DNA from: Rhodospirillaceae bacterium
GTDB taxonomy: Bacteria; Pseudomonadota; Alphaproteobacteria; Kiloniellales; DSM-21159
DNA length: 51,425 nucleotides
Reading direction: 5' to 3'
Assembly: GCA_029265995.1 (NCBI GenBank)
Contig: JAJUFM010000007.1
Coordinates: forward strand, 1-51,425
In this document: positions 1 to 51,425 of the stretch, in pieces
How positions within the stretch are numbered: position 1 is the first letter of the stretch
How the letters are laid out: the number at the start of each line of letters is the position of its first letter
Translations under genes and position numbers: made by a program
The notes under the pieces: generated by a model
Seen by the model: only the letters and a program-made list of their open reading frames with translations
Database searches by the model: none
Told to the model about the DNA's origin: nothing

Positions 1-114
1 GCGCAGCGCCGCATTCTCCTGCTCGAGCCCGGATACGCGCTCCAGAAGCTGCAGCACCACGGCTTTCAGCTCCGCATCAGAAATCTTGTCCAGATCGAGA
101 TCCGCTGTCCCCAT
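1..114 (-). CDS. IS66-family transposase, N-terminal fragment (runs off left edge)
   Basis: An ATG at 114 opens a frame that stays open to base 1 (38 codons). It begins MGTADLDLDKISDAELKAVV and continues into a Leu/Glu-rich helix ending LEQENAALR. This is the usual N-terminal leucine-zipper-like start of the large IS66 transposase (TnpC), which goes on with a zinc-finger and DDE domain outside the window. No tnpA or tnpB lies upstream in the window. The IS256 element at 142-1540 sits 27 bp before this start, so the normal promoter region of the transposase has been moved away. The family call rests on a short segment. Confidence 0.6.
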   Translation of the reverse strand, partial: MGTADLDLDKISDAELKAVVLQLLERVSGLEQENAALR

Positions 115-133
115 ACCCAGAGGGAATCACAGA

Positions 134-141
134 ACCACGCG
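134..141. repeat. Target-site duplication, left copy (ACCACGCG)
   Basis: Eight bases directly outside the left inverted repeat of the IS256-family element. They are identical to 1541-1548 outside the right end. Confidence 0.75.
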
Positions 142-1540
142 AGCTATGGTCGGAACTGGGTGACGGGGCCGATCAGGCGGCGTGTTGATCTGGCGTCGTC
201 GTGATGGCGACGCCGTCGGCGGATTTGATGCCTTCGACGACCATTGGCAACTGATTTTCGCCCTTCAGCCGTCGCCACGTCTTGGCTGCGGCCATGACCA
301 GCTTGAAGACCATGAGTCGTGCCGTTCTTTGCGACAGACTTCCCTTGGTGCGCACGGTCCGGTGCCGAACGGTGGCAAAGACGCTCTCGATCGGGTTCGA
401 GGTGCGCAAATGGTCCCAATGCTCGGCGGGGAAGTCGAAGAAGGTCAGCAGCGCCTCACGGTCCTTCGTCAGGCAGTCGACGGCCTTGGGATATTTGGCC
501 TCATATTTGTCGACGAAGATGGCCATCGCGGTCTCGGCGGTGGCCCGGTCTGGCGCGTCGCGGACTTCCCTGAGGTCAGTCTTCATGTTGGGCTGAACCG
601 ACTTCGGCGCCTTGTTGAGCACGTTGAGGACCTTGTGCTGCCAGCAGCGTTGATGACGGGTCGATGGAAAGATCTCCTCGAGCGCTTTCCAGAAACCGAG
701 CGCGCCGTCGCCGACAGCAACCCGAGGCATGATAGAAAGGCCACGAGCCTTCAGGTCGACGAGCAGTTCACGCCAGCTCTGCGCACTTTCGCGCACGACG
801 ACCTGGAAGCCGACCAGTTCCTTCCTACCTTCCGGCGTCGCGCCTATGAGGACCAACATGCAAGCGGCATTGTCCTCCATGCGCGCCTGAAGATAAACGC
901 CATCAGCCCAGATGTAGACATAGTGGCGGGCCGACAGGTCGCGGCGCTGCCAGCGGACATAGTCATCCTGCCACTCCTCCTTCAAGCGCCCGATCGCCGA
1001 TGGCGACAGGTTCGGCGCGTCGCGACCCAGAAGCGCGCCGAGCGCTTCCTGGAAATCGCCGGTCGAGATGCCTCGCAGGTAGAGAACCGGTATGAGAGCG
1101 TCGAGGCTCTTCGTGCGACGTGCCCATTTCGGCAGGAGCGCCGAGGTGAAGGTGATGCGGTCCTCGCCGGAAGCTTCCGCGGCTCGATCACGCAGCTTGG
1201 CCCGCTTGACCGGCACCGGACCAATCCCCGTCTGGATCATCCTTTCCGGCCCGTGGCCATGGCGCACCAAACGGCCGCGCCCATCCGCCAGGCGCTCCTC
1301 GGACATGGCGGCAAGAAACGCCTCGGCCTCCGCCTCGACGGCCTGCGCAAGAAGTCGGCGCGCGCCCTCGCGCAGAACTGATGTCAGGGGATCGTCGAAA
1401 GCGTCAGGATGCGGAAAGGAAGCAATGGTGGTATCTGTCTTCATGGCGTATCGCTCCTCGAGAGGTTCTGGCAGGCTATTCACCCGCCTCGATACGCCGC
1501 CTCTCTCAAACCGTCATCACCCAGTTTCCGCCATAGCTCC
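142..1540 (-). mobile_element. IS256-family insertion sequence, apparently intact
   Basis: One full-length mutator-type transposase is bounded by imperfect inverted repeats of about 22 bp. The left copy (142-163) begins AGCTATGGTCGGAACTGGGT and the reverse complement of 1517-1538 begins AGCTATGGCGGAAACTGGGT. The 8-bp word ACCACGCG lies directly outside both ends (134-141 and 1541-1548), as expected for an IS256-type target duplication. One base of boundary ambiguity remains because the last G of the left repeat could belong to the inverted repeat. Intact ends, intact gene and matching flanks suggest a recent single insertion. The target is the 5' region of an IS66-like element. Confidence 0.88.
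173..1444 (-). CDS. IS256-family (mutator-type) transposase
   Basis: A 423-residue DDE transposase that cuts and pastes its element. The IS256/mutator catalytic residues are visible: Asp about 181 in WADGVY, Asp about 246 in VGDGALGF and Glu about 353 in SNPIESVFATVRHRT, with the family RCWQHKVLNVL segment between the second Asp and the Glu. Length is typical for the family and no frameshift is seen. The ATG at 1444 is preferred over an upstream in-frame ATG at 1483 because GAGGAG lies about 8 nt before it and the protein then starts MKTDTT. The stop lies 31 bp inside the left inverted repeat end, leaving almost no non-coding space. Confidence 0.93.
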   Translation of the reverse strand: MKTDTTIASFPHPDAFDDPLTSVLREGARRLLAQAVEAEAEAFLAAMSEERLADGRGRLVRHGHGPERMIQTGIGPVPVKRAKLRDRAAEASGEDRITFTSALLPKWARRTKSLDALIPVLYLRGISTGDFQEALGALLGRDAPNLSPSAIGRLKEEWQDDYVRWQRRDLSARHYVYIWADGVYLQARMEDNAACMLVLIGATPEGRKELVGFQVVVRESAQSWRELLVDLKARGLSIMPRVAVGDGALGFWKALEEIFPSTRHQRCWQHKVLNVLNKAPKSVQPNMKTDLREVRDAPDRATAETAMAIFVDKYEAKYPKAVDCLTKDREALLTFFDFPAEHWDHLRTSNPIESVFATVRHRTVRTKGSLSQRTARLMVFKLVMAAAKTWRRLKGENQLPMVVEGIKSADGVAITTTPDQHAA

Positions 1541-1548
1541 ACCACGCG
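1541..1548. repeat. Target-site duplication, right copy (ACCACGCG)
   Basis: Eight bases directly outside the right inverted repeat of the IS256-family element. They match 134-141 exactly. Joining the flanks at this word restores a continuous upstream region for the IS66-like transposase start at 114. Confidence 0.75.
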
Positions 1549-1608
1549 TCGCGACAACCTCAAGTGAGGCACCGCCAAAACTTTTGCCCGGGGTTTTGCC
1601 CCTCTTAC
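1549..1608 (-). mobile_element. Probable terminal segment of the interrupted IS66-like element
   Basis: Read on the minus strand, this stretch starts GTAAGAGGGGC at 1608. It holds a GGGG-CAAAA-CCCC hairpin and leads through the IS256 insertion to the IS66 transposase start at 114. IS66-family ends commonly begin GTAA. The coding frame of the outer-membrane gene at 1605-2046 runs cleanly up to this point and is then closed by the TAA within GTAA, which marks 1608 as the likely junction. The other end, with its matching 8-bp duplication, lies outside the window, so this is an inference. Confidence 0.45.
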
Positions 1609-2046
1609 GCAAAATCCAAGTAGGCTACTGCCAACAAAGTTTTTTGAGTAACCTCAGCTTCCGTAGTCTGATGCTTTCCGCTATCGAGGAAGTTGCTCCG
1701 TCCGGTAAAATCAAAGCCGGGGCGATGAGATAGTGCCAGTTCGAGGCGAAGAGGGGGCAGTGGCCGGATGCCCGCGGAGTTCACCGGCCCAACTTTTTCC
1801 AAAGTCGCCGTAAGCCCCGATGCGCTTCCCATCTGATCCAGTGACGCAGCCGAAGTAAGGGAGAGCGCCACCGCCAGGCTTGCAGCGCCGGATAATCGCA
1901 TCCCTCGACCATTCATGGCCCAAGGCGATACGAACATAGTAACGTCGCTTTTGATCCGGCGCATCTCCGGCATGCACCGGCCCTGCTACGACTGTCCAGG
2001 CAACGACAGCTAGGAATAGCGGCATCAGCCACTTCAATTTTGGCAT
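1605..2046 (-). pseudogene. Outer-membrane beta-barrel protein, frameshifted and truncated by an IS
   Basis: The frame starting at ATG 2046 gives a clear signal peptide (MPKLKWLMPLFLAVVAWTVV..GPVHA) followed by a strand-like stretch YYVRIALGHEW and VTGSDGKRIGAYGDFGKSW. After about 1770-1790 the sensible reading continues in another frame: PLPPLRLELALSHRPGFDF, then a segment ending LLAVAYLDFA. The second part has the alternating pattern of opacity/OmpW-type barrels. The reading then ends at the presumed IS66 junction, so most of the barrel is missing. Two separate lesions, a frameshift and an IS truncation, argue for a dead gene. The exact porin family is not identified. Confidence 0.7.
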
Positions 2047-2130
2047 TCAACTCCCCCGCCCCCCAGAGGCTAACACTCAACACCTGCCGTATCTTGTCGG
2101 GGTTTTCCACAAGATATTGTGTACCTCGAC

Positions 2131-2160
2131 TCGACAAGTCTGGTCGCCTCTGGATATAGT
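2131..2160 (+). promoter_or_regulatory. Candidate sigma-70 promoter of gcrA, overlapping a GANTC site
   Basis: TCGACA (2131-2136), an 18-bp spacer and TATAGT (2155-2160) each match five of six consensus bases. A GACTC (GANTC) methylation site at 2128-2132 overlaps the -35 box. The predicted transcript would start about 33 nt before the gcrA ATG. Confidence 0.5.
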
Positions 2161-2199
2161 ACTCCGAGTAGGCAGGACCTCAACATGTTGGGAGTAGCC

Positions 2200-2664
2200 A
2201 TGGCCTGGACGCCAGAACGTATTGAAGAGCTGACCCAGCTCTGGAATGCCGGTCATTCGGCTTCTGTGATCGGGAAGCGCCTGGGAGTTTCCAAGAACGC
2301 GGTTGTCGGCAAGGCGCACCGCTTGAAGTTGCCGGCGCGACCTTCGCCCATTCGGCGGCAGGCAAAACCCCAGGCGCCTGTACGCAAACCCGCCCCAGCC
2401 CTCACGCGACCAACGGCAGAGCCGGTCGCGGTAACCCCGCAGCCGCCGGTCGTGGTTGCCGAAGAGGCCAGGCCGCCCCAGCCGATGATCCGTACGCGGC
2501 AACAGCCAAGCCCGCGCAAGTGTCAGTGGCCGATCGGTGATCCGACGAAGCCGGACTTTCATTTCTGCGGGGAGGCAGCGGTTCCCAGCAAGCCTTACTG
2601 TGCTGAGCATTGTGCTGTCGCCTATGTCATCAAATCCCGCGACCGACGTTCGGAAGCGGCATAG
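2200..2664 (+). CDS. gcrA: GcrA family cell-cycle regulator
   Basis: A 154-residue alphaproteobacterial transcription factor. In the family, GcrA binds the sigma-70 holoenzyme and promoters carrying CcrM-methylated GANTC sites, controlling cell-cycle genes. The N-terminal helix-turn-helix is clear: AWTPERIEELTQLWNAGHSA, then IGKRLGVSKNAVVGKAHRL. A Pro/Ala-rich linker follows, then the conserved Cys/His-containing C-terminus with CQWPIGDP, FHFCGE and KPYCAEHCAVAY. The ATG at 2200 has GGAG at 2191-2194 and starts MAWTPER as homologues do; an ATG at 2185 would overlap that ribosome site. The gene is monocistronic, with a promoter before it and a strong terminator after it. Confidence 0.95.
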   Translation: MAWTPERIEELTQLWNAGHSASVIGKRLGVSKNAVVGKAHRLKLPARPSPIRRQAKPQAPVRKPAPALTRPTAEPVAVTPQPPVVVAEEARPPQPMIRTRQQPSPRKCQWPIGDPTKPDFHFCGEAAVPSKPYCAEHCAVAYVIKSRDRRSEAA

Positions 2665-2695
2665 GTTTTAACTAGACCTCGTTAACGGGGGCGCG

Positions 2696-2728
2696 AAGAC
2701 CCAGGGTGCAGGGGCCCCTGGGTCTTTT
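2696..2728 (+). terminator. Rho-independent terminator of gcrA
   Basis: An 11-bp stem, AAGACCCAGGG (2696-2706) with CCCTGGGTCTT (2716-2726), closes on a short loop and ends in a T run at 2725-2728. Confidence 0.85.
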
Positions 2729-2849
2729 GCATTTCGACGTGCTCATCCCATATCCCGTCATGCAACGGTCGCGGCATTGACCGAGCGCCGGCCCTGAATA
2801 GGATGTCGGCGGCCCATTTCCCACAGCAGCAGAGCGTCAGAGGAGCCCA

Positions 2850-4523
2850 ATGGCATCCTATCAGTACATCTACACCATGCAGGGTCTATCCAAGACCTAC
2901 CCAGGCGGTAAGAAGGTTCTTGAGAACATTCACCTGCATTTCCTCCCCGGCGCGAAGATCGGCGTTCTTGGTCTGAACGGCGCCGGAAAATCGACGCTCC
3001 TGCGGATCATGGCAGGGATCGACAAGGAGTATAATGGCGAAGCTTGGGCTGCGAACGGGGTAAAGGTCGGCTATCTGGCTCAGGAACCACAGCTCGACCC
3101 AACTAAGGACGTCGCCGGCAATGTGATGGAAGGGTTGGCCGATCTAAAGGCGCTGGTGGATCGCTATAATGCGATCAGCGAAGCCTTTGCCGACCCGGAT
3201 GCGGATTTCGACGCGCTTCTGGCCGAACAATCCGAGCTTCAGGAAAAGATCGAGGCAGCGGATGCCTGGGACTTGGAGCGCCGCGTCGAGATCGCGATGG
3301 ATGCCCTACGGTGCCCGCCGGGAGAGGCCCAGGTCGACAAACTGTCGGGAGGAGAGCGCCGCCGCGTCGCACTCTGTCGCCTGCTGTTGTCCAAGCCGGA
3401 CATGCTGCTGCTGGACGAACCCACCAACCATCTGGACGCCGAGTCCGTTGCCTGGCTGGAGCGCTATCTAGAGGAGTACCCCGGAACCGTAGTGGCGGTC
3501 ACTCACGATCGCTACTTCCTGGACAATGTGGCCGGATGGATACTGGAGTTGGATCGTGGCCGGGGCATTCCCTACGAGGGCAACTATTCCGGCTGGCTGG
3601 AGCAGAAACGCAAGCGCCTTGAGCAGGAAGCACGCGAGGAGAAGGCACGCCAGCGGACGGTAAACCAGGAGTTGGACTGGATCCGGCAGTCGCCCAAGGC
3701 GCGGCAGGCAAAGTCCAAGGCGCGCATTCAGGCCTATGAAGAGTTGGTCCGCAGCGCCCAGGAAAAGGCTCCCGAACCCGGCAGCATCACCATTCCCCCT
3801 GGCCCACGCCTGGGCGATCTGGTTGTGGAAGCCAGCAATTTGCGGAAGGGCTTCGGCAATCACCTCCTTATCGAGGACCTGAGCTTCAAGCTGCCGCCTG
3901 GCGCCATCGTCGGCATCATCGGCCCGAACGGCGCAGGTAAGACGACGCTGTTCCGGATGATCACCGGGCAGGATAAGCCAGATGCCGGCGAAATCCGGGT
4001 CGGCGAGACGGTAAAGCTTGGATACGTGGATCAATCGCGCGATGCCCTGGACCCGAACAAGACGGTTTGGGAAGAGATTTCCGATGGGCTCGACGTGGTG
4101 GTACTCGGCAAGCGCGAGACGCCTTCTCGCGCCTATGTGGGCGCCTTCAACTTCAAGGGCGGCGATCAGCAGAAGAAGGTCGGGCAGCTTTCCGGGGGCG
4201 AGCGCAACCGCGTACATCTGGCCAAGATGCTCAAGTCTGGCGCAAACCTGCTTCTGCTTGACGAGCCAACCAACGATCTCGACGTCGACACGCTTCGGTC
4301 ACTGGAAGAGGCGCTGCTGGAGTTTGCTGGCTGCGCGATGATCATCAGCCATGACCGCTGGTTTCTCGATCGCATTGCCACCCATATCCTCGCCTATGAA
4401 GGTGACAGTCAGGTGGTCTGGTTCGAGGGCAACTATCAGGACTATGAAGAGGACCGCCGCCGGCGCCTCGGTGCAGCGGCCGATCAGCCGCATCGCATCA
4501 AGTACAAGCCCCTGGAACGCTGA
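2850..4523 (+). CDS. ettA: Energy-dependent translational throttle protein EttA (ABC-F ATPase)
   Basis: A 557-residue soluble protein with two ABC ATPase domains and no membrane segment. ABC-F proteins of this type bind the ribosomal E site and gate the first elongation steps according to ATP/ADP level. Walker A motifs are GLNGAGKST (about 41-49) and GPNGAGKTT (about 358). Signatures are LSGGERRRV (about 165) and LSGGERNRV (about 447). Walker B motifs read [11 protein letters not shown] and [11 protein letters not shown]. The charged linker between the domains (about 245-320) is the tRNA-interaction arm of ABC-F proteins. Length is that of EttA (about 555). AGAGGAG lies 5 nt before the ATG. 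It appears to be transcribed alone. Confidence 0.95.
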
Positions 4524-4534
4524 CCCCAGGGTTG

Positions 4535-4559
4535 CTTCCAGCGCGACGACTGGAAGTTT
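4535..4559 (+). terminator. Weak terminator-like hairpin after ettA
   Basis: CTTCCAG (4535-4541) pairs with CTGGAAG (4550-4556) and is followed by TTT. The stem is only 7 bp and the T tract is short. Confidence 0.35.
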
Positions 4560-4680
4560 CGACTTCACAGCTTAAATGTGTACAATAGCAAAGCGGGCGC
4601 GGGGCCCTTCAAGGCCTCGCGCCCTGCTATTGGATCACCTGCTGCGAACCTTATCTGCGCAGCGCCAGTCGTGATGGACC

Positions 4681-6387
4681 ATGGCAGAGCTTCAGAAAGA
4701 CGATTACGCGGCGACTTCGCCCGCCTGGCACCTGTTTGTTCCCAAGCTGATTACAACGCTTCGCCAGGGGTACGGCCTTGCCGATCTGCGCCAGGATGTG
4801 GTCGCGGGGCTGACAGTTGCTATCGTTGCCTTGCCGCTTGCCATGGCCTTGGCCATCGCTTCCGGAACGACCCCCGACAAAGGATTGGTTACCGCGGTCA
4901 TTGCGGGTTTTCTTATCTCGGCGGTGGGCGGAAGCCGCTTTCAAATCGGGGGTCCGACTGGCGCCTTCGTTGTCGTCGTCTTCAACGTCATAGAGCAACA
5001 CGGCTACGATGGCCTGATCCTCGCCACGCTGATGGCAGGTATCATGCTGATCGTTGCCGGCTTTGCGCGTCTTGGCACCTGGATCAAGTATATCCCGGAG
5101 CCGGTGGTCATCGGCTTCACTGCAGGGATCGCCGTTGTCATCTTCAGCAGCCAGATTCCTGATTTCCTTGGCCTTTCGGTGGGCGAGGTTCCCGGCGACT
5201 TCATCGACAAATTGCAGGTCTTCTGGGAGGCGCGAGATACCGTCACCATGGCGGCATTTTCTGTCGCCCTCGGCTCCTTCGCCCTGATCCTGCTGCTACG
5301 GCGTCATGCGCCAAAAGTACCAGGCTTTCTGGTGGCAGTGATCGGCGCTTCGATCGCGGTTGCGCTTTTCAACCTACCAGTGGACACGATCGGCTCGCGA
5401 TTTGGCGGCATTCCAAACAGTTTGCCTCTTCCCGTCTGGCCCGAGATCACCTTTGAGCGGGCTGCCGACCTCCTACCCAGTGCTTTCACAATAGCCTTCC
5501 TCGCTGGTGTGGAAAGCTTGCTCTCTGCGGTGGTGGCGGATGGCATGACCGGGCGCCGGCATCGCTCGAATTGTGAACTGGTAGCCCAGGGGGTCGCAAA
5601 CTCTGCCTCGGCGCTCTTTGGCGGGCTTCCGGCCACAGGTGCGATCGCGCGCACAGCTACCAACATCCGGGCTGGCGCCCGGAGCCCTGTCTCGGGTATG
5701 CTCCACGCCGTTTTCCTGCTGCTCTTCATGGTGCTGCTGGCGCCCCTCGCAAGCTGGGTCCCGCTGGCTGCCCTGGCGGCTATTCTCGTGATCGTGGCAT
5801 GGAACATGAGCGAGAGTGGGAAGGTGTGGCACCTCTTGCAGCGCGCGCCAGTGGGCGACCGCGTCGTGATGGTGTTGACCTTTCTTCTAACGGTGCTTGT
5901 GGACCTGACGGTGGCGATTCAAGTAGGCGTGGTTCTTGCGGCCATCCTGTTCATGCATCGGATGGCGGGGCTGGTCGCTGTCAACAAGAGCAATGGCCTG
6001 ATCGAGGAAGATCTCGACGACTTTCGGCGCGCGCCCGAAGCCTATGATCAGCGTGATGTGCTATTGCCGGGGGTCGAGGTTTTTCGCCTGAGTGGTCCGC
6101 TGTTCTTCGGCGCGGCGGCGCGCGTTCGTTACCTGCTGGATACTGTCGGAGCGCCGCCTCGTGTCTTCATCTTGCGAATGCGTGACGTGCCAATGATCGA
6201 TGCGAGTGGCGCCCAGGCTTTGGATGATCTAGTCCAGCAATGCCAGAAGCACGGGACAAAGGTTATTTTAACCGGCGTGCAGCCCGAGGTGTCCGAAGTG
6301 CTGGAGCGGATGGACCTGGGGCCGACGAACAGCAGGCTGCTTTACGCTCGGAACTATGACCACGCGATAGCTCTGGCTGCCAATTGA
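4681..6387 (+). CDS. SulP family anion permease with STAS domain
   Basis: A 568-residue inner-membrane secondary transporter of the SulP/SLC26 family. The N-terminal 420 residues hold about 10-12 hydrophobic helices, including the family blocks DVVAGLTVAIVALPLAMALA, FQIGGPTGAFVVVV and YIPEPVVIGFTAGIAVVIF. The C-terminus (about 460-568) is a STAS domain: VFRLSGPLFFGAA, then MIDASGAQALDDL and VILTGVQPEVSEVLERM. Substrate (sulfate, bicarbonate or a dicarboxylate) cannot be read from the sequence. The assigned ATG follows GTGATGGACC and has no strong ribosome site. The gene is convergent with the ThiE-like gene, 52 bp away, and has no metabolic partner beside it. Confidence 0.9.
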   Translation: MAELQKDDYAATSPAWHLFVPKLITTLRQGYGLADLRQDVVAGLTVAIVALPLAMALAIASGTTPDKGLVTAVIAGFLISAVGGSRFQIGGPTGAFVVVVFNVIEQHGYDGLILATLMAGIMLIVAGFARLGTWIKYIPEPVVIGFTAGIAVVIFSSQIPDFLGLSVGEVPGDFIDKLQVFWEARDTVTMAAFSVALGSFALILLLRRHAPKVPGFLVAVIGASIAVALFNLPVDTIGSRFGGIPNSLPLPVWPEITFERAADLLPSAFTIAFLAGVESLLSAVVADGMTGRRHRSNCELVAQGVANSASALFGGLPATGAIARTATNIRAGARSPVSGMLHAVFLLLFMVLLAPLASWVPLAALAAILVIVAWNMSESGKVWHLLQRAPVGDRVVMVLTFLLTVLVDLTVAIQVGVVLAAILFMHRMAGLVAVNKSNGLIEEDLDDFRRAPEAYDQRDVLLPGVEVFRLSGPLFFGAAARVRYLLDTVGAPPRVFILRMRDVPMIDASGAQALDDLVQQCQKHGTKVILTGVQPEVSEVLERMDLGPTNSRLLYARNYDHAIALAAN

Positions 6388-6439
6388 GTCGTTGTCGCGG
6401 TGCAACGGCCGGCAGACCGCCTGAGGTTGGTGGTGGAGA

Positions 6440-7042
6440 TCAACTTCCGCCGAGTAGGCGGTTGAAATGAGCAACGGCGGCAGCGGCTCCTTCCGGGTGC
6501 TGCCACACCGCGGTATCGACTGCTAGAAAGTCTGCACCCAAAGTCACCAGGTCCGGGGCGTTCTGGAGATCGATGCTGCCATAGGCAATGCAGGGCACCT
6601 CCATCAGCTCTGCCCACCAGGCGATGCCTTCTCGATCCTCTGTAGAAAAGGCCACATAGTCGCAGCCGGCTTCGCCTGCGAGCATGGCCGCGTGGCGGGA
6701 AGTGCCGCAATCTGCGCCGATGATCATATCGTCACCGTAACGGCCGCGGATCCGCTTGATCTCTTTCGGATCAGCGGGGAGCTGCACGCCATCGCAGTCC
6801 CATTGATGAGCCCGGTCGGCATCACCCTGGACGAGAAAGGCAGCGCCCGCCTCCTGAGCGAGGGGGCAGAGAAGCTGAACGGCGCCTTCCTTCTCCTCAG
6901 GTTGAAGGCCGTCGGTCGAAAGAAGCACCGATGCCACATCGCCAGCACCGAGGGCCGCGGCAAAAGTTTCGCGAAAACTCCGCAACGCAGCACCGCCCGA
7001 GACCAGCTCGGGCGGTGCGATCAGGCAAAGCCTCGGAGTCAC
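6440..7042 (-). CDS. Divergent thiamine-phosphate synthase (ThiE)-like protein
   Basis: A 200-residue TIM-barrel protein resembling ThiE in order of motifs: AAFLVQGDADRAHQWDCDGVQ corresponds to the INDR..DGVHL region, and IGADCGTSRHAAM and FLAVDTAVWQ to the later strands. The pyrophosphate/thiazole loop GPVFPTxTK is replaced by VAFSTEDREG, so synthase activity is doubtful. It begins 12 nt downstream of the class I aldolase gene on the same strand and is probably co-transcribed with it. A proper ThiE is encoded at 12932-13591, so this copy is unlikely to be the biosynthetic enzyme. A TenI-like or sugar-phosphate-related role is possible but unproven. Confidence 0.75.
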   Translation of the reverse strand: MTPRLCLIAPPELVSGGAALRSFRETFAAALGAGDVASVLLSTDGLQPEEKEGAVQLLCPLAQEAGAAFLVQGDADRAHQWDCDGVQLPADPKEIKRIRGRYGDDMIIGADCGTSRHAAMLAGEAGCDYVAFSTEDREGIAWWAELMEVPCIAYGSIDLQNAPDLVTLGADFLAVDTAVWQHPEGAAAAVAHFNRLLGGS

Positions 7043-7054
7043 GGGTCAGGCCCG

Positions 7055-7975
7055 CTAGTCGCGGCTTCGGTAGATGTTGACGATGCTTTCGAGCAGGGCC
7101 AAAGCCTCTTCCTTCGGACGTTGGAAGGAATTACGGCCAATAATGGACCCGGAAGCGCCGCCGTCCCTCAAATCGCGGATTTCCTGTAGCAGTGAATCAG
7201 TGTCCTTCGCGCCTCCGCCCGAGAAGACTACCAGCCGACGTCCGGCGAAAGCCGATTGCATCACGTGGGAAATGCGCGCCGACAGGGTGGAGACGTCGAT
7301 CCCCTGCTTCTCGTATACCTTGCGCGCTTCCTCCTGCTCTATATGAGCGGTCGGGGGCTTCACCTTGATGATGTGGGCACCAAGGAGCGCAGCCATGTGG
7401 GCTGCATAGGCGGTAACGTCGATGGCCGTTTCGCCTTCCTTCGACAGGTTACCACCGCGCGGGTAGGACCAGATGACCACGGCGAGACCGACAGCCTTGG
7501 CTTCTTCCGCCATCTCGCGAATTTCTTCCATCATGGAGAAGCAATCGTCGGAGCCGGGATAGATCGTGAAGCCGATCGCGGAGCAGCCGAGGCGGAGCGC
7601 GTCCCCAACGCTACCGGTAATGGCCTGATCCTTGGTGGTCGCGTGACTGTTGGAGGAATTAACCTTCAAGATGGTGGGAATGGCTCCCGCGAAGGTGTCC
7701 GCACCTGCCTCGAGCAGCCCCAAAGGCGCAGCAAAGGCATTCAGCCCGGCATCGATGGCCAGTTGGTAGTGGTAATGGGGGTCGTACCCCTCGGGGTTGG
7801 GGGCGAAGCTGCGGGCGGGGCCGTGCTCGAAGCCCTGGTCGACCGGCAGGATAACGAGCTTCCCGGTGTTCGCCAGTCGGCCGTGCGTAAGAATCCGCGC
7901 CAGATTGGCTTTGGTGCCGGGGTTATCACTTTCGTAGTAGCTCAGGATCCGGTGTATGCGCCGGTGGATCCGCAT
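7055..7975 (-). CDS. fbaB: Class I fructose-bisphosphate aldolase (FbaB/DhnA type)
   Basis: A 306-residue cytosolic aldolase that splits fructose-1,6-bisphosphate into two triose phosphates through a Schiff base. Family marks are ILPVDQGFEHGP (about 42-53), IWSYPRGG (about 168-175), the lysines of HIIKVKPPT (about 201-209), one of which should form the Schiff base, and the phosphate-binding VFSGGGAKDTD. Length fits DhnA-type enzymes. GAGGG about 7 nt before the ATG supports the start. A ThiE-like gene follows 12 nt later. No other glycolytic gene is adjacent in the window. Confidence 0.93.
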   Translation of the reverse strand: MRIHRRIHRILSYYESDNPGTKANLARILTHGRLANTGKLVILPVDQGFEHGPARSFAPNPEGYDPHYHYQLAIDAGLNAFAAPLGLLEAGADTFAGAIPTILKVNSSNSHATTKDQAITGSVGDALRLGCSAIGFTIYPGSDDCFSMMEEIREMAEEAKAVGLAVVIWSYPRGGNLSKEGETAIDVTAYAAHMAALLGAHIIKVKPPTAHIEQEEARKVYEKQGIDVSTLSARISHVMQSAFAGRRLVVFSGGGAKDTDSLLQEIRDLRDGGASGSIIGRNSFQRPKEEALALLESIVNIYRSRD

Positions 7976-8164
7976 CTTTTATCCCTCACTTTATTTATGC
8001 CGCAGATAAGGCCGCGAGGCGGATAGGAGTAGGAATCGCACGACAAGGATCCGCTTCAGGGCCAGTTTCCGCTTCGTGAATAGCCCAAGCCCAAGCGTGA
8101 TGCAATTAAGCGCTCTTTCGAAGGAAGAAGTATGCCATCACGCGGAGGCGTCAGCCGCCTGGCC

Positions 8165-8593
8165 TCATGATCTTGGAGAGTTATCCTTCAGCCAAGCCCG
8201 GCAGGCTTCTTCCGGATTCGCCAGCCCAGCCAGGGAAAGCGCCGGCGGCGCGCCGGCCAGCACTAGTGCGCCCTGTGTGTGCGCAATTGCCGCGAGCTTT
8301 TCGCGTAGCGCCTGACTTCCCTCGAAGACGATCAGGTCCAGGCCCAGCTGGAGCGCCTCGTGAGCCAAGGCCCCATCACAACCAGCCTCCAGGCCCAGAC
8401 AGAGGTCGAGGGTCTTACCTCGCGCCGTCTTGTCGACGAGACTCTTGAACCAGGGAACTCCTCCAAGAGCCGCACTCTCCTCGGGGCAGAGCAGAAGCAG
8501 GGGACAATCTTCTTCAGATGCGCAAGCGGTTGCCAGGCACGCCTGTTCGAGGCTCCAGACATAGATAGCCGGGGGAAAGGGAGGACGACTCAC
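8165..8593 (-). CDS. Conserved-looking protein of unknown function, cysteine-rich
   Basis: I do not recognise this family. The likely product is 142 residues from a GTG at 8593, giving MSRPPFPPAIYVWSLEQ, 26 nt after the YhhQ stop; an upstream ATG at 8845 would run inside yhhQ and is rejected. It has seven cysteines, hydrophobic strands such as LLLLC and LDLIVF, and an alternating strand/helix pattern (DLIVFEGSQALREKLAAIA, then ALVLAGAPPALSLAGL) that suggests a Rossmann-like or TIM-like fold. No signal peptide or membrane helix is seen. It is last in the operon after the SAM adenosyltransferase and the queuosine-precursor transporter. Confidence 0.6.
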   Translation of the reverse strand: MSRPPFPPAIYVWSLEQACLATACASEEDCPLLLLCPEESAALGGVPWFKSLVDKTARGKTLDLCLGLEAGCDGALAHEALQLGLDLIVFEGSQALREKLAAIAHTQGALVLAGAPPALSLAGLANPEEACRAWLKDNSPRS

Positions 8594-8619
8594 GAGTTTA
8601 ACGCGCCTTTGGCGGACAT

Positions 8620-9174
8620 CTACGCTTGGGAAGAGGTATCGCGAAGCAGTTGTTCGCGAGCCGGGAGGAGCGAGATCAGGGCCCGGAAGGGAATCAGCAT
8701 GAAGAGCGCGATGCCCAGCTTCACCGCATAATCTCCCAGGGCGAGGGTCATCCAGGGTAGACCTGTACCGACGAAGGCCAGGGAGAAGAAAATGGCCGTA
8801 TCGACCGCGGAAGCTACCGTGGAGGAGGTGAGGGGAGCCAGCCACCAGGCGGCCGTGCGCAAGCGATGAAAGATCGCCACGTCCATGAGCTGGGCGGTAA
8901 GAAAAGCCGCACCGGAAGCAAAAGCGATGCGCGGCGTCGCCAGGAGAACCGACAACAGCACGGCGCAGGCAAAGCCGACGTAAACAACCTTTCGCGCCCG
9001 CTCCGGCCCGAGGCTGCGCGTGGTCAGATCCGTCACCAGGAAGCAGGCCGGATAGGTAAAGGCGCCCCAGGTCAGGAAGTCATTGATAGGAAACTGTACG
9101 AGAATGTTGGAGGCCGTAACCAGCACCGCCATCGCAAGCGTGCTGATCAGCAGCCCCGGGCTAGGGCTATTCAT
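8620..9174 (-). CDS. Queuosine precursor transporter YhhQ (VUT family)
   Basis: A 184-residue integral membrane protein with about six hydrophobic helices. Family features are NILVQFPINDFLTWGAFTYP, FLVTDLTTRSLGPERARKVVY, and the AQLMDVAIFHRLR segment. YhhQ proteins import 7-cyano-7-deazaguanine or 7-aminomethyl-7-deazaguanine used to make queuosine in tRNA. The ATG at 9174 has a poor ribosome site (CCTGG). It lies 71 nt after the SAM hydroxide adenosyltransferase gene on the same strand. No other queuosine gene is in the window. Confidence 0.9.
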   Translation of the reverse strand: MNSPSPGLLISTLAMAVLVTASNILVQFPINDFLTWGAFTYPACFLVTDLTTRSLGPERARKVVYVGFACAVLLSVLLATPRIAFASGAAFLTAQLMDVAIFHRLRTAAWWLAPLTSSTVASAVDTAIFFSLAFVGTGLPWMTLALGDYAVKLGIALFMLIPFRALISLLPAREQLLRDTSSQA

Positions 9175-9245
9175 CCAGGATCATCCACTGGTGGACCAAT
9201 GCCGGTGGCGCTTGCTAGCAGGTTGCCCGTTGCGATCTCCGCGCA

Positions 9246-9974
9246 TCAGGATTCGATAGTCACCCGCGTCCCGAGGCGCAAGCCCAGGTGATCGGCGGCA
9301 GACCCCTGCCTGACGGCGATCTCCACAAGACCGGCAGAGTTTTCGTACCAGAAGGCCTGGCCCTTTTCCACGTCGGAGAATGTTCGAGCTTTGGGAATTT
9401 CCTGGGGGCCGACACGAAGAGTGCTACCGCCTGGAAGGCTGTCCAACGCTATGCCCGTCCATGCATTGCCATAGCCGTCTATATAGATGACTTCTGCAAG
9501 GGGCTCATGTGGCGGGTAATCGCCTAGTTCGCGGACCGCCAGGGGCTCACTGGCAACCTCTTTGTCGATATATAGGCGCGCAGCCACAGGAGCGAAGAGA
9601 TCGCGCCCGTGGAAGGTCGCCGAAAGGTAAGGGGGCCGCCATTGGATCACCTTGGCGCTGACGCTGCTTGCACGCTGTGCCACAACTGCGAGAAGCCCGT
9701 TATCCGGCCCCACGAACCGCCTACCGTCTGCATCGAGCAGAATCGCTCGCCTGGCAGAACCGACGCCAGGATCTACGACCGCGACTACTACAGCCTCCGG
9801 CGGCATCTGGGTCGTCAGGGCAGCAAGCAGGTGACCGGCCGCCAGGGGCGAGAAGGTAGGGGCGTCGTGCATCAGATCCACAACCGGAACCCCCGGCGCT
9901 TCGCGCGCCAGAGCCAGGTGGAGCTGGCCAACGTAGGGGCCCTGCCAGCCGAAGTCAGTAAAAAGGAGGATCAC
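9246..9974 (-). CDS. SAM hydroxide adenosyltransferase (DUF62/SAM hydrolase family)
   Basis: A 242-residue cytosolic protein of the fluorinase-like family, whose bacterial members use hydroxide to split S-adenosylmethionine into adenosine and methionine. The N-terminal active-site strand ILLFTDFGWQGPYVGQL holds the conserved Asp at 7. VVDPGVGSARR, FVGPDNGLL and TFHGRDLFAPVAA are the other N-domain signatures. The C-terminal beta-barrel contains YIDGYGNAWTGI, where the Asn contacts the adenine moiety in relatives. Its gene heads the operon with yhhQ and the unknown cysteine-rich gene, and diverges from bfd across 85 bp. Confidence 0.9.
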   Translation of the reverse strand: MILLFTDFGWQGPYVGQLHLALAREAPGVPVVDLMHDAPTFSPLAAGHLLAALTTQMPPEAVVVAVVDPGVGSARRAILLDADGRRFVGPDNGLLAVVAQRASSVSAKVIQWRPPYLSATFHGRDLFAPVAARLYIDKEVASEPLAVRELGDYPPHEPLAEVIYIDGYGNAWTGIALDSLPGGSTLRVGPQEIPKARTFSDVEKGQAFWYENSAGLVEIAVRQGSAADHLGLRLGTRVTIES

Positions 9975-9995
9975 GGTTCAGTCCCCTTTTCGCAA

Positions 9996-10049
9996 TTGAC
10001 AGTCATTCGCATATAGAATAAGAACTTTTGCGAGTGAGACTGCTTCTCA
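9996..10049 (+). promoter_or_regulatory. Candidate bfd promoter with dyad operator
   Basis: TTGACA at 9996-10001 and, 17 bp later, TAAGAA at 10019-10024 form a possible but weak promoter (the -10 matches three of six). TGAGACTGCTTCTCA at 10035-10049 is an inverted repeat (TGAGA/TCTCA) just before the bfd start. Its position fits an iron-responsive repressor site such as Fur or Irr, but the sequence is not a textbook box. Confidence 0.35.
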
Positions 10050-10059
10050 AGGATGGCTA

Positions 10060-10275
10060 ATGTACGTTTGCCTTTGCAATGGCTTCACCTGCCGTGATGT
10101 CCGCAGGGTTATAGGAGAAGGCGCCAGCAGCGTGGGTGGTGTTTTCCGGGCCTGCGAGGCTCGCCCCAACTGCGGAAGGTGCAAGGAAGTCATCAAGGAC
10201 TATTTGGCCGAAGCGAAGGCCCCCGCCACGGCAGTCTCAGCCGCTCTGCAACCTGCCCTCATGGCTGCCGAATAG
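10060..10275 (+). CDS. bfd: Bacterioferritin-associated ferredoxin Bfd
   Basis: A 71-residue [2Fe-2S] protein that reduces the ferric core of bacterioferritin so iron can be released. Four cluster cysteines sit at the exact Bfd positions, Cys4, Cys6, Cys38 and Cys41, in MYVCLCNG and PNCGRCKEVI; Cys11 and Cys32 are extra. The C-terminal 20 residues after the domain are Ala-rich and probably disordered. bfr, encoding its partner, lies 126 bp downstream on the same strand. The dyad TGAGACTGCTTCTCA ends 10 nt before the ATG. Confidence 0.95.
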   Translation: MYVCLCNGFTCRDVRRVIGEGASSVGGVFRACEARPNCGRCKEVIKDYLAEAKAPATAVSAALQPALMAAE

Positions 10276-10401
10276 CCTGCCGCCGTGGCCTCCTAGCCGA
10301 ACCCGGCACAGCCTTCTATAGTTAGCCGCTCAGCGGGAACAGAAGTCGTTCTGTCCCGCCGCAACGCGTTGGCTTTGATGCCATGAGGCCAGGAGGGCGA
10401 T

Positions 10402-10884
10402 ATGAAAGGTGACGTGCGGGTCATCGAGTTTCTCAACAAAATTCTTACGAACGAGCTGACGGCTATCAATCAGTACTTTCTGCATTCGCGCATGATGCAG
10501 AACTGGGGTGTTTCGGTCCTCGGGAAAAAGGTCTACGAAGAGTCCATCGACGAAATGAAGCACGCCGATGCGCTGATCAAGCGCATCCTTTTCCTTGAAG
10601 GGCTGCCCAACCTACAAGACCTCAACAAGCTTCTGATCGGCGAAGACGTGAAGGAAGCCCTCGAGTGCGATCTCAAGCTGGAACACAAGGGCATTCCTCT
10701 CCTGCGCGAAGCTATTGCCCATTGCGAAAGCGTGCGTGACTACGTGTCACGTGAGCTCTTGGCGGACATCCTCGAGAGCGAGGAAGAGCATGTCGATTGG
10801 CTGGAGACGCAAATCGAACTGATCGATCTGATGGGTCTGGAGAACTTCATCCAGCTGCAGACCGAGCCGAATGAAATGGGCTGA
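10402..10884 (+). CDS. bfr: Bacterioferritin (haem-containing iron store)
   Basis: A 160-residue four-helix ferritin that assembles into a 24-mer, oxidises Fe(II) and stores the mineral. The dinuclear ferroxidase ligands are all present: Glu18, Glu51, His54, Glu94, Glu127 and His130. Met52, the axial haem ligand that distinguishes Bfr from ordinary ferritin, is also there. Length matches the family. AGGAGG precedes the ATG by about 6 nt. It lies downstream of bfd; the 126-bp gap could hold its own promoter, but no clear one is seen. Confidence 0.96.
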
Positions 10885-11174
10885 CGGCTCTCAGCCCCGC
10901 CCAACTTCTGGCTGATAAGGTTCCTCACTCCAGAATAGATCCGTGAATATGATGTGCTGGAGCGGAAAAACGGGTTTGGCGGGGGGCTCGTAGAGGATCT
11001 GCGTTGTTTCGCTCCTTCCTCCCGCCTCTTTTGCATTCTGGTCGGCGCTCTTCGGCTGCAGCGACCAGAGGCTTACCGAGCAATGCCGGATGGATAGTGC
11101 GCCATATCATGTTCGGCCCCATGACGATAATGCGAGGCGTAAGGGCCGCGGTGTAGCAGGGAAGGGCGGATAAT
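10885..11174. other. Intergenic region between convergent bfr and pyrE
   Basis: About 290 bp without a convincing gene. GGGCTGA (10878-10884) and TCAGCCC (10891-10897) form a 7-bp hairpin over the bfr stop but lack a T tract. CTGGTCG (11038-11044) and CGACCAG (11062-11068) form a second inverted repeat. Either could help end transcription of the convergent genes; nothing else is recognised. Confidence 0.5.
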
Positions 11175-11834
11175 CTAAAGTTTCTCTGCCCAGCCTTCCG
11201 GATCATTCAGAAAACGTCGCACCTGTGCCGTCCCCTCATCCGTAAGATAATGGCGAGCTTCCGCTTCCGCGAGCGCATCCCACCAGGTGCAAAGCGCGTG
11301 CAGCTTGACGCCCGCTGCTTCCAGAGTGGCAATGCCCTCAGGGAAAATGCCGTAGTGAAAGACAACGAAGCAGTGCGCTACCTCGGCGCCCGCGTCGCGT
11401 AGGGCTTCTACGAAGCTGAGCTTGCTGCCGCCGTCAGTGGCAAGATCTTCGACCAGCAGTACCCGAGCGCCTTCCGAGAAGGTGCCCTCTATGCGCGCAT
11501 TGCGGCCGAAGCCTTTAGGCTTCTTGCGAACGTAGACCATCGGCAAGCCCAGCCGGTCGGCCATCCAGGCAGCAAAGGGTATGCCCGCGGTCTCGCCGCC
11601 GGCAACGGCATCAAAGGCCTCTGGTCCAACAGCTTGCGCCAATTGACCGACTGCCAGATCCATCAAAAGCTGCCGTGCTCTTGGGAAGGAGATGATTCGC
11701 CGACAGTCGACGTAAACGGGGCTCCGCCGTCCCGAGGTGAAAGTGAAGGGGTCCTCTGGCCTAAAGAGAACCGCTTGTATGTCCAACAGCGTACGAGCAG
11801 TCAGTCGGGCGCATTGTTCGGCGGAGCCTATCAT
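11175..11834 (-). CDS. pyrE: Orotate phosphoribosyltransferase
   Basis: A 219-residue enzyme of pyrimidine synthesis that joins orotate to PRPP to make OMP. The PRPP-binding motif VLLVEDLATDGGS lies at about 125-137, and the N-terminal FTFTSGRRSPVYVDCR and VAGGETAGIPFA blocks are those of PyrE. The flexible-loop residues YVRKKPKGFGRNARIEG are conserved. It is followed by nothing on its strand, and its upstream side diverges from the TPP riboswitch and thiM. Confidence 0.95.
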   Translation of the reverse strand: MIGSAEQCARLTARTLLDIQAVLFRPEDPFTFTSGRRSPVYVDCRRIISFPRARQLLMDLAVGQLAQAVGPEAFDAVAGGETAGIPFAAWMADRLGLPMVYVRKKPKGFGRNARIEGTFSEGARVLLVEDLATDGGSKLSFVEALRDAGAEVAHCFVVFHYGIFPEGIATLEAAGVKLHALCTWWDALAEAEARHYLTDEGTAQVRRFLNDPEGWAEKL

Positions 11835-11936
11835 CGGCCTTCTCCGGTTTTAGAGCGGAACGCGTTTGGTCTGGAATACCTAGCGTTCATGACCAACGCT
11901 TGATAGGGCGCGGGAGCGAAACAGGCAATCGCCACT

Positions 11937-11965
11937 TTGACAAGGACCGCCGAGGCGGCCAGAGT
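11937..11965 (+). promoter_or_regulatory. Weak candidate promoter of the thiM-thiE transcript
   Basis: TTGACA (11937-11942) is perfect. Seventeen bases later CAGAGT (11960-11965) matches only three of six -10 bases. The position, just before the riboswitch, is right for its promoter. Confidence 0.3.
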
Positions 11966-11972
11966 GAGGCGA

Positions 11973-12053
11973 GGCTTGGGGTGCCTCGTCATCACGACGG
12001 GGCTGAGATCATACCCATTGAACCTGATCTGGATCATGCCAGCGCAGGGAGCC
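11973..12053 (+). ncRNA. TPP riboswitch (THI element)
   Basis: The conserved core of the thiamine-pyrophosphate aptamer is readable: TTGGGGTGCC, then GGGCTGAGA, ATACCC, TGAACCTGATCTGGATCATG and CCAGCGCAGGGA. GGCT (11973-11976) and AGCC (12050-12053) can close P1. It precedes thiM by about 60 nt. A downstream pairing of TCCGG (12077-12081) with CCGGA (12105-12109) would cover the start of the thiM ribosome site GGAGGG, which points to control of translation. TPP binding should lower thiM-thiE expression. Confidence 0.95.
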
Positions 12054-12116
12054 TGCGGTTTCCTTGCCGAGGGCTGTCCGGTGCCGGTGACTCCTTATAG
12101 CCAGCCGGAGGGACCG

Positions 12117-12935
12117 ATGTCAGAGGCATTGCTCGAAACCTTAAGAAATCCCGGTACGACCCTTTCAGCCATCCGCGCGCAGGCGCCTTTGGTGCACAAT
12201 ATCACCAACTTCGTGGCGATGGATCTGGCGGCCAATCTCCTGCTTGCAGTGGGAGCCTCGCCGGCCATGGCCCACGCGGAGCAGGAGGTAGAGGAGTTTG
12301 TCGCCCTCGCAAATGCCCTCACCATCAATACGGGTACCTTCACCAATGAGTGGATGGCGTCAGCGGTCGCCGCGGCGAGGAATGCGGCCTCCGCGGGCAC
12401 TCCGTGGGTACTGGATCCGGTAGGCTGTGGTGCAACGCGGTTCCGCCACCAGAATGCCACGCGGCTCGCGCAGATGCGGCCAAGCATAATTCGCGGCAAT
12501 GCCTCCGAGATCGCCGCGCTGGCTGGGAGCAACGCGGCTGAGTCCGGCGGAAAGGGTGTCGACGCTACGGTCGCTGCCGAGGCAGTGGTCGAGCAGGCGC
12601 GTCGTTTGGCGCAGAGCAGCGAAACGGTGGTGGTCGTGACGGGAGAGGTCGATTTAGTAACCGATGGCGTTCGGCTGATTCGCGTGCGCAACGGCCATGT
12701 CCTACTAACGAGAGTCACGGCAACAGGCTGTGCCTTGACTGCCCTGACAGGGGCTGCCCTTGCCGTCTGTCCTGATCCCATGAGGGCCGCAGTTCATGCA
12801 CTGGTTATCTTGGGGGTCGCTGGAGAGCGCGCAGCTGCAGCCGCGCAAGGGCCGGGCAGCTTTCGGATGCAACTGCTTGACGCCCTGTACAACCTTGATG
12901 CGCATGAGCTCGATCGAGAGGTGCGGATATCATGA
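12117..12935 (+). CDS. thiM: Hydroxyethylthiazole kinase
   Basis: A 272-residue salvage kinase that phosphorylates 4-methyl-5-(2-hydroxyethyl)thiazole. Family motifs are PLVHNITNFVAMDLAANLLLA, SPAMAHAEQEVEEF, WVLDPVGCGATRFR, RGNASEIAALAG and VTATGCALTAL, the last containing the anion-hole and catalytic Cys region. The ATG at 12117 follows GGAGGG and matches the usual N-terminus. The frame is open further upstream, through the riboswitch, but that part is not protein-like. The stop overlaps the thiE start by 4 nt, so the two are translationally coupled. Confidence 0.95.
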   Translation: MSEALLETLRNPGTTLSAIRAQAPLVHNITNFVAMDLAANLLLAVGASPAMAHAEQEVEEFVALANALTINTGTFTNEWMASAVAAARNAASAGTPWVLDPVGCGATRFRHQNATRLAQMRPSIIRGNASEIAALAGSNAAESGGKGVDATVAAEAVVEQARRLAQSSETVVVVTGEVDLVTDGVRLIRVRNGHVLLTRVTATGCALTALTGAALAVCPDPMRAAVHALVILGVAGERAAAAAQGPGSFRMQLLDALYNLDAHELDREVRIS

Positions 12936-13591
12936 AACGCCCTGTCTTTGATCTCGCCCTCTACTTCGTCGTCGGGCCTGCAGATTGCGGCGGACGAGCT
13001 ATCGAAGACGTGGTTGGCGCGGCGCTCGAGGGCGGGGTAACCCTGGTCCAGCTTCGCGACAAGAAAGCGGATGATGCGGCATTGGTTGATCTCGGCCGGA
13101 AGATCCAGCCGCTCTGTCGTGCTGCGGGTGTTCCTCTCATCATCAACGATCGCCTGGAGCCTGCACTGCTCCTGGAGGCAGAGGGAATACATGTTGGCCA
13201 GGAGGATCTGGCTGTAGCGCAGATACGTCCAAGGCTTGGCTATGACCGCATAGTCGGCGTGTCGGCCGGCAGCCTCGAAGAGTTGTCGCGCGTGGCCCAG
13301 GATCAGGTCGATTATCTCGGCGTGGGTCCCGTCAATTCGACGCTCAGCAAAAGTGATGCAGGTGCAGCCATCGGCTCCCAAGGGGTGGCGATCATCCGCG
13401 AAAACAGCAGCCTCCCCATCGTTGCCATCGGCGGCATCAAGCTGCCGGATGTAGCGCCTCTGATAAGCGCAGGCGCGCAAGGCGTCGCAGTGGTCTCGGC
13501 GATTGCCGCGGCGCCCGATCCAAAGGAAGCTGCGCAAAGACTGAGGAACGCGGTTGAAGAGGCGCGGTCAGGTTTGAAAGGTCAGGCGTAG
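12932..13591 (+). CDS. thiE: Thiamine-phosphate synthase
   Basis: A 219-residue TIM barrel that joins HMP-pyrophosphate and thiazole phosphate to give thiamine phosphate. It carries TLVQLRDKKADD, LIINDRLEPAL, EGIHVGQEDL, VGVSAGSLEEL, and IVAIGGIKLPDV. The phosphate loop reads YLGVGPVNSTLSKSDAG, a variant of GPVFPTxTKxDA that keeps Gly-Pro, Thr, Lys and Asp. Its ATG overlaps the thiM stop (ATGA). Its last 24 bp overlap the end of the convergent permease gene. The TPP riboswitch controls it together with thiM, a salvage pair. Confidence 0.94.
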   Translation: MKRPVFDLALYFVVGPADCGGRAIEDVVGAALEGGVTLVQLRDKKADDAALVDLGRKIQPLCRAAGVPLIINDRLEPALLLEAEGIHVGQEDLAVAQIRPRLGYDRIVGVSAGSLEELSRVAQDQVDYLGVGPVNSTLSKSDAGAAIGSQGVAIIRENSSLPIVAIGGIKLPDVAPLISAGAQGVAVVSAIAAAPDPKEAAQRLRNAVEEARSGLKGQA

Positions 13592-15283
13592 GGTTTCGCG
13601 GCCATCCTGCTTTGACAGGATAACCTGATCAGCAAAATGGCGGATCAGTCGGATTTCAAGCTCCCGGGTCATCCGCTCTTCTTCCGACTCCTCGATCGCC
13701 CCAGGCTGTTCCGCCACGGCATAGGAAACTGACGCGATGATGCGGAACTCGTCATAGTTAATGTCAAGAATGAGCGGCTGATCTCGCCGTCCATCCGCAA
13801 GTGCTAGCTCGCCCGCTTCCGTCAGGGCCCCCGTCACCCGTTCCATAACGTCGCGCCGGCTGCCCCAGATGGAGCCCTGCTCACGGCAGAAGGATACGAT
13901 CTTCGCGAGTAAGTCATCGCTCAGAGTAGCTTCAAGGCGGGCGCTCTGCTTGACGCCTATCCGGAAGATCCCGTTCAGCACCAAGGCCGTGAGCAAGGCT
14001 ACGACCAATGAAGAGCCGGCAATGGACTGCATCCAAAGCGGCAGGCTTGCGAAAAGATGGGGGTAGACGTCGTGGCTGATCCCCAGAACCAGCGCAATGC
14101 CGATGGCCAGAATGCGTCGGCTGTCCAGCATGCGGGCAACAATGATGCTGAGGCCATTGGCCAGGATGAACGCCGAAGAAAAGAGAAGAATCGCGCCGAA
14201 CAGGGGCGGGGGTAGCGAAAGAATGAGGTCGTGCAGGGAGGGGAGGAAAGCCAGCAGCAAGAAAAGTCCAGCGATGGCAAAGCCGACTGAGCGCGCAATC
14301 ACGCCGGTGGCCTGAGAAAGGCCGATCGATCCCGAAAAGCTGTTGAGCCCGACCGTTCCGAGCGCACCTGCAATCACGGTGCTGACGCCATCCGCCCTGA
14401 TACCGCGCTCGATGCTTCCCATGTCCGGGCGCACCCAGTCCGGATTGCCGATCTTCTGGCAAGTCGTGATATCGCCGACCGCTCGTAGCGAGCAGGCCAA
14501 TGCGCCGACCAGAAAGGGGACGGCGAGTCCCCAGTCGAAGCTGAGTGGAAGTAGCGGCAGGCTGGGGATCGCGAAGAGACGAGAAGTGTGAGGTGCGGAC
14601 TCGAAAAGACCATCGACCGCCCCGAACAAGGCCATCCCTCCATAGACGAGAGAAAGGCCCAGCAGAACCGAGAAGACCTTGAGCGGACCTTTCCCCCAAA
14701 CATTGAGCGCAACGATAACCACAAGCGTCACCAATCCCAAAGCGGCGGTGTGGCCGTCGATCTGAGAAACGCGAAAGGTTTCTTCGGCCATGCCGAGGAT
14801 CAGCCGGAAACCGAGCAAGCCGAGAATGAGCCCGATCATCACGACAGCCAGACCGGAGACCTCGACAGGAAAAAAGGGGCGAAGCCGGCGAAGACCGAAG
14901 GAAAAGACGATCTCGCACAGGCCAGCAAAGATGGTCATGCCGAAGACGAGACCCAGCCCTCCTGTCTGCGCCGCGATCAGAGAGGGGGGAAGATAGGCGG
15001 CCGTAAACACGGAGGGAGCCAGATAGCCGCTGCCCAGATGTGGGCCACGCAAGCACAGCAGGAAACTCCCGACACCAAGTGCAAGAAGCGATGCAGCTAT
15101 GACCGCTTCTTGCATTTCCGGTGGCGCATCGGCTGCTCGCAGCACCAGAAGAGGAAATACCAACCCAGTCGGTGCGATTACAGCAACATGCTGCAGACCG
15201 TTAAGGATCAGCATCCCCAGGGACAGGGGCGCCTCTTGTAGAGGTTCTGCCTGTTCCGGAGCAAACGAGGTAGCAGCTGTCAC
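13568..15283 (-). CDS. NCS2-family nucleobase permease with an HATPase-like C-terminal tail
   Basis: A 571-residue protein. The first 430 or so residues form a NCS2 (xanthine/uracil permease) transporter with about 12-14 hydrophobic helices: LILNGLQHVAVIAPTGLVFP at the start, GSGYLAPSVFTAAYL, and the transport-site segment NSFSGSIGLSQATGVIARSV. The last 130 residues are soluble and end with DILYDE-like and RLIRHFADQVILSKQDGRET elements, resembling a degenerate RsbW/HATPase fold without clear glycine boxes. The GTG at 15283, with AGGA 6 nt before it and lying 8 nt after the TRAP gene stop, is preferred; an ATG at 15352 would overlap that gene by 61 nt. Substrate is unknown. Confidence 0.82.
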   Translation of the reverse strand: MTAATSFAPEQAEPLQEAPLSLGMLILNGLQHVAVIAPTGLVFPLLVLRAADAPPEMQEAVIAASLLALGVGSFLLCLRGPHLGSGYLAPSVFTAAYLPPSLIAAQTGGLGLVFGMTIFAGLCEIVFSFGLRRLRPFFPVEVSGLAVVMIGLILGLLGFRLILGMAEETFRVSQIDGHTAALGLVTLVVIVALNVWGKGPLKVFSVLLGLSLVYGGMALFGAVDGLFESAPHTSRLFAIPSLPLLPLSFDWGLAVPFLVGALACSLRAVGDITTCQKIGNPDWVRPDMGSIERGIRADGVSTVIAGALGTVGLNSFSGSIGLSQATGVIARSVGFAIAGLFLLLAFLPSLHDLILSLPPPLFGAILLFSSAFILANGLSIIVARMLDSRRILAIGIALVLGISHDVYPHLFASLPLWMQSIAGSSLVVALLTALVLNGIFRIGVKQSARLEATLSDDLLAKIVSFCREQGSIWGSRRDVMERVTGALTEAGELALADGRRDQPLILDINYDEFRIIASVSYAVAEQPGAIEESEEERMTRELEIRLIRHFADQVILSKQDGRETLRLTFQT

Positions 15284-15291
15284 CAATCGTC

Positions 15292-16392
15292 CTAAAACAG
15301 TAGCCGCTGATCTCGCGCGCTGAGGAAGGCGCTGCTTGAGACGCGAGTCCACTCGCTTGTCGTCAACATGAACTCGGCCAAAGAATCTCTTACCTTGGCC
15401 GCAAGCGCGTCTTCTTCGGCGGTTTCGGCCACGACTTCGCGGGAAACCTCCAGGAATCGATCAAGGATTTCATCAGACCAGGCGCGAAGCTGGACACCGT
15501 CTTCTTGCACCAAGGTTTTCAGGTTCTCGGCGTTGCGGGTTTGATATTCAGCGAGCGTGACCAGCGTTTCGGCCTGGGCAGCGTTCTCCATCATCGCGCG
15601 CTGAGACTCGCTCAAGGATTCCCACACTTCGAGCGATATACCGAGATCCAGCATCCCGCTCGGCTCCTGATAGCCGGGATAGTAGTAGTAGGGGGCGGCG
15701 CGGTAGAGTCCCATAGCACGGTCAGGCCAGGGCGCGACCCAGTCGCTGCCGTCAAGCGTGGCGCTCGCAAGCGCGGTAATCACTTCAGAGGCTGGGAGAT
15801 TGACGACCACCGCTCCCAGGCGGCTGAGCACCTGACCGGCAAAGCCCGGGAAGCGAATGCGCAAGCCTTGGAAGGCTTCGACGCTCTCGATCGGCTCGCG
15901 GTACCAGCCGCTCATTTGTTGGCCAGTGTCGCCGACAACCAGGTGCTTGAGGCCGAAGTTCTTGCCAACCTCGTCGAAAAGTTCTTGCCCGCCGCCGAAG
16001 TGCATCCATGCCTGAAACTCCATGGGAGTCGGGCCGAAGGGAACGGAGGTGAAGAAGGCATAGGCGGGGTGCTTGCCCTGCCAGTAATAAGCAGCGGCGT
16101 GGTAAAGGTCCGCCGTTCCCGCTTCGACCGCGTCGTAAACTTCGAAAGCGGGTACCAGCTCGCCAGCAGCCTGCAGCTCGATTTTGAGGCTGCCCTCCGA
16201 AATCTGGCTGACACGGTCAGCAAAGCGCTGGGCCGTGGTTCCCAAACCTGGCAGGCCCCGTGGCCATGCGGTAACCATGGTGAGCGTTCGCGTGGATTGC
16301 GCAATTGCCGGCGCGGCGAGGCTAGCGCCACCTGCAGCGGCCAAAGGCAGCAGGGAAGCGTGGCGCAGCGACTGACGGCGGGTGATTTTCAT
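15292..16392 (-). CDS. TRAP transporter substrate-binding protein (DctP/TakP type), Tat-exported
   Basis: A 366-residue periplasmic binding protein. It starts with a twin-arginine signal (ITRRQSLRH, then a hydrophobic run ending APAIAQ). It continues with TLTMVTAWPRGLPGLGTTAQ, typical of the TakP branch that binds 2-oxo acids. FQGLRIRFPGFAGQVLSRLG contains the conserved Arg that grips the ligand carboxylate, and EVITALASATLDGSDWVAPW follows. No TRAP membrane subunits (DctQ/DctM) are adjacent; the next gene is an NCS2 permease only 8 nt away. Either the membrane subunits are encoded elsewhere or the two products work together. Confidence 0.9.
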   Translation of the reverse strand: MKITRRQSLRHASLLPLAAAGGASLAAPAIAQSTRTLTMVTAWPRGLPGLGTTAQRFADRVSQISEGSLKIELQAAGELVPAFEVYDAVEAGTADLYHAAAYYWQGKHPAYAFFTSVPFGPTPMEFQAWMHFGGGQELFDEVGKNFGLKHLVVGDTGQQMSGWYREPIESVEAFQGLRIRFPGFAGQVLSRLGAVVVNLPASEVITALASATLDGSDWVAPWPDRAMGLYRAAPYYYYPGYQEPSGMLDLGISLEVWESLSESQRAMMENAAQAETLVTLAEYQTRNAENLKTLVQEDGVQLRAWSDEILDRFLEVSREVVAETAEEDALAAKVRDSLAEFMLTTSEWTRVSSSAFLSARDQRLLF

Positions 16393-16637
16393 GACGGCTC
16401 CAGGCTCTGGTCATTTACTACAGGAAAGTGGCAGGCCAGCTCGCCTTGTCCAGCATCGGCTTGCCTAACCTGTCCTTGTTGCTTTCTACCTACCACTAGA
16501 TGCGGTTGCATTATGACGCAAGCCTCACAAACGCCACTTCCCCCGACTCTTTCCGCTGCATTAGTCATAGCGCACACCGTGATCGGATCCTATGCTGCGC
16601 CGGTCGATTGAGCGGAAATCATCGGGAGAGCAAAGGC

Positions 16638-17402
16638 TTGTCTTCTAACCCGCAGTCTCATGCGGAAGGTCGCAACAACAACCAGCGTTCCGCCTCGCCC
16701 ATGCCGCTGCGCGGGGCCAGCTACACCATGATGGTGCTAAGCCTGACAGAACTGGCGCAGCCTGATTTCTTCCCTCGCCTCCAGGCGAAAATTTCGCAAG
16801 CTCCCAGCTTTTTTGATGGCGCTCCCATACTATTGAACCTAGAGGGCACCTCCGGGGGATCGGCAAGCGACTTCAAGGAGTTGGTGGCTCGACTGCGCGA
16901 GCTGCGTCTGGCTCTCGTCGGTGTGCAGGGTGGGGACGATGCCCAGCATGAAGCTGCCATGGACGTAGGCCTGGCGATCTTCCCGTCTTGGCGTGCCGGT
17001 TCAAGAGGTTTGAGAGACTTGGCGATGCCGGTGTCTGGAAGCAGCAGCGCGCCAGAACCGGTGGTGGAAGTGAAGCGGCCGCTTTTGATCGAACGGCCGG
17101 TGCGCTCTGGTACGCGCATCTATGCTGAAGGTACCGATCTGGTGGTAACGGCTCCTGTCGGCGCTGGCTCGGAATTGCTGGCGGATGGCAGTATCCATGT
17201 TTACGCGCCCCTACGAGGAAGGGCTCTGGCAGGAGTCTCTGGCGATACCGATGCTCGTATTTTTTGTCGACACCTGGCGGCGGAACTGCTTTCCATCGCC
17301 GGCCGCCACCTGGTGAATGAAGAGATTGCTGATGCGGTACTGGGGCAGCCAGTCCACGTACGGCTGGAAGGCGATCAACTCCTTATTGAAACAGTGGACT
17401 GA
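16638..17402 (+). CDS. minC: Septum site-determining protein MinC
   Basis: A 254-residue inhibitor of FtsZ ring assembly. The N-terminal MinC domain is seen in FFPRLQAKISQAPSFFDGAP and LNLEGTSGG. A variable linker follows, then the right-handed beta-helix C-domain: RSGTRIYAEGTDLVVTAPVG, SELLADGSIHVYAPLRGRAL and DTDARIFCRHLAAELLSIAG. The TTG at 16638, with GGAGAG 7 nt upstream, is chosen; the ATG at 16701 is an alternative and shortens it by 21 residues. It is the first gene of minCDE, 29 nt before minD. Confidence 0.92.
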   Translation: MSSNPQSHAEGRNNNQRSASPMPLRGASYTMMVLSLTELAQPDFFPRLQAKISQAPSFFDGAPILLNLEGTSGGSASDFKELVARLRELRLALVGVQGGDDAQHEAAMDVGLAIFPSWRAGSRGLRDLAMPVSGSSSAPEPVVEVKRPLLIERPVRSGTRIYAEGTDLVVTAPVGAGSELLADGSIHVYAPLRGRALAGVSGDTDARIFCRHLAAELLSIAGRHLVNEEIADAVLGQPVHVRLEGDQLLIETVD

Positions 17403-17431
17403 GTGCCCGTAGCAGGCGGAAGGACTAGAAC

Positions 17432-18247
17432 GTGGCCAAGATTATCGTGATGACCTCGGGCAAGGGTGGCGTGGGAAAGACGACGTCAAGCGCGGCCTTT
17501 GCTGTCGGCCTCGCCAAGCGAGGCCATCGCACCGCAGTGATCGATTTCGATGTTGGTCTGCGGAACCTGGACATCGCCATGGGATGCGAGCGCCGGGTTG
17601 TTTACGACCTGGTAAACGTTCTCAATGGCGAAGCGACGCTCCGCCAAGCCCTCATCCGGGATAAGCGACTGGAAAACCTCTCAATTCTTGCCGCTTCCCA
17701 GACGCGGGACAAGGACGCCTTGGAGATCGAGCCTCTGGGCAAGATCTTCGACGAGCTGCGCAAGGATTTTGACTACATTGTCTGTGACAGTCCGGCAGGT
17801 ATCGAAAAGGGAGCCGTTGCGGCGCTCTACTTCGCGGACGAGGCGATCATCGTCACCAACCCGGAAATTTCCTCGGTGCGCGACAGCGATCGCATCCTGG
17901 GGATACTTGCGAGCAAATCGAAGCGAGCCGAGAAGGGCGAGGAACCGGTTAAGGAAAACCTGCTGGTGACACGCTACGACCCGCTACGGGTCGAGAAGGG
18001 GGAAATGCTTTCAGTGGAGGATGTGCAGGAAATCCTCTCCATTCCTCTGTTGGGCGTAATTCCCGAAAGCGAGGCGGTCCTGCGTGCATCCAATATCGGA
18101 CAGCCTGTCATTCTCGATGGGGATAGTGCTCCGGCGCAGGCCTATGAAGACGCTGTGGGTCGCTTCCTGGGCGAAACGATCGAGCACCGCTTCATGAGAC
18201 CTGCGCGCCGCGGCTTCTTTGCCCGCCTGATGGGGAGGACCGCATGA
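17432..18247 (+). CDS. minD: Septum site-determining protein MinD
   Basis: A 271-residue membrane-cycling ATPase that recruits MinC to the membrane and is released by MinE. The deviant Walker A GKGGVGKTT lies at 10-18; AVIDFDVGLRNLDIAMG and YIVCDSPAGIEKGA are the other switch motifs. The C-terminal residues RGFFARLMGR form the short amphipathic membrane-targeting helix. It begins with GTG preceded by GGAAGGA, and its stop overlaps the minE start by 4 nt. Confidence 0.97.
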   Translation: MAKIIVMTSGKGGVGKTTSSAAFAVGLAKRGHRTAVIDFDVGLRNLDIAMGCERRVVYDLVNVLNGEATLRQALIRDKRLENLSILAASQTRDKDALEIEPLGKIFDELRKDFDYIVCDSPAGIEKGAVAALYFADEAIIVTNPEISSVRDSDRILGILASKSKRAEKGEEPVKENLLVTRYDPLRVEKGEMLSVEDVQEILSIPLLGVIPESEAVLRASNIGQPVILDGDSAPAQAYEDAVGRFLGETIEHRFMRPARRGFFARLMGRTA

Positions 18248-18516
18248 GCTTCTTCGGTTTCTTTCGCAAGCGAGACTCGACGGCGTCCGCCGCCAAGGAG
18301 CGGCTGAGCTTCGTTTTGTCGCATGAGCGCGCCGGTCGTGACGCGCCGGACTACCTGCCACGCTTGCAGAAGGATATCTTGGCGGCGATTGCCAAGTATG
18401 TGCCCATTCCCGATGAGAATGTGGCCGTCCGCATGGCACAGGAAGACGGGACTGCACGCTTGGAAGTCAATATTGATCTTCCACCGAAAGCACCGCTGGA
18501 AAAGCGACGCGCTTGA
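18244..18516 (+). CDS. minE: Cell division topological specificity factor MinE
   Basis: A 90-residue protein that stimulates MinD ATPase and drives pole-to-pole oscillation. The N-terminal amphipathic and MinD-contact segment is SFFGFFRKRDSTASAAKERL. It is followed by LSFVLSHERAGR and the dimerisation domain RLQKDILAAIAKYVPI. Length is standard for MinE. The ATG overlaps the minD stop (ATGA), ensuring balanced production. Confidence 0.96.
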   Translation: MSFFGFFRKRDSTASAAKERLSFVLSHERAGRDAPDYLPRLQKDILAAIAKYVPIPDENVAVRMAQEDGTARLEVNIDLPPKAPLEKRRA

Positions 18517-18553
18517 TGCTCAAGGAGTATGACAGAGGGTCGCGCCCCTGAGT

Positions 18554-18580
18554 CTGTAATTGTATGAGGCTGTAATTGTA
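18554..18580. repeat. 11-bp direct repeat CTGTAATTGTA in the minE-ABC ATPase gap
   Basis: Two exact copies, 18554-18564 and 18570-18580, lie 16 bp apart start to start, with a further TAATTG directly after. The tract is AT-rich in a GC-rich window and sits about 100 bp before the ABC ATPase start. It could be a regulator site or simply slippage; function unknown. Confidence 0.55.
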
Positions 18581-18682
18581 ATTGCCTGTGGGCGGCCATA
18601 GGTTGCCAGCTTCAGGCGCATGATGCTGCTCGGCGTCGGCGGTGCAGTCGCCTGAACGGCTTATTCTGCAGTTGGATTCCTG

Positions 18683-19747
18683 ATGTCCACTCTCGCCTTT
18701 GAAGGGGTGAGCCACGCCTACGGCAAGTTGGCGGCGGTCAACAACGTTACCCTGACGGTCGATGACGGGGAGCTGGTGTGCTTGCTGGGCCCCTCTGGCT
18801 GTGGAAAGACAACACTGCTCCGCCTTGCGGCCGGCCTTGAGGCCCTGCAGCAAGGTCGCATCCTGATCAACGGCCAGGTTATGGCGGATGGGCGCCGTGA
18901 CGTCCCGCCGGAGGAGCGGTCGATCGGCCTCGTTTTCCAGGATTTCGCCCTCTTCCCGCACCTCAACGTGCGGGATAACGTGACTTTTGGGCTCCGCGGC
19001 ATAAACCGGCCCACGCGGCAGAAGTGCGCGCAATCGGCACTCAAGCAAGTCGCCATGGAAGACTATGCGGAAGCTTTTCCGCACATGCTATCTGGCGGCC
19101 AGCAGCAGAGGGTGGCCTTGGCCCGTGCACTAGCACCGCAGCCGCAATTGATGCTCCTGGACGAGCCCTTTTCTGGCCTGGACGTTCAACTGCGCCAGGA
19201 AGTTCGCGATCAGGCGCTCCACGTCCTGAAAGCATCCGGAACCGCTACGGTGATGGTCACCCATGATCCGGAGGAAGCCATGTTTATGGCAGACCGGATC
19301 GTGCTGATGTATCGGGGGCAAATTCAGCAAGTCGGCCGCCCCGAGGATCTCTACTTCAAGCCGGCTAATGCCTTCGTGGCCTCCTTCTTCGGGGATATCA
19401 ATCGTATCGCTGCGCGCGTCGAGGAGGGTCGGATTCGCACTGCGCTTGGAAATTTCGACCAGGGAGCAGCACAAGAAGGTGATCTCGTGGAAGTTCTTGT
19501 ACGCCCGGAGGCTATCAAACTTCTTCCATCAGATAGTCCCGCAGAGGCTCAGCGGGCATCCGGCCAGGTGGTCGCGGCAAAGTTCCTGGGGCGTTCCAGC
19601 TTGATCCACCTTTCGGTTCCCGACGCGTCGACCGGGTTGCATTTGCATGTCCGCGTGCCGGGGCGATTTTTGCCAAAGGATGGTGAGACCTTCTCGATTG
19701 GTCTCGATACTTCTCAAGCCTTTGTGTTTCCGGCAAAAGCCGAATGA
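18683..19747 (+). CDS. ABC transporter ATP-binding protein, iron/polyamine (FbpC/PotA) type
   Basis: A 354-residue ATPase. Motifs are GPSGCGKTTLLRLAAGLE (Walker A), LVFQDFALFPHLNVRDNV (Q-loop), MLSGGQQQRVALARAL (signature), LMLLDEPFSGLD (Walker B) and MVTHDPEEAMFMADRI (H-loop). Residues after about 240 form a TOBE-like regulatory domain containing LVRPEAIKLL, as in FbpC, PotA and similar importers. No permease or binding protein lies beside it; the neighbours are minE and tatA. The substrate therefore cannot be inferred. Confidence 0.88.
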   Translation: MSTLAFEGVSHAYGKLAAVNNVTLTVDDGELVCLLGPSGCGKTTLLRLAAGLEALQQGRILINGQVMADGRRDVPPEERSIGLVFQDFALFPHLNVRDNVTFGLRGINRPTRQKCAQSALKQVAMEDYAEAFPHMLSGGQQQRVALARALAPQPQLMLLDEPFSGLDVQLRQEVRDQALHVLKASGTATVMVTHDPEEAMFMADRIVLMYRGQIQQVGRPEDLYFKPANAFVASFFGDINRIAARVEEGRIRTALGNFDQGAAQEGDLVEVLVRPEAIKLLPSDSPAEAQRASGQVVAAKFLGRSSLIHLSVPDASTGLHLHVRVPGRFLPKDGETFSIGLDTSQAFVFPAKAE

Positions 19748-19845
19748 GGATTATTTCCCAGCGTCGTTGCGGTGCAGGTATGATTCTGCGATAGTCCGGG
19801 AAAGGGTCACATGGCCGTCAGGAGACAGTTGAGGAGTTTGTTTGG

Positions 19846-20133
19846 ATGGGGAATATGGTGCTGAGCGACGTTCTGACGCTCGGAATGGTCGGTTCCTTCA
19901 GCGTTTGGCACTGGCTGATCGTGCTGGCTGTCGTGCTGATCCTCTTTGGTGGCGGTGGTAAGATACCGCGGCTGATGCGGGATCTGGGTTCAGGCATCAA
20001 GCAGTTTAAGTCCGGTATGAAGGAAGAGGAGGAAGCCTCCACTGCAGAGTCTCGCACTTTGGAGGACGGAAGCGTAAACACTGGGACTGCCTCTCCCCGC
20101 AGCGACGAGAGCAAGAAGGCCGTAAACGGTTGA
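19846..20133 (+). CDS. tatA: Sec-independent translocase subunit TatA
   Basis: A 95-residue pore-forming subunit of the twin-arginine export system. It has one N-terminal membrane helix, [20 protein letters not shown], then the amphipathic helix [20 protein letters not shown] with the Phe-Lys pair of TatA, and a polar tail. The ATG at 19846 has GAGGAG nine nt upstream. An inner ATG at 19885 would give the more usual [10 protein letters not shown] start but has a weak ribosome site. First gene of tatABC. Confidence 0.93.
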
Positions 20134-20198
20134 TCGAAGTGCCCGCGCAGGCGAACGCTAACAAGATGGCGTGTGCCTACGGATGCCGAGGCTGACGG

Positions 20199-20726
20199 AT
20201 GTTCGATATTGGTTGGACCGAGATGGCGGTCATTGCCTTGTTGGCTTTGGTCGTGATCGGGCCGAAGGATCTGCCCCGGGTCCTGCGCACGATGGGGCAG
20301 TATATGCGCAAGGCGAGAGCTCTAAGCCGGGAGTTTCAATCCGGCCTCAATGATGTGATGCGTGAGGCCGAGCTGGAAGATGCTCGCAAAGCCATCGAAT
20401 CGACGCGCAGCGGTCAGCTCGACAGGGAAATCCGCAAGGCCCTGGACCCCGATGGCTCTATAGATGAAGGGCTGCGAGATCTGGATAAGGAGGCGCGGGC
20501 ATCGGCTGCAGCGTCCCCCACTTCGCGCTATCCCGAACCAAAGGCGTCCAAGAACGAAAAGGCTCGCACCACCCAAGCAGCGCGTGACAGCAAGATCGTC
20601 AAACATCCAGCCGGTACGAGCTCGGAGGCAGCTGCAGCAGTGGCTTCCCCGATGAGCTCGAATGTGGATGAGGCAAGCGAAGCGCCCGAGACTGTCTCGA
20701 GTGAGCGTGCCCAGAAGACGGGTTAA
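20199..20726 (+). CDS. tatB: Sec-independent translocase subunit TatB
   Basis: A 175-residue subunit that forms the signal-peptide receptor with TatC. The N-terminal helix MFDIGWTEMAVIALLALVVI and following GPKDLPRVLRTMGQYMRKAR are characteristic, including the conserved Glu8 and Gly-Pro hinge. A long charged amphipathic helix and a low-complexity Ala/Ser tail complete it. It lies 65 nt after tatA and 5 nt before tatC. Confidence 0.95.
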   Translation: MFDIGWTEMAVIALLALVVIGPKDLPRVLRTMGQYMRKARALSREFQSGLNDVMREAELEDARKAIESTRSGQLDREIRKALDPDGSIDEGLRDLDKEARASAAASPTSRYPEPKASKNEKARTTQAARDSKIVKHPAGTSSEAAAAVASPMSSNVDEASEAPETVSSERAQKTG

Positions 20727-20731
20727 GGGCA

Positions 20732-21544
20732 GTGACGGACGAAGTCGTCGACTCTCATAAAATGCCGCTGCTCGATCATCTGATTGAGTTGCGGCAGCGT
20801 TTGTTGCGTTCGGTGATCGCGCTCTTTGTCGCGTTTTTCATCAGCTTCTTCTTCGCCGAATACCTTTATAATTTTCTCGTTCAACCGCTAGCAGATATCC
20901 TCCTGCAGCGTGGCGACGAGAGAATGGCCCGGATGATCTTTACGGATCTGACCGAGGTCTTCTTCACCTACGTTAAGGTGGCCTTCTTTTTTGCAGCTTT
21001 TGTGACCTGCCCGATTTTTCTCCTGCAGATCTGGAAGTTCGTCGCGCCGGGGCTTTACAAGCATGAACGCTCTGCCTTTGGCCCCTTTCTGGTGGCGTCG
21101 CCTATTCTCTTTTTCATGGGTGGGGCCCTCGTCTACTTTATCATTTTACCGCTGGCTTGGGACTTCTTCCTGCAGTTCGAAACGACTGGCGGTGACGGCA
21201 CACTTCCGATTCAGCTAGAAGCGAAGGTTGGTGAGTACCTCGCGCTCACCATGAAGCTGATCTTCGCCTTTGGAATCTGCTTTCAGCTGCCAGTACTTAT
21301 GACCCTGCTCGCCCGGGCGGGACTGGCTACATCCAAAGGGATGGCAGAGAAGCGTAAGTATGCGATTGTGGGCGTGTTCGTTGTTGCAGCCGTGTTCACC
21401 CCACCTGATCCCATCAGTCAGATCAGCTTGGCCATCCCGATCGTGATCCTTTACGAAATCTCTATTCATATGGCGCGCCTGATGGAACGGCGGCGTGAGG
21501 AAAAGGAAGCCGAGCTGGACCGTCAGGCCGGGATAGAGGTCTGA
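20732..21544 (+). CDS. tatC: Sec-independent translocase subunit TatC
   Basis: A 270-residue membrane protein with six helices that binds the twin-arginine motif. The N-terminal segment MPLLDHLIELRQRLLRSVIA contains the conserved HLxELRxR signature. LIFAFGICFQLPVLMTLLAR has the conserved Phe/Glu-Gln-Pro region, and AVFTPPDPISQISLAIPIVI is the last helix pair. GTG is the start, preceded by TTAAGGG. At least one exported client is encoded nearby, the TRAP binding protein at 15292-16392. Confidence 0.96.
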   Translation: MTDEVVDSHKMPLLDHLIELRQRLLRSVIALFVAFFISFFFAEYLYNFLVQPLADILLQRGDERMARMIFTDLTEVFFTYVKVAFFFAAFVTCPIFLLQIWKFVAPGLYKHERSAFGPFLVASPILFFMGGALVYFIILPLAWDFFLQFETTGGDGTLPIQLEAKVGEYLALTMKLIFAFGICFQLPVLMTLLARAGLATSKGMAEKRKYAIVGVFVVAAVFTPPDPISQISLAIPIVILYEISIHMARLMERRREEKEAELDRQAGIEV

Positions 21545-21646
21545 CCGCTCGCTCGCCAGTCCGAGGCGGCGGGAGCCAGGGCGGAATCATCGGCCGCTTC
21601 ATGGACGCTGCCGCTATATCAGACTATAAGCGGGCGGGGGCTGGGC

Positions 21647-21684
21647 AGCCTGCAAGGTAACCTTCTTGATTGGGGTTGCAGGCT
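21647..21684. repeat. 9-bp inverted repeat between tatC and surE
   Basis: AGCCTGCAA (21647-21655) and TTGCAGGCT (21676-21684) pair perfectly around a 20-nt loop. Only CTTT follows, so it is a weak terminator at best. It could end tatABC or be a regulator site for surE. Confidence 0.45.
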
Positions 21685-21792
21685 TTGAGATGCCTTGGAT
21701 CGGGTCCGTAGAGCGTTTGAGTGAGAAGCCCGCAGGCGCCTTATGGTCTGGATCGAAGGGGCCCGATCTAGAATCAGAAGTGGTATTTGCGG

Positions 21793-22575
21793 ATGATGAA
21801 GGTCGAATCGGCGCTGCGTGGGAAGCGTATTCTCGTTACCAACGATGACGGAATACATGCGCCAGGTTTGAAGGCTCTTGAAACGATCGCCCACAGCCTC
21901 TCTGACGATGTCTGGGTGGTCGCGCCGGAGACCGAGCAATCGGCTGCCAGCCATTCTCTCACCATCCGGCGCCCGCTCAGGATTCGACGTTTTGGGGAGC
22001 GCCGCCTGTCGGTCGATGGCACGCCGACGGACTGCGTGGTGGTTGCCGTCAATCACATTCTAAGGGACCAGCAGCCCGGACTGATTCTTTCGGGAGTAAA
22101 TCACGGCGGAAATTTAGCTGAAGACGTAGGCTATTCCGGCACGGTAGCGGCCGCCATGGAAGGAGCCCTCCTGGGCATTCGCGCGATTGCGTTCAGCCAG
22201 CTCCGGTACGGTGACGGCCCGACTGATTTTTCTGTGGCTGAGAAGTTCGGGCCCGACATCGTACGCAAGCTGTACAGTTTGGCACCTGAGCGGGACCTTC
22301 TGTTCAACGTGAACTTTCCTCCGCTTGCGCCCGAAGATGTCACTGGAGTGCGGGTTGCGCGGCAGGGCCGTCGCGACGACATGGTCGGTGTCGTCGAGGT
22401 GAATGATCCCTCCGGACGTCCGTACCTTTGGATCGGCCATTGGGGCGATGACACCACCCGGGAAGAGGATACGGATCTGGCAGCTATTCAGGCCGGTGCG
22501 GTTTCCGTTACGCCTCTGCACATCGACCTCACCCATAAGTCGAGCTTGCCGCTGCTGCGGGAGTGCTTCCCGTGA
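21793..22575 (+). CDS. surE: 5'-nucleotidase SurE
   Basis: A 260-residue metal-dependent nucleoside 5'-monophosphatase. The metal site is formed by LVTNDDGIHAPG (Asp-Asp), SLTIRRPL and SGVNHGGNLAEDVGYSGTVAAA. These are the standard SurE blocks. The ATG at 21793 or the next codon (21796) is likely; a TTG six nt earlier is possible and no strong ribosome site is visible. Its stop overlaps the pcm GTG, the usual surE-pcm coupling in proteobacteria. Confidence 0.94.
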   Translation: MMKVESALRGKRILVTNDDGIHAPGLKALETIAHSLSDDVWVVAPETEQSAASHSLTIRRPLRIRRFGERRLSVDGTPTDCVVVAVNHILRDQQPGLILSGVNHGGNLAEDVGYSGTVAAAMEGALLGIRAIAFSQLRYGDGPTDFSVAEKFGPDIVRKLYSLAPERDLLFNVNFPPLAPEDVTGVRVARQGRRDDMVGVVEVNDPSGRPYLWIGHWGDDTTREEDTDLAAIQAGAVSVTPLHIDLTHKSSLPLLRECFP

Positions 22576-23231
22576 ACGCCGAACCGCGCAAGATCCGGCT
22601 TCTCATGCAGCTCCGGCGTGCGGGCATTTCAGATACCGCCACCCTGTCGGCGATCGAACGTGTGCCGCGGGAAAAGTTCGTCCCACCCGCTTTTCAAGAT
22701 CAGGCCTACGAAAACATTGCTCTGCCGATAGGGCAGGGGCAGACCTTGAGCCAACCGGAAGTCGTCGCTTTGATGACCCAGGCTTTGGCGTGTAACCGCC
22801 GCCATACCGTACTGGAGATCGGAACCGGCTCGGGCTATCAGGCTGCGGTGCTTTCACGGATCGCGCGGCGTGTCTACACGATCGAACGCCACAGGGCGCT
22901 CCTGCAAGAAGCGGAAAAGCGCTTTGCAGAGTTAAGAATCAGCAACGTCACCCCCCGGCTGGGCGATGGTTCCCGTGGTTGGCCAGAAGCCAGGACCTTC
23001 GACCGTATCATCGTCACCTGCGCTGCCGCCCTTCCGCCAGAACCGCTACTGAAGCAACTGGCGGATGACGGGATCATGATTCTACCCGTGGGCCAACAAG
23101 GACGAACGCAGGAGCTTGTCAGAATCCGGAAAAGTCCGGAGGGTATAGTGGAAGAGAATCTGGGAATGGTCCGCTTCGTGCCCTTGGTCGCTGACGGCCC
23201 CGCGGTGGCGGGCGGCCGGTCAACAGCCTGA
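22572..23231 (+). CDS. pcm: Protein-L-isoaspartate O-methyltransferase
   Basis: A 219-residue repair enzyme that methylates isoaspartyl residues with SAM. The SAM-binding motif VLEIGTGSGYQAAVLSRIA is clear, and REKFVPPAFQDQAYENIALP with the following GQGQTLSQPEVVALM is the substrate-side signature. The GTG at 22572 overlaps the surE stop (GTGA) and has GGGAG eight nt upstream; a GTG at 22563 is an alternative. A LysM/M23 lipoprotein gene follows 9 nt later, the common surE-pcm-nlpD order. Confidence 0.94.
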   Translation: MNAEPRKIRLLMQLRRAGISDTATLSAIERVPREKFVPPAFQDQAYENIALPIGQGQTLSQPEVVALMTQALACNRRHTVLEIGTGSGYQAAVLSRIARRVYTIERHRALLQEAEKRFAELRISNVTPRLGDGSRGWPEARTFDRIIVTCAAALPPEPLLKQLADDGIMILPVGQQGRTQELVRIRKSPEGIVEENLGMVRFVPLVADGPAVAGGRSTA

Positions 23232-23240
23232 GGTGCATGC

Positions 23241-24488
23241 ATGATCTATCTGCGGTCCTTCGCAGTTCTTCTGATCATCGCCTTAATGGCAGCCTCCTGC
23301 AGTAACCCCGAGCGAGTGCGGGTCGCCAGCGCACCTCTGCCGCCTCTCCCGCGAGCGAAGCCCATGGATCTGGCAGGGGGCAGTGTCGGGCCCATGGCGA
23401 GTGTGCCCACATCGGAAGTAGAAGTAACGGCTATAGGCGAGGCACCTGCTGCGTCCCCTGCTACTTCCCCTCCTGCGGCTTCCCCAGGCGACACCGCGGC
23501 GCCCCTGCAGCCAGAAGCGGCAGGAGGCGAAGGGGAGGCGTCCCGGCTCGTGCGGCCGGCCGAGAGCAGCTACGTCGTACAGGCAGGTGACACGCTCTTC
23601 TCTATTTCGCAGCGATTCGAAGTACCCTTGGCGGCGATGATCGACGCCAATGGCCTCAACGCTCCCTTTGAATTGCGGGTGGGACAACCGCTCACCATTC
23701 CTTCCGTACGGGTCTATGAGGTGCGTTCCGGTGAAACCTTGGAGGACATTGCAGCGCGGCAGGGCGTGAGCACGGCTCAACTCGCGCAAGCCAATCGTCT
23801 TGAAGCTCCCTATCGCCTCTGGGGCGGACAGAGGCTCGTGCTACCCGGCACCGTCGCTGACGAACCGATCGGTGAAGTGGATGTGACGCTGGCCGAGGCG
23901 GCCGCCGCAGCGGCCCCGGCCGGCGAGGTGGCGGATCCAGCGGAGCCCCTTCCAACGCAGGAGGTGGAAGAACTGGCGCTGCCCCCGGAAGAAGACGTTT
24001 CCCAGCCACCCGAAACGGCTACACCTCCGGCGGATACTCAGGCCGAACCTAGCGAGCCGGCACCTGTTGCGGCGGTACCCTCGCCTCCACCACGGAGCGG
24101 TGGTCGCTTCCTTTGGCCGCTTCAAGGCGAGCAGGTTGCGGCTTTCGGTCCTCAAGGGGATGGCCGACATAACGATGGAATCAACATCGCGGCCGCGCGA
24201 GGCACCACCGTCGTTGCGGCGGAAAACGGTGTGGTCGCCTACGCCGGGAACGAGCTGCGTGGCTTTGGCAATCTGCTCCTGATCAAGCATTCAGACGACT
24301 GGATCACCGCTTACGCTCACAATGACCGTCTCCTGGTGAGCGCAGGCGACTCGGTCACCCGCGGGCAAGCCATTGCGGAGGTGGGTGCTACTGGAAGCGT
24401 TGCGCAGCCGCAGCTGCACTTTGAAATCCGCAAGGGCACGCGCGCGGTAGATCCCATGCCCCTGTTAGAGGGAACTGGTGGTGGTTAG
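23241..24488 (+). CDS. LysM/M23-domain lipoprotein (NlpD/LppB type), probably a degenerate peptidase
   Basis: A 415-residue envelope protein. The signal peptide ends in a lipobox, MAASC, so it should be lipidated. Two LysM modules (about 112-155 and 157-201; YVVQAGDTLFSISQRF and YEVRSGETLEDIAARQ) bind peptidoglycan. A Pro/Glu/Ala linker leads to a C-terminal M23 domain (about 290-410). The metal motifs look incomplete: HNDGINI stands where HxGxD is expected, and PQLHFEI lacks the first His of HxH. That suggests an amidase activator rather than an enzyme, as for NlpD. GAGG precedes the ATG, 9 nt after pcm. Confidence 0.88.
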   Translation: MIYLRSFAVLLIIALMAASCSNPERVRVASAPLPPLPRAKPMDLAGGSVGPMASVPTSEVEVTAIGEAPAASPATSPPAASPGDTAAPLQPEAAGGEGEASRLVRPAESSYVVQAGDTLFSISQRFEVPLAAMIDANGLNAPFELRVGQPLTIPSVRVYEVRSGETLEDIAARQGVSTAQLAQANRLEAPYRLWGGQRLVLPGTVADEPIGEVDVTLAEAAAAAAPAGEVADPAEPLPTQEVEELALPPEEDVSQPPETATPPADTQAEPSEPAPVAAVPSPPPRSGGRFLWPLQGEQVAAFGPQGDGRHNDGINIAAARGTTVVAAENGVVAYAGNELRGFGNLLLIKHSDDWITAYAHNDRLLVSAGDSVTRGQAIAEVGATGSVAQPQLHFEIRKGTRAVDPMPLLEGTGGG

Positions 24489-24556
24489 CCAGTAAAGCGC
24501 TCAACCGGCCGTGTAGTGGCAGGTCGAGCGCGGTTACCGGGTGTCTGCCTAAGAGC

Positions 24557-25435
24557 CTATTCCAACCTTTGGCCCAGGCGACCGGCTAGATCCTGTACGA
24601 ATTGCCAAGCGACACGACCGGAGCGGGCGCCGCGTGTGACGGCCCATTCGTTCGCTTCACGAATGAGCTGTTCCTCCGGTACATCGAGGCCGAAGCGGCG
24701 CGCATAGCCGCGGATCATGTCAAGGTAGGTTTGCTGGTCGCAGTTGTGGAAGCCGAGCCACAAGCCAAAGCGATCCGACAAGCTGACCTTTTCCTCGACA
24801 GCCTCACCCGGGTTGATGGCCGTAGAACGTTCGTTCTCGATCATGTCTCTCGGCAAGAGGTGGCGTCGATTCGACGTCGCGTAGAAGATCACGTTCTCCG
24901 GACGCCCCTCGACGCCTCCTTCCAGCACCGCTTTGAGCGACTTGTAGCTGGTATCGTCGTGGTCGAAGGAAAGATCGTCACAGAAGAGTAGGCAATGCCG
25001 GCTCTGACTACGGACCATCGAGAGCAGGCGGGGGAGGGTAGGAATATCTTCGCGATGGATTTCGATGAGCGCGACAGGCTCGAACTTTAGCTCTTCTGCT
25101 TGTTCGTTGACCGCGGCGTGAACCGCTTTCACGAGCGAAGACTTTCCTGTGCCCCTGGCTCCCCATAGCAGCGCGTTGTTGGCCGGCAAGCCTTTAGCGA
25201 AGCGCAAGGTGTTCGCGTGAAGTTGGGTAGCTTGGCGATCGATTCCGCGCAGCAGATCGATCTCCAATCGATTGGGGCGCGCCACTGGCTCGAGCCGTGG
25301 CCCCTCTGGCTGCCAGACAAACACGTCACTTCCATCCATTGTGAAGGATGGAGGTGACGGAGGCGCCAATTGCTCCAAGGCAGAGGCAATACGGTTCAAC
25401 AGGCTGTATACTTCTCGCGGATCAAGCTCGCTCAT
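24557..25435 (-). CDS. DUF815 family AAA+ ATPase
   Basis: A 292-residue cytosolic P-loop protein of unknown biochemical role. Walker A is LLWGARGTGKSSLVKAVH, the Walker B strand is CLLFCDDLSFD with two acidic residues, and ATSNRRHLLPRDM serves as sensor 1. These are the DUF815 hallmarks. It is commonly found near surE/pcm and yajC-secDF in alphaproteobacteria, but here it lies on the opposite strand between the LysM/M23 gene and yajC. Confidence 0.9.
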   Translation of the reverse strand: MSELDPREVYSLLNRIASALEQLAPPSPPSFTMDGSDVFVWQPEGPRLEPVARPNRLEIDLLRGIDRQATQLHANTLRFAKGLPANNALLWGARGTGKSSLVKAVHAAVNEQAEELKFEPVALIEIHREDIPTLPRLLSMVRSQSRHCLLFCDDLSFDHDDTSYKSLKAVLEGGVEGRPENVIFYATSNRRHLLPRDMIENERSTAINPGEAVEEKVSLSDRFGLWLGFHNCDQQTYLDMIRGYARRFGLDVPEEQLIREANEWAVTRGARSGRVAWQFVQDLAGRLGQRLE

Positions 25436-25662
25436 GATGTCTCTTGCAGGGGCTGGCGCGTCCGGACGAGCATCCGGTCAGTAGCGCGAAGTCTATGAGT
25501 GGAAAAGCCTTTCGGCTAACGGTGCGGCAAGCTAGCCTTCGCGGCAGAAGTCCGTCAATCCGCTGGCCAGGTTTCATTGCAATTCATGTGCATGTGGCTA
25601 TAGTCCGGCCTCACTTGCGGCCGGCTAAACGTCGGGCACGAACCATTCTTTAAGGAGTGAGT

Positions 25663-26013
25663 ATGCTGATTTCTCCGGCCTATGCCCAGGCGCCAGGCGC
25701 CGGCGGAGGCGACGTCCTGGTGTCGCTGTTGCCAATCATACTGATTTTTGTCGTTTTTTATTTTCTGCTGATACGCCCGCAACAGAAGAAGGTGAAGCAA
25801 CATCGCGCGATGATTGAAGCGGTACGTCGAGGCGACCGCATCGTCACCTCTGGCGGGATCATCGGGACCGTCACCAAAGTCATCAGCGATGGTGAGGTGG
25901 AAGTAGAGATCGCCCAGGGTACCCGCGTGAAGGTCGTGCGCCAGACCATCAGCGACGTGCTCGACAAGGGCGAGTCTCGTACGGTCGCCGAAACGAGCGG
26001 CGCTGAAAAGTAA
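25663..26013 (+). CDS. yajC: Preprotein translocase accessory subunit YajC
   Basis: A 116-residue single-pass membrane protein of the SecDF-YajC complex. The helix is LVSLLPIILIFVVFYFLLIR, followed at once by PQQKKVKQHRAMI, the YajC signature, and a small beta domain (GDRIVTSGGIIGTVTKV). AAGGAG lies 5 nt before the ATG at 25663; a GTG at 25657 would overlap that site and is rejected. First gene of yajC-secD-secF. Confidence 0.95.
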   Translation: MLISPAYAQAPGAGGGDVLVSLLPIILIFVVFYFLLIRPQQKKVKQHRAMIEAVRRGDRIVTSGGIIGTVTKVISDGEVEVEIAQGTRVKVVRQTISDVLDKGESRTVAETSGAEK

Positions 26014-26051
26014 GCGGCCCTTCAACAGGGTCCAAGGACTAGGACGCGCTG

Positions 26052-27620
26052 ATGGTTCACATTTCCCGCGCGCAGCTACTTGCGATTTTCGGCGTTCTTA
26101 TTGCTGGATTTCTCTTCGCTGCCCCAAATCTTCTTTCGCGTGACACGGTAGAGAAGCTGCCTTCATGGCTTCCAAACCAGCAGGTTAACCTCGGTCTTGA
26201 CCTGCGGGGAGGCTCCTACCTGCTGCTGCGGGTCGATGTGGACGGCGTCTTCCAGGAGCAGCTGCAGGGATTTGTCGATTCTGTTCGCGTGGAACTGCGG
26301 CGGGCGCGGATTGGCTATACGGGGCTCGGGCTCGAAGGCAACAGCGTTGTTTTTTCGCTGCGCGACACTGCCGATATCGAACGCGCACGGGAGGTATTGC
26401 GGGACTACATCGGCGATGCCCGCCTTCGGATTAGCGATCAGGGTGAGGGCTCGATCACGCTGAGCGAGGAGGCCATGGCCGAGAGGCGCTCCGGCGTGGT
26501 GCAGCAATCGATCGAGATCGTCAGGCGTCGCATCGACGAGACCGGAACGCGCGAGCCCACCATCCAGCGCCAGGGTGAGGATCGAATCCTCGTGCAGCTT
26601 CCCGGCGAGGATGATCCAGAGCGCGTCAAGGACTTGCTTGGACAGACGGCACGAATGTCCTTCCACCTCGTTGAGGAAGACGTTGTGCCCGGGGTCGACC
26701 CGGTCCCTCCTGGATCCAAGTTACTACAATCGCGCGAACGAGCACCCGGTGGTCAGCCGCTTGAATACGTGGTCCGCAATCGGGTCATGGTGAGCGGCGA
26801 CAACCTTGTGGATGCGCAGGCGACCTTCCAGGAAGGACAGCCGGTGGTGTCCTTCCGGTTCGATTCTGTCGGTGCGCAACGTTTTGGTGACGCGACGCGC
26901 AACAACGTTGGCCGTCTCTTCGCCATCGTCCTTGACGATGAAGTCATTTCCGCACCGGTCATTCGAGAGCCGATCCTTGGGGGACGCGGTGTGATCTCCG
27001 GAAGTTTCACCACGCAGGAGGCACAGGATCTTGCCCTCCTGCTTCGGGCGGGAGCCTTGCCGGCTGAGTTGCTGGTCATCGAGGAGCGTACCGTAGGGCC
27101 GGGGCTCGGCGCGGATTCGATCGCAGCGGGAGAACTGGCCTCGGTTCTCGGTCTGTTGTTTGTGGTTGTCTTGATGGTCGCTGTTTATGGGCTCTTCGGA
27201 GCTATGGCGTCCTTCGCGTTGCTCTTTAATCTCGTGCTGATGTTGGCCGCCCTTTCGGCGCTTCAAGCTACACTGACCCTGCCTGGTATTGCAGGCATCG
27301 TCCTGACCATCGGTATGGCGGTCGATGCCAACGTGCTCATATTCGAGCGCATACGCGAAGAAGTGCTCAATGGGCGCGGTCCGGTTTCGGCTATTGACCA
27401 CGGCTACCGTGAAGCCCTGTCCGCGATCATCGATGCAAACGTGACAACGCTGATCGCCGCAATCTTGCTGTATCAGTTTGGCACGGGCCCGATCCGCGGC
27501 TTTGCCGTTACCCTGTCTATCGGCCTGGTAACGTCCATGTTCACAGCCATCATGGTGACGCGTTTGATGGTAGTGACCTGGCTACGTGCAGGGCGCACCA
27601 AGAAGACGCTCCCGATCTGA
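26052..27620 (+). CDS. secD: Protein translocase subunit SecD
   Basis: A 522-residue inner-membrane protein that uses proton motive force to pull exported proteins through SecYEG. After TM1 comes the large periplasmic domain starting QVNLGLDLRGGSYLLLRVDV, with the family LDLRGG motif. The transport region has GGRGVISGSFTTQEAQDLAL, then five more helices including GIAGIVLTIGMAVDANVLIF, which carries the conserved Asp. It lies 38 nt after yajC and 13 nt before secF. Confidence 0.96.
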   Translation: MVHISRAQLLAIFGVLIAGFLFAAPNLLSRDTVEKLPSWLPNQQVNLGLDLRGGSYLLLRVDVDGVFQEQLQGFVDSVRVELRRARIGYTGLGLEGNSVVFSLRDTADIERAREVLRDYIGDARLRISDQGEGSITLSEEAMAERRSGVVQQSIEIVRRRIDETGTREPTIQRQGEDRILVQLPGEDDPERVKDLLGQTARMSFHLVEEDVVPGVDPVPPGSKLLQSRERAPGGQPLEYVVRNRVMVSGDNLVDAQATFQEGQPVVSFRFDSVGAQRFGDATRNNVGRLFAIVLDDEVISAPVIREPILGGRGVISGSFTTQEAQDLALLLRAGALPAELLVIEERTVGPGLGADSIAAGELASVLGLLFVVVLMVAVYGLFGAMASFALLFNLVLMLAALSALQATLTLPGIAGIVLTIGMAVDANVLIFERIREEVLNGRGPVSAIDHGYREALSAIIDANVTTLIAAILLYQFGTGPIRGFAVTLSIGLVTSMFTAIMVTRLMVVTWLRAGRTKKTLPI

Positions 27621-27633
27621 AGAAAGCGCCCCC

Positions 27634-28599
27634 ATGGCTTTGATCCGCTACCTTCCTATTCGCCCCAACATTCGCTTTGTCCAGGCTCGTCTCTGGACCC
27701 TTGCAGTGGCCGCCATCCTCATGGCGGTTTCGATCGTCAGCTTTGCGGTTCAGGGTCTTAATTTCGGTGTCGATTTCCGGGGTGGGATCCTGATCGAGAT
27801 CCGCACCCATGAGCCGGCGGATATTGAAGATCTTCGGGCCCGCCTGGGTAGGCTGGACATAGGACCGGTCACCTTACAACAGTTTGGTGAACCGACCGAC
27901 GTCCTGATCAACGTACAACGTCAGGACGGCGAAGAAGCAGAGCAGATGGCGGCCGTCAATGCTGTGCGGGCCGAACTCGGGGACGTGGTGCAAGAGTACC
28001 GCCGGACGGAGTTCGTAGGACCGACTGTCGGCGAGGAGTTACGCCGGGCCGGCATGATGGCAACACTCCTGTCCATACTAGGTATCGGAGTCTATATCTG
28101 GTTTCGCTTTGAGTGGAATTACGCGGTTGCAGCGCTACTCAGTCTGGTTCATGACATCGTCGCGACAGTCGGCTTTTTCTCGATAACGCAGATCGAGTTC
28201 AACCTGACGACACTAGCTGCAGTGCTGACAATCGCCGGCTATTCGGTCAATGACACGGTAGTCGTGTTTGATCGCATCCGTGAGATGCTCCGGAAGTACA
28301 AGAGACTGTCAGCGCTGGATATGCTGAATGTGGCCTTGAACTCCACGTTCTCGCGGACGCTGCTTACTTCCGTCACCACCCTGGTGGCCCTGGTGGCGCT
28401 CTACGCGTTCGGTGGTGAGGTGATCCGAGGTTTCGCCGCGGGCTTGATTTGGGGGATCGTATTGGGAACCTTTTCGACCATCGGATTGGCAGTGCCGCTG
28501 CTCTATTATCTTGGTGTGCGGCATCCCAGTGCGGCAGGTGGAGAAGAGGGCAGTTCCAAGGCGGCAGCAAAGGCCACCGCTTCATCTAAAGGAAGCTAA
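27634..28599 (+). CDS. secF: Protein translocase subunit SecF
   Basis: A 321-residue partner of SecD with six membrane helices. NFGVDFRGGILIEIRT is the SecF periplasmic signature. FVGPTVGEELRRAG, AVLTIAGYSVNDTVVVFDRI and LNSTFSRTLLTSVTTLVALV are the conserved C-terminal blocks. The ATG at 27634 gives MALIRYLPI; an upstream frame extension into secD lacks family similarity. The Mth938-like gene starts 3 nt after its stop. Confidence 0.95.
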   Translation: MALIRYLPIRPNIRFVQARLWTLAVAAILMAVSIVSFAVQGLNFGVDFRGGILIEIRTHEPADIEDLRARLGRLDIGPVTLQQFGEPTDVLINVQRQDGEEAEQMAAVNAVRAELGDVVQEYRRTEFVGPTVGEELRRAGMMATLLSILGIGVYIWFRFEWNYAVAALLSLVHDIVATVGFFSITQIEFNLTTLAAVLTIAGYSVNDTVVVFDRIREMLRKYKRLSALDMLNVALNSTFSRTLLTSVTTLVALVALYAFGGEVIRGFAAGLIWGIVLGTFSTIGLAVPLLYYLGVRHPSAAGGEEGSSKAAAKATASSKGS

Positions 28600-28602
28600 C
28601 GG

Positions 28603-28977
28603 ATGGATATCACTCCGCTGGTTCCCGAGGACCGGCAGGTGATCAATGCCTACGGTGACGGCGGGTTTCGGATCGCCGGGCAACGCTGGACCGGTTCGGT
28701 CATCGTCTTCCCTCACCGAACCATTTCATGGCAGCCGTCGCGCTTTGTTGAAGTAGATGCGCAAGGGCTGGAGCCTGTGGTTCAGGAAAGCGGGGTTCAG
28801 GTACTGTTGCTCGGGTGCGGTCTACGCGCTGAGTGGCCGAGTAAAGAGCTTCGTGGCTGGCTGCGGGAGAAGGGTGTTGTCGTGGAGCCCATGGATACCG
28901 GAGCGGCCGCACGCACATTCAATGTGATGTTGACGGAAGATCGCGCTGTGGCAGCGGCTTTACTCGCAGTTGAATGA
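28603..28977 (+). CDS. Mth938-like domain protein (NDUFAF3-related)
   Basis: A 124-residue small cytosolic protein. YGDGGFRIAGQRWTGSVIVF and QVLLLGCGLRAEWPSKEL match the Mth938-like fold family, whose mitochondrial member NDUFAF3 helps assemble respiratory complex I. The conserved TFNVMLTEDRAVAAALLAVE end is present. It starts 3 nt after secF, an arrangement common in alphaproteobacteria, so it is probably co-transcribed. Biochemical function in bacteria is not settled. Confidence 0.85.
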   Translation: MDITPLVPEDRQVINAYGDGGFRIAGQRWTGSVIVFPHRTISWQPSRFVEVDAQGLEPVVQESGVQVLLLGCGLRAEWPSKELRGWLREKGVVVEPMDTGAAARTFNVMLTEDRAVAAALLAVE

Positions 28978-29021
28978 GCTGCACGCACTGAAGCCTTGGT
29001 TTAGGGAACCGGAAGGAAGAC

Positions 29022-29477
29022 ATGGCGCAAGACCTGTGGTTTGAGGACTTTACGGTCGGTAGAAGATTCCGCACTCGGGGCGTGACTCTGAGCGAGGCTC
29101 AAATCCTGGATTTCGCCTGGCAATGGGATCCCCAGCCATTTCACATCGATCTGGAAGCATCGTCGCGCTGGGGATACGGCGGGCTGATTGCCAGCGGTTT
29201 TCACACGCTCTGCGCAGCTTTCCGCATGGTAGTCCAAGAGCGCATCTTTACGGCAGCCAGTCTCGGCTCGCCGGGGATGGACAAGATCCGGTGGCTGAGG
29301 CCGGTTCGGCCTGGAGATACCATCCAGACCGAACTGGAAGTCATCGATGCGCGCATCTCGCAGTCCAAGCCAGACAGGGGCATCGTGACCATGCTCTATC
29401 GCGTCTGGAACCAGCGCGGCGAAGAGGTGATGCGCTTGGAAGCCGTTCAGATTCTTCGGCGCCGCCCGGAGAACTGA
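29022..29477 (+). CDS. MaoC-family (R)-hydratase-like protein
   Basis: A 151-residue hot-dog-fold protein. The hydratase catalytic region is visible as DPQPFHID followed by GLIASGFHT, the MaoC Asp and His arrangement. MAQDLWFEDFTVGRRFRTRG is the usual N-terminus, and RPGDTIQTELEVI the second half of the fold. Such proteins hydrate enoyl-CoA thioesters; the substrate is unknown. It follows the Mth938-like gene by 44 nt and is convergent with siaD. Confidence 0.88.
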   Translation: MAQDLWFEDFTVGRRFRTRGVTLSEAQILDFAWQWDPQPFHIDLEASSRWGYGGLIASGFHTLCAAFRMVVQERIFTAASLGSPGMDKIRWLRPVRPGDTIQTELEVIDARISQSKPDRGIVTMLYRVWNQRGEEVMRLEAVQILRRRPEN

Positions 29478-29507
29478 TTTCCGCGGACTCAGGAACTGAG
29501 CGGCGCG

Positions 29508-30380
29508 CTAGGCGATCGAGGTTGTTCGAAAGCGCGCTTCTTTAAAGGGTTCACCATCCTGATAAACCCGGAAGCAGCCGCGCCCGCTCTGCTTAGCCAG
29601 GTAAAGGGCCCTATCCGCCCGGGCAAGCGCATCGTCAAGGGCCGGTTCCTCTTCAAAGACCTGAGTAATGCCGATAGAGATGCTGTAGCCAGTGTGGTTG
29701 GCTGGTCCCGTTACCACGAGGGCCTCTTCAACCGCATTTATCAGGCGCGCAGCGACATTCCTGGCTTCATCCAGAGGGGTGTTGTGCAATAGCACCGCAA
29801 ACTCTTCACCACCGAGCCGGCCGATCAAATCCTCGTCGCGGAGCAAGCTTTTGCAGAGCGTTCCGAAGTGCTCGAGCACGCGATCGCCTGCCGAATGGCC
29901 GAAGCGGTCGTTGATCTGCTTGAAGTGATCCATGTCTATCAGGAGCACGCTTAGAGGGATGCCATGCCTCTGCGCGTCTTCCAGCTGATTTCTCGCCAGG
30001 CAGAAGAAGTGTCTGCGCGAAGCGGTGCCGGTAAGAACATCTGTGGCGACCTGCCGGTGTAGTTCTGCGGTCAGCGCCTCGCGGCGCGTAACTTCCTCCT
30101 GCAGCGCTTCATTCAGTCGCTTCAACTCTGCAGCTTGGCGGACGAGGTTGTGATTGGCGACCTGTAACTCGAGCTGAGTCCGATCGCTGAGCCGTACAAG
30201 TCGGCGCTGTTCCCGCAGGCTCTTTCGGTAAACCTCGGAAAGAAACTTAAGCTTTTCCGCCGCCTCATGAAGCATCGTTGCCATTTGCTCCGACTCGGCG
30301 GCAATCCGCTCCTCGACATCGAACAGCCCAAAGTCCGCTATTGCAGGTAGCTCGGGAGCGTCGTCTGCTGTTTCGCTCAT
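29508..30380 (-). CDS. siaD: Diguanylate cyclase of the Sia pathway (SiaD-like)
   Basis: A 290-residue soluble GGDEF protein that makes cyclic di-GMP. The N-terminal 110 residues are a long charged coiled coil (heptads through LSEVYRKSLREQRRLVRL and LKRLNEALQEEVTRREAL). The catalytic domain has VLLIDMDHFKQINDRFGH and GGEEF at about 190-194. The inhibitory I-site RDED (about 181-184) is in the correct place, five residues before GGEEF. It is last in the operon, 2 nt after siaC. In Pseudomonas, unphosphorylated SiaC binds and activates SiaD; the arrangement here predicts the same. Confidence 0.9.
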   Translation of the reverse strand: MSETADDAPELPAIADFGLFDVEERIAAESEQMATMLHEAAEKLKFLSEVYRKSLREQRRLVRLSDRTQLELQVANHNLVRQAAELKRLNEALQEEVTRREALTAELHRQVATDVLTGTASRRHFFCLARNQLEDAQRHGIPLSVLLIDMDHFKQINDRFGHSAGDRVLEHFGTLCKSLLRDEDLIGRLGGEEFAVLLHNTPLDEARNVAARLINAVEEALVVTGPANHTGYSISIGITQVFEEEPALDDALARADRALYLAKQSGRGCFRVYQDGEPFKEARFRTTSIA

Positions 30381-30382
30381 TG

Positions 30383-30775
30383 CTATTCTCTAGGCACGAC
30401 CCGGAAATCCGCGTGCTTAAAGTCTTCCGCGAAATCCTGGCCGAATTCCTCCATGGTGTCGTCGTCCGGATGATAGTGCCAGTTGATAGCGATCTGGCGG
30501 CCCCTTGCGGCAGCGCTCTCGAGGATCTGAAAGATGTTCATGAGCGCCTTGGCGCTGCTCGAATTGAAGTAAACCAGTTCGAGATCAACCTGAAGAGGCG
30601 GACCTGCTTCATTGAGCTGCTCTTGAAGCGCGCAAAGAATAGGGCCGAAGAAGGCGGCAGCATCCTCTGGATAGGATTCGCCACTGATATGGAGCGTGCC
30701 CTTGCCCGCGTCGAAGAGGACGCGAGGCGACCTCTCACCGGCCGCTATTGCTAGGGGAGTCGGTTGACGGGTCAT
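30383..30775 (-). CDS. siaC: SiaC-like partner-switch protein (DUF1987)
   Basis: A 130-residue small soluble protein. LHISGESYPEDAAAFFGPIL, VYFNSSSAKALMNIFQIL and WHYHPDDDTMEEFGQDFAED are the DUF1987/SiaC signatures. The FNSSSAK segment probably holds the residue phosphorylated by SiaB and dephosphorylated by SiaA. The ATG at 30775 overlaps the siaB stop (ATGA) and has GAAGG about 7 nt upstream, so six residues of an upstream extension are dropped. Phosphorylation state should decide whether it binds SiaD. Confidence 0.92.
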   Translation of the reverse strand: MTRQPTPLAIAAGERSPRVLFDAGKGTLHISGESYPEDAAAFFGPILCALQEQLNEAGPPLQVDLELVYFNSSSAKALMNIFQILESAAARGRQIAINWHYHPDDDTMEEFGQDFAEDFKHADFRVVPRE

Positions 30776-31335
30776 ACGAAGACCTTCAGACAAAAGAAGA
30801 AGCGCTCTTCTTGGAGATCAAGGAAATCGAACTCGATCGGACGGCTGGAGCGCCGTGCTACTTCGATCAAGCCGAGAGAGGCGCCCAGGCTGCCTTCTTC
30901 CGGGGGCTCTTTTAGTTTCTTGCGGTACACAGCGCGCAGCGCGTCCTTGTCCATCGCGGCCAGGGCGGTCAAGCGCGCTTCCAATTGCTCCTTCTGCTGG
31001 AGCGTTATGGTATTTGCGCAGACGACGAAGAAGGCCTGCTCCTCCATTCCAACGACAATCAATCCCGAACCCAAGGGCGTCTCCTGTGGATTGCGGGGGG
31101 GCAGTTGCTCGGCGGAGTAGCGGATGACGTTTTGCACCTGCTCCACGAACACCGAGAAGAGCCGCTTGGTGTGGTTTTGATCGCTATCCTCGTGCTCTAC
31201 CCGACGGCGCAGGGTTTCGCCGAGGGAGAAGAGGATGCTTTCGGAAACGAACCCGCTATACGAAAGAATGGCGCCCTTTCCGTCCTGATCGCACTTGAAC
31301 CCGTAGTAGGCTTCGGCCAAGCGCTGGCTCATCAT
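30772..31335 (-). CDS. siaB: SiaB-family protein kinase (DUF6272)
   Basis: A 187-residue soluble kinase with an HATPase-like fold. FVEQVQNVIRYSAEQ corresponds to the N-box helix, LGSGLIVVGMEEQAFFVVCA to the central strands, and EEGSLGASLGLIEVARRS to the glycine-containing ATP lid. In Pseudomonas SiaB phosphorylates SiaC. The ATG at 31335 with CGGAG seven nt upstream is preferred over a TTG at 31353. It lies 47 nt after siaA and overlaps siaC by 4 nt. Confidence 0.9.
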   Translation of the reverse strand: MMSQRLAEAYYGFKCDQDGKGAILSYSGFVSESILFSLGETLRRRVEHEDSDQNHTKRLFSVFVEQVQNVIRYSAEQLPPRNPQETPLGSGLIVVGMEEQAFFVVCANTITLQQKEQLEARLTALAAMDKDALRAVYRKKLKEPPEEGSLGASLGLIEVARRSSRPIEFDFLDLQEERFFFCLKVFV

Positions 31336-31382
31336 TTCAAACTCCGGTCTCAACCCAAGCCACTAGTTTAGCTCCCTGCGCA

Positions 31383-32915
31383 TTAATATGCACGGAATGC
31401 GAGAAATGCATAATCGTCACGCTGAGCCTGCTCGCCACGCCAGTCAGCCAAGGCTGCCTCGAGCGCTTGCGCTTGATCTTTCAGCGGCCGGTGCCTCTGT
31501 TCCTGGAGGAAAGCCCTTAACCTCTGCCGGCCGAACAAGCGGGGACGAACCCCTGGGCCACCTACCTGTTCTGGTACGCCGTCCGTGAAGAGATAGAAGC
31601 ACATTCCCTCCAGAACAGGGATTGTATGATCCCGGATCGCGGCAGGCGGTAGGAGTGATTGATAACCCAGGCTGCCTCGGGTCGCTCGAATCATCTCCAC
31701 CTGCCCGCCGTGTTGAACCAGGAGGGGGATATTGGCGCCTGCGTAGTGCAACTGCCGATGATCAGGGTCATAGATACAGCAGGCGGCGTCGAGACCATCA
31801 TCGGCGCCGGCATTCGCGCCTTTGGACAGGTGCTGACGAACGAGACGATCCACGGCATGAAGAAGTGCCGAGGGCCGCATTTCCTCAGTCTGCCGCACTG
31901 CTTCATCAAGCGCGGCCGCGGCAATGAGCGTCATGAAAGCTCCGGGCACCCCGTGGCCGGTGCAGTCCGCCATGAAGAGGATGTAACGCCCGTCCTGCTC
32001 CAGCAGCCAGCAGTGATCTCCTCCAACGGCCTGAAGCGGACGCCAAAGGAGCGCCGCCTCTGCGAAATGACGCTCCATGTCCTCAGCACTTGGCATAAGC
32101 GCCATCTGAATCCGGCTTGCGTAAGCCAGGTTCTCCGTCAGTTGCTGATGCGCCGCTTCTATCTCCTGATTTTTCTCCACCAGCGCCTTTTGCGTCTGCT
32201 CCAATGCGGCGAGAAGGCGCTTGGCTTCATCGCCGCTTCGCAGGCCTTCCACCATCTTGTCGAAGGCCCGTCCAGCGCGACCCAGTTCGTCGCTCCGTTC
32301 CCAACCTAGATGCAGCCAATTCTTGCGTTCGACGCCTGCCATCGCCTGCAGCATCTGCTCCAGGGGTCGGATAACAAGATCGCGAACGGCGTAGTGAACC
32401 GAGAGGGTGAAGCCGGCGAGCAGGATGACGAACGCCAATCCAGTCAGCAAAATCTCCCTATTGAAGGCGCGACGCAGCTCTTCCCTGCTCATCGTCAGCT
32501 CCAAAGAGCCTATCACCTCACCTTGTGGGCTGATTATGTCGCGACTTATTGTCAGGGCGCGCTGCTGAGGGGGAGCGCCGATCGCCAAGACCTCTCTTCC
32601 CGATGCATCCAGTATGCGGCCGAGAAGGAATGCGGGATCCTGCTCTAGCGCCTTCACCTGAGCGGCGTAAATCGACCGGTCTAGCATCCACAGCGGACGG
32701 GCAAGAGCCTCTGCGGTCAATTCGGCGATCATCTCCGTCCGCGTTTCGAGCTGCCTCACTTGGTCCTGGTAATCTCTCCAGCGCAGACCGCCCTGGGTCA
32801 GAAGAACGATCAAAAAGATTACTGGGACTGTGCGCAGCAAAATTCGCGCGGCAAGCCGCGGCCGCCATCTGTGACGGCCGACAGGTTTGCTTGCTGTTGG
32901 CTCTGAGGCTGTCAC
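31383..32915 (-). CDS. siaA: SiaA-like membrane PP2C (SpoIIE) phosphatase with HAMP
   Basis: A 510-residue sensor phosphatase. TM1 (about 20-40, ILLRTVPVIFLIVLLTQGGL), a periplasmic domain of about 110 residues, TM2 (about 157-180, GLAFVILLAGFTLSVHYAV), a HAMP region, a coiled coil (QTQKALVEKNQEIEAAHQQL) and a C-terminal PP2C domain follow in order. Phosphatase motifs are AVGGDHCWLL, FMADCTGHGVPGAFM, and the final DDYAFLAF, supplying metal-binding Asp residues. It should dephosphorylate SiaC in response to an outside signal. The GTG at 32915 overlaps the stop of the binding-protein gene (GTGA); ATG at 32939 is an alternative. Confidence 0.9.
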   Translation of the reverse strand: MTASEPTASKPVGRHRWRPRLAARILLRTVPVIFLIVLLTQGGLRWRDYQDQVRQLETRTEMIAELTAEALARPLWMLDRSIYAAQVKALEQDPAFLLGRILDASGREVLAIGAPPQQRALTISRDIISPQGEVIGSLELTMSREELRRAFNREILLTGLAFVILLAGFTLSVHYAVRDLVIRPLEQMLQAMAGVERKNWLHLGWERSDELGRAGRAFDKMVEGLRSGDEAKRLLAALEQTQKALVEKNQEIEAAHQQLTENLAYASRIQMALMPSAEDMERHFAEAALLWRPLQAVGGDHCWLLEQDGRYILFMADCTGHGVPGAFMTLIAAAALDEAVRQTEEMRPSALLHAVDRLVRQHLSKGANAGADDGLDAACCIYDPDHRQLHYAGANIPLLVQHGGQVEMIRATRGSLGYQSLLPPAAIRDHTIPVLEGMCFYLFTDGVPEQVGGPGVRPRLFGRQRLRAFLQEQRHRPLKDQAQALEAALADWRGEQAQRDDYAFLAFRAY

Positions 32916-33733
32916 TGCCAAGCTGCAATCCGGAGACACTGTTGTTCCAGCAGCTCAGGCGTCAGGTTGTGCTCAATGAGCGCTTCAACCTGTTTTATCT
33001 CGATGGGGGTCTCGGGGCGGAGAAGGGCGCGATACCGGTAGATTTGGTCCGGTGTTTCGGCAATCAGCAGCTTGTCTCGTTCTTGAGGTTCACTGGCAAG
33101 AAAGCAATCCAGATAGGATCGAGTGATAATCGCGAGGTCGACGCGCTCCTGCAATACCAAGTGGATGCCGGCCAGGTTGCCATTTACCAGGACAATATCA
33201 AAGTTCTGCGCCAACCGTTCTGGGTTGGTCTCAAAATCTGCGAAGGCGTAGTGATAGCCTAGCATTGCCGCGATCGACTTGTTGCTGAAGGGGTCGAAAT
33301 AGGTTTGATCCCGATCTTCCTGGGCAAGTGCAATGAAGACGTCTGAATCTGTAAGAAAAACCTCGCTAGAGACGATCGGCAGTTCTCGAGCAGTCCATCC
33401 CCAGCCGGGACTCTCGAACAAGATCAGGTCATAGTTTCCCTTGATGAAGTCGCTGAACCGTCGGGCGGGAGAGGTCAGGAAGAACTCGAAGCGCAAGTCA
33501 TCCTGCTGTTCGTTCCAGGCGGCAATGAGGTCCAGTGTAAGGCCGCTGACCTGCCCATCCGGTGCCATCTCCACATAAGGAGGAAAGACGTATCCCCCCA
33601 CGGTCACTGTTTGCTGCGCTGCCAGGTTTGCGGAAAAGGGCAGGGGGGCTGCCAAGATCAGGAGCAGAAAGGCTGCCCCGCCGAGCCACTTGCGCACGAT
33701 ACCCCATCCATCCCCTAGAAGCTTCCGCCACAT
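32912..33733 (-). CDS. Periplasmic solute-binding protein (SBP_bac_3-like) fused to the sia operon
   Basis: A 273-residue secreted protein. After a signal peptide (WLGGAAFLLLILAAPLPFSA) comes VTVGGYVFPPYVEMAPDGQV and then SGLTLDLIAAWNEQQDDLRF, the start of amino-acid-type binding proteins. NYDLILFESPGWGWTARELP and VDLAIITRSYLDCFL complete the two lobes. Its stop overlaps the siaA start by 4 nt and no ABC permease is nearby, so a sensory rather than transport role is likely. The ATG at 33733 is assigned; a GTG at 33697 after GGATGGGG would give a more compact signal peptide. Confidence 0.82.
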   Translation of the reverse strand: MWRKLLGDGWGIVRKWLGGAAFLLLILAAPLPFSANLAAQQTVTVGGYVFPPYVEMAPDGQVSGLTLDLIAAWNEQQDDLRFEFFLTSPARRFSDFIKGNYDLILFESPGWGWTARELPIVSSEVFLTDSDVFIALAQEDRDQTYFDPFSNKSIAAMLGYHYAFADFETNPERLAQNFDIVLVNGNLAGIHLVLQERVDLAIITRSYLDCFLASEPQERDKLLIAETPDQIYRYRALLRPETPIEIKQVEALIEHNLTPELLEQQCLRIAAWQ

Positions 33734-33869
33734 TATGACGTTCCGCTGCGGACAGGTCTATAGAGCCGATGCCCGACAACCCGGGCATGTTGTGGCGCGA
33801 TGGGAGAAGCTCCCGTCACAGGCCTCTAGAGGTCTAAGGCGGGCGTAGAAATCTGCGCCCGGCTCCGCG

Positions 33870-33898
33870 TTGACGCACTGCAGCATCGACCCTAGTAT
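33870..33898 (+). promoter_or_regulatory. Candidate sigma-70 promoter of serC-serA
   Basis: TTGACG (33870-33875), a 17-bp spacer and TAGTAT (33893-33898) match five and four consensus bases. Transcription would start near 33905. Confidence 0.5.
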
Positions 33899-33904
33899 CG
33901 CGCG

Positions 33905-33954
33905 CCACGCTAGCCGTAGGGCGACATCCGAATGCACAGGAGCGCCACTTCCTC
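33905..33954 (+). ncRNA. Possible serC leader RNA motif
   Basis: The 50-nt leader after the promoter can fold GGGCG (33919-33923) against CGCC (33943-33946), placing AGGAG (33938-33942) in the loop side of the stem. Alphaproteobacterial serC genes are known to carry a conserved leader called the serC motif. I could not check the consensus, so this is a candidate only. Confidence 0.35.
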
Positions 33955-35160
33955 ATGTCACGCAGCGCCTCGCACCCCCTAACCGTCCCGAAAATGCCGG
34001 GCCTACGTCCCAGCAACCCGAACTTTTCCTCCGGTCCCTGCGCCAAGCGTCCGGGCTGGTCGCTGGATGCGTTAAAGAACGCCTATCTTGGTCGCTCGCA
34101 CCGTGCGAAAGGCGGCAAGGCCAAGTTGGCGGAGGTCATCCAGCGCTCGCGTGATCTGCTCGGTTTGCCGGATGACTGGCGGCTTGGCATCGTGCCCGCT
34201 TCCGATACCGGCGCAGTAGAAATGATTCTCTGGTCGGTACTCGGTTCGCGCGGTGTCGATGTCCTGGCGTGGGAGTCCTTTGGCCAGGGCTGGGCCACGG
34301 ACATTGTAAAGCAGCTCAAGCTTGAGGATGTCCGAGTGCTAACGGCGGATTATGGAGCTTTGCCTCGGCTTGAAGAGGTCGATCCGGCCCGCGATCTGGT
34401 CTTTACCTGGAATGGCACGACATCCGGAGTGAGGGTCCCCGATGCCGAGTGGATCTCCGGCGATCGAGAGGGGCTCGCAATCTGCGACGCGACTTCTGCG
34501 GCCTTTGCGATGGCTTTGGATTATAGCAAGCTGGATGTAGTGACCTGGTCTTGGCAGAAGGTGCTGGGCGGGGAGGCTGCGCATGGAATGCTGGCGCTAT
34601 CTCCGCGGGCTGTCGAGCGCCTCGAATGCCATCGTCCTCCCTGGCCCTTGCCGAAGATCTTTCGCCTGACCAAGAACGGAAAGCTCATCGAAGGCATATT
34701 CCGGGGCGAAACGATCAACACCCCCTCCATGCTGGCTGTGGAAGATGCTTTGGACGGGCTGCGGTGGGCTGAAGAGATTGGAGGGCTCGCTGCTCTCGTG
34801 CGGCGCACGGAGCAGAACTTTGCGGTCGTTGCCCAGTGGGTCGAAAAAACGTCCTGGATCGGCTTTTTGGCGCAGGAGCCGGATACCCGCTCTCCGACCT
34901 CCATTTGCCTGCAGTTCGAAGACCCCTGGTTTCAGGCGCTGCCGGTTGAAGAGCAGGCGGCAGTGGCGAAAGCTGTTGCGGCCAAGTTAGATGCAGAAGG
35001 GGTCGCCTACGATATCGGTGCTTACCGCGACGCACCGCCAGGCCTGCGTATATGGGGCGGCGCAACGATAGAGACGGCCGATATCGAGGCGTTGCTCCCC
35101 TGGATCGAATGGGCGTGGTTCAGCGTGCGCGGGGAAAAAGGCGCATCAGTCCCGGAATGA
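33955..35160 (+). CDS. serC: Phosphoserine aminotransferase
   Basis: A 401-residue PLP enzyme converting 3-phosphohydroxypyruvate to phosphoserine. The N-terminal [20 protein letters not shown] is the alphaproteobacterial SerC signature. [34 protein letters not shown] and the PLP lysine in [15 protein letters not shown] follow. AGGAG lies 12 nt before the ATG, longer than usual; the ATG at 33994 is an alternative. serA follows 60 nt later, making a serine-synthesis operon. Confidence 0.95.
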
Positions 35161-35220
35161 GCCTTCGCCGCGCGGCCAATTAACATCCGATACATACGAA
35201 TTGTAGTGGAAAGAAGAAGA

Positions 35221-36804
35221 ATGCCGAAGGTCCTCATCGCCGATAAGCTCAGCGCGCGCGCCGCCGAAATCTTCGTCCAGCGTGGCGTAGAAGTGGAAGT
35301 CGCCACCGGTCTATCCGAGGAAGAGCTTATCGCGCGGATCGGCGATTATGATGGCTTGGCGGTTCGCTCGGCGACCAAGGCTACTGCCGCGGTTTTGGAA
35401 GCCGGAGGCAAGGGACGGCTTCGAGTTGTTGGCCGCGCCGGGATCGGGGTCGATAACATCGACGTAGCCGCAGCAACGGCCAACGGCATCGTCGTGATGA
35501 ATACGCCCTACGGAAATGCGGTTACGACAGCCGAGCACGCGATCGCGATGATGTTCTCCGTTGCGCGCCAGATCCCGGCCGCTGACCGCTCCACCCAGGC
35601 CGGCAAGTGGGAAAAGTCCAAGTTCATGGGCCAGGAGCTCAGTGGCAAGACCTTGGGCGTCATTGGCTGCGGAAACATCGGCTCCATCGTATGTGATCGG
35701 GCGCAGGGACTTCGAATGAAGGTGATCGCTTATGATCCCTTTCTTTCCGCGGACCGTGCCAAGGATCTCGGTGTCGACAAGGTGGAACTGGAGGAGCTGC
35801 TGGGCCGCGCGGACATCATAACTCTCCACGTGCCGCTGACCGACCAGACCCGCGGCATGCTGGATGCCAAAGCACTCGCCAAGTGTCGCAAGGGAGTGCT
35901 TATCATCAATTGTGCACGCGGCGGGCTAGTGGTCGAGAGCGACCTGAAGACCGCCTTGGAAGCAGGGCAGGTGGGCGGCGCCGCTCTTGATGTCTTCGAA
36001 GTCGAACCCGCCTACGAAAATCCCTTGTTCGGCACGCCCAACCTGATCTGCACGCCGCACCTGGGTGCCTCGACGGCTGAAGCTCAGGAGAATGTTGCGC
36101 TGCAGGTGGCTGAGCAGATGAGCGACTATCTGCTCGATGGAGCAGTCGTGAACGCCCTCAACATGCCTTCATTGACAGCCGAAGACGCGCAGCATCTGGG
36201 CCCCTACATGACCTTGGCGGAGCAACTGGGCTCCTTTGCCGGACAGCTGACACGCACGGGGCTCAAGTCCATCCGTGTAGAGTATGAAGGCCATGTTGCG
36301 GGTTTGAATACGCGGCCCTTGACCCAGGCAGTGCTCCTTGGCGTGCTGCGCCCCATGCTCGACTCTGTGAATATGGTGAATGCGCCCGTTCTGGCACGCC
36401 AGCGAGACATCTCCGTCGCAGAGACGAAGTATGAACGCGATTGCGACTACCAGACGCTGATCCGGGTCACGCTCGAAACCGAAAAGCAGGTTCGTTCGGT
36501 CGCGGGAACGCTCTTCGGCGGTTCCAAGCCGCGGGTGGTAGAGATCAAGGGAATTCAGGTAGAAGCGCAGTTGGGCCCCCACATGCTCTACCTCACAAAC
36601 TACGACACCCCCGGAGTGATCGGAAGTGTCGGACGCATCCTGGCCGAAGCAGGCATGAACATCGCCACCTTCCATTTGGGCCGCACCAGCGCCGGCGGGG
36701 ATGCCATTTGCCTCATCGAACTCGATGGAAGCGTCCCTGCCGATGTTCTGGCGCGGGTTCGAGACTTGCCACAGATCAAGCGCGCGGAGCCTCTTCGCTT
36801 CTAG
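35221..36804 (+). CDS. serA: D-3-phosphoglycerate dehydrogenase
   Basis: A 527-residue NAD-dependent enzyme for the first step of serine synthesis. VVGRAGIGVDNIDVAAATAN, LGVIGCGNIGSIVCDRAQGL (dinucleotide fold), INCARGGLVVES and CTPHLGASTAEAQENVALQV hold the active Arg, Glu and His. The long C-terminus includes the allosteric substrate-binding domain and an ACT domain (MLYLTNYDTPGVIGSVGRIL) typical of the long SerA form. ATG 35221 is preferred over a GTG at 35206. A strong terminator follows. Confidence 0.96.
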   Translation: MPKVLIADKLSARAAEIFVQRGVEVEVATGLSEEELIARIGDYDGLAVRSATKATAAVLEAGGKGRLRVVGRAGIGVDNIDVAAATANGIVVMNTPYGNAVTTAEHAIAMMFSVARQIPAADRSTQAGKWEKSKFMGQELSGKTLGVIGCGNIGSIVCDRAQGLRMKVIAYDPFLSADRAKDLGVDKVELEELLGRADIITLHVPLTDQTRGMLDAKALAKCRKGVLIINCARGGLVVESDLKTALEAGQVGGAALDVFEVEPAYENPLFGTPNLICTPHLGASTAEAQENVALQVAEQMSDYLLDGAVVNALNMPSLTAEDAQHLGPYMTLAEQLGSFAGQLTRTGLKSIRVEYEGHVAGLNTRPLTQAVLLGVLRPMLDSVNMVNAPVLARQRDISVAETKYERDCDYQTLIRVTLETEKQVRSVAGTLFGGSKPRVVEIKGIQVEAQLGPHMLYLTNYDTPGVIGSVGRILAEAGMNIATFHLGRTSAGGDAICLIELDGSVPADVLARVRDLPQIKRAEPLRF

Positions 36805-36875
36805 AATTGCGACCACCAGCCAGATTCATCCGATCGGAAGATCCCGAACATAGGTTCAGGTAAAAGGTGCATCTG

Positions 36876-36905
36876 CGAGAGGTGGACTGCACCTCTCGTT
36901 CTTTT
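36876..36905 (+). terminator. Rho-independent terminator of serA
   Basis: CGAGAGGTG (36876-36884) pairs with CACCTCTCG (36890-36898) over a 5-nt loop, followed by TTCTTTT. Confidence 0.9.
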
Positions 36906-36969
36906 CCCTACTTTCGGGCTCTCGTGAAAAGGGCTAGTAACGGCGCGGCAGTGCCGGAGATTGAGTGGA

Positions 36970-38142
36970 ATGACTATCAGCCAGCTACCAGACGACGCTG
37001 GGCATGCCTTGCTGCCTGCAGGCCTGCAGGACGGATTGCCGCCCGAGGCAGCCCACGAGGCCGCGACGATGGAACGCCTGATCGACGCTCTAGCAGCTCA
37101 CGGCTATGAGCGCGTCAAGCCGCCGCTATTGGAATTCGAGGATTCCCTTTTGATCGGCCCTGGGGAGCAGGTTGCGACCCAGACGTTTCGGCTGATGGAT
37201 CCCATCAGTCAAAGGATGATGGGGCTGAGGGCGGATATGACGCCCCAGGTTGCGCGGATCGCGTCTTCGCGCCTGTCGCGAGCGCCGCGGCCCTTGCGCC
37301 TTTGCTACGCCGGCGAAGTACTGCGAGTTCGGGGAAACCAGCTCCGGCCTGAACGTCAATTCGCTCAAGTAGGAGCCGAACTGGTAGGGACTCTTGCGCC
37401 CGCAGCCGACGCGGAACTCGTGCGGCTTGCGGCCGAAGCGTTGCAAAGCATTGGGATCAAGAATCTCAGCGTCGATCTTTCACTGCCGACGCTGGTTGGT
37501 GGTCTCTTCAGCGAATTGCAGATACCGGAAAGCGCGCGTCGACCTCTCCGTGCGGCGCTTGATCGGAAAGATGCGGCGGCGGTGAAGCAAGCTGCCGGCG
37601 ATCAGGCACTGCTGTTTGACGCGTTGCTTCGAGCTGCGGGCCTTGTCGACCGCGCGCTGCCGATGCTGAAGAAGCTCTCTCTTCCCGCGGAAGCGCAGCT
37701 CTTGATCGATGAGCTTGCTGAGGTTGTAGAGCAACTGCGACGGGAGGCGCCTGAGCTCCGCCTAACGGTGGATCCGGTCGAACATCGTGGCTACGAATAT
37801 CAAACCGGCCTGTCCTTCACGCTGTTTGCGAGGGGAGTGCGTGGAGAGTTGGGCAGGGGTGGCCGCTATGCGGCGGTTGCCGGCGATGGACACGAAGAAC
37901 CGGCCGCAGGCTTTACCCTCTTCATGGATACGGTACTGCGCGCACTGCCGGCGGCACGCCGCGGAAACCGCTGTTATCTACCTTTTGGAAGCGATCCGGA
38001 ATTGGGGCGTGCACTGCGCGCTTCGGGCTGGATCACCTTGGCCGGTCTCGAACCGGAACAGAACGCCGTAGAGGAAGCACGCCGCCTGAACTGCAGCCAC
38101 CTGCTTCAGGATGGAGAAGCCTCTAAGTTGGAGAATATGTAA
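36970..38142 (+). CDS. hisZ: ATP phosphoribosyltransferase regulatory subunit HisZ
   Basis: A 390-residue paralogue of histidyl-tRNA synthetase needed by the short form of HisG in histidine synthesis. The synthetase-like core is seen in FRLMDPISQRMMGLRADMTP, RLCYAGEVLRVRG and ERQFAQVGAELVG; no anticodon-binding domain follows, as expected of HisZ. The ATG at 36970 has GGAG ten nt upstream; a TTG at 36961 is possible. hisG is not in the window. purA begins 3 nt after its stop. Confidence 0.92.
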   Translation: MTISQLPDDAGHALLPAGLQDGLPPEAAHEAATMERLIDALAAHGYERVKPPLLEFEDSLLIGPGEQVATQTFRLMDPISQRMMGLRADMTPQVARIASSRLSRAPRPLRLCYAGEVLRVRGNQLRPERQFAQVGAELVGTLAPAADAELVRLAAEALQSIGIKNLSVDLSLPTLVGGLFSELQIPESARRPLRAALDRKDAAAVKQAAGDQALLFDALLRAAGLVDRALPMLKKLSLPAEAQLLIDELAEVVEQLRREAPELRLTVDPVEHRGYEYQTGLSFTLFARGVRGELGRGGRYAAVAGDGHEEPAAGFTLFMDTVLRALPAARRGNRCYLPFGSDPELGRALRASGWITLAGLEPEQNAVEEARRLNCSHLLQDGEASKLENM

Positions 38143-38145
38143 GCG

Positions 38146-39438
38146 ATGGCAAACGTTGTGGTCGTGGGCTCCCAGTGGGGAGATGAGGGCAAGGGCAAGA
38201 TCGTCGACTGGCTCTCCGAACGCGCTGACGTCGTTGTCCGTTTCCAAGGCGGGCACAATGCGGGGCATACGTTGGTCGTCGATGGGGTGACCTACAAGCT
38301 GTCGCTGCTGCCATCCGGCGTCGTGCGGCCGAACAAGCTTTCGATCATCGGGAACGGCGTGGTGATCGATCCATGGGCGCTTGTGGAAGAGATCGAGCGG
38401 ATCCGTCAGCAAGGCGTCACCATCACACCGGAAACGCTGATGATCGCCGAGAACGCCACCCTGATCCTGCCGCCTCACGGCCGCTTGGACAGGGCACGCG
38501 AAGCCGCTCAGGGGTCCAAGGCTATCGGAACCACTGGCCGGGGCATCGGTCCGGCCTATGAAGACAAGGTCGGGCGCCGGGCGGTGCGTGTCTGTGATCT
38601 CGCCGATGTCGGCCTGCTGTCCGACCGGCTGGATGTTCTTTTGGTGCACCACAATGCTCTGTTGCGCGGGCTGGGCGAGGAGGAGATCGTCAAGTCGGAC
38701 CTTCTGGAGCAACTGCTAGCCGTCGCGCCGAAGGTTTTGCCTTTCGTGGGGCAGGTATGGCAGCGCCTCGACGAGGCGCGGCACGCGGGTGAGCGTATTC
38801 TTTTCGAAGGAGCTCAGGGAGCGCTGCTCGACGTGGATCACGGCACCTACCCTTACGTAACTTCCTCCAACACGGTGGCAGGACAAGCGGCCGCAGGCTC
38901 AGGCACGGGGCCCCATACCCTTGATCGCGTGCTTGGAATCACCAAAGCCTATACAACCCGCGTTGGCTCCGGCCCCTTTCCGACAGAGCTGCATGACGAG
39001 ATTGGCCAGCGTCTGGGCGAGCGGGGGCGCGAGTTCGGCACGGTGACGGGCCGTCGCCGCCGGTGCGGCTGGTTTGACGCCGTGCTGGTGCGCCAGGCCA
39101 TCCGTACGGGGGGGATCAGTGGCATTGCGCTGACCAAGCTGGATGTCCTGGATGGTCTAGAAGAGCTAAAGATCTGCGTCGGCTACGAGATTGATGGAAC
39201 CCGCTACGACTACCTGCCGGCCACGCCTTCACTGCAAGCCAAGGCGCAACCTGTTTATGAAACCCTCGAGGGCTGGAGCGAGAGCACCTACGGTGCTCGG
39301 AGTTGGGCAGAATTGCCGGCCACTGCAGTAAAGTACGTTCGCCACATCGAGGAGTTGGTGGGCGCGCCAGTCACCCTTCTGTCGACCAGTCCCGACCGAG
39401 AAGACACCATTCTGATGGCCGATCCCTTTGCCGGTTGA
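38146..39438 (+). CDS. purA: Adenylosuccinate synthetase
   Basis: A 430-residue GTP-dependent enzyme joining IMP and aspartate in AMP synthesis. The P-loop [20 protein letters not shown] is at the N-terminus, [15 protein letters not shown] carries the catalytic His, and [20 protein letters not shown] and [15 protein letters not shown] bind IMP and aspartate. Length is standard. It is co-directional with hisZ, 3 nt away. Confidence 0.97.
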
Positions 39439-39464
39439 GGCGCAAGCAGCAGATTGACCGTTCC

Positions 39465-39848
39465 TCAAGCCGGGGCCGCATCCTCTGGAGGCCTCTGCTG
39501 CAAAGGCCGGGCGAAGCTGATCTCGTGCCCATCGGGATCGAAAATGTGGAAGTAACGCTCGCCCCACGGGGCATCCTGTGGGGCGAAGGATGGCTGCAAG
39601 CCGGCAGCCAAGGCCTGCGCGTGGGTGGCATCGACATCCGTAACGTAGAAGATGGCGCGTCCCCACCATCCGAGTGGCTGGTCAAGGGACACGCGCATCA
39701 GATTGAGAAAGCTGGGCCCTGCATGGAAGCTGGTGAAGTCAGCCTGTTCGCCCCCATAGCTGATCTGAAATCCCAGCTTCCTGTAGAAGTCGACGGCTCT
39801 TGCCATGTCATGGGTGAAAAGCGTGATGGCGCTTAGGTTTTCGATCAT
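39465..39848 (-). CDS. VOC (glyoxalase/bleomycin-resistance fold) family protein
   Basis: A 127-residue small protein with the paired beta-alpha-beta-beta-beta VOC fold. AITLFTHDMARAVDFYRKLG opens it, ATHAQALAAGL lies in the second half, and GERYFHIFDPDGHEISFAR is the family end with a possible metal-binding Glu. The substrate is unknown. The ATG at 39848 is assigned; the TTG directly before it is less likely. It is convergent with purA, 26 nt away. Confidence 0.85.
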   Translation of the reverse strand: MIENLSAITLFTHDMARAVDFYRKLGFQISYGGEQADFTSFHAGPSFLNLMRVSLDQPLGWWGRAIFYVTDVDATHAQALAAGLQPSFAPQDAPWGERYFHIFDPDGHEISFARPLQQRPPEDAAPA

Positions 39849-39924
39849 CAATGCGACCCCTGCGCAGAGGCGGTATCAGAATACCGCATGCCTAAGATGG
39901 TTGATTTGGCAACATTTTCTGGCG

Positions 39925-39953
39925 TTGACAGGCTGCAAGCTGAGGCGTAAAAG
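39925..39953 (+). promoter_or_regulatory. Candidate sigma-70 promoter of rplM-rpsI
   Basis: TTGACA (39925-39930), a 17-bp spacer and TAAAAG (39948-39953). The -35 is perfect and the -10 has four of six. A leader of about 78 nt would follow. Confidence 0.5.
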
Positions 39954-40037
39954 CCTTCGACCTCGCCAGTCGGATTTTAGCATCCGACAGGCGTTACAGA
40001 CCATCGACCAACACCCGTCGAGCAGCAAAGGCAAGAA

Positions 40038-40499
40038 ATGAAGACCTATTCTGCTAAGCCGGCTGACGTCGAGAGAAAGTGGTTCGTGATCGACGCCGAA
40101 GGCGTGGTTCTGGGCCGTCTCGCCAGTCGGGTCGCTAATGTGCTGCGCGGTAAGCACAAGCCCATCTACACGCCGCATGTCGATACCGGCGATCACGTGA
40201 TCGTCATCAACGCCGAAAAGGTGAAGCTCACCGGCCGGAAGATGCAGCAGAAGCGCTTCTACTGGCACACCGGCTATGCCGGCGGCATCAAGGACCGCAC
40301 CATGGAGCAGATCCTGGGCGGGCGTCATCCGGAGCGTGCCATCATCAAGGCAGTTGAGCGGATGATCCCTTCCGGGCCGCTGGGACGTGCGCAGTTGAAG
40401 AAGCTGCGTGTTTACGCCGGTTCGGAGCATCCCCATGAGGCCCAGCAGCCAGAGGTGCTCGATATCGCCGCCATGAATCCGAAGAACAAGAGGGCCTGA
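40038..40499 (+). CDS. rplM: Large ribosomal subunit protein uL13
   Basis: A 153-residue protein of the 50S subunit. It starts [20 protein letters not shown] and contains [25 protein letters not shown]-type [20 protein letters not shown] and the end segment [20 protein letters not shown], all typical. It precedes rpsI by 2 nt in the universal rplM-rpsI operon. Confidence 0.97.
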
Positions 40500-40501
40500 A
40501 C

Positions 40502-40981
40502 ATGGCCGAACAGACCCTAACTTCCCTGGACCAGCTCGGTGATGCTGGGGCCGCAGAAACGAGCGCAGCCACCGCGCAGCCGAAGCGCGATGAGCATGGT
40601 CGTTCCTATGCCACGGGCCGCCGTAAGGAGTCCATTGCCCGAGTTTGGATCAAGCCGGGCACCGGGCAGATCACCGTGAATGGCAAGCCTGCCGATGTTT
40701 ATTTTGCGCGTCCCGTGTTGCAGATGCTGATCGCTCAGCCTTTCCTCGTCTGCAGTCGGGATGGGCAGTTCGACGTCTTCTGCACCGTTTCTGGAGGAGG
40801 TCTCTCTGGCCAGGCGGGTGCCGTGCGCCACGGCATCTCTCGGGCGCTGACCTTCTTTGAGCCAGAACTTCGTCCCGTGCTGAAGCAGGTTGGCTTCCTT
40901 ACCCGGGACAGCCGGGCAGTGGAGCGCAAGAAGTACGGACGCGCCAAGGCCCGCCGCAGCTTCCAGTTCTCCAAGCGTTAA
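40502..40981 (+). CDS. rpsI: Small ribosomal subunit protein uS9
   Basis: A 159-residue 30S protein. After an alphaproteobacterial N-terminal extension of about 35 residues comes [20 protein letters not shown], then [20 protein letters not shown] and the Arg/Lys tail [17 protein letters not shown] that reaches the P-site tRNA. The ribosome site AGAGGG lies inside the rplM end. Confidence 0.97.
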
Positions 40982-41020
40982 TTGCAGTTCTCTTCGATCG
41001 CTACGCGAACGAAGCAAAAA

Positions 41021-41050
41021 GGGGCGGCCAGTTGGCCGCCCCTTTTATTT
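41021..41050 (+). terminator. Rho-independent terminator after rpsI (probably bidirectional)
   Basis: GGGGCGGCC (41021-41029) pairs with GGCCGCCCC (41034-41042), flanked by AAAAA on the left and TTTTATTTT on the right. The symmetry would also serve rpoH, which ends at 41082 on the other strand. Confidence 0.92.
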
Positions 41051-41081
41051 TCTTGAATCTGAGGTTCAGAACCGAGCTTGG

Positions 41082-41981
41082 TCAAGCTGCGGCAAGACGC
41101 TCCTCGATGGCCGCGTTACGGATGGCCTTCTGGAGCTTTTCAAAAGCCCGCACCTCGATCTGACGAACCCGCTCTCGGCTGATACCATACTGTTGGCTCA
41201 GCTCCTCAAGCGTCGTGGGCTCTTCCTTCAGGCGCCGCTCGGTCAGGATGTGCTTCTCACGGTCGTTGAGGTTGTCCATGGCCCGCACCAGCAGCGCGCG
41301 GCGCTTGGTCAGTTCCTCTTCTTCCGCATAGATCGCCTCCTGCGTATCGTTGTCATCTGCCAACCAGTCCTGCCATTCGCCTTCCCCGTCGATTCGAAGG
41401 GGAGCATTAAGAGAATGGTCCGGGCCGGCCAGGCGCCGGTTCATGCTGACAACGTCAGCTTCGGGGACGTTCAGCTGCTCGGCGATATAGGTGACCTGTT
41501 CCGGATCGAGGTCTCCTTCATCAATCGCCTGCATTTGCCCCTTCAGCTTGCGCAGGTTGAAGAAAAGCTTCTTCTGAGCCGCCGTCGTGCCCATTTTCAC
41601 AAGCGACCAGGAGTGCAGGATGTATTCCTGAATCGCTGCGCGGATCCACCACATGGCATAGGTGGCGAGGCGGAACCCCTTTTCAGGGTCGAACCGCTTG
41701 ACCGCCTGCATCATGCCCACGTTGCCCTCACTGATCAGCTCCGCGAGCGGCAGGCCGTAGCCACGATAGCCCATGGCGATCTTGGCCACGAGCCGCAGAT
41801 GGCTGGTGACAAGCTGATGGGCTGCGTCCAGATCCTCGTGTTCGCGCCAACGCTTTGCCAGCATGTATTCCTGATCCGCTTCCAACATGGGGAATTTGCG
41901 GATTTCCTGAAGATAACGCGTCAGGTTGCTCTCCGGCGTCAGTACCGGAAGCCTAGGGGACGCTGTCGTAGCAGTGCTCAT
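41082..41981 (-). CDS. rpoH: RNA polymerase heat-shock sigma factor (sigma-32)
   Basis: A 299-residue sigma-70 family factor. Region 1.2-2 holds LTRYLQEIRKFPMLEADQEY, SHLRLVAKIAMGYRGYGLPL and GFRLATYAMWWIRAAIQEYI; QKKLFFNLRKLK is the RpoH box unique to sigma-32. Region 4 ends in LEELSQQYGISRERVRQIEV, the helix-turn-helix that reads -35. It is encoded on the minus strand, 89 nt after rluD. Its leader contains a 7-bp hairpin. Confidence 0.96.
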   Translation of the reverse strand: MSTATTASPRLPVLTPESNLTRYLQEIRKFPMLEADQEYMLAKRWREHEDLDAAHQLVTSHLRLVAKIAMGYRGYGLPLAELISEGNVGMMQAVKRFDPEKGFRLATYAMWWIRAAIQEYILHSWSLVKMGTTAAQKKLFFNLRKLKGQMQAIDEGDLDPEQVTYIAEQLNVPEADVVSMNRRLAGPDHSLNAPLRIDGEGEWQDWLADDNDTQEAIYAEEEELTKRRALLVRAMDNLNDREKHILTERRLKEEPTTLEELSQQYGISRERVRQIEVRAFEKLQKAIRNAAIEERLAAA

Positions 41982-42015
41982 ATTCCATCACCCCTCATTG
42001 ACAGACGCGCACAGC

Positions 42016-42033
42016 CGCACCCCCCTGGGTGCG
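42016..42033 (-). repeat. Inverted repeat in the rpoH leader
   Basis: CGCACCC (42016-42022) and GGGTGCG (42027-42033) pair across a 4-nt loop, 35-52 nt before the rpoH start. It could be a fold that affects translation. No T tract follows in the rpoH direction. Confidence 0.45.
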
Positions 42034-42067
42034 CATCAATCCATACCAATGCCGTCCGATTTGCCTC

Positions 42068-42097
42068 ATATTAGAGCAATTCTAGAAGTCTGGTCAA
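42068..42097 (-). promoter_or_regulatory. Candidate promoter of rpoH inside the rluD 3' end
   Basis: On the minus strand, TTGACC (42097-42092), 18 bp, then TAATAT (42073-42068). The two boxes match five and four consensus bases and would allow rpoH to be transcribed apart from rluD. Confidence 0.4.
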
Positions 42098-43081
42098 GTT
42101 CCGAAGGTCCGTAGGAAGTGTGGTTTCAAACCGAAGTTTCGAGCCATCCTGCGGATGGAGAAATCCTAGCGTTTGAGCGTGAAGAGCTTGGCGCCCCAGG
42201 GTCTTGATCGCCTCTAAAATAGCCTCCGGAAGCTGCCGCCCACTTCGAGGAATGCCTCTGCCATAGAGAGGGTCCCCAAGAAGCGGGTGCCCTGCATGGG
42301 TAAGATGCACTCGGATCTGATGCGTGCGCCCGGTAAGGAGACGACACTCGAGCAGGCTAATAGTTCCCTCGCCATAGACCGCGAGTGTGCGGTAGCGCGT
42401 GACCGCTTCCTTCCCGCCCCGGCTGAGTACGGCCATTTTCTTACGATTGCGCGGACTGCGGCCGATATTGCCGCGGATCTCACCTTCTCGTGGGCGCAGT
42501 TCGCCCCAGACCAACGCCAGGTAACTGCGTTCGACGCTGCGGGCGGAAAACTGCTCGCTTAGAGACTGAAGGGCCGCCTCGTCCTTGGCCGCGACCATCA
42601 CCCCGCTGGTGTCCTTGTCCAGCCGATGTACGATGCTCGCTCTTCCCTCAGCACCCACAGTCGCCAGCTCATTGCCGCAGTGGGCAATCAGGGCGTTTAC
42701 CAGCGTGCGATCCGGATTACCGGGGGCCGGGTGGACGACCACACCGGCGGGCTTATCGATCACGATCAGGTGGCGATCCTCATAGAGAATGTTCAGGCCT
42801 AGCGGTTGGGCCGCTAGTGGCGTTGGCTCAACTTCCGGAATCTCTATGGCAAAACTTTGTTCGGATTTGACCCTTGTAGAGGCCTCGACTATCGTCGCCG
42901 CGCCGCTACTGACTGCTCCCTGTTCGATGAGTTGCTTGATCCGGCTGCGAGACATGCCCCCAAGGCGAGAAGCCAGGAAGCGATCCAGTCGCAGCCCAGC
43001 CTCCTCTTCCTCAACGGTGAAACTGTAGCGTCCGGCGGATGATGCGTCGATGTAAGTTGGATGAGGCGGCGGCGAGGACAT
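42071..43081 (-). CDS. rluD: Ribosomal large-subunit pseudouridine synthase, RluD type
   Basis: A 336-residue enzyme that converts uridines of 23S rRNA to pseudouridine. The N-terminal S4 domain reads GLRLDRFLASRLGGMSRSRI. ASIVHRLDKDTSGVMVAAKD contains the catalytic Asp, and LLTGRTHQIRVHLTHAGHPL the conserved Arg-Thr-His-Gln motif. The ATG at 43081 is preferred over a TTG nine nt upstream; no strong ribosome site is visible. It diverges from the small membrane-protein gene 20 nt away. Confidence 0.93.
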   Translation of the reverse strand: MSSPPPHPTYIDASSAGRYSFTVEEEEAGLRLDRFLASRLGGMSRSRIKQLIEQGAVSSGAATIVEASTRVKSEQSFAIEIPEVEPTPLAAQPLGLNILYEDRHLIVIDKPAGVVVHPAPGNPDRTLVNALIAHCGNELATVGAEGRASIVHRLDKDTSGVMVAAKDEAALQSLSEQFSARSVERSYLALVWGELRPREGEIRGNIGRSPRNRKKMAVLSRGGKEAVTRYRTLAVYGEGTISLLECRLLTGRTHQIRVHLTHAGHPLLGDPLYGRGIPRSGRQLPEAILEAIKTLGRQALHAQTLGFLHPQDGSKLRFETTLPTDLRNLTRLLELL

Positions 43082-43101
43082 TTCAATCAAAGGAATAAGG
43101 G

Positions 43102-43395
43102 ATGGTAGGAGCGCTTAAAGCCCTGGTGATCGGGATGGGCATACTGATCATCGTCGGAATGGGGCTGGTGGTATATGGCATGCTCCGTCAAGCAGACAAT
43201 CTTAGCAGCCGCGAGGCCTTTGGCGAGGTAAGCGTTCCCTTGGCAGAGAGCTGCAGGATCGCGGAAACCGGCGCTGGGGACCGGGGCCTTGTGGTGATCC
43301 GGATCGAGGGTGATGACGAGAGCTGCCGCCAGATCCTGGTTTTCGACAGCATGCGCGGCGCTCTCCGGGGCCGTATTCTTCTTCCGACCGAATAG
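43102..43395 (+). CDS. Small single-pass membrane protein (DUF6476-like)
   Basis: A 97-residue protein with one N-terminal helix, ALKALVIGMGILIIVGMGLV, and a soluble tail of about 65 residues with two Cys (SCRIAET and DESCRQILVFD). It resembles small proteins often found next to rluD and rpoH in alphaproteobacteria (DUF6476), but I am not certain of the family. AAGGA precedes the ATG. The threonine aldolase gene follows 14 nt later. Confidence 0.7.
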   Translation: MVGALKALVIGMGILIIVGMGLVVYGMLRQADNLSSREAFGEVSVPLAESCRIAETGAGDRGLVVIRIEGDDESCRQILVFDSMRGALRGRILLPTE

Positions 43396-43409
43396 GCAAA
43401 CAGATTCTC

Positions 43410-44441
43410 ATGATCAATTTTGCATCTGATAACGTTACCAGTGCCAGCCCCGAAGTTCTCCAAGCTGTGATCGACGCCAACAAAACGGCGCCTCGCATGC
43501 CTTATGGCAATGATCCCTACACGGCGAACATCGAAGCACAGCTAAGCGAGTTGTTTGAAACCGAGGTGCGCGCCTTACTCGTGGGGACAGGCACGGCCGC
43601 CAACGCTCTCGCTCTGGCGAGCCTGACGCCCCCTTGGGGAGCGATTTATTGTCACGAACAGGCGCATATCCAGACGTCAGAATGCGCCGCGCCAGAATTC
43701 TACACCGGTGGTGCCAAGCTCGTGCCTCTGCCCGGGACGAACGGCAAGCTGGCTCCCGAGGTTCTATGCAAGGCGATAGATCGCAGTGACTCGGTTCATC
43801 ATGTACAACCGTCGGCGCTCTCGCTGACACAGGCGACCGAAGCGGGGACGATCTACCGACCGGAGGAGGTCGCGGCACTTGCTCGGATCGCCGCCGAGGC
43901 GGGGCTGAAGGTGCACATGGACGGCGCCCGCTTTGCAAATGCGGTTGCGGCTGCGGGCTGTTCTGCTGCGGAGATGACCTGGAAGGCCGGCGTGGATGTG
44001 CTTTCCTTCGGCGGCACCAAGAACGGTTGCCTCGGAGCCGAAGCTATCATCTACTTCAAAGCCGAGTTGGCCGAGAATGCGGCACGTCAACGCAAGCGCG
44101 GCGGGCACCTTTTCTCCAAGATGCGGCTCCTGACTGCACAGTTCGAAGGCTATCTGGCGGAAGGTGCCTGGCTGCGGCGTGCGGCTCATGCAAATGCCAT
44201 GGCCAAAAGGCTGGCGGCTGGGATAGGGGGCGTGCAGGGGGTGGAGCTGCTTTTTCCGGTAGAAAGTAATCAGCTTTTTCCCCGCTTTCCCGCCGGCGTC
44301 GCGCATCGCTTGAACGAGGAGGGATTTCTTTTCTATCCCGAAATGATCGACGGCGCGTCGCGCCTCGTCACGGCGTGGTCCACCACTGAAGAGGAAGTGG
44401 ACCAATTCGTGATGGCAGTGCGCAGAGTGCTGGAAGGTTAA
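43410..44441 (+). CDS. ltaE: Low-specificity L-threonine aldolase
   Basis: A 343-residue PLP enzyme splitting threonine to glycine and acetaldehyde. FASDNVTSASPEVLQAVIDA, LLVGTGTAANALALASL, LKVHMDGARFANAVAAAG and the PLP lysine in VLSFGGTKNGCLGAEA give the family. It belongs to the aminotransferase class V/beta-eliminating lyase group. It is downstream of the small membrane protein; no serine or glycine gene is adjacent. Confidence 0.93.
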   Translation: MINFASDNVTSASPEVLQAVIDANKTAPRMPYGNDPYTANIEAQLSELFETEVRALLVGTGTAANALALASLTPPWGAIYCHEQAHIQTSECAAPEFYTGGAKLVPLPGTNGKLAPEVLCKAIDRSDSVHHVQPSALSLTQATEAGTIYRPEEVAALARIAAEAGLKVHMDGARFANAVAAAGCSAAEMTWKAGVDVLSFGGTKNGCLGAEAIIYFKAELAENAARQRKRGGHLFSKMRLLTAQFEGYLAEGAWLRRAAHANAMAKRLAAGIGGVQGVELLFPVESNQLFPRFPAGVAHRLNEEGFLFYPEMIDGASRLVTAWSTTEEEVDQFVMAVRRVLEG

Positions 44442-44535
44442 GGAATAGATAGAAGAGCCAGCCTTTTGCCCGATGAGGAACCTGAGCCTGTCTCTGCCGA
44501 TTTCTATGGCACCAACCAGTAATGGGCACGAAAGC

Positions 44536-45090
44536 ATGTTCTCGCCGGTCAAGCTGCTGCTCATCTTCTCGTTGCTTCTGCTAGGTGCCTGTGCCGGAAC
44601 GGGGCCGACACCTTATCAGCCGGCTGAGCGCCCCGGTGGTTTTGGCTACAGCGAGACCAAGGTCTCTGAGGATAGCTATCGGATAACCGTGACGGGCAAT
44701 TCCCTCACGACTAGGGACCGCATCGAAGATTATCTGCTTTTCCGCGCCGCCGAATTGACGCTGATGGAAGGCTACGATCATTTTCTCCTTCTCGACCGTC
44801 AAACTGATTCGGATACCGTGCGCTACTATGAGAACTGGGGACCTGCCTGGGGGCCTGGATGGGCCTGGCGGCCGTACTGGGGCGGCTATTACGGCGGCGG
44901 ATCCCATTATGGCACCGGGCTGGGAATGACCTTCGGCGGCGGCCCGAGCGGCCAGCAGACCCGCTATCAAACGACGGCGCTGGTGCAGATGCATATGGGA
45001 AGGCCGCCCGTCGTTCTGGGGGCGCTCTACGAAGCGCAGCGTGTCATCGATGAACTCGCGCTTCGGGTGCGACCCAATTCGCTCGAATAG
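44536..45090 (+). CDS. CC0125/CC1285-family lipoprotein
   Basis: A 184-residue predicted lipoprotein. The signal MFSPVKLLLIFSLLLLGAC ends in a lipobox LLGAC. The mature part has GGFGYSETKVSEDSYRITVT and TTRDRIEDYLLFRAAELTLM, typical of this alphaproteobacterial family, then an aromatic Gly/Tyr/Trp-rich stretch (WGPGWAWRPYWGGYYGGGSH). The ATG at 44536 is chosen because it gives a compact signal; in-frame ATGs at 44473 and 44506 would add a poor leader. Function is unknown. Confidence 0.82.
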   Translation: MFSPVKLLLIFSLLLLGACAGTGPTPYQPAERPGGFGYSETKVSEDSYRITVTGNSLTTRDRIEDYLLFRAAELTLMEGYDHFLLLDRQTDSDTVRYYENWGPAWGPGWAWRPYWGGYYGGGSHYGTGLGMTFGGGPSGQQTRYQTTALVQMHMGRPPVVLGALYEAQRVIDELALRVRPNSLE

Positions 45091-45096
45091 CACTGT

Positions 45097-46335
45097 ATGA
45101 GCGATAAGGTTTTGCAAGCGCGGCGGGTCGCCATCATTGGGGCTGGCCCAGCCGGTCTCATGGCGGCGGAATTCTTGGCCGCGGCTGGAGTGGCCGTGTC
45201 CCTACATGAGAGGATGCCATCGGCCGGCCGGCGCCTGCTCATGGCGGGGCGAGGTGGCCTTAACCTTACCCACAGTGAGCCTCTAGAGCCTTTTCTCGAG
45301 CGCTATGGTGCTGCCCGACAAAATCTTGAGCCGGCTCTGCGCGCTTTCCCGCCGCCGGCGCTACGTGCTTGGGCAGAAGGGCTGGGGCAAGAGACCTTCA
45401 TCGGGTCGAGTGGGAGAGTGTTTCCGCGCGCGATGAAGGCTTCTCCGCTGCTGCGTGCGTGGCTTGCACGCTTGCGTGATCTGGGGGTGGAGCTGCGGCT
45501 GCGGAGCTGTTGGTGCGGTTGGGACGCAAACGGCGGCCTCCTGGTCAAAAGCCCCCAAGGCACAGAGGAGATCAACGTAGATGCAACGCTGCTGGCGCTT
45601 GGAGGCGCAAGCTGGCCCCGGCTCGGCGCGGATGGGGCATGGGCTGCCATGCTGGCCGCACGCGGGGTTACTGTACGAGGGTTCCGCCCGGCTAACTGCG
45701 GCTTTTCCGTCGACTGGAGCGAAGGGTTCAGCCAGCGCTTTGCCGGGAGTCCCTTGAAGAACACCGCCTTCACCTTTGCGGGACGCAAGGTTACAGGCGA
45801 GGCGATCGTAACTGCCTATGGTCTTGAAGGCTCTGCCATCTACGCGCTGTCGAGAGACATCCGAAACCATATTGAAGAAGGTGGTGAGGCGCGCCTTCTG
45901 CTCGATCTAAGACCTGATCTATCTGTCGCAGCTCTTGAGCAGAAGCTTGCGCGTGTTTCTGGTTCGGCTTCCACAGCAAACCTGCTGCGTAAAGGTGCGG
46001 GCCTCTCGCCGGTTTCCGCCAACCTGCTGCGAGAAGGTTCTTCTTGGGAACGATCCCCTGCGAGCCTCGCTCTGGCGATAAAGAAGGTTCCTGTCGTTCT
46101 GCGAGCTCCCCAAACTTTGGATCGAGCCATCTCTAGCGCGGGCGGCATCGCCTGGCCGGAAGTCGATAAGAACTTCATGCTGCGGCGACTGCCGGGGGTC
46201 TTCGTCGCAGGCGAGATGCTGGATTGGGAAGCTCCGACCGGAGGTTATCTCCTGCAAGCCTGCTTTGCCACCGGCCGCGCGGCCGCCGCGGGCATCCTCG
46301 CGCATCTCGATGGCTTAAGGCCGTTCAGCGACTGA
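45097..46335 (+). CDS. HI0933/YhiN-type FAD-dependent oxidoreductase (TIGR03862-like)
   Basis: A 412-residue flavoprotein. RVAIIGAGPAGLMAAEFLAA is the FAD dinucleotide fold, SAGRRLLMAGRGGLNLTHSE the family-specific loop, and DATLLALGGASWPRLGADGA the second FAD contact. VFVAGEMLDWEAPTGGYLLQ at the end closes the FAD site. The reaction is unknown. It starts 6 nt after the lipoprotein gene, suggesting one transcript. Confidence 0.9.
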   Translation: MSDKVLQARRVAIIGAGPAGLMAAEFLAAAGVAVSLHERMPSAGRRLLMAGRGGLNLTHSEPLEPFLERYGAARQNLEPALRAFPPPALRAWAEGLGQETFIGSSGRVFPRAMKASPLLRAWLARLRDLGVELRLRSCWCGWDANGGLLVKSPQGTEEINVDATLLALGGASWPRLGADGAWAAMLAARGVTVRGFRPANCGFSVDWSEGFSQRFAGSPLKNTAFTFAGRKVTGEAIVTAYGLEGSAIYALSRDIRNHIEEGGEARLLLDLRPDLSVAALEQKLARVSGSASTANLLRKGAGLSPVSANLLREGSSWERSPASLALAIKKVPVVLRAPQTLDRAISSAGGIAWPEVDKNFMLRRLPGVFVAGEMLDWEAPTGGYLLQACFATGRAAAAGILAHLDGLRPFSD

Positions 46336-46344
46336 AGCGCCAAT

Positions 46345-46860
46345 CTATTCGCTGTTGGACAGTTCAGTCTGAAGTTCCTGAACGATCGTTCGAGCGCCGC
46401 GCAACCATGCTTCGTCGTTATCGCCCCGCAGCGATAGCTGCCGGAAGAACACCCTCTCGCCAGCTCCTGTCTCGAAGCCGCCTGCCCACATTTCTATGAG
46501 CATGGAGCTGCCCTTGTGGATAGCACCTGCGAGAACCAGGTCAGCGCCAGCGTCGCTGGCCGCCTCAATGATGCAATCAGAGTCTTCCGGCGCACAATCG
46601 GGGTCCAGAGGCACGAACACGAAGTCGTTGCTCTCCTTCAAGCCCTGCTGCAGCTCCTGGTAGACGAGCTGTAGACGTGCCTCATGTTCGGCTGTCTGAT
46701 CTTCTGGCTCATGAGAGGTGTCCAGGAACCCAAATTCCAGAAGCGCGACCAGAGTAGGCTCTGCAGCCGCACCGGCTACTGGGTGGAACGCCGCCAGGCA
46801 CAGAACAGAGACGGCAACAGCAAATGCCGTTGCTCTTCCGTTAAAGCGTCCACGCTTCAT
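46345..46860 (-). CDS. Secreted DUF2380-family protein
   Basis: A 171-residue protein with a signal peptide (ATAFAVAVSVLCLAAFHPVA..GAAA). The mature part begins VALLEFGFLDTS and has ASDAGADLVLAGAIHKGSSM and SLRGDNDEAWLRGARTIV, matching DUF2380, whose role is not known. A Cys pair (DPDCAPEDSDC) may form a disulfide in the periplasm. It is convergent with the flavoprotein gene, 9 nt away. Confidence 0.82.
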   Translation of the reverse strand: MKRGRFNGRATAFAVAVSVLCLAAFHPVAGAAAEPTLVALLEFGFLDTSHEPEDQTAEHEARLQLVYQELQQGLKESNDFVFVPLDPDCAPEDSDCIIEAASDAGADLVLAGAIHKGSSMLIEMWAGGFETGAGERVFFRQLSLRGDNDEAWLRGARTIVQELQTELSNSE

Positions 46861-46896
46861 GCAGCTATCCTTCAGCCTTGGTTAGCGGAGAGAAGA

Positions 46897-47475
46897 TTAT
46901 AGCAGGCTCGACACCCTGGCCCGAAGAAGGGGCAAGAGATCTGCAGCGAACCAGGGGTTCCGCTTGAGCCAAGCGGTGTTGCGCCAACTGGGATGTGGCA
47001 GCGGAATGAACTCAGGTTCATAGGCCTGCCAGTTTTGCACCGTTTCGGTCAGCGTCGGAAAGCGCTTCTTTCCCAGGTAGTAGGCCTGGGCGTAGCTGCC
47101 GACCAGCAAGGTTAGTTTAAGCCGAGGCATTAGAAGTCGAAGCCTGGGATGCCAAAGCGCCGCGCAACCCTTTATCGGCGGCAAATCGCCGCCGTGTCGA
47201 TCCCGCCCCGGGTAGCACAGGCCCATTGGAGCTATGGCGATGCGTTCTTCGTCGTAGAAGGTAGCTGCATCGACACCGAGCCACTCACGCAGGCGGTCCC
47301 CGGACCGGTCGTTGAAGGGCACACCGCTTTCGTGCACCCGCGTGCCTGGCGCCTGCCCGACTATGAGAATGCGGGCCGTTGTACTGGCTCGTATGACGGG
47401 TCGGGGGCCGAGAGGAAGAAGGTTTGCGCAGCGTCGGCAGCCACGGGCTTCCTCCAGCAGTTGTTGCAGCGTCAC
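46897..47475 (-). CDS. Uracil-DNA glycosylase family protein
   Basis: A 192-residue protein of the COG1573 glycosylase-like group. [15 protein letters not shown] holds a Cxx[21 protein letters not shown] is motif 1, with [16 protein letters not shown] after it, and PLPHPSWRN is the HPS motif 2. The activity of this subgroup is not certain. The start is GTG overlapping the cobB stop by 4 nt, so the two are coupled. Confidence 0.85.
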
Positions 47476-48215
47476 AGCATCTCACGGGCTAACAATCGGC
47501 CAACATACTCGGGCACCAGTTCGCTGGCCGGACCCTGATGCACTTCATGAAACAGGCTGTAACCCTCGCTCGGCTCCAGATTGAGCTCGACCGTATGGCC
47601 ATTGCCGAGTGCTCTTACCTCTTCGACGAAGCCCGCTGCTGGATAAACCACTCCCGACGTACCAATGGAAATGAAGAGATCGCACTCGGCCAGTGCCGCA
47701 TAGATTTCCGGCATGAAGTACGGCATCTCCCCGAACCAAACGACGTCCACGCGCAGCTGGCCGCGCTGATCACAACCCGGGCAGCGGCTTCGTGTGTCGA
47801 GATCGTGTGGCCATTCATGAACATCCGAACACGCCAAGCATCGCGCCTTCAGCAGCTCCCCGTGCATGTGTAGCAGGTGGCGATTGCCGGCACGCTCATG
47901 GAGATCATCGATGTTCTGAGTTACGAGAAGAAATTCCCCCGGCCATTCCCTCTCCAGCCGTGCGAGCGCCAGGTGCGCCGCATTGGGTTGTAGCGCCGGG
48001 TCGTGCAGCCCTTCGCGCCGGCTGTTATAGAAGCTGTGGACCAGGTCGGGATTTCGTTCAAAGGCTTCCGGCGTCGCTACGTCTTCAAGGTTCACCTTGC
48101 TCCAGATTCCATCGGCATCGCGAAAGGTGTCGAGGCCCGATTCCTTGGAAATTCCCGCTCCGGTGAGCACGACGATACGCCCAGCGTCGCGCTTGTCCTG
48201 ACGCGTCTTCAACAT
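47472..48215 (-). CDS. cobB: NAD-dependent protein deacylase (Sir2/CobB)
   Basis: A 247-residue sirtuin. [20 protein letters not shown] is the NAD-binding start, [14 protein letters not shown] the catalytic core and [12 protein letters not shown] the active His; four Cys (CLAC and CPGC) bind zinc. [20 protein letters not shown] completes the NAD site. The ATG at 48215 has AGGAGAAG about 8 nt before it; ATG 48239 lacks a ribosome site. The UDG-like gene follows with a 4-nt overlap. Confidence 0.93.
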
Positions 48216-48304
48216 CACAGCTTCTCCTGCATGCATCATAACGTAGGGATTGCGGAATGCCGGAGCCAGTCCTCAAAGCGCATTCTTTTGCCGTCCCGGC
48301 AGGT

Positions 48305-50533
48305 TCACAGGAAGGAGTAGGGGTCAATGTCAACTTGCAAGCGAAGGCTGCCGGGCCGGGGAAGGCCAGCTATCCAATCGCCAATGATCCGTTGTAGTGG
48401 CAGCTCGCGGCGCGCCTTGAGCAGAAAGCGTCTGCGATGACGGCCCCGGAGGACGGCTAGCGGGGCAGGGGCAGGCCCCAGTACCTGCAGCCCTTGAAAT
48501 CGAGGGGCCTGTCGGGCAAGTGCGCGCGCTGCTTGATCCAGGCGATCGGGGTCTACGTCTGACAAGATAATTGCAGCGAGGCGGGTAAAGGGGGGCAGGT
48601 GGCCGTCGCGACGAGCCGCGGCTTCTCGTTCCAGGAAGCTGTCTTTATCGCCTTCGGCGAGCGCACGAATCACGGGGTGGTCGGGTTCGTGTGTTTGAAG
48701 AAAAACCCGTCCAGGGCGTTCTGCCCGACCAGCGCGGCCCGAAACCTGGTGCAGGAGTTGGAAGCTCCGCTCTCCCGCCCGCAGATCACCACCTGACAAG
48801 CCAAGATCGGCATCGACGACGCCGACCACCGTGAGCCAGGGAAAATGATGACCCTTGGCTACGATCTGGGTCCCCACAATCAGATCCACTTGCCGTTCGC
48901 GGATCTTATCCATCAACTCTTCGGCGGCACGCGGACCAGGCAGGACATCGCTCGAGAGCAGAAGCCGCCTGGCTTCGGGGAAAAGTTGAGCCACTTCCTC
49001 GTCCAGTCGTTCGACACCGGGCCCGCAGGCGGCGAAGCTGTCCTCCGCCTGGCAGGAGGGGCATTGGCGAGGAAGAGTGGCACCGTGGCCACAGTGGTGG
49101 CACTCCAAGCGGCGGGTAAGGCGATGCTCGACCAACCAGCTGGTGCAATTGGGGCACTGCAGCCGGAAGCCGCAGGTTCGACAGAGCGTTAGAGGTGCGT
49201 AGCCGCGGCGATTGAGGAAGAGCAGAGCCTGTTCCCCCGCCTCCAGCGCTCCTCCGATAGCTTCGCGCAGAGGGGGAGAAAGCCAACTGGTTGCGCCGTT
49301 GGGTAGCCGCGGCGGCCGGTGACGGCGCAGATCTACAATCTCCACGTCAGGTAGCCGCGCGACCCCGTGTCGTAGCGGTAAATGGACTGCTCGATACTTT
49401 CCGCTTTGCACATTGAGCACAGTTTCAAGCGAGGGAGTGGCAGAGGCAAGAATGATGGGTACGCTTTCCAAAGAAGCTCTCACCACGGCCATATCCCTGG
49501 CCTGGTAGATCACGCCATCTTCCTGCTTGTAGGCCGGATCGTGCTCTTCATCGACGATGATCAAGCCGAGCCGAGGGAAGGGCATGAAAAGCGCGGAGCG
49601 CGCTCCAACGACAACCGACACCTCGCCATCAGCGACAGCGCGCCATGTTAAACGACGCTGGGCCTGGGTTACATCGCTGTGCCATTCCGCCGGTCGCGCG
49701 CCGAAGCGTTGCTCGAAGCGCATTAGCCACTGGGAGGAAAGCGAGATCTCGGGCTGTAGGACCAGCACCTGCGCGTTGGCTTTCAGCGCTGCTGCGATCG
49801 CTTCGAAGTAAACTTCGGTTTTGCCCGATCCCGTCACGCCATCGAGCAGGGTAACGCTGAACCCCTTAGCGACTGACGTCGCGAGCTCGGCGGCGGCGGC
49901 GCTTTGTGCCTCGGAAAGACTATAGCCATCGCGATGGGGGTCAGGGGCATCCAACTCGAGCTTGACGGGCAGGGTGATCCATTCCAGCGCCCCGGCCTCA
50001 GCCAGCCCTCTAACCACCCCCACGCCCACGCCGGCCTCCCGCGCCAGCTCGGTCGCGCGCCGCGCCAAACCATCCCGAGCAACTTCCAAGACCCTTTGCC
50101 TGGCCGCAGTCATTTTCAGGGACCTTGGCATCTCTTCGAGCAGTCGCACTGCTTGTACAGGTCGTTCTGGTCGCAGAGCCGCGGGAACGGGCAAGGCCAT
50201 ACGCAAGACAGCCCCCAGCGGCGCCATGGTGTAGCGCGAGACCCATTCTATGAAGCGCCGCTGACTTTCGGGGAGCGGAACGGCTTCAAGCCGATCAATG
50301 ACTGCTTTCAGGCGAGACGCCGGGATTTCATCTGCTGTCTCCTCCGGATCCCACACCGCTCCGATTACCCGCCTCTTCCCAAGAGGCACCTCTACAAGAT
50401 CCCCGGGTGCAAGGGTCATTCCCGCTGGGACCTGGTAATCGTAGAGGGCGTCCAGTGGTAACGGGAGCAGTACCTTGACGCGCTGGATCTGGCCTTGATG
50501 GCTGTCCACGCCTGAAAGTTGGGAAGGGCTCAT
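48305..50533 (-). CDS. priA: Primosomal protein N' (replication restart helicase PriA)
   Basis: A 742-residue 3'-5' helicase that reloads the replisome at stalled forks. Walker A is LLDGVTGSGKTEVYFEAIAA, the DEAH-box is LIIVDEEHDPAYKQEDG. Eight zinc-binding Cys are in CRTCGFRLQCPNC and CHHCGHGATLPRQCPSC. Helicase motifs ILASATPSLETVL and VSGRAGRAERPGRVF follow. The ATG at 50533 gives MSPSQLSGV; an upstream extension to 50800 would run into fsa and is rejected. Confidence 0.95.
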   Translation of the reverse strand: MSPSQLSGVDSHQGQIQRVKVLLPLPLDALYDYQVPAGMTLAPGDLVEVPLGKRRVIGAVWDPEETADEIPASRLKAVIDRLEAVPLPESQRRFIEWVSRYTMAPLGAVLRMALPVPAALRPERPVQAVRLLEEMPRSLKMTAARQRVLEVARDGLARRATELAREAGVGVGVVRGLAEAGALEWITLPVKLELDAPDPHRDGYSLSEAQSAAAAELATSVAKGFSVTLLDGVTGSGKTEVYFEAIAAALKANAQVLVLQPEISLSSQWLMRFEQRFGARPAEWHSDVTQAQRRLTWRAVADGEVSVVVGARSALFMPFPRLGLIIVDEEHDPAYKQEDGVIYQARDMAVVRASLESVPIILASATPSLETVLNVQSGKYRAVHLPLRHGVARLPDVEIVDLRRHRPPRLPNGATSWLSPPLREAIGGALEAGEQALLFLNRRGYAPLTLCRTCGFRLQCPNCTSWLVEHRLTRRLECHHCGHGATLPRQCPSCQAEDSFAACGPGVERLDEEVAQLFPEARRLLLSSDVLPGPRAAEELMDKIRERQVDLIVGTQIVAKGHHFPWLTVVGVVDADLGLSGGDLRAGERSFQLLHQVSGRAGRAERPGRVFLQTHEPDHPVIRALAEGDKDSFLEREAAARRDGHLPPFTRLAAIILSDVDPDRLDQAARALARQAPRFQGLQVLGPAPAPLAVLRGRHRRRFLLKARRELPLQRIIGDWIAGLPRPGSLRLQVDIDPYSFL

Positions 50534-50699
50534 GTAGGGTTGCTTCGGTGGTGACTGACTCCGAGACCTGGGATAGGCCGGATCTCCGTTCGCGCCAAGC
50601 CCCTGAGAATCTGCTATGCTCTGGACGAAGCGGAGATGAGTCTCTAAGACGCGAGGCAGGGTACCGAGCTGCAGACGCGAGCCAGGAGCAAGACCAGTT

Positions 50700-51395
50700 A
50701 TGAAGTTTTTTGTCGACACCGCAGACGTGGCAGAGATCCGCGATTTGGCGGCCACGGGGCTGGTGGATGGTATTACCACGAACCCTTCGCTGGTCGCCAA
50801 GACCGGGCGCTCCTTCCTGGACGTGGTACAAGAGATCTGCGGGATCGTGGATGGCCCCGTCTCTGCAGAAGTGACGGCGACGGATCATGAGACCATGTTG
50901 GCCGAAGGCCGAAAGCTTGCGTCTCTTGCGGAGAACGTCTGTGTGAAGGTGCCTCTGACGCCAGATGGTTTGAAGACCTGCAAGGCACTCACCGATGAAG
51001 GCACCAAGGTCAACGTAACCCTGTGCTTTTCGTCGGCGCAGGCGCTGCTCGCCGCCAAGGCCGGGGCCACTTACATCTCGCCATTTGTCGGACGTCTGGA
51101 CGACATCGGCACCGATGGCATGGAGCTGATTGCCGACATCGTGCAGATCTACGCCAACTATCCGGAATATTCCACGGAAGTGCTGGTAGCGTCAGTGCGC
51201 GGTCCTCACCATGTCGTGCAGGCAGCAAGGCTGGGCGCAGATGTGGCAACGCTTCCTCCCGCGGTTCTGCGAGCTCTCTTTAAACATCCACTAACCGATC
51301 GTGGCCTGGATGCCTTCTTGGCCGACTGGGCCAAGACGGGCCAATCCATTCTGGGCGTGAGCGATGACAAGCAAGCATCGCGGACCAGCGCCTGA
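50700..51395 (+). CDS. fsa: Fructose-6-phosphate aldolase / small transaldolase
   Basis: A 231-residue TIM-barrel of the short transaldolase family. [59 protein letters not shown] with the Schiff-base Lys, [20 protein letters not shown] and [20 protein letters not shown] are its blocks. Whether it acts as fructose-6-phosphate aldolase or transaldolase cannot be decided here. It diverges from priA across 166 bp. Confidence 0.93.
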
Positions 51396-51425
51396 GGCCG
51401 ACATCGACCGGGCGGTGGCTGAAGC
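51364..51425 (+). CDS. Possible start of a downstream gene (partial)
   Basis: An ATG at 51364 opens a frame to the window end (20 codons) beginning [20 protein letters not shown]. It would overlap the fsa end by 32 nt and has no strong ribosome site. The family cannot be named from so little; a DUF484- or XerC-type gene is common near priA and fsa. Confidence 0.25.

Follow-up and report, generated by a model that had tools for sequence, protein, structure and literature searches.

A solute-binding protein gene heads a SiaABCD operon in a Rhodospirillaceae bacterium and probably feeds the SiaA phosphatase of a ligand-to-c-di-GMP switch

The window, by which we mean the whole 51,425-nucleotide stretch of Rhodospirillaceae bacterium DNA analysed here, carries five genes that lie on the minus strand and run from 33733 to 29508 in the order SBP (solute-binding protein), siaA, siaB, siaC and siaD. 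It is likely that together they form a ligand-to-c-di-GMP switch in which the SBP signals to SiaA and thence to SiaB, SiaC and SiaD. In the periplasm the SBP would capture a small molecule; whether loaded or empty, it would dock on SiaA's short periplasmic domain (we infer both this contact and its sign), and docking would alter how active the SiaA phosphatase is in the cytoplasm. By analogy with work on Pseudomonas aeruginosa, SiaA would then take off the phosphate that SiaB puts on SiaC, and unphosphorylated SiaC would bind the stalk of SiaD and turn on c-di-GMP synthesis.

The SBP gene (32912–33733, 273 aa) encodes a periplasmic type II, SBP_bac_3-like protein, as judged by Pfam search and predicted fold, and is followed by siaA (31383–32915, 510 aa), siaB (30772–31353), siaC (30383–30793) and siaD (29508–30380). 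The first-pass annotation reported a 4-nt GTGA overlap between the SBP and siaA, and the coordinates confirm it: the stop codon of the one and the start codon of the other share 32912–32915, an arrangement read directly from the sequence that recurs in relatives. This places the start of siaA at the GTG at 32915, with an alternative GTG possible at 32939. The start of siaC is at 30793 or at the ATG at 30775, and if the latter is used siaB and siaC overlap by 4 nt (ATGA). Only 2 nt separate siaC from siaD, and siaA and siaB are at least 29 nt apart, so that the earlier description of siaABCD in order with 4-nt overlaps or tiny gaps is right as to order and overlaps and slightly generous for the siaA–siaB spacing. 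Scans for promoters and terminators gave scores close to the shuffle background. The first-pass annotation had proposed a search of relatives for this five-gene order, and two of them, Aquibaculum and Tistrella, share all five genes and their order at ~40–70% identity, which rules out that the gene order arose by chance.

SiaA, assigned by Pfam, NCBIfam and structural match, is a membrane PP2C phosphatase with a transmembrane helix, a short periplasmic domain, a second transmembrane helix, a linker and a SpoIIE domain. This SpoIIE/PP2C catalytic domain (31392–31994, residues 308–508) matches Pfam with an E value of 3.3e-29, and the best structural match of the SiaA model was 6k4e, the PP2C part of P. 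aeruginosa SiaA (Z 33.4), where the VIA-align coverage was of the phosphatase part only. The acidic residues of the PP2C site (GGD, ADCTGHG, TDG and the RDD region) are invariant across 22 SiaA homologues. SiaB matches DUF6272 in Pfam (E 9.6e-40) and the SiaB family kinase model NF038262 in NCBIfam (187.7 bits against a cut-off of 85). The regulatory phosphoprotein SiaC matches PF09345 (E 7.6e-42, 142.2 bits against a cut-off of 24.5), and motif alignment places its acceptor in NSSS, an N-(T/S)-S motif with Ser at the acceptor position in 93 of 102 sequences and Thr in the other 9.

SiaD, assigned by Pfam (GGDEF, E 8.7e-42), NCBIfam and motif alignment, is a cytoplasmic diguanylate cyclase with an N-terminal SiaC-binding stalk (30066–30380). 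Aligning homologous ORFs by motif identified S65-D66-R67 in this stalk, with D66 present in 87/87 and S65 in 84/87; S65 and D66 align by motif with S82 and D83, for which contacts are reported in the accessible part of PMC8457831. The earlier claim that all key motifs are present, including the catalytic GGEEF (29799–29813) and the inhibitory RxxD site RDED (29829–29840) of SiaD, was borne out, both being read from the sequence, where the surrounding stretch is RDEDLIGRLGGEEF. The NCBIfam equivalog models for the Pseudomonas proteins gave good matches that all fell below their cut-offs (SiaA 249 bits of 700, SiaB 104.7 of 225, SiaC 104.3 of 150 and SiaD 167.6 of 290). Judged by sequence, the window genes are of the same SiaABCD system and lie outside the Pseudomonas orthologue group.

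When the single SBP sequence was used to query the genomes' contigs no match was found, while an alignment as query gave 74 loci. By this profile search, a member of the same SBP family lies directly before siaA in 23 of the 74, two of them with the full five-gene order (Aquibaculum and Tistrella) and 21 from Azospirillum and Roseomonas, where siaA is apart from siaBC and yet the SBP is kept. The 4-nt overlap, of the form NTGA, is found in the window and in all 21 Azospirillum/Roseomonas loci, and in 22 of 26 distinct SBP–siaA loci overall. The remaining 51 of the 74 loci show no siaA, so the SBP family also has other uses. The 118 SBP neighbours include no ABC permease among their 25 commonest families, in agreement with the first-pass annotation. 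As in SBP-stimulated receptors of the NspS-MbaA type, then, the SBP gene is paired with that of a membrane receptor and has no permease of those families beside it. Mirror-tree correlation between the SBP and the SiaA sensor was 0.88–0.89, no higher than for other Sia pairs, and it is therefore no evidence for the pairing.

Fusions point the same way as linkage. In five of 76 loci, stemming from four bacterial families, one or more SBP domains are fused with a SpoIIE phosphatase adjoining siaB-siaC, one such locus having the order siaB-siaC-siaD(GGDEF)-[SBP-PP2C]. Elsewhere in the phylum, other SBP families adjoin SiaA-type genes, including SBP_bac_8, Phosphonate-bd, ABC_sub_bind and other SBP_bac_3 proteins. 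SBP-like ORFs occupied 13 of 107 positions adjoining Sia genes, as against 4 of the 244 other positions in these loci (Fisher p = 8e-5), a comparison biased by a detector seeded partly with SBPs found beside siaA. Its rows are also not independent, because all six loci in which SiaA adjoins an SBP_bac_8, Phosphonate-bd or ABC_sub_bind protein (L134, L135, L139, L152, L174 and L189) belong to one bacterial family. A Pfam control on 130 of the 279 other ORFs of the same loci had five SBP_bac_3 and two Phosphonate-bd among the matches listed. Sequence search flagged seven control ORFs as SBP-like, of which five (in L133, L168 and L182, and two in L157) directly adjoin a Sia gene, and the other two, one in L157 and one SBP_bac_8-like in L024, are each two genes away; since most flagged ORFs adjoin Sia genes, the control is not clean.

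Taken together, the conserved linkage and overlap, the parting of siaA from siaBC without SBP loss, and the fusions make it well supported that the SBP functionally belongs with SiaA. The first-pass annotation had gone further in proposing that the SBP feeds SiaA; the functional pairing in that proposal stands, and ligand binding and signalling through the periplasmic domain are its conjectural part, although comparative support for the SBP feeding SiaA is strong. We lean, by a modest degree, towards a wider reading in which SiaA-type PP2C phosphatases would be a further class of SBP-driven receptor, with the SBP free as in the window or fused as in the five loci, and with several SBP families recruited separately. 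SiaB and SiaC would then relay to an exchangeable output sharing the stalk motif, which may be a diguanylate cyclase, an HD-GYP protein, a class III nucleotide cyclase or a histidine kinase.

Structure comparison showed the SBP fold to be of the ordinary amino-acid type, and unlinked permeases occur in many genomes. The protein could thus be a plain scavenger for an unlinked ABC importer that shares the operon through co-regulation of uptake and biofilm and makes no contact with SiaA. We consider this unlikely, given the lack of a permease among the families shown for the 118 neighbours, the SBP domains fused to SiaA-type phosphatases, and an SBP that stays with siaA where siaBC do not.

The SBP begins with a Sec-type hydrophobic stretch that has no Cys within it, and its predicted structure (pLDDT 91.0, pTM 0.80) shows the complete type II SBP fold with its two lobes (Foldseek prob 1.00, E 1.2e-14). 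It scores 19.8 bits against SBP_bac_3 (PF00497), under the curated Pfam cut-off of 26.4, and PF00497 is matched by 43 of 51 family members at E<=0.01. Amino-acid SBPs have an ammonium-binding Asp and a carboxylate-binding Arg, and in the profile alignment these canonical ligand residues are not kept: the Asp position is R205 in the window and Arg in 8/9 linked rows, and the carboxylate-Arg column near W113 is also lost. This fits a protein that acts as a ligand-free periplasmic repressor or scaffold of SiaA, in the way of YfiR on YfiN, as does a weak similarity of SiaA, in its membrane-proximal region, to YfiN/DgcN (E 0.0015) and to a YfiR-associated kinase model (E 3.6e-5). YfiR is likewise a small periplasmic partner of a HAMP-bearing membrane signalling protein, but it is not an SBP and YfiN is a cyclase, so that both the type of partner and the enzyme differ from those of the window. 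Against a ligand-free role, the full two-lobed fold is kept and the family-invariant residues, aromatic and charged (FPPY, FE, WGW and GYHYxF), are of the kind required in a binding cleft, and we regard such a role as improbable.

The region of SiaA that the SBP would contact (32448–32798, from the end of TM1 to the start of TM2) has a loop of ~110 aa with a weak CHASE5 match. SBP-linked SiaAs have a loop of 105–128 aa in 25 of 29 rows, those with two transmembrane helices called, and some SBP-adjacent SiaAs (L139 and L154) also have a weak Cache match of their own. When the periplasmic domain was compared with the PDB by profile search, the matches were mostly to artificial alpha-Rep repeats over 20–40 residues, which we read as chance. 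A rule that every siaABCD has this SBP is ruled out, as most SiaC loci of the phylum survey are without the window SBP family. The first-pass annotation would have counted siaABCD kept without the SBP in related genomes against its proposal, and this was partly seen, many siaABC(D) loci, including those of Pseudomonas type, lacking the family. In three genomes (G337, G475 and G490) a siaC gene is present but no member of the family anywhere, and in G337 and G475, the two whose SiaA was read, the loop is the same, at 111 aa. In the Aquibaculum assembly the SBP gene runs across two reading frames and looks frameshifted, which if real would mean loss of SBP function. That SiaA senses alone, through membrane state or its own domain, with the SBP a dispensable passenger, would fit this frameshift, the lineage with the short loop and no SBP family, and the response of P. 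aeruginosa SiaA to membrane perturbation reported in the accessible part of PMC12834913, but is very improbable given that 21 further loci keep the pairing and the overlap at protein identities of ~40%.

An SBP that signals to SiaA would set the window apart from known systems. SiaABCD of P. aeruginosa has the same four proteins in the same order (PP2C phosphatase, kinase, phosphoprotein and diguanylate cyclase with stalk) and the PP2C fold of 6k4e, but the window operon is headed by an SBP gene, its SiaA loop is less than half the 280–290 aa of the Pseudomonas type, which has a weak dCache match, and its SiaC acceptor is Ser as opposed to T68. In NspS-MbaA of Vibrio cholerae and Sinorhizobium meliloti, as far as the available portions of that literature go, c-di-GMP is likewise under the control of a periplasmic binding protein, but the membrane partner through which it acts is itself a c-di-GMP enzyme, whereas the window partner would be a Ser/Thr phosphatase acting via SiaC. 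For the dCache c-di-GMP protein STM1987 of Salmonella, the accessible text of PMC8846402 reports an arginine response that likewise requires an SBP, ArtI, but ArtI is a transport SBP of another system and its partner is a direct c-di-GMP enzyme. The receptor types stimulated by SBPs in the consulted portion of PMC9602780 are chemoreceptors, sensor kinases, Ser/Thr kinases and c-di-GMP enzymes, with no PP2C phosphatase in that portion; as with these kinases and chemoreceptors, the SBP of the window would drive a transmembrane receptor. Although the pairing of SBP and SiaA sensor recurs in relatives, no earlier description of an SBP paired with a SiaA-type phosphatase was found in the literature searched, which mostly excluded subscription papers, and searches on SiaC in Azospirillum or SpoIIE with SBP_bac_3 found nothing on such a pairing.

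The host genome has two GGDEF, one EAL, one HD_5 and one PilZ match among its c-di-GMP domains. Because the sole PilZ match is within a BcsA-like cellulose synthase, cellulose synthesis is the likely end target of the switch. So small a set, with GGDEF proteins limited to two and PilZ to a single match, makes the output testable, and the path from ligand to cellulose may be traced in this genome almost without redundancy. The signal for SiaABCD in P. aeruginosa has been hard to define, with carbon availability and membrane perturbation both reported in the sources as far as they were accessible. A separate soluble SBP would make the ligand findable by simple binding screens, and SBP control of a PP2C phosphatase, if true, would add a receptor type to those given in the accessible part of PMC9602780.

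The genes for the solute-binding protein (SBP), SiaA, SiaB, SiaC and SiaD lie in that order on the minus strand, from 33733 to 29508. Gene calls together with Pfam and NCBIfam matches bear out the first-pass annotation of siaA-siaB-siaC-siaD with an SBP gene ahead, and the GTGA overlap of the SBP gene with siaA and the GGEEF and RDED motifs of SiaD are all present as claimed there. Pfam assigned SpoIIE to SiaA, DUF6272 to SiaB, SiaC to SiaC and GGDEF to SiaD, while the SBP matched SBP_bac_3 only below the curated cut-off. SiaB scored above the NCBIfam SiaB-family cut-off, but all four Sia proteins fall below the NCBIfam equivalog cut-offs for the Pseudomonas proteins, so the genes belong to the same system as in Pseudomonas without being Pseudomonas orthologues. 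Since the gene at 29022-29477 (presumably MaoC-like) and the gene from 33955 or 34126 (which we take to be SerC-like) are both on the plus strand, the operon is bounded on each side by opposite-strand genes.

SiaC was found in 2 of the 58 genomes searched in the genus, family and order, namely the window genome and its single genus mate. The SiaC cut-off was passed in 11/289 genomes of a class survey, and a phylum survey placed SiaC in 67 of 398 genomes at 83 places, of which 76 were fetched as new loci, 4 were already in the set and 3 partial ones were left out. A search of relatives for the five-gene order, as the annotation had proposed, recovered it in Aquibaculum and in three genomes of one genus (Tistrella type, L016-L018). 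The annotation had also held that sia loci lacking the SBP would speak against a built-in receptor, and here the outcome is divided: the order does recur in these lineages, but the window SBP family was found in none of the 76 newly fetched phylum SiaC loci. The Aquibaculum SBP is split over two frames, the second ending with an ATGA overlap to siaA; in Aquibaculum arenosum (L015:2506-3349) this is an apparent frameshift or sequencing error.

An alignment-based scan of genome contigs gave 74 SBP-family loci out of 97 candidate stretches, with siaA directly downstream in 23 (Aquibaculum, Tistrella and 21 Azospirillum/Roseomonas loci). At those 21 loci SBP-siaA faces, in convergent orientation, siaB-siaC plus a third gene that is SiaD-like only in its first part. 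The one locus scanned singly with Pfam, L020, has a histidine-kinase ATPase instead of GGDEF behind the SiaD-like N-terminus. On its departure from siaBC, siaA thus kept the SBP. Junctions between SBP and siaA were compared in 29 rows, three being second copies of a locus, and in 22 of the 26 distinct loci (the window and all 21 Azospirillum/Roseomonas loci) a 4-nt overlap joins the SBP stop to a start codon. In the three Tistrella-type loci the nearest ATG downstream of the SBP is 34-37 nt away, and the last of the 26 is the two-frame Aquibaculum locus. On a tree the label "next to siaA" (24/96 rows) needs three changes. The adjacency test saw no siaA at 51 of the 74 loci, mostly from Pseudomonas and Marinobacter and some on short contigs.

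The claim that no ABC permease accompanies the SBP held up: of 141 neighbouring genes (two loci without a called SBP contributed none) 118 were scanned, the 23 SiaAs being excluded, and the 25 commonest of their 68 families include no permease, with at most one neighbour gene beyond these able to match a permease family. Same-family SBPs also occur as tandem pairs in Pseudomonas (L057-L120), without an adjacent permease and often behind a TetR gene, ahead of a membrane GGDEF gene in Pseudoduganella ginsengisoli (L121:6938-9247), and at the head of a stretch encoding a STAS protein and a methyl-accepting chemotaxis protein in Magnetospirillum aberrantis (L055:7013-10376).

Other SBP families accompany these phosphatases as well. 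A Pfam scan of 66 genes adjoining SiaA-type phosphatases without the window SBP family identified SBP_bac_8 (L135, L139, L152, L174), SBP_bac_3 (L154, L175), Phosphonate-bd (L134) and ABC_sub_bind (L189) genes beside the phosphatase, and SBP-like ORFs adjoin any Sia gene in 12 of the 76 phylum loci. Another five of the 76 carry the SBP domain within the phosphatase itself, each time beside siaB-siaC, as three SBP_bac_3 stretches (L138, L141), two such stretches (L179, L186) or a Phosphonate-bd domain fused to SpoIIE and adjoining siaB, siaC and a GGDEF siaD (L150). SBP-like ORFs make up 13/107 genes immediately beside a Sia gene versus 4/244 further off (Fisher p = 8e-5), a count biased by related rows, by six adjacent cases from one family and by a detector seeded partly from such neighbours, which makes the fusions the stronger evidence. 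At L139, L152 and L174, siaC, siaB, an ORF of 248-276 aa, the SBP_bac_8 gene and the phosphatase gene all lie on one strand.

The structure model of the window SBP (pLDDT 91.0, pTM 0.80) resembles the amino-acid class of type II binding proteins, and a profile search returned AncCDT-1 and amino-acid SBPs as the closest sequence relatives. In amino-acid SBPs an Asp holds the ligand amino group. The profile alignment puts R205 at this position, which is Arg in 8/9 siaA-linked and 29/42 other family members, and the family has invariant residues of its own (P52, R92, F106, E107, W111, W113, F146, G159, Y162 and F164), so a free amino acid does not suggest itself as the ligand.

The SiaA model (pLDDT 75.4) is weak between about 178 and 247, and its phosphatase part superimposes on the P. 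aeruginosa SiaA-PP2C structure 6k4e (Z 33.4, rmsd 1.8, 245 aligned). The periplasmic loop of SBP-linked SiaA is 105-128 aa (25/29 rows, those with two membrane helices called), against 280-290 aa in what we call Pseudomonas-type SiaA, defined by classic gene order and this loop size (L142, L148, L149, L160, L162, L166, L194); both Pseudomonas-type SiaAs scanned gave a dCache match below cut-off. The short loop fits a sensor that leaves ligand recognition to the SBP. Against this argument from loop size, SiaA of L023 and L170, with gene order siaB-C-D-A, has the same 111-aa loop, and no SBP-family member was found in their genomes (G337, G475) or in G490 of the same genus. Further unlinked SiaA rows vary greatly, from zero membrane helices to very long loops.

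We infer that the SBP may bind a ligand and dock on SiaA, changing its output in one direction or the other. The cytoplasmic steps would be as in P. aeruginosa, with SiaB phosphorylating SiaC and unphosphorylated SiaC activating SiaD; published work describes kinase activity of SiaB when SiaC is present (PMC7647112), and activation of SiaD by SiaC with loss of binding upon T68 phosphorylation (PMC8457831; PMC12834913). By motif alignment Ser replaces T68 in the window SiaC; this position is Ser in 93 and Thr in 9 of the 102 SiaC ORFs compared. S65 and D66 of the SiaD stalk align by motif with S82 and D83, which PMC8457831 reports to contact SiaC. Receptors stimulated by SBPs include chemoreceptors, sensor kinases, c-di-GMP enzymes and Ser/Thr kinases, according to PMC9602780, and the closest c-di-GMP precedents are NspS-MbaA and ArtI/STM1987 (PMC8846402). 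Our literature searches turned up no account in which an SBP acts on SiaA or another PP2C phosphatase.

The SiaD-type stalk is fused to varied outputs, with GGDEF in 19, HD_5 in 11, Guanylate_cyc in 9 and HATPase_c in 9 (49 of 87 ORFs scanned), and its Asp is conserved in 87/87 ORFs; SiaBC looks like a general output controller. Examples of the varied outputs in A5, our alignment of stalk ORFs, are L022, L129, L144, L154, L163 and L020. Two GGDEF matches and one each for EAL, HD_5 and PilZ were seen in the window genome, which is 96.8% complete; eleven relatives have 4-9 GGDEF matches each. The second GGDEF protein of the window genome carries PHY and GAF domains and is divergent to a cluster of BcsA-like (PilZ), BcsB and GH8 genes (G000:C187, L224:1-9559). 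The simplest reading is that the light-linked and the SBP-linked cyclases both act on cellulose synthase, though other c-di-GMP receptors may take part as well.
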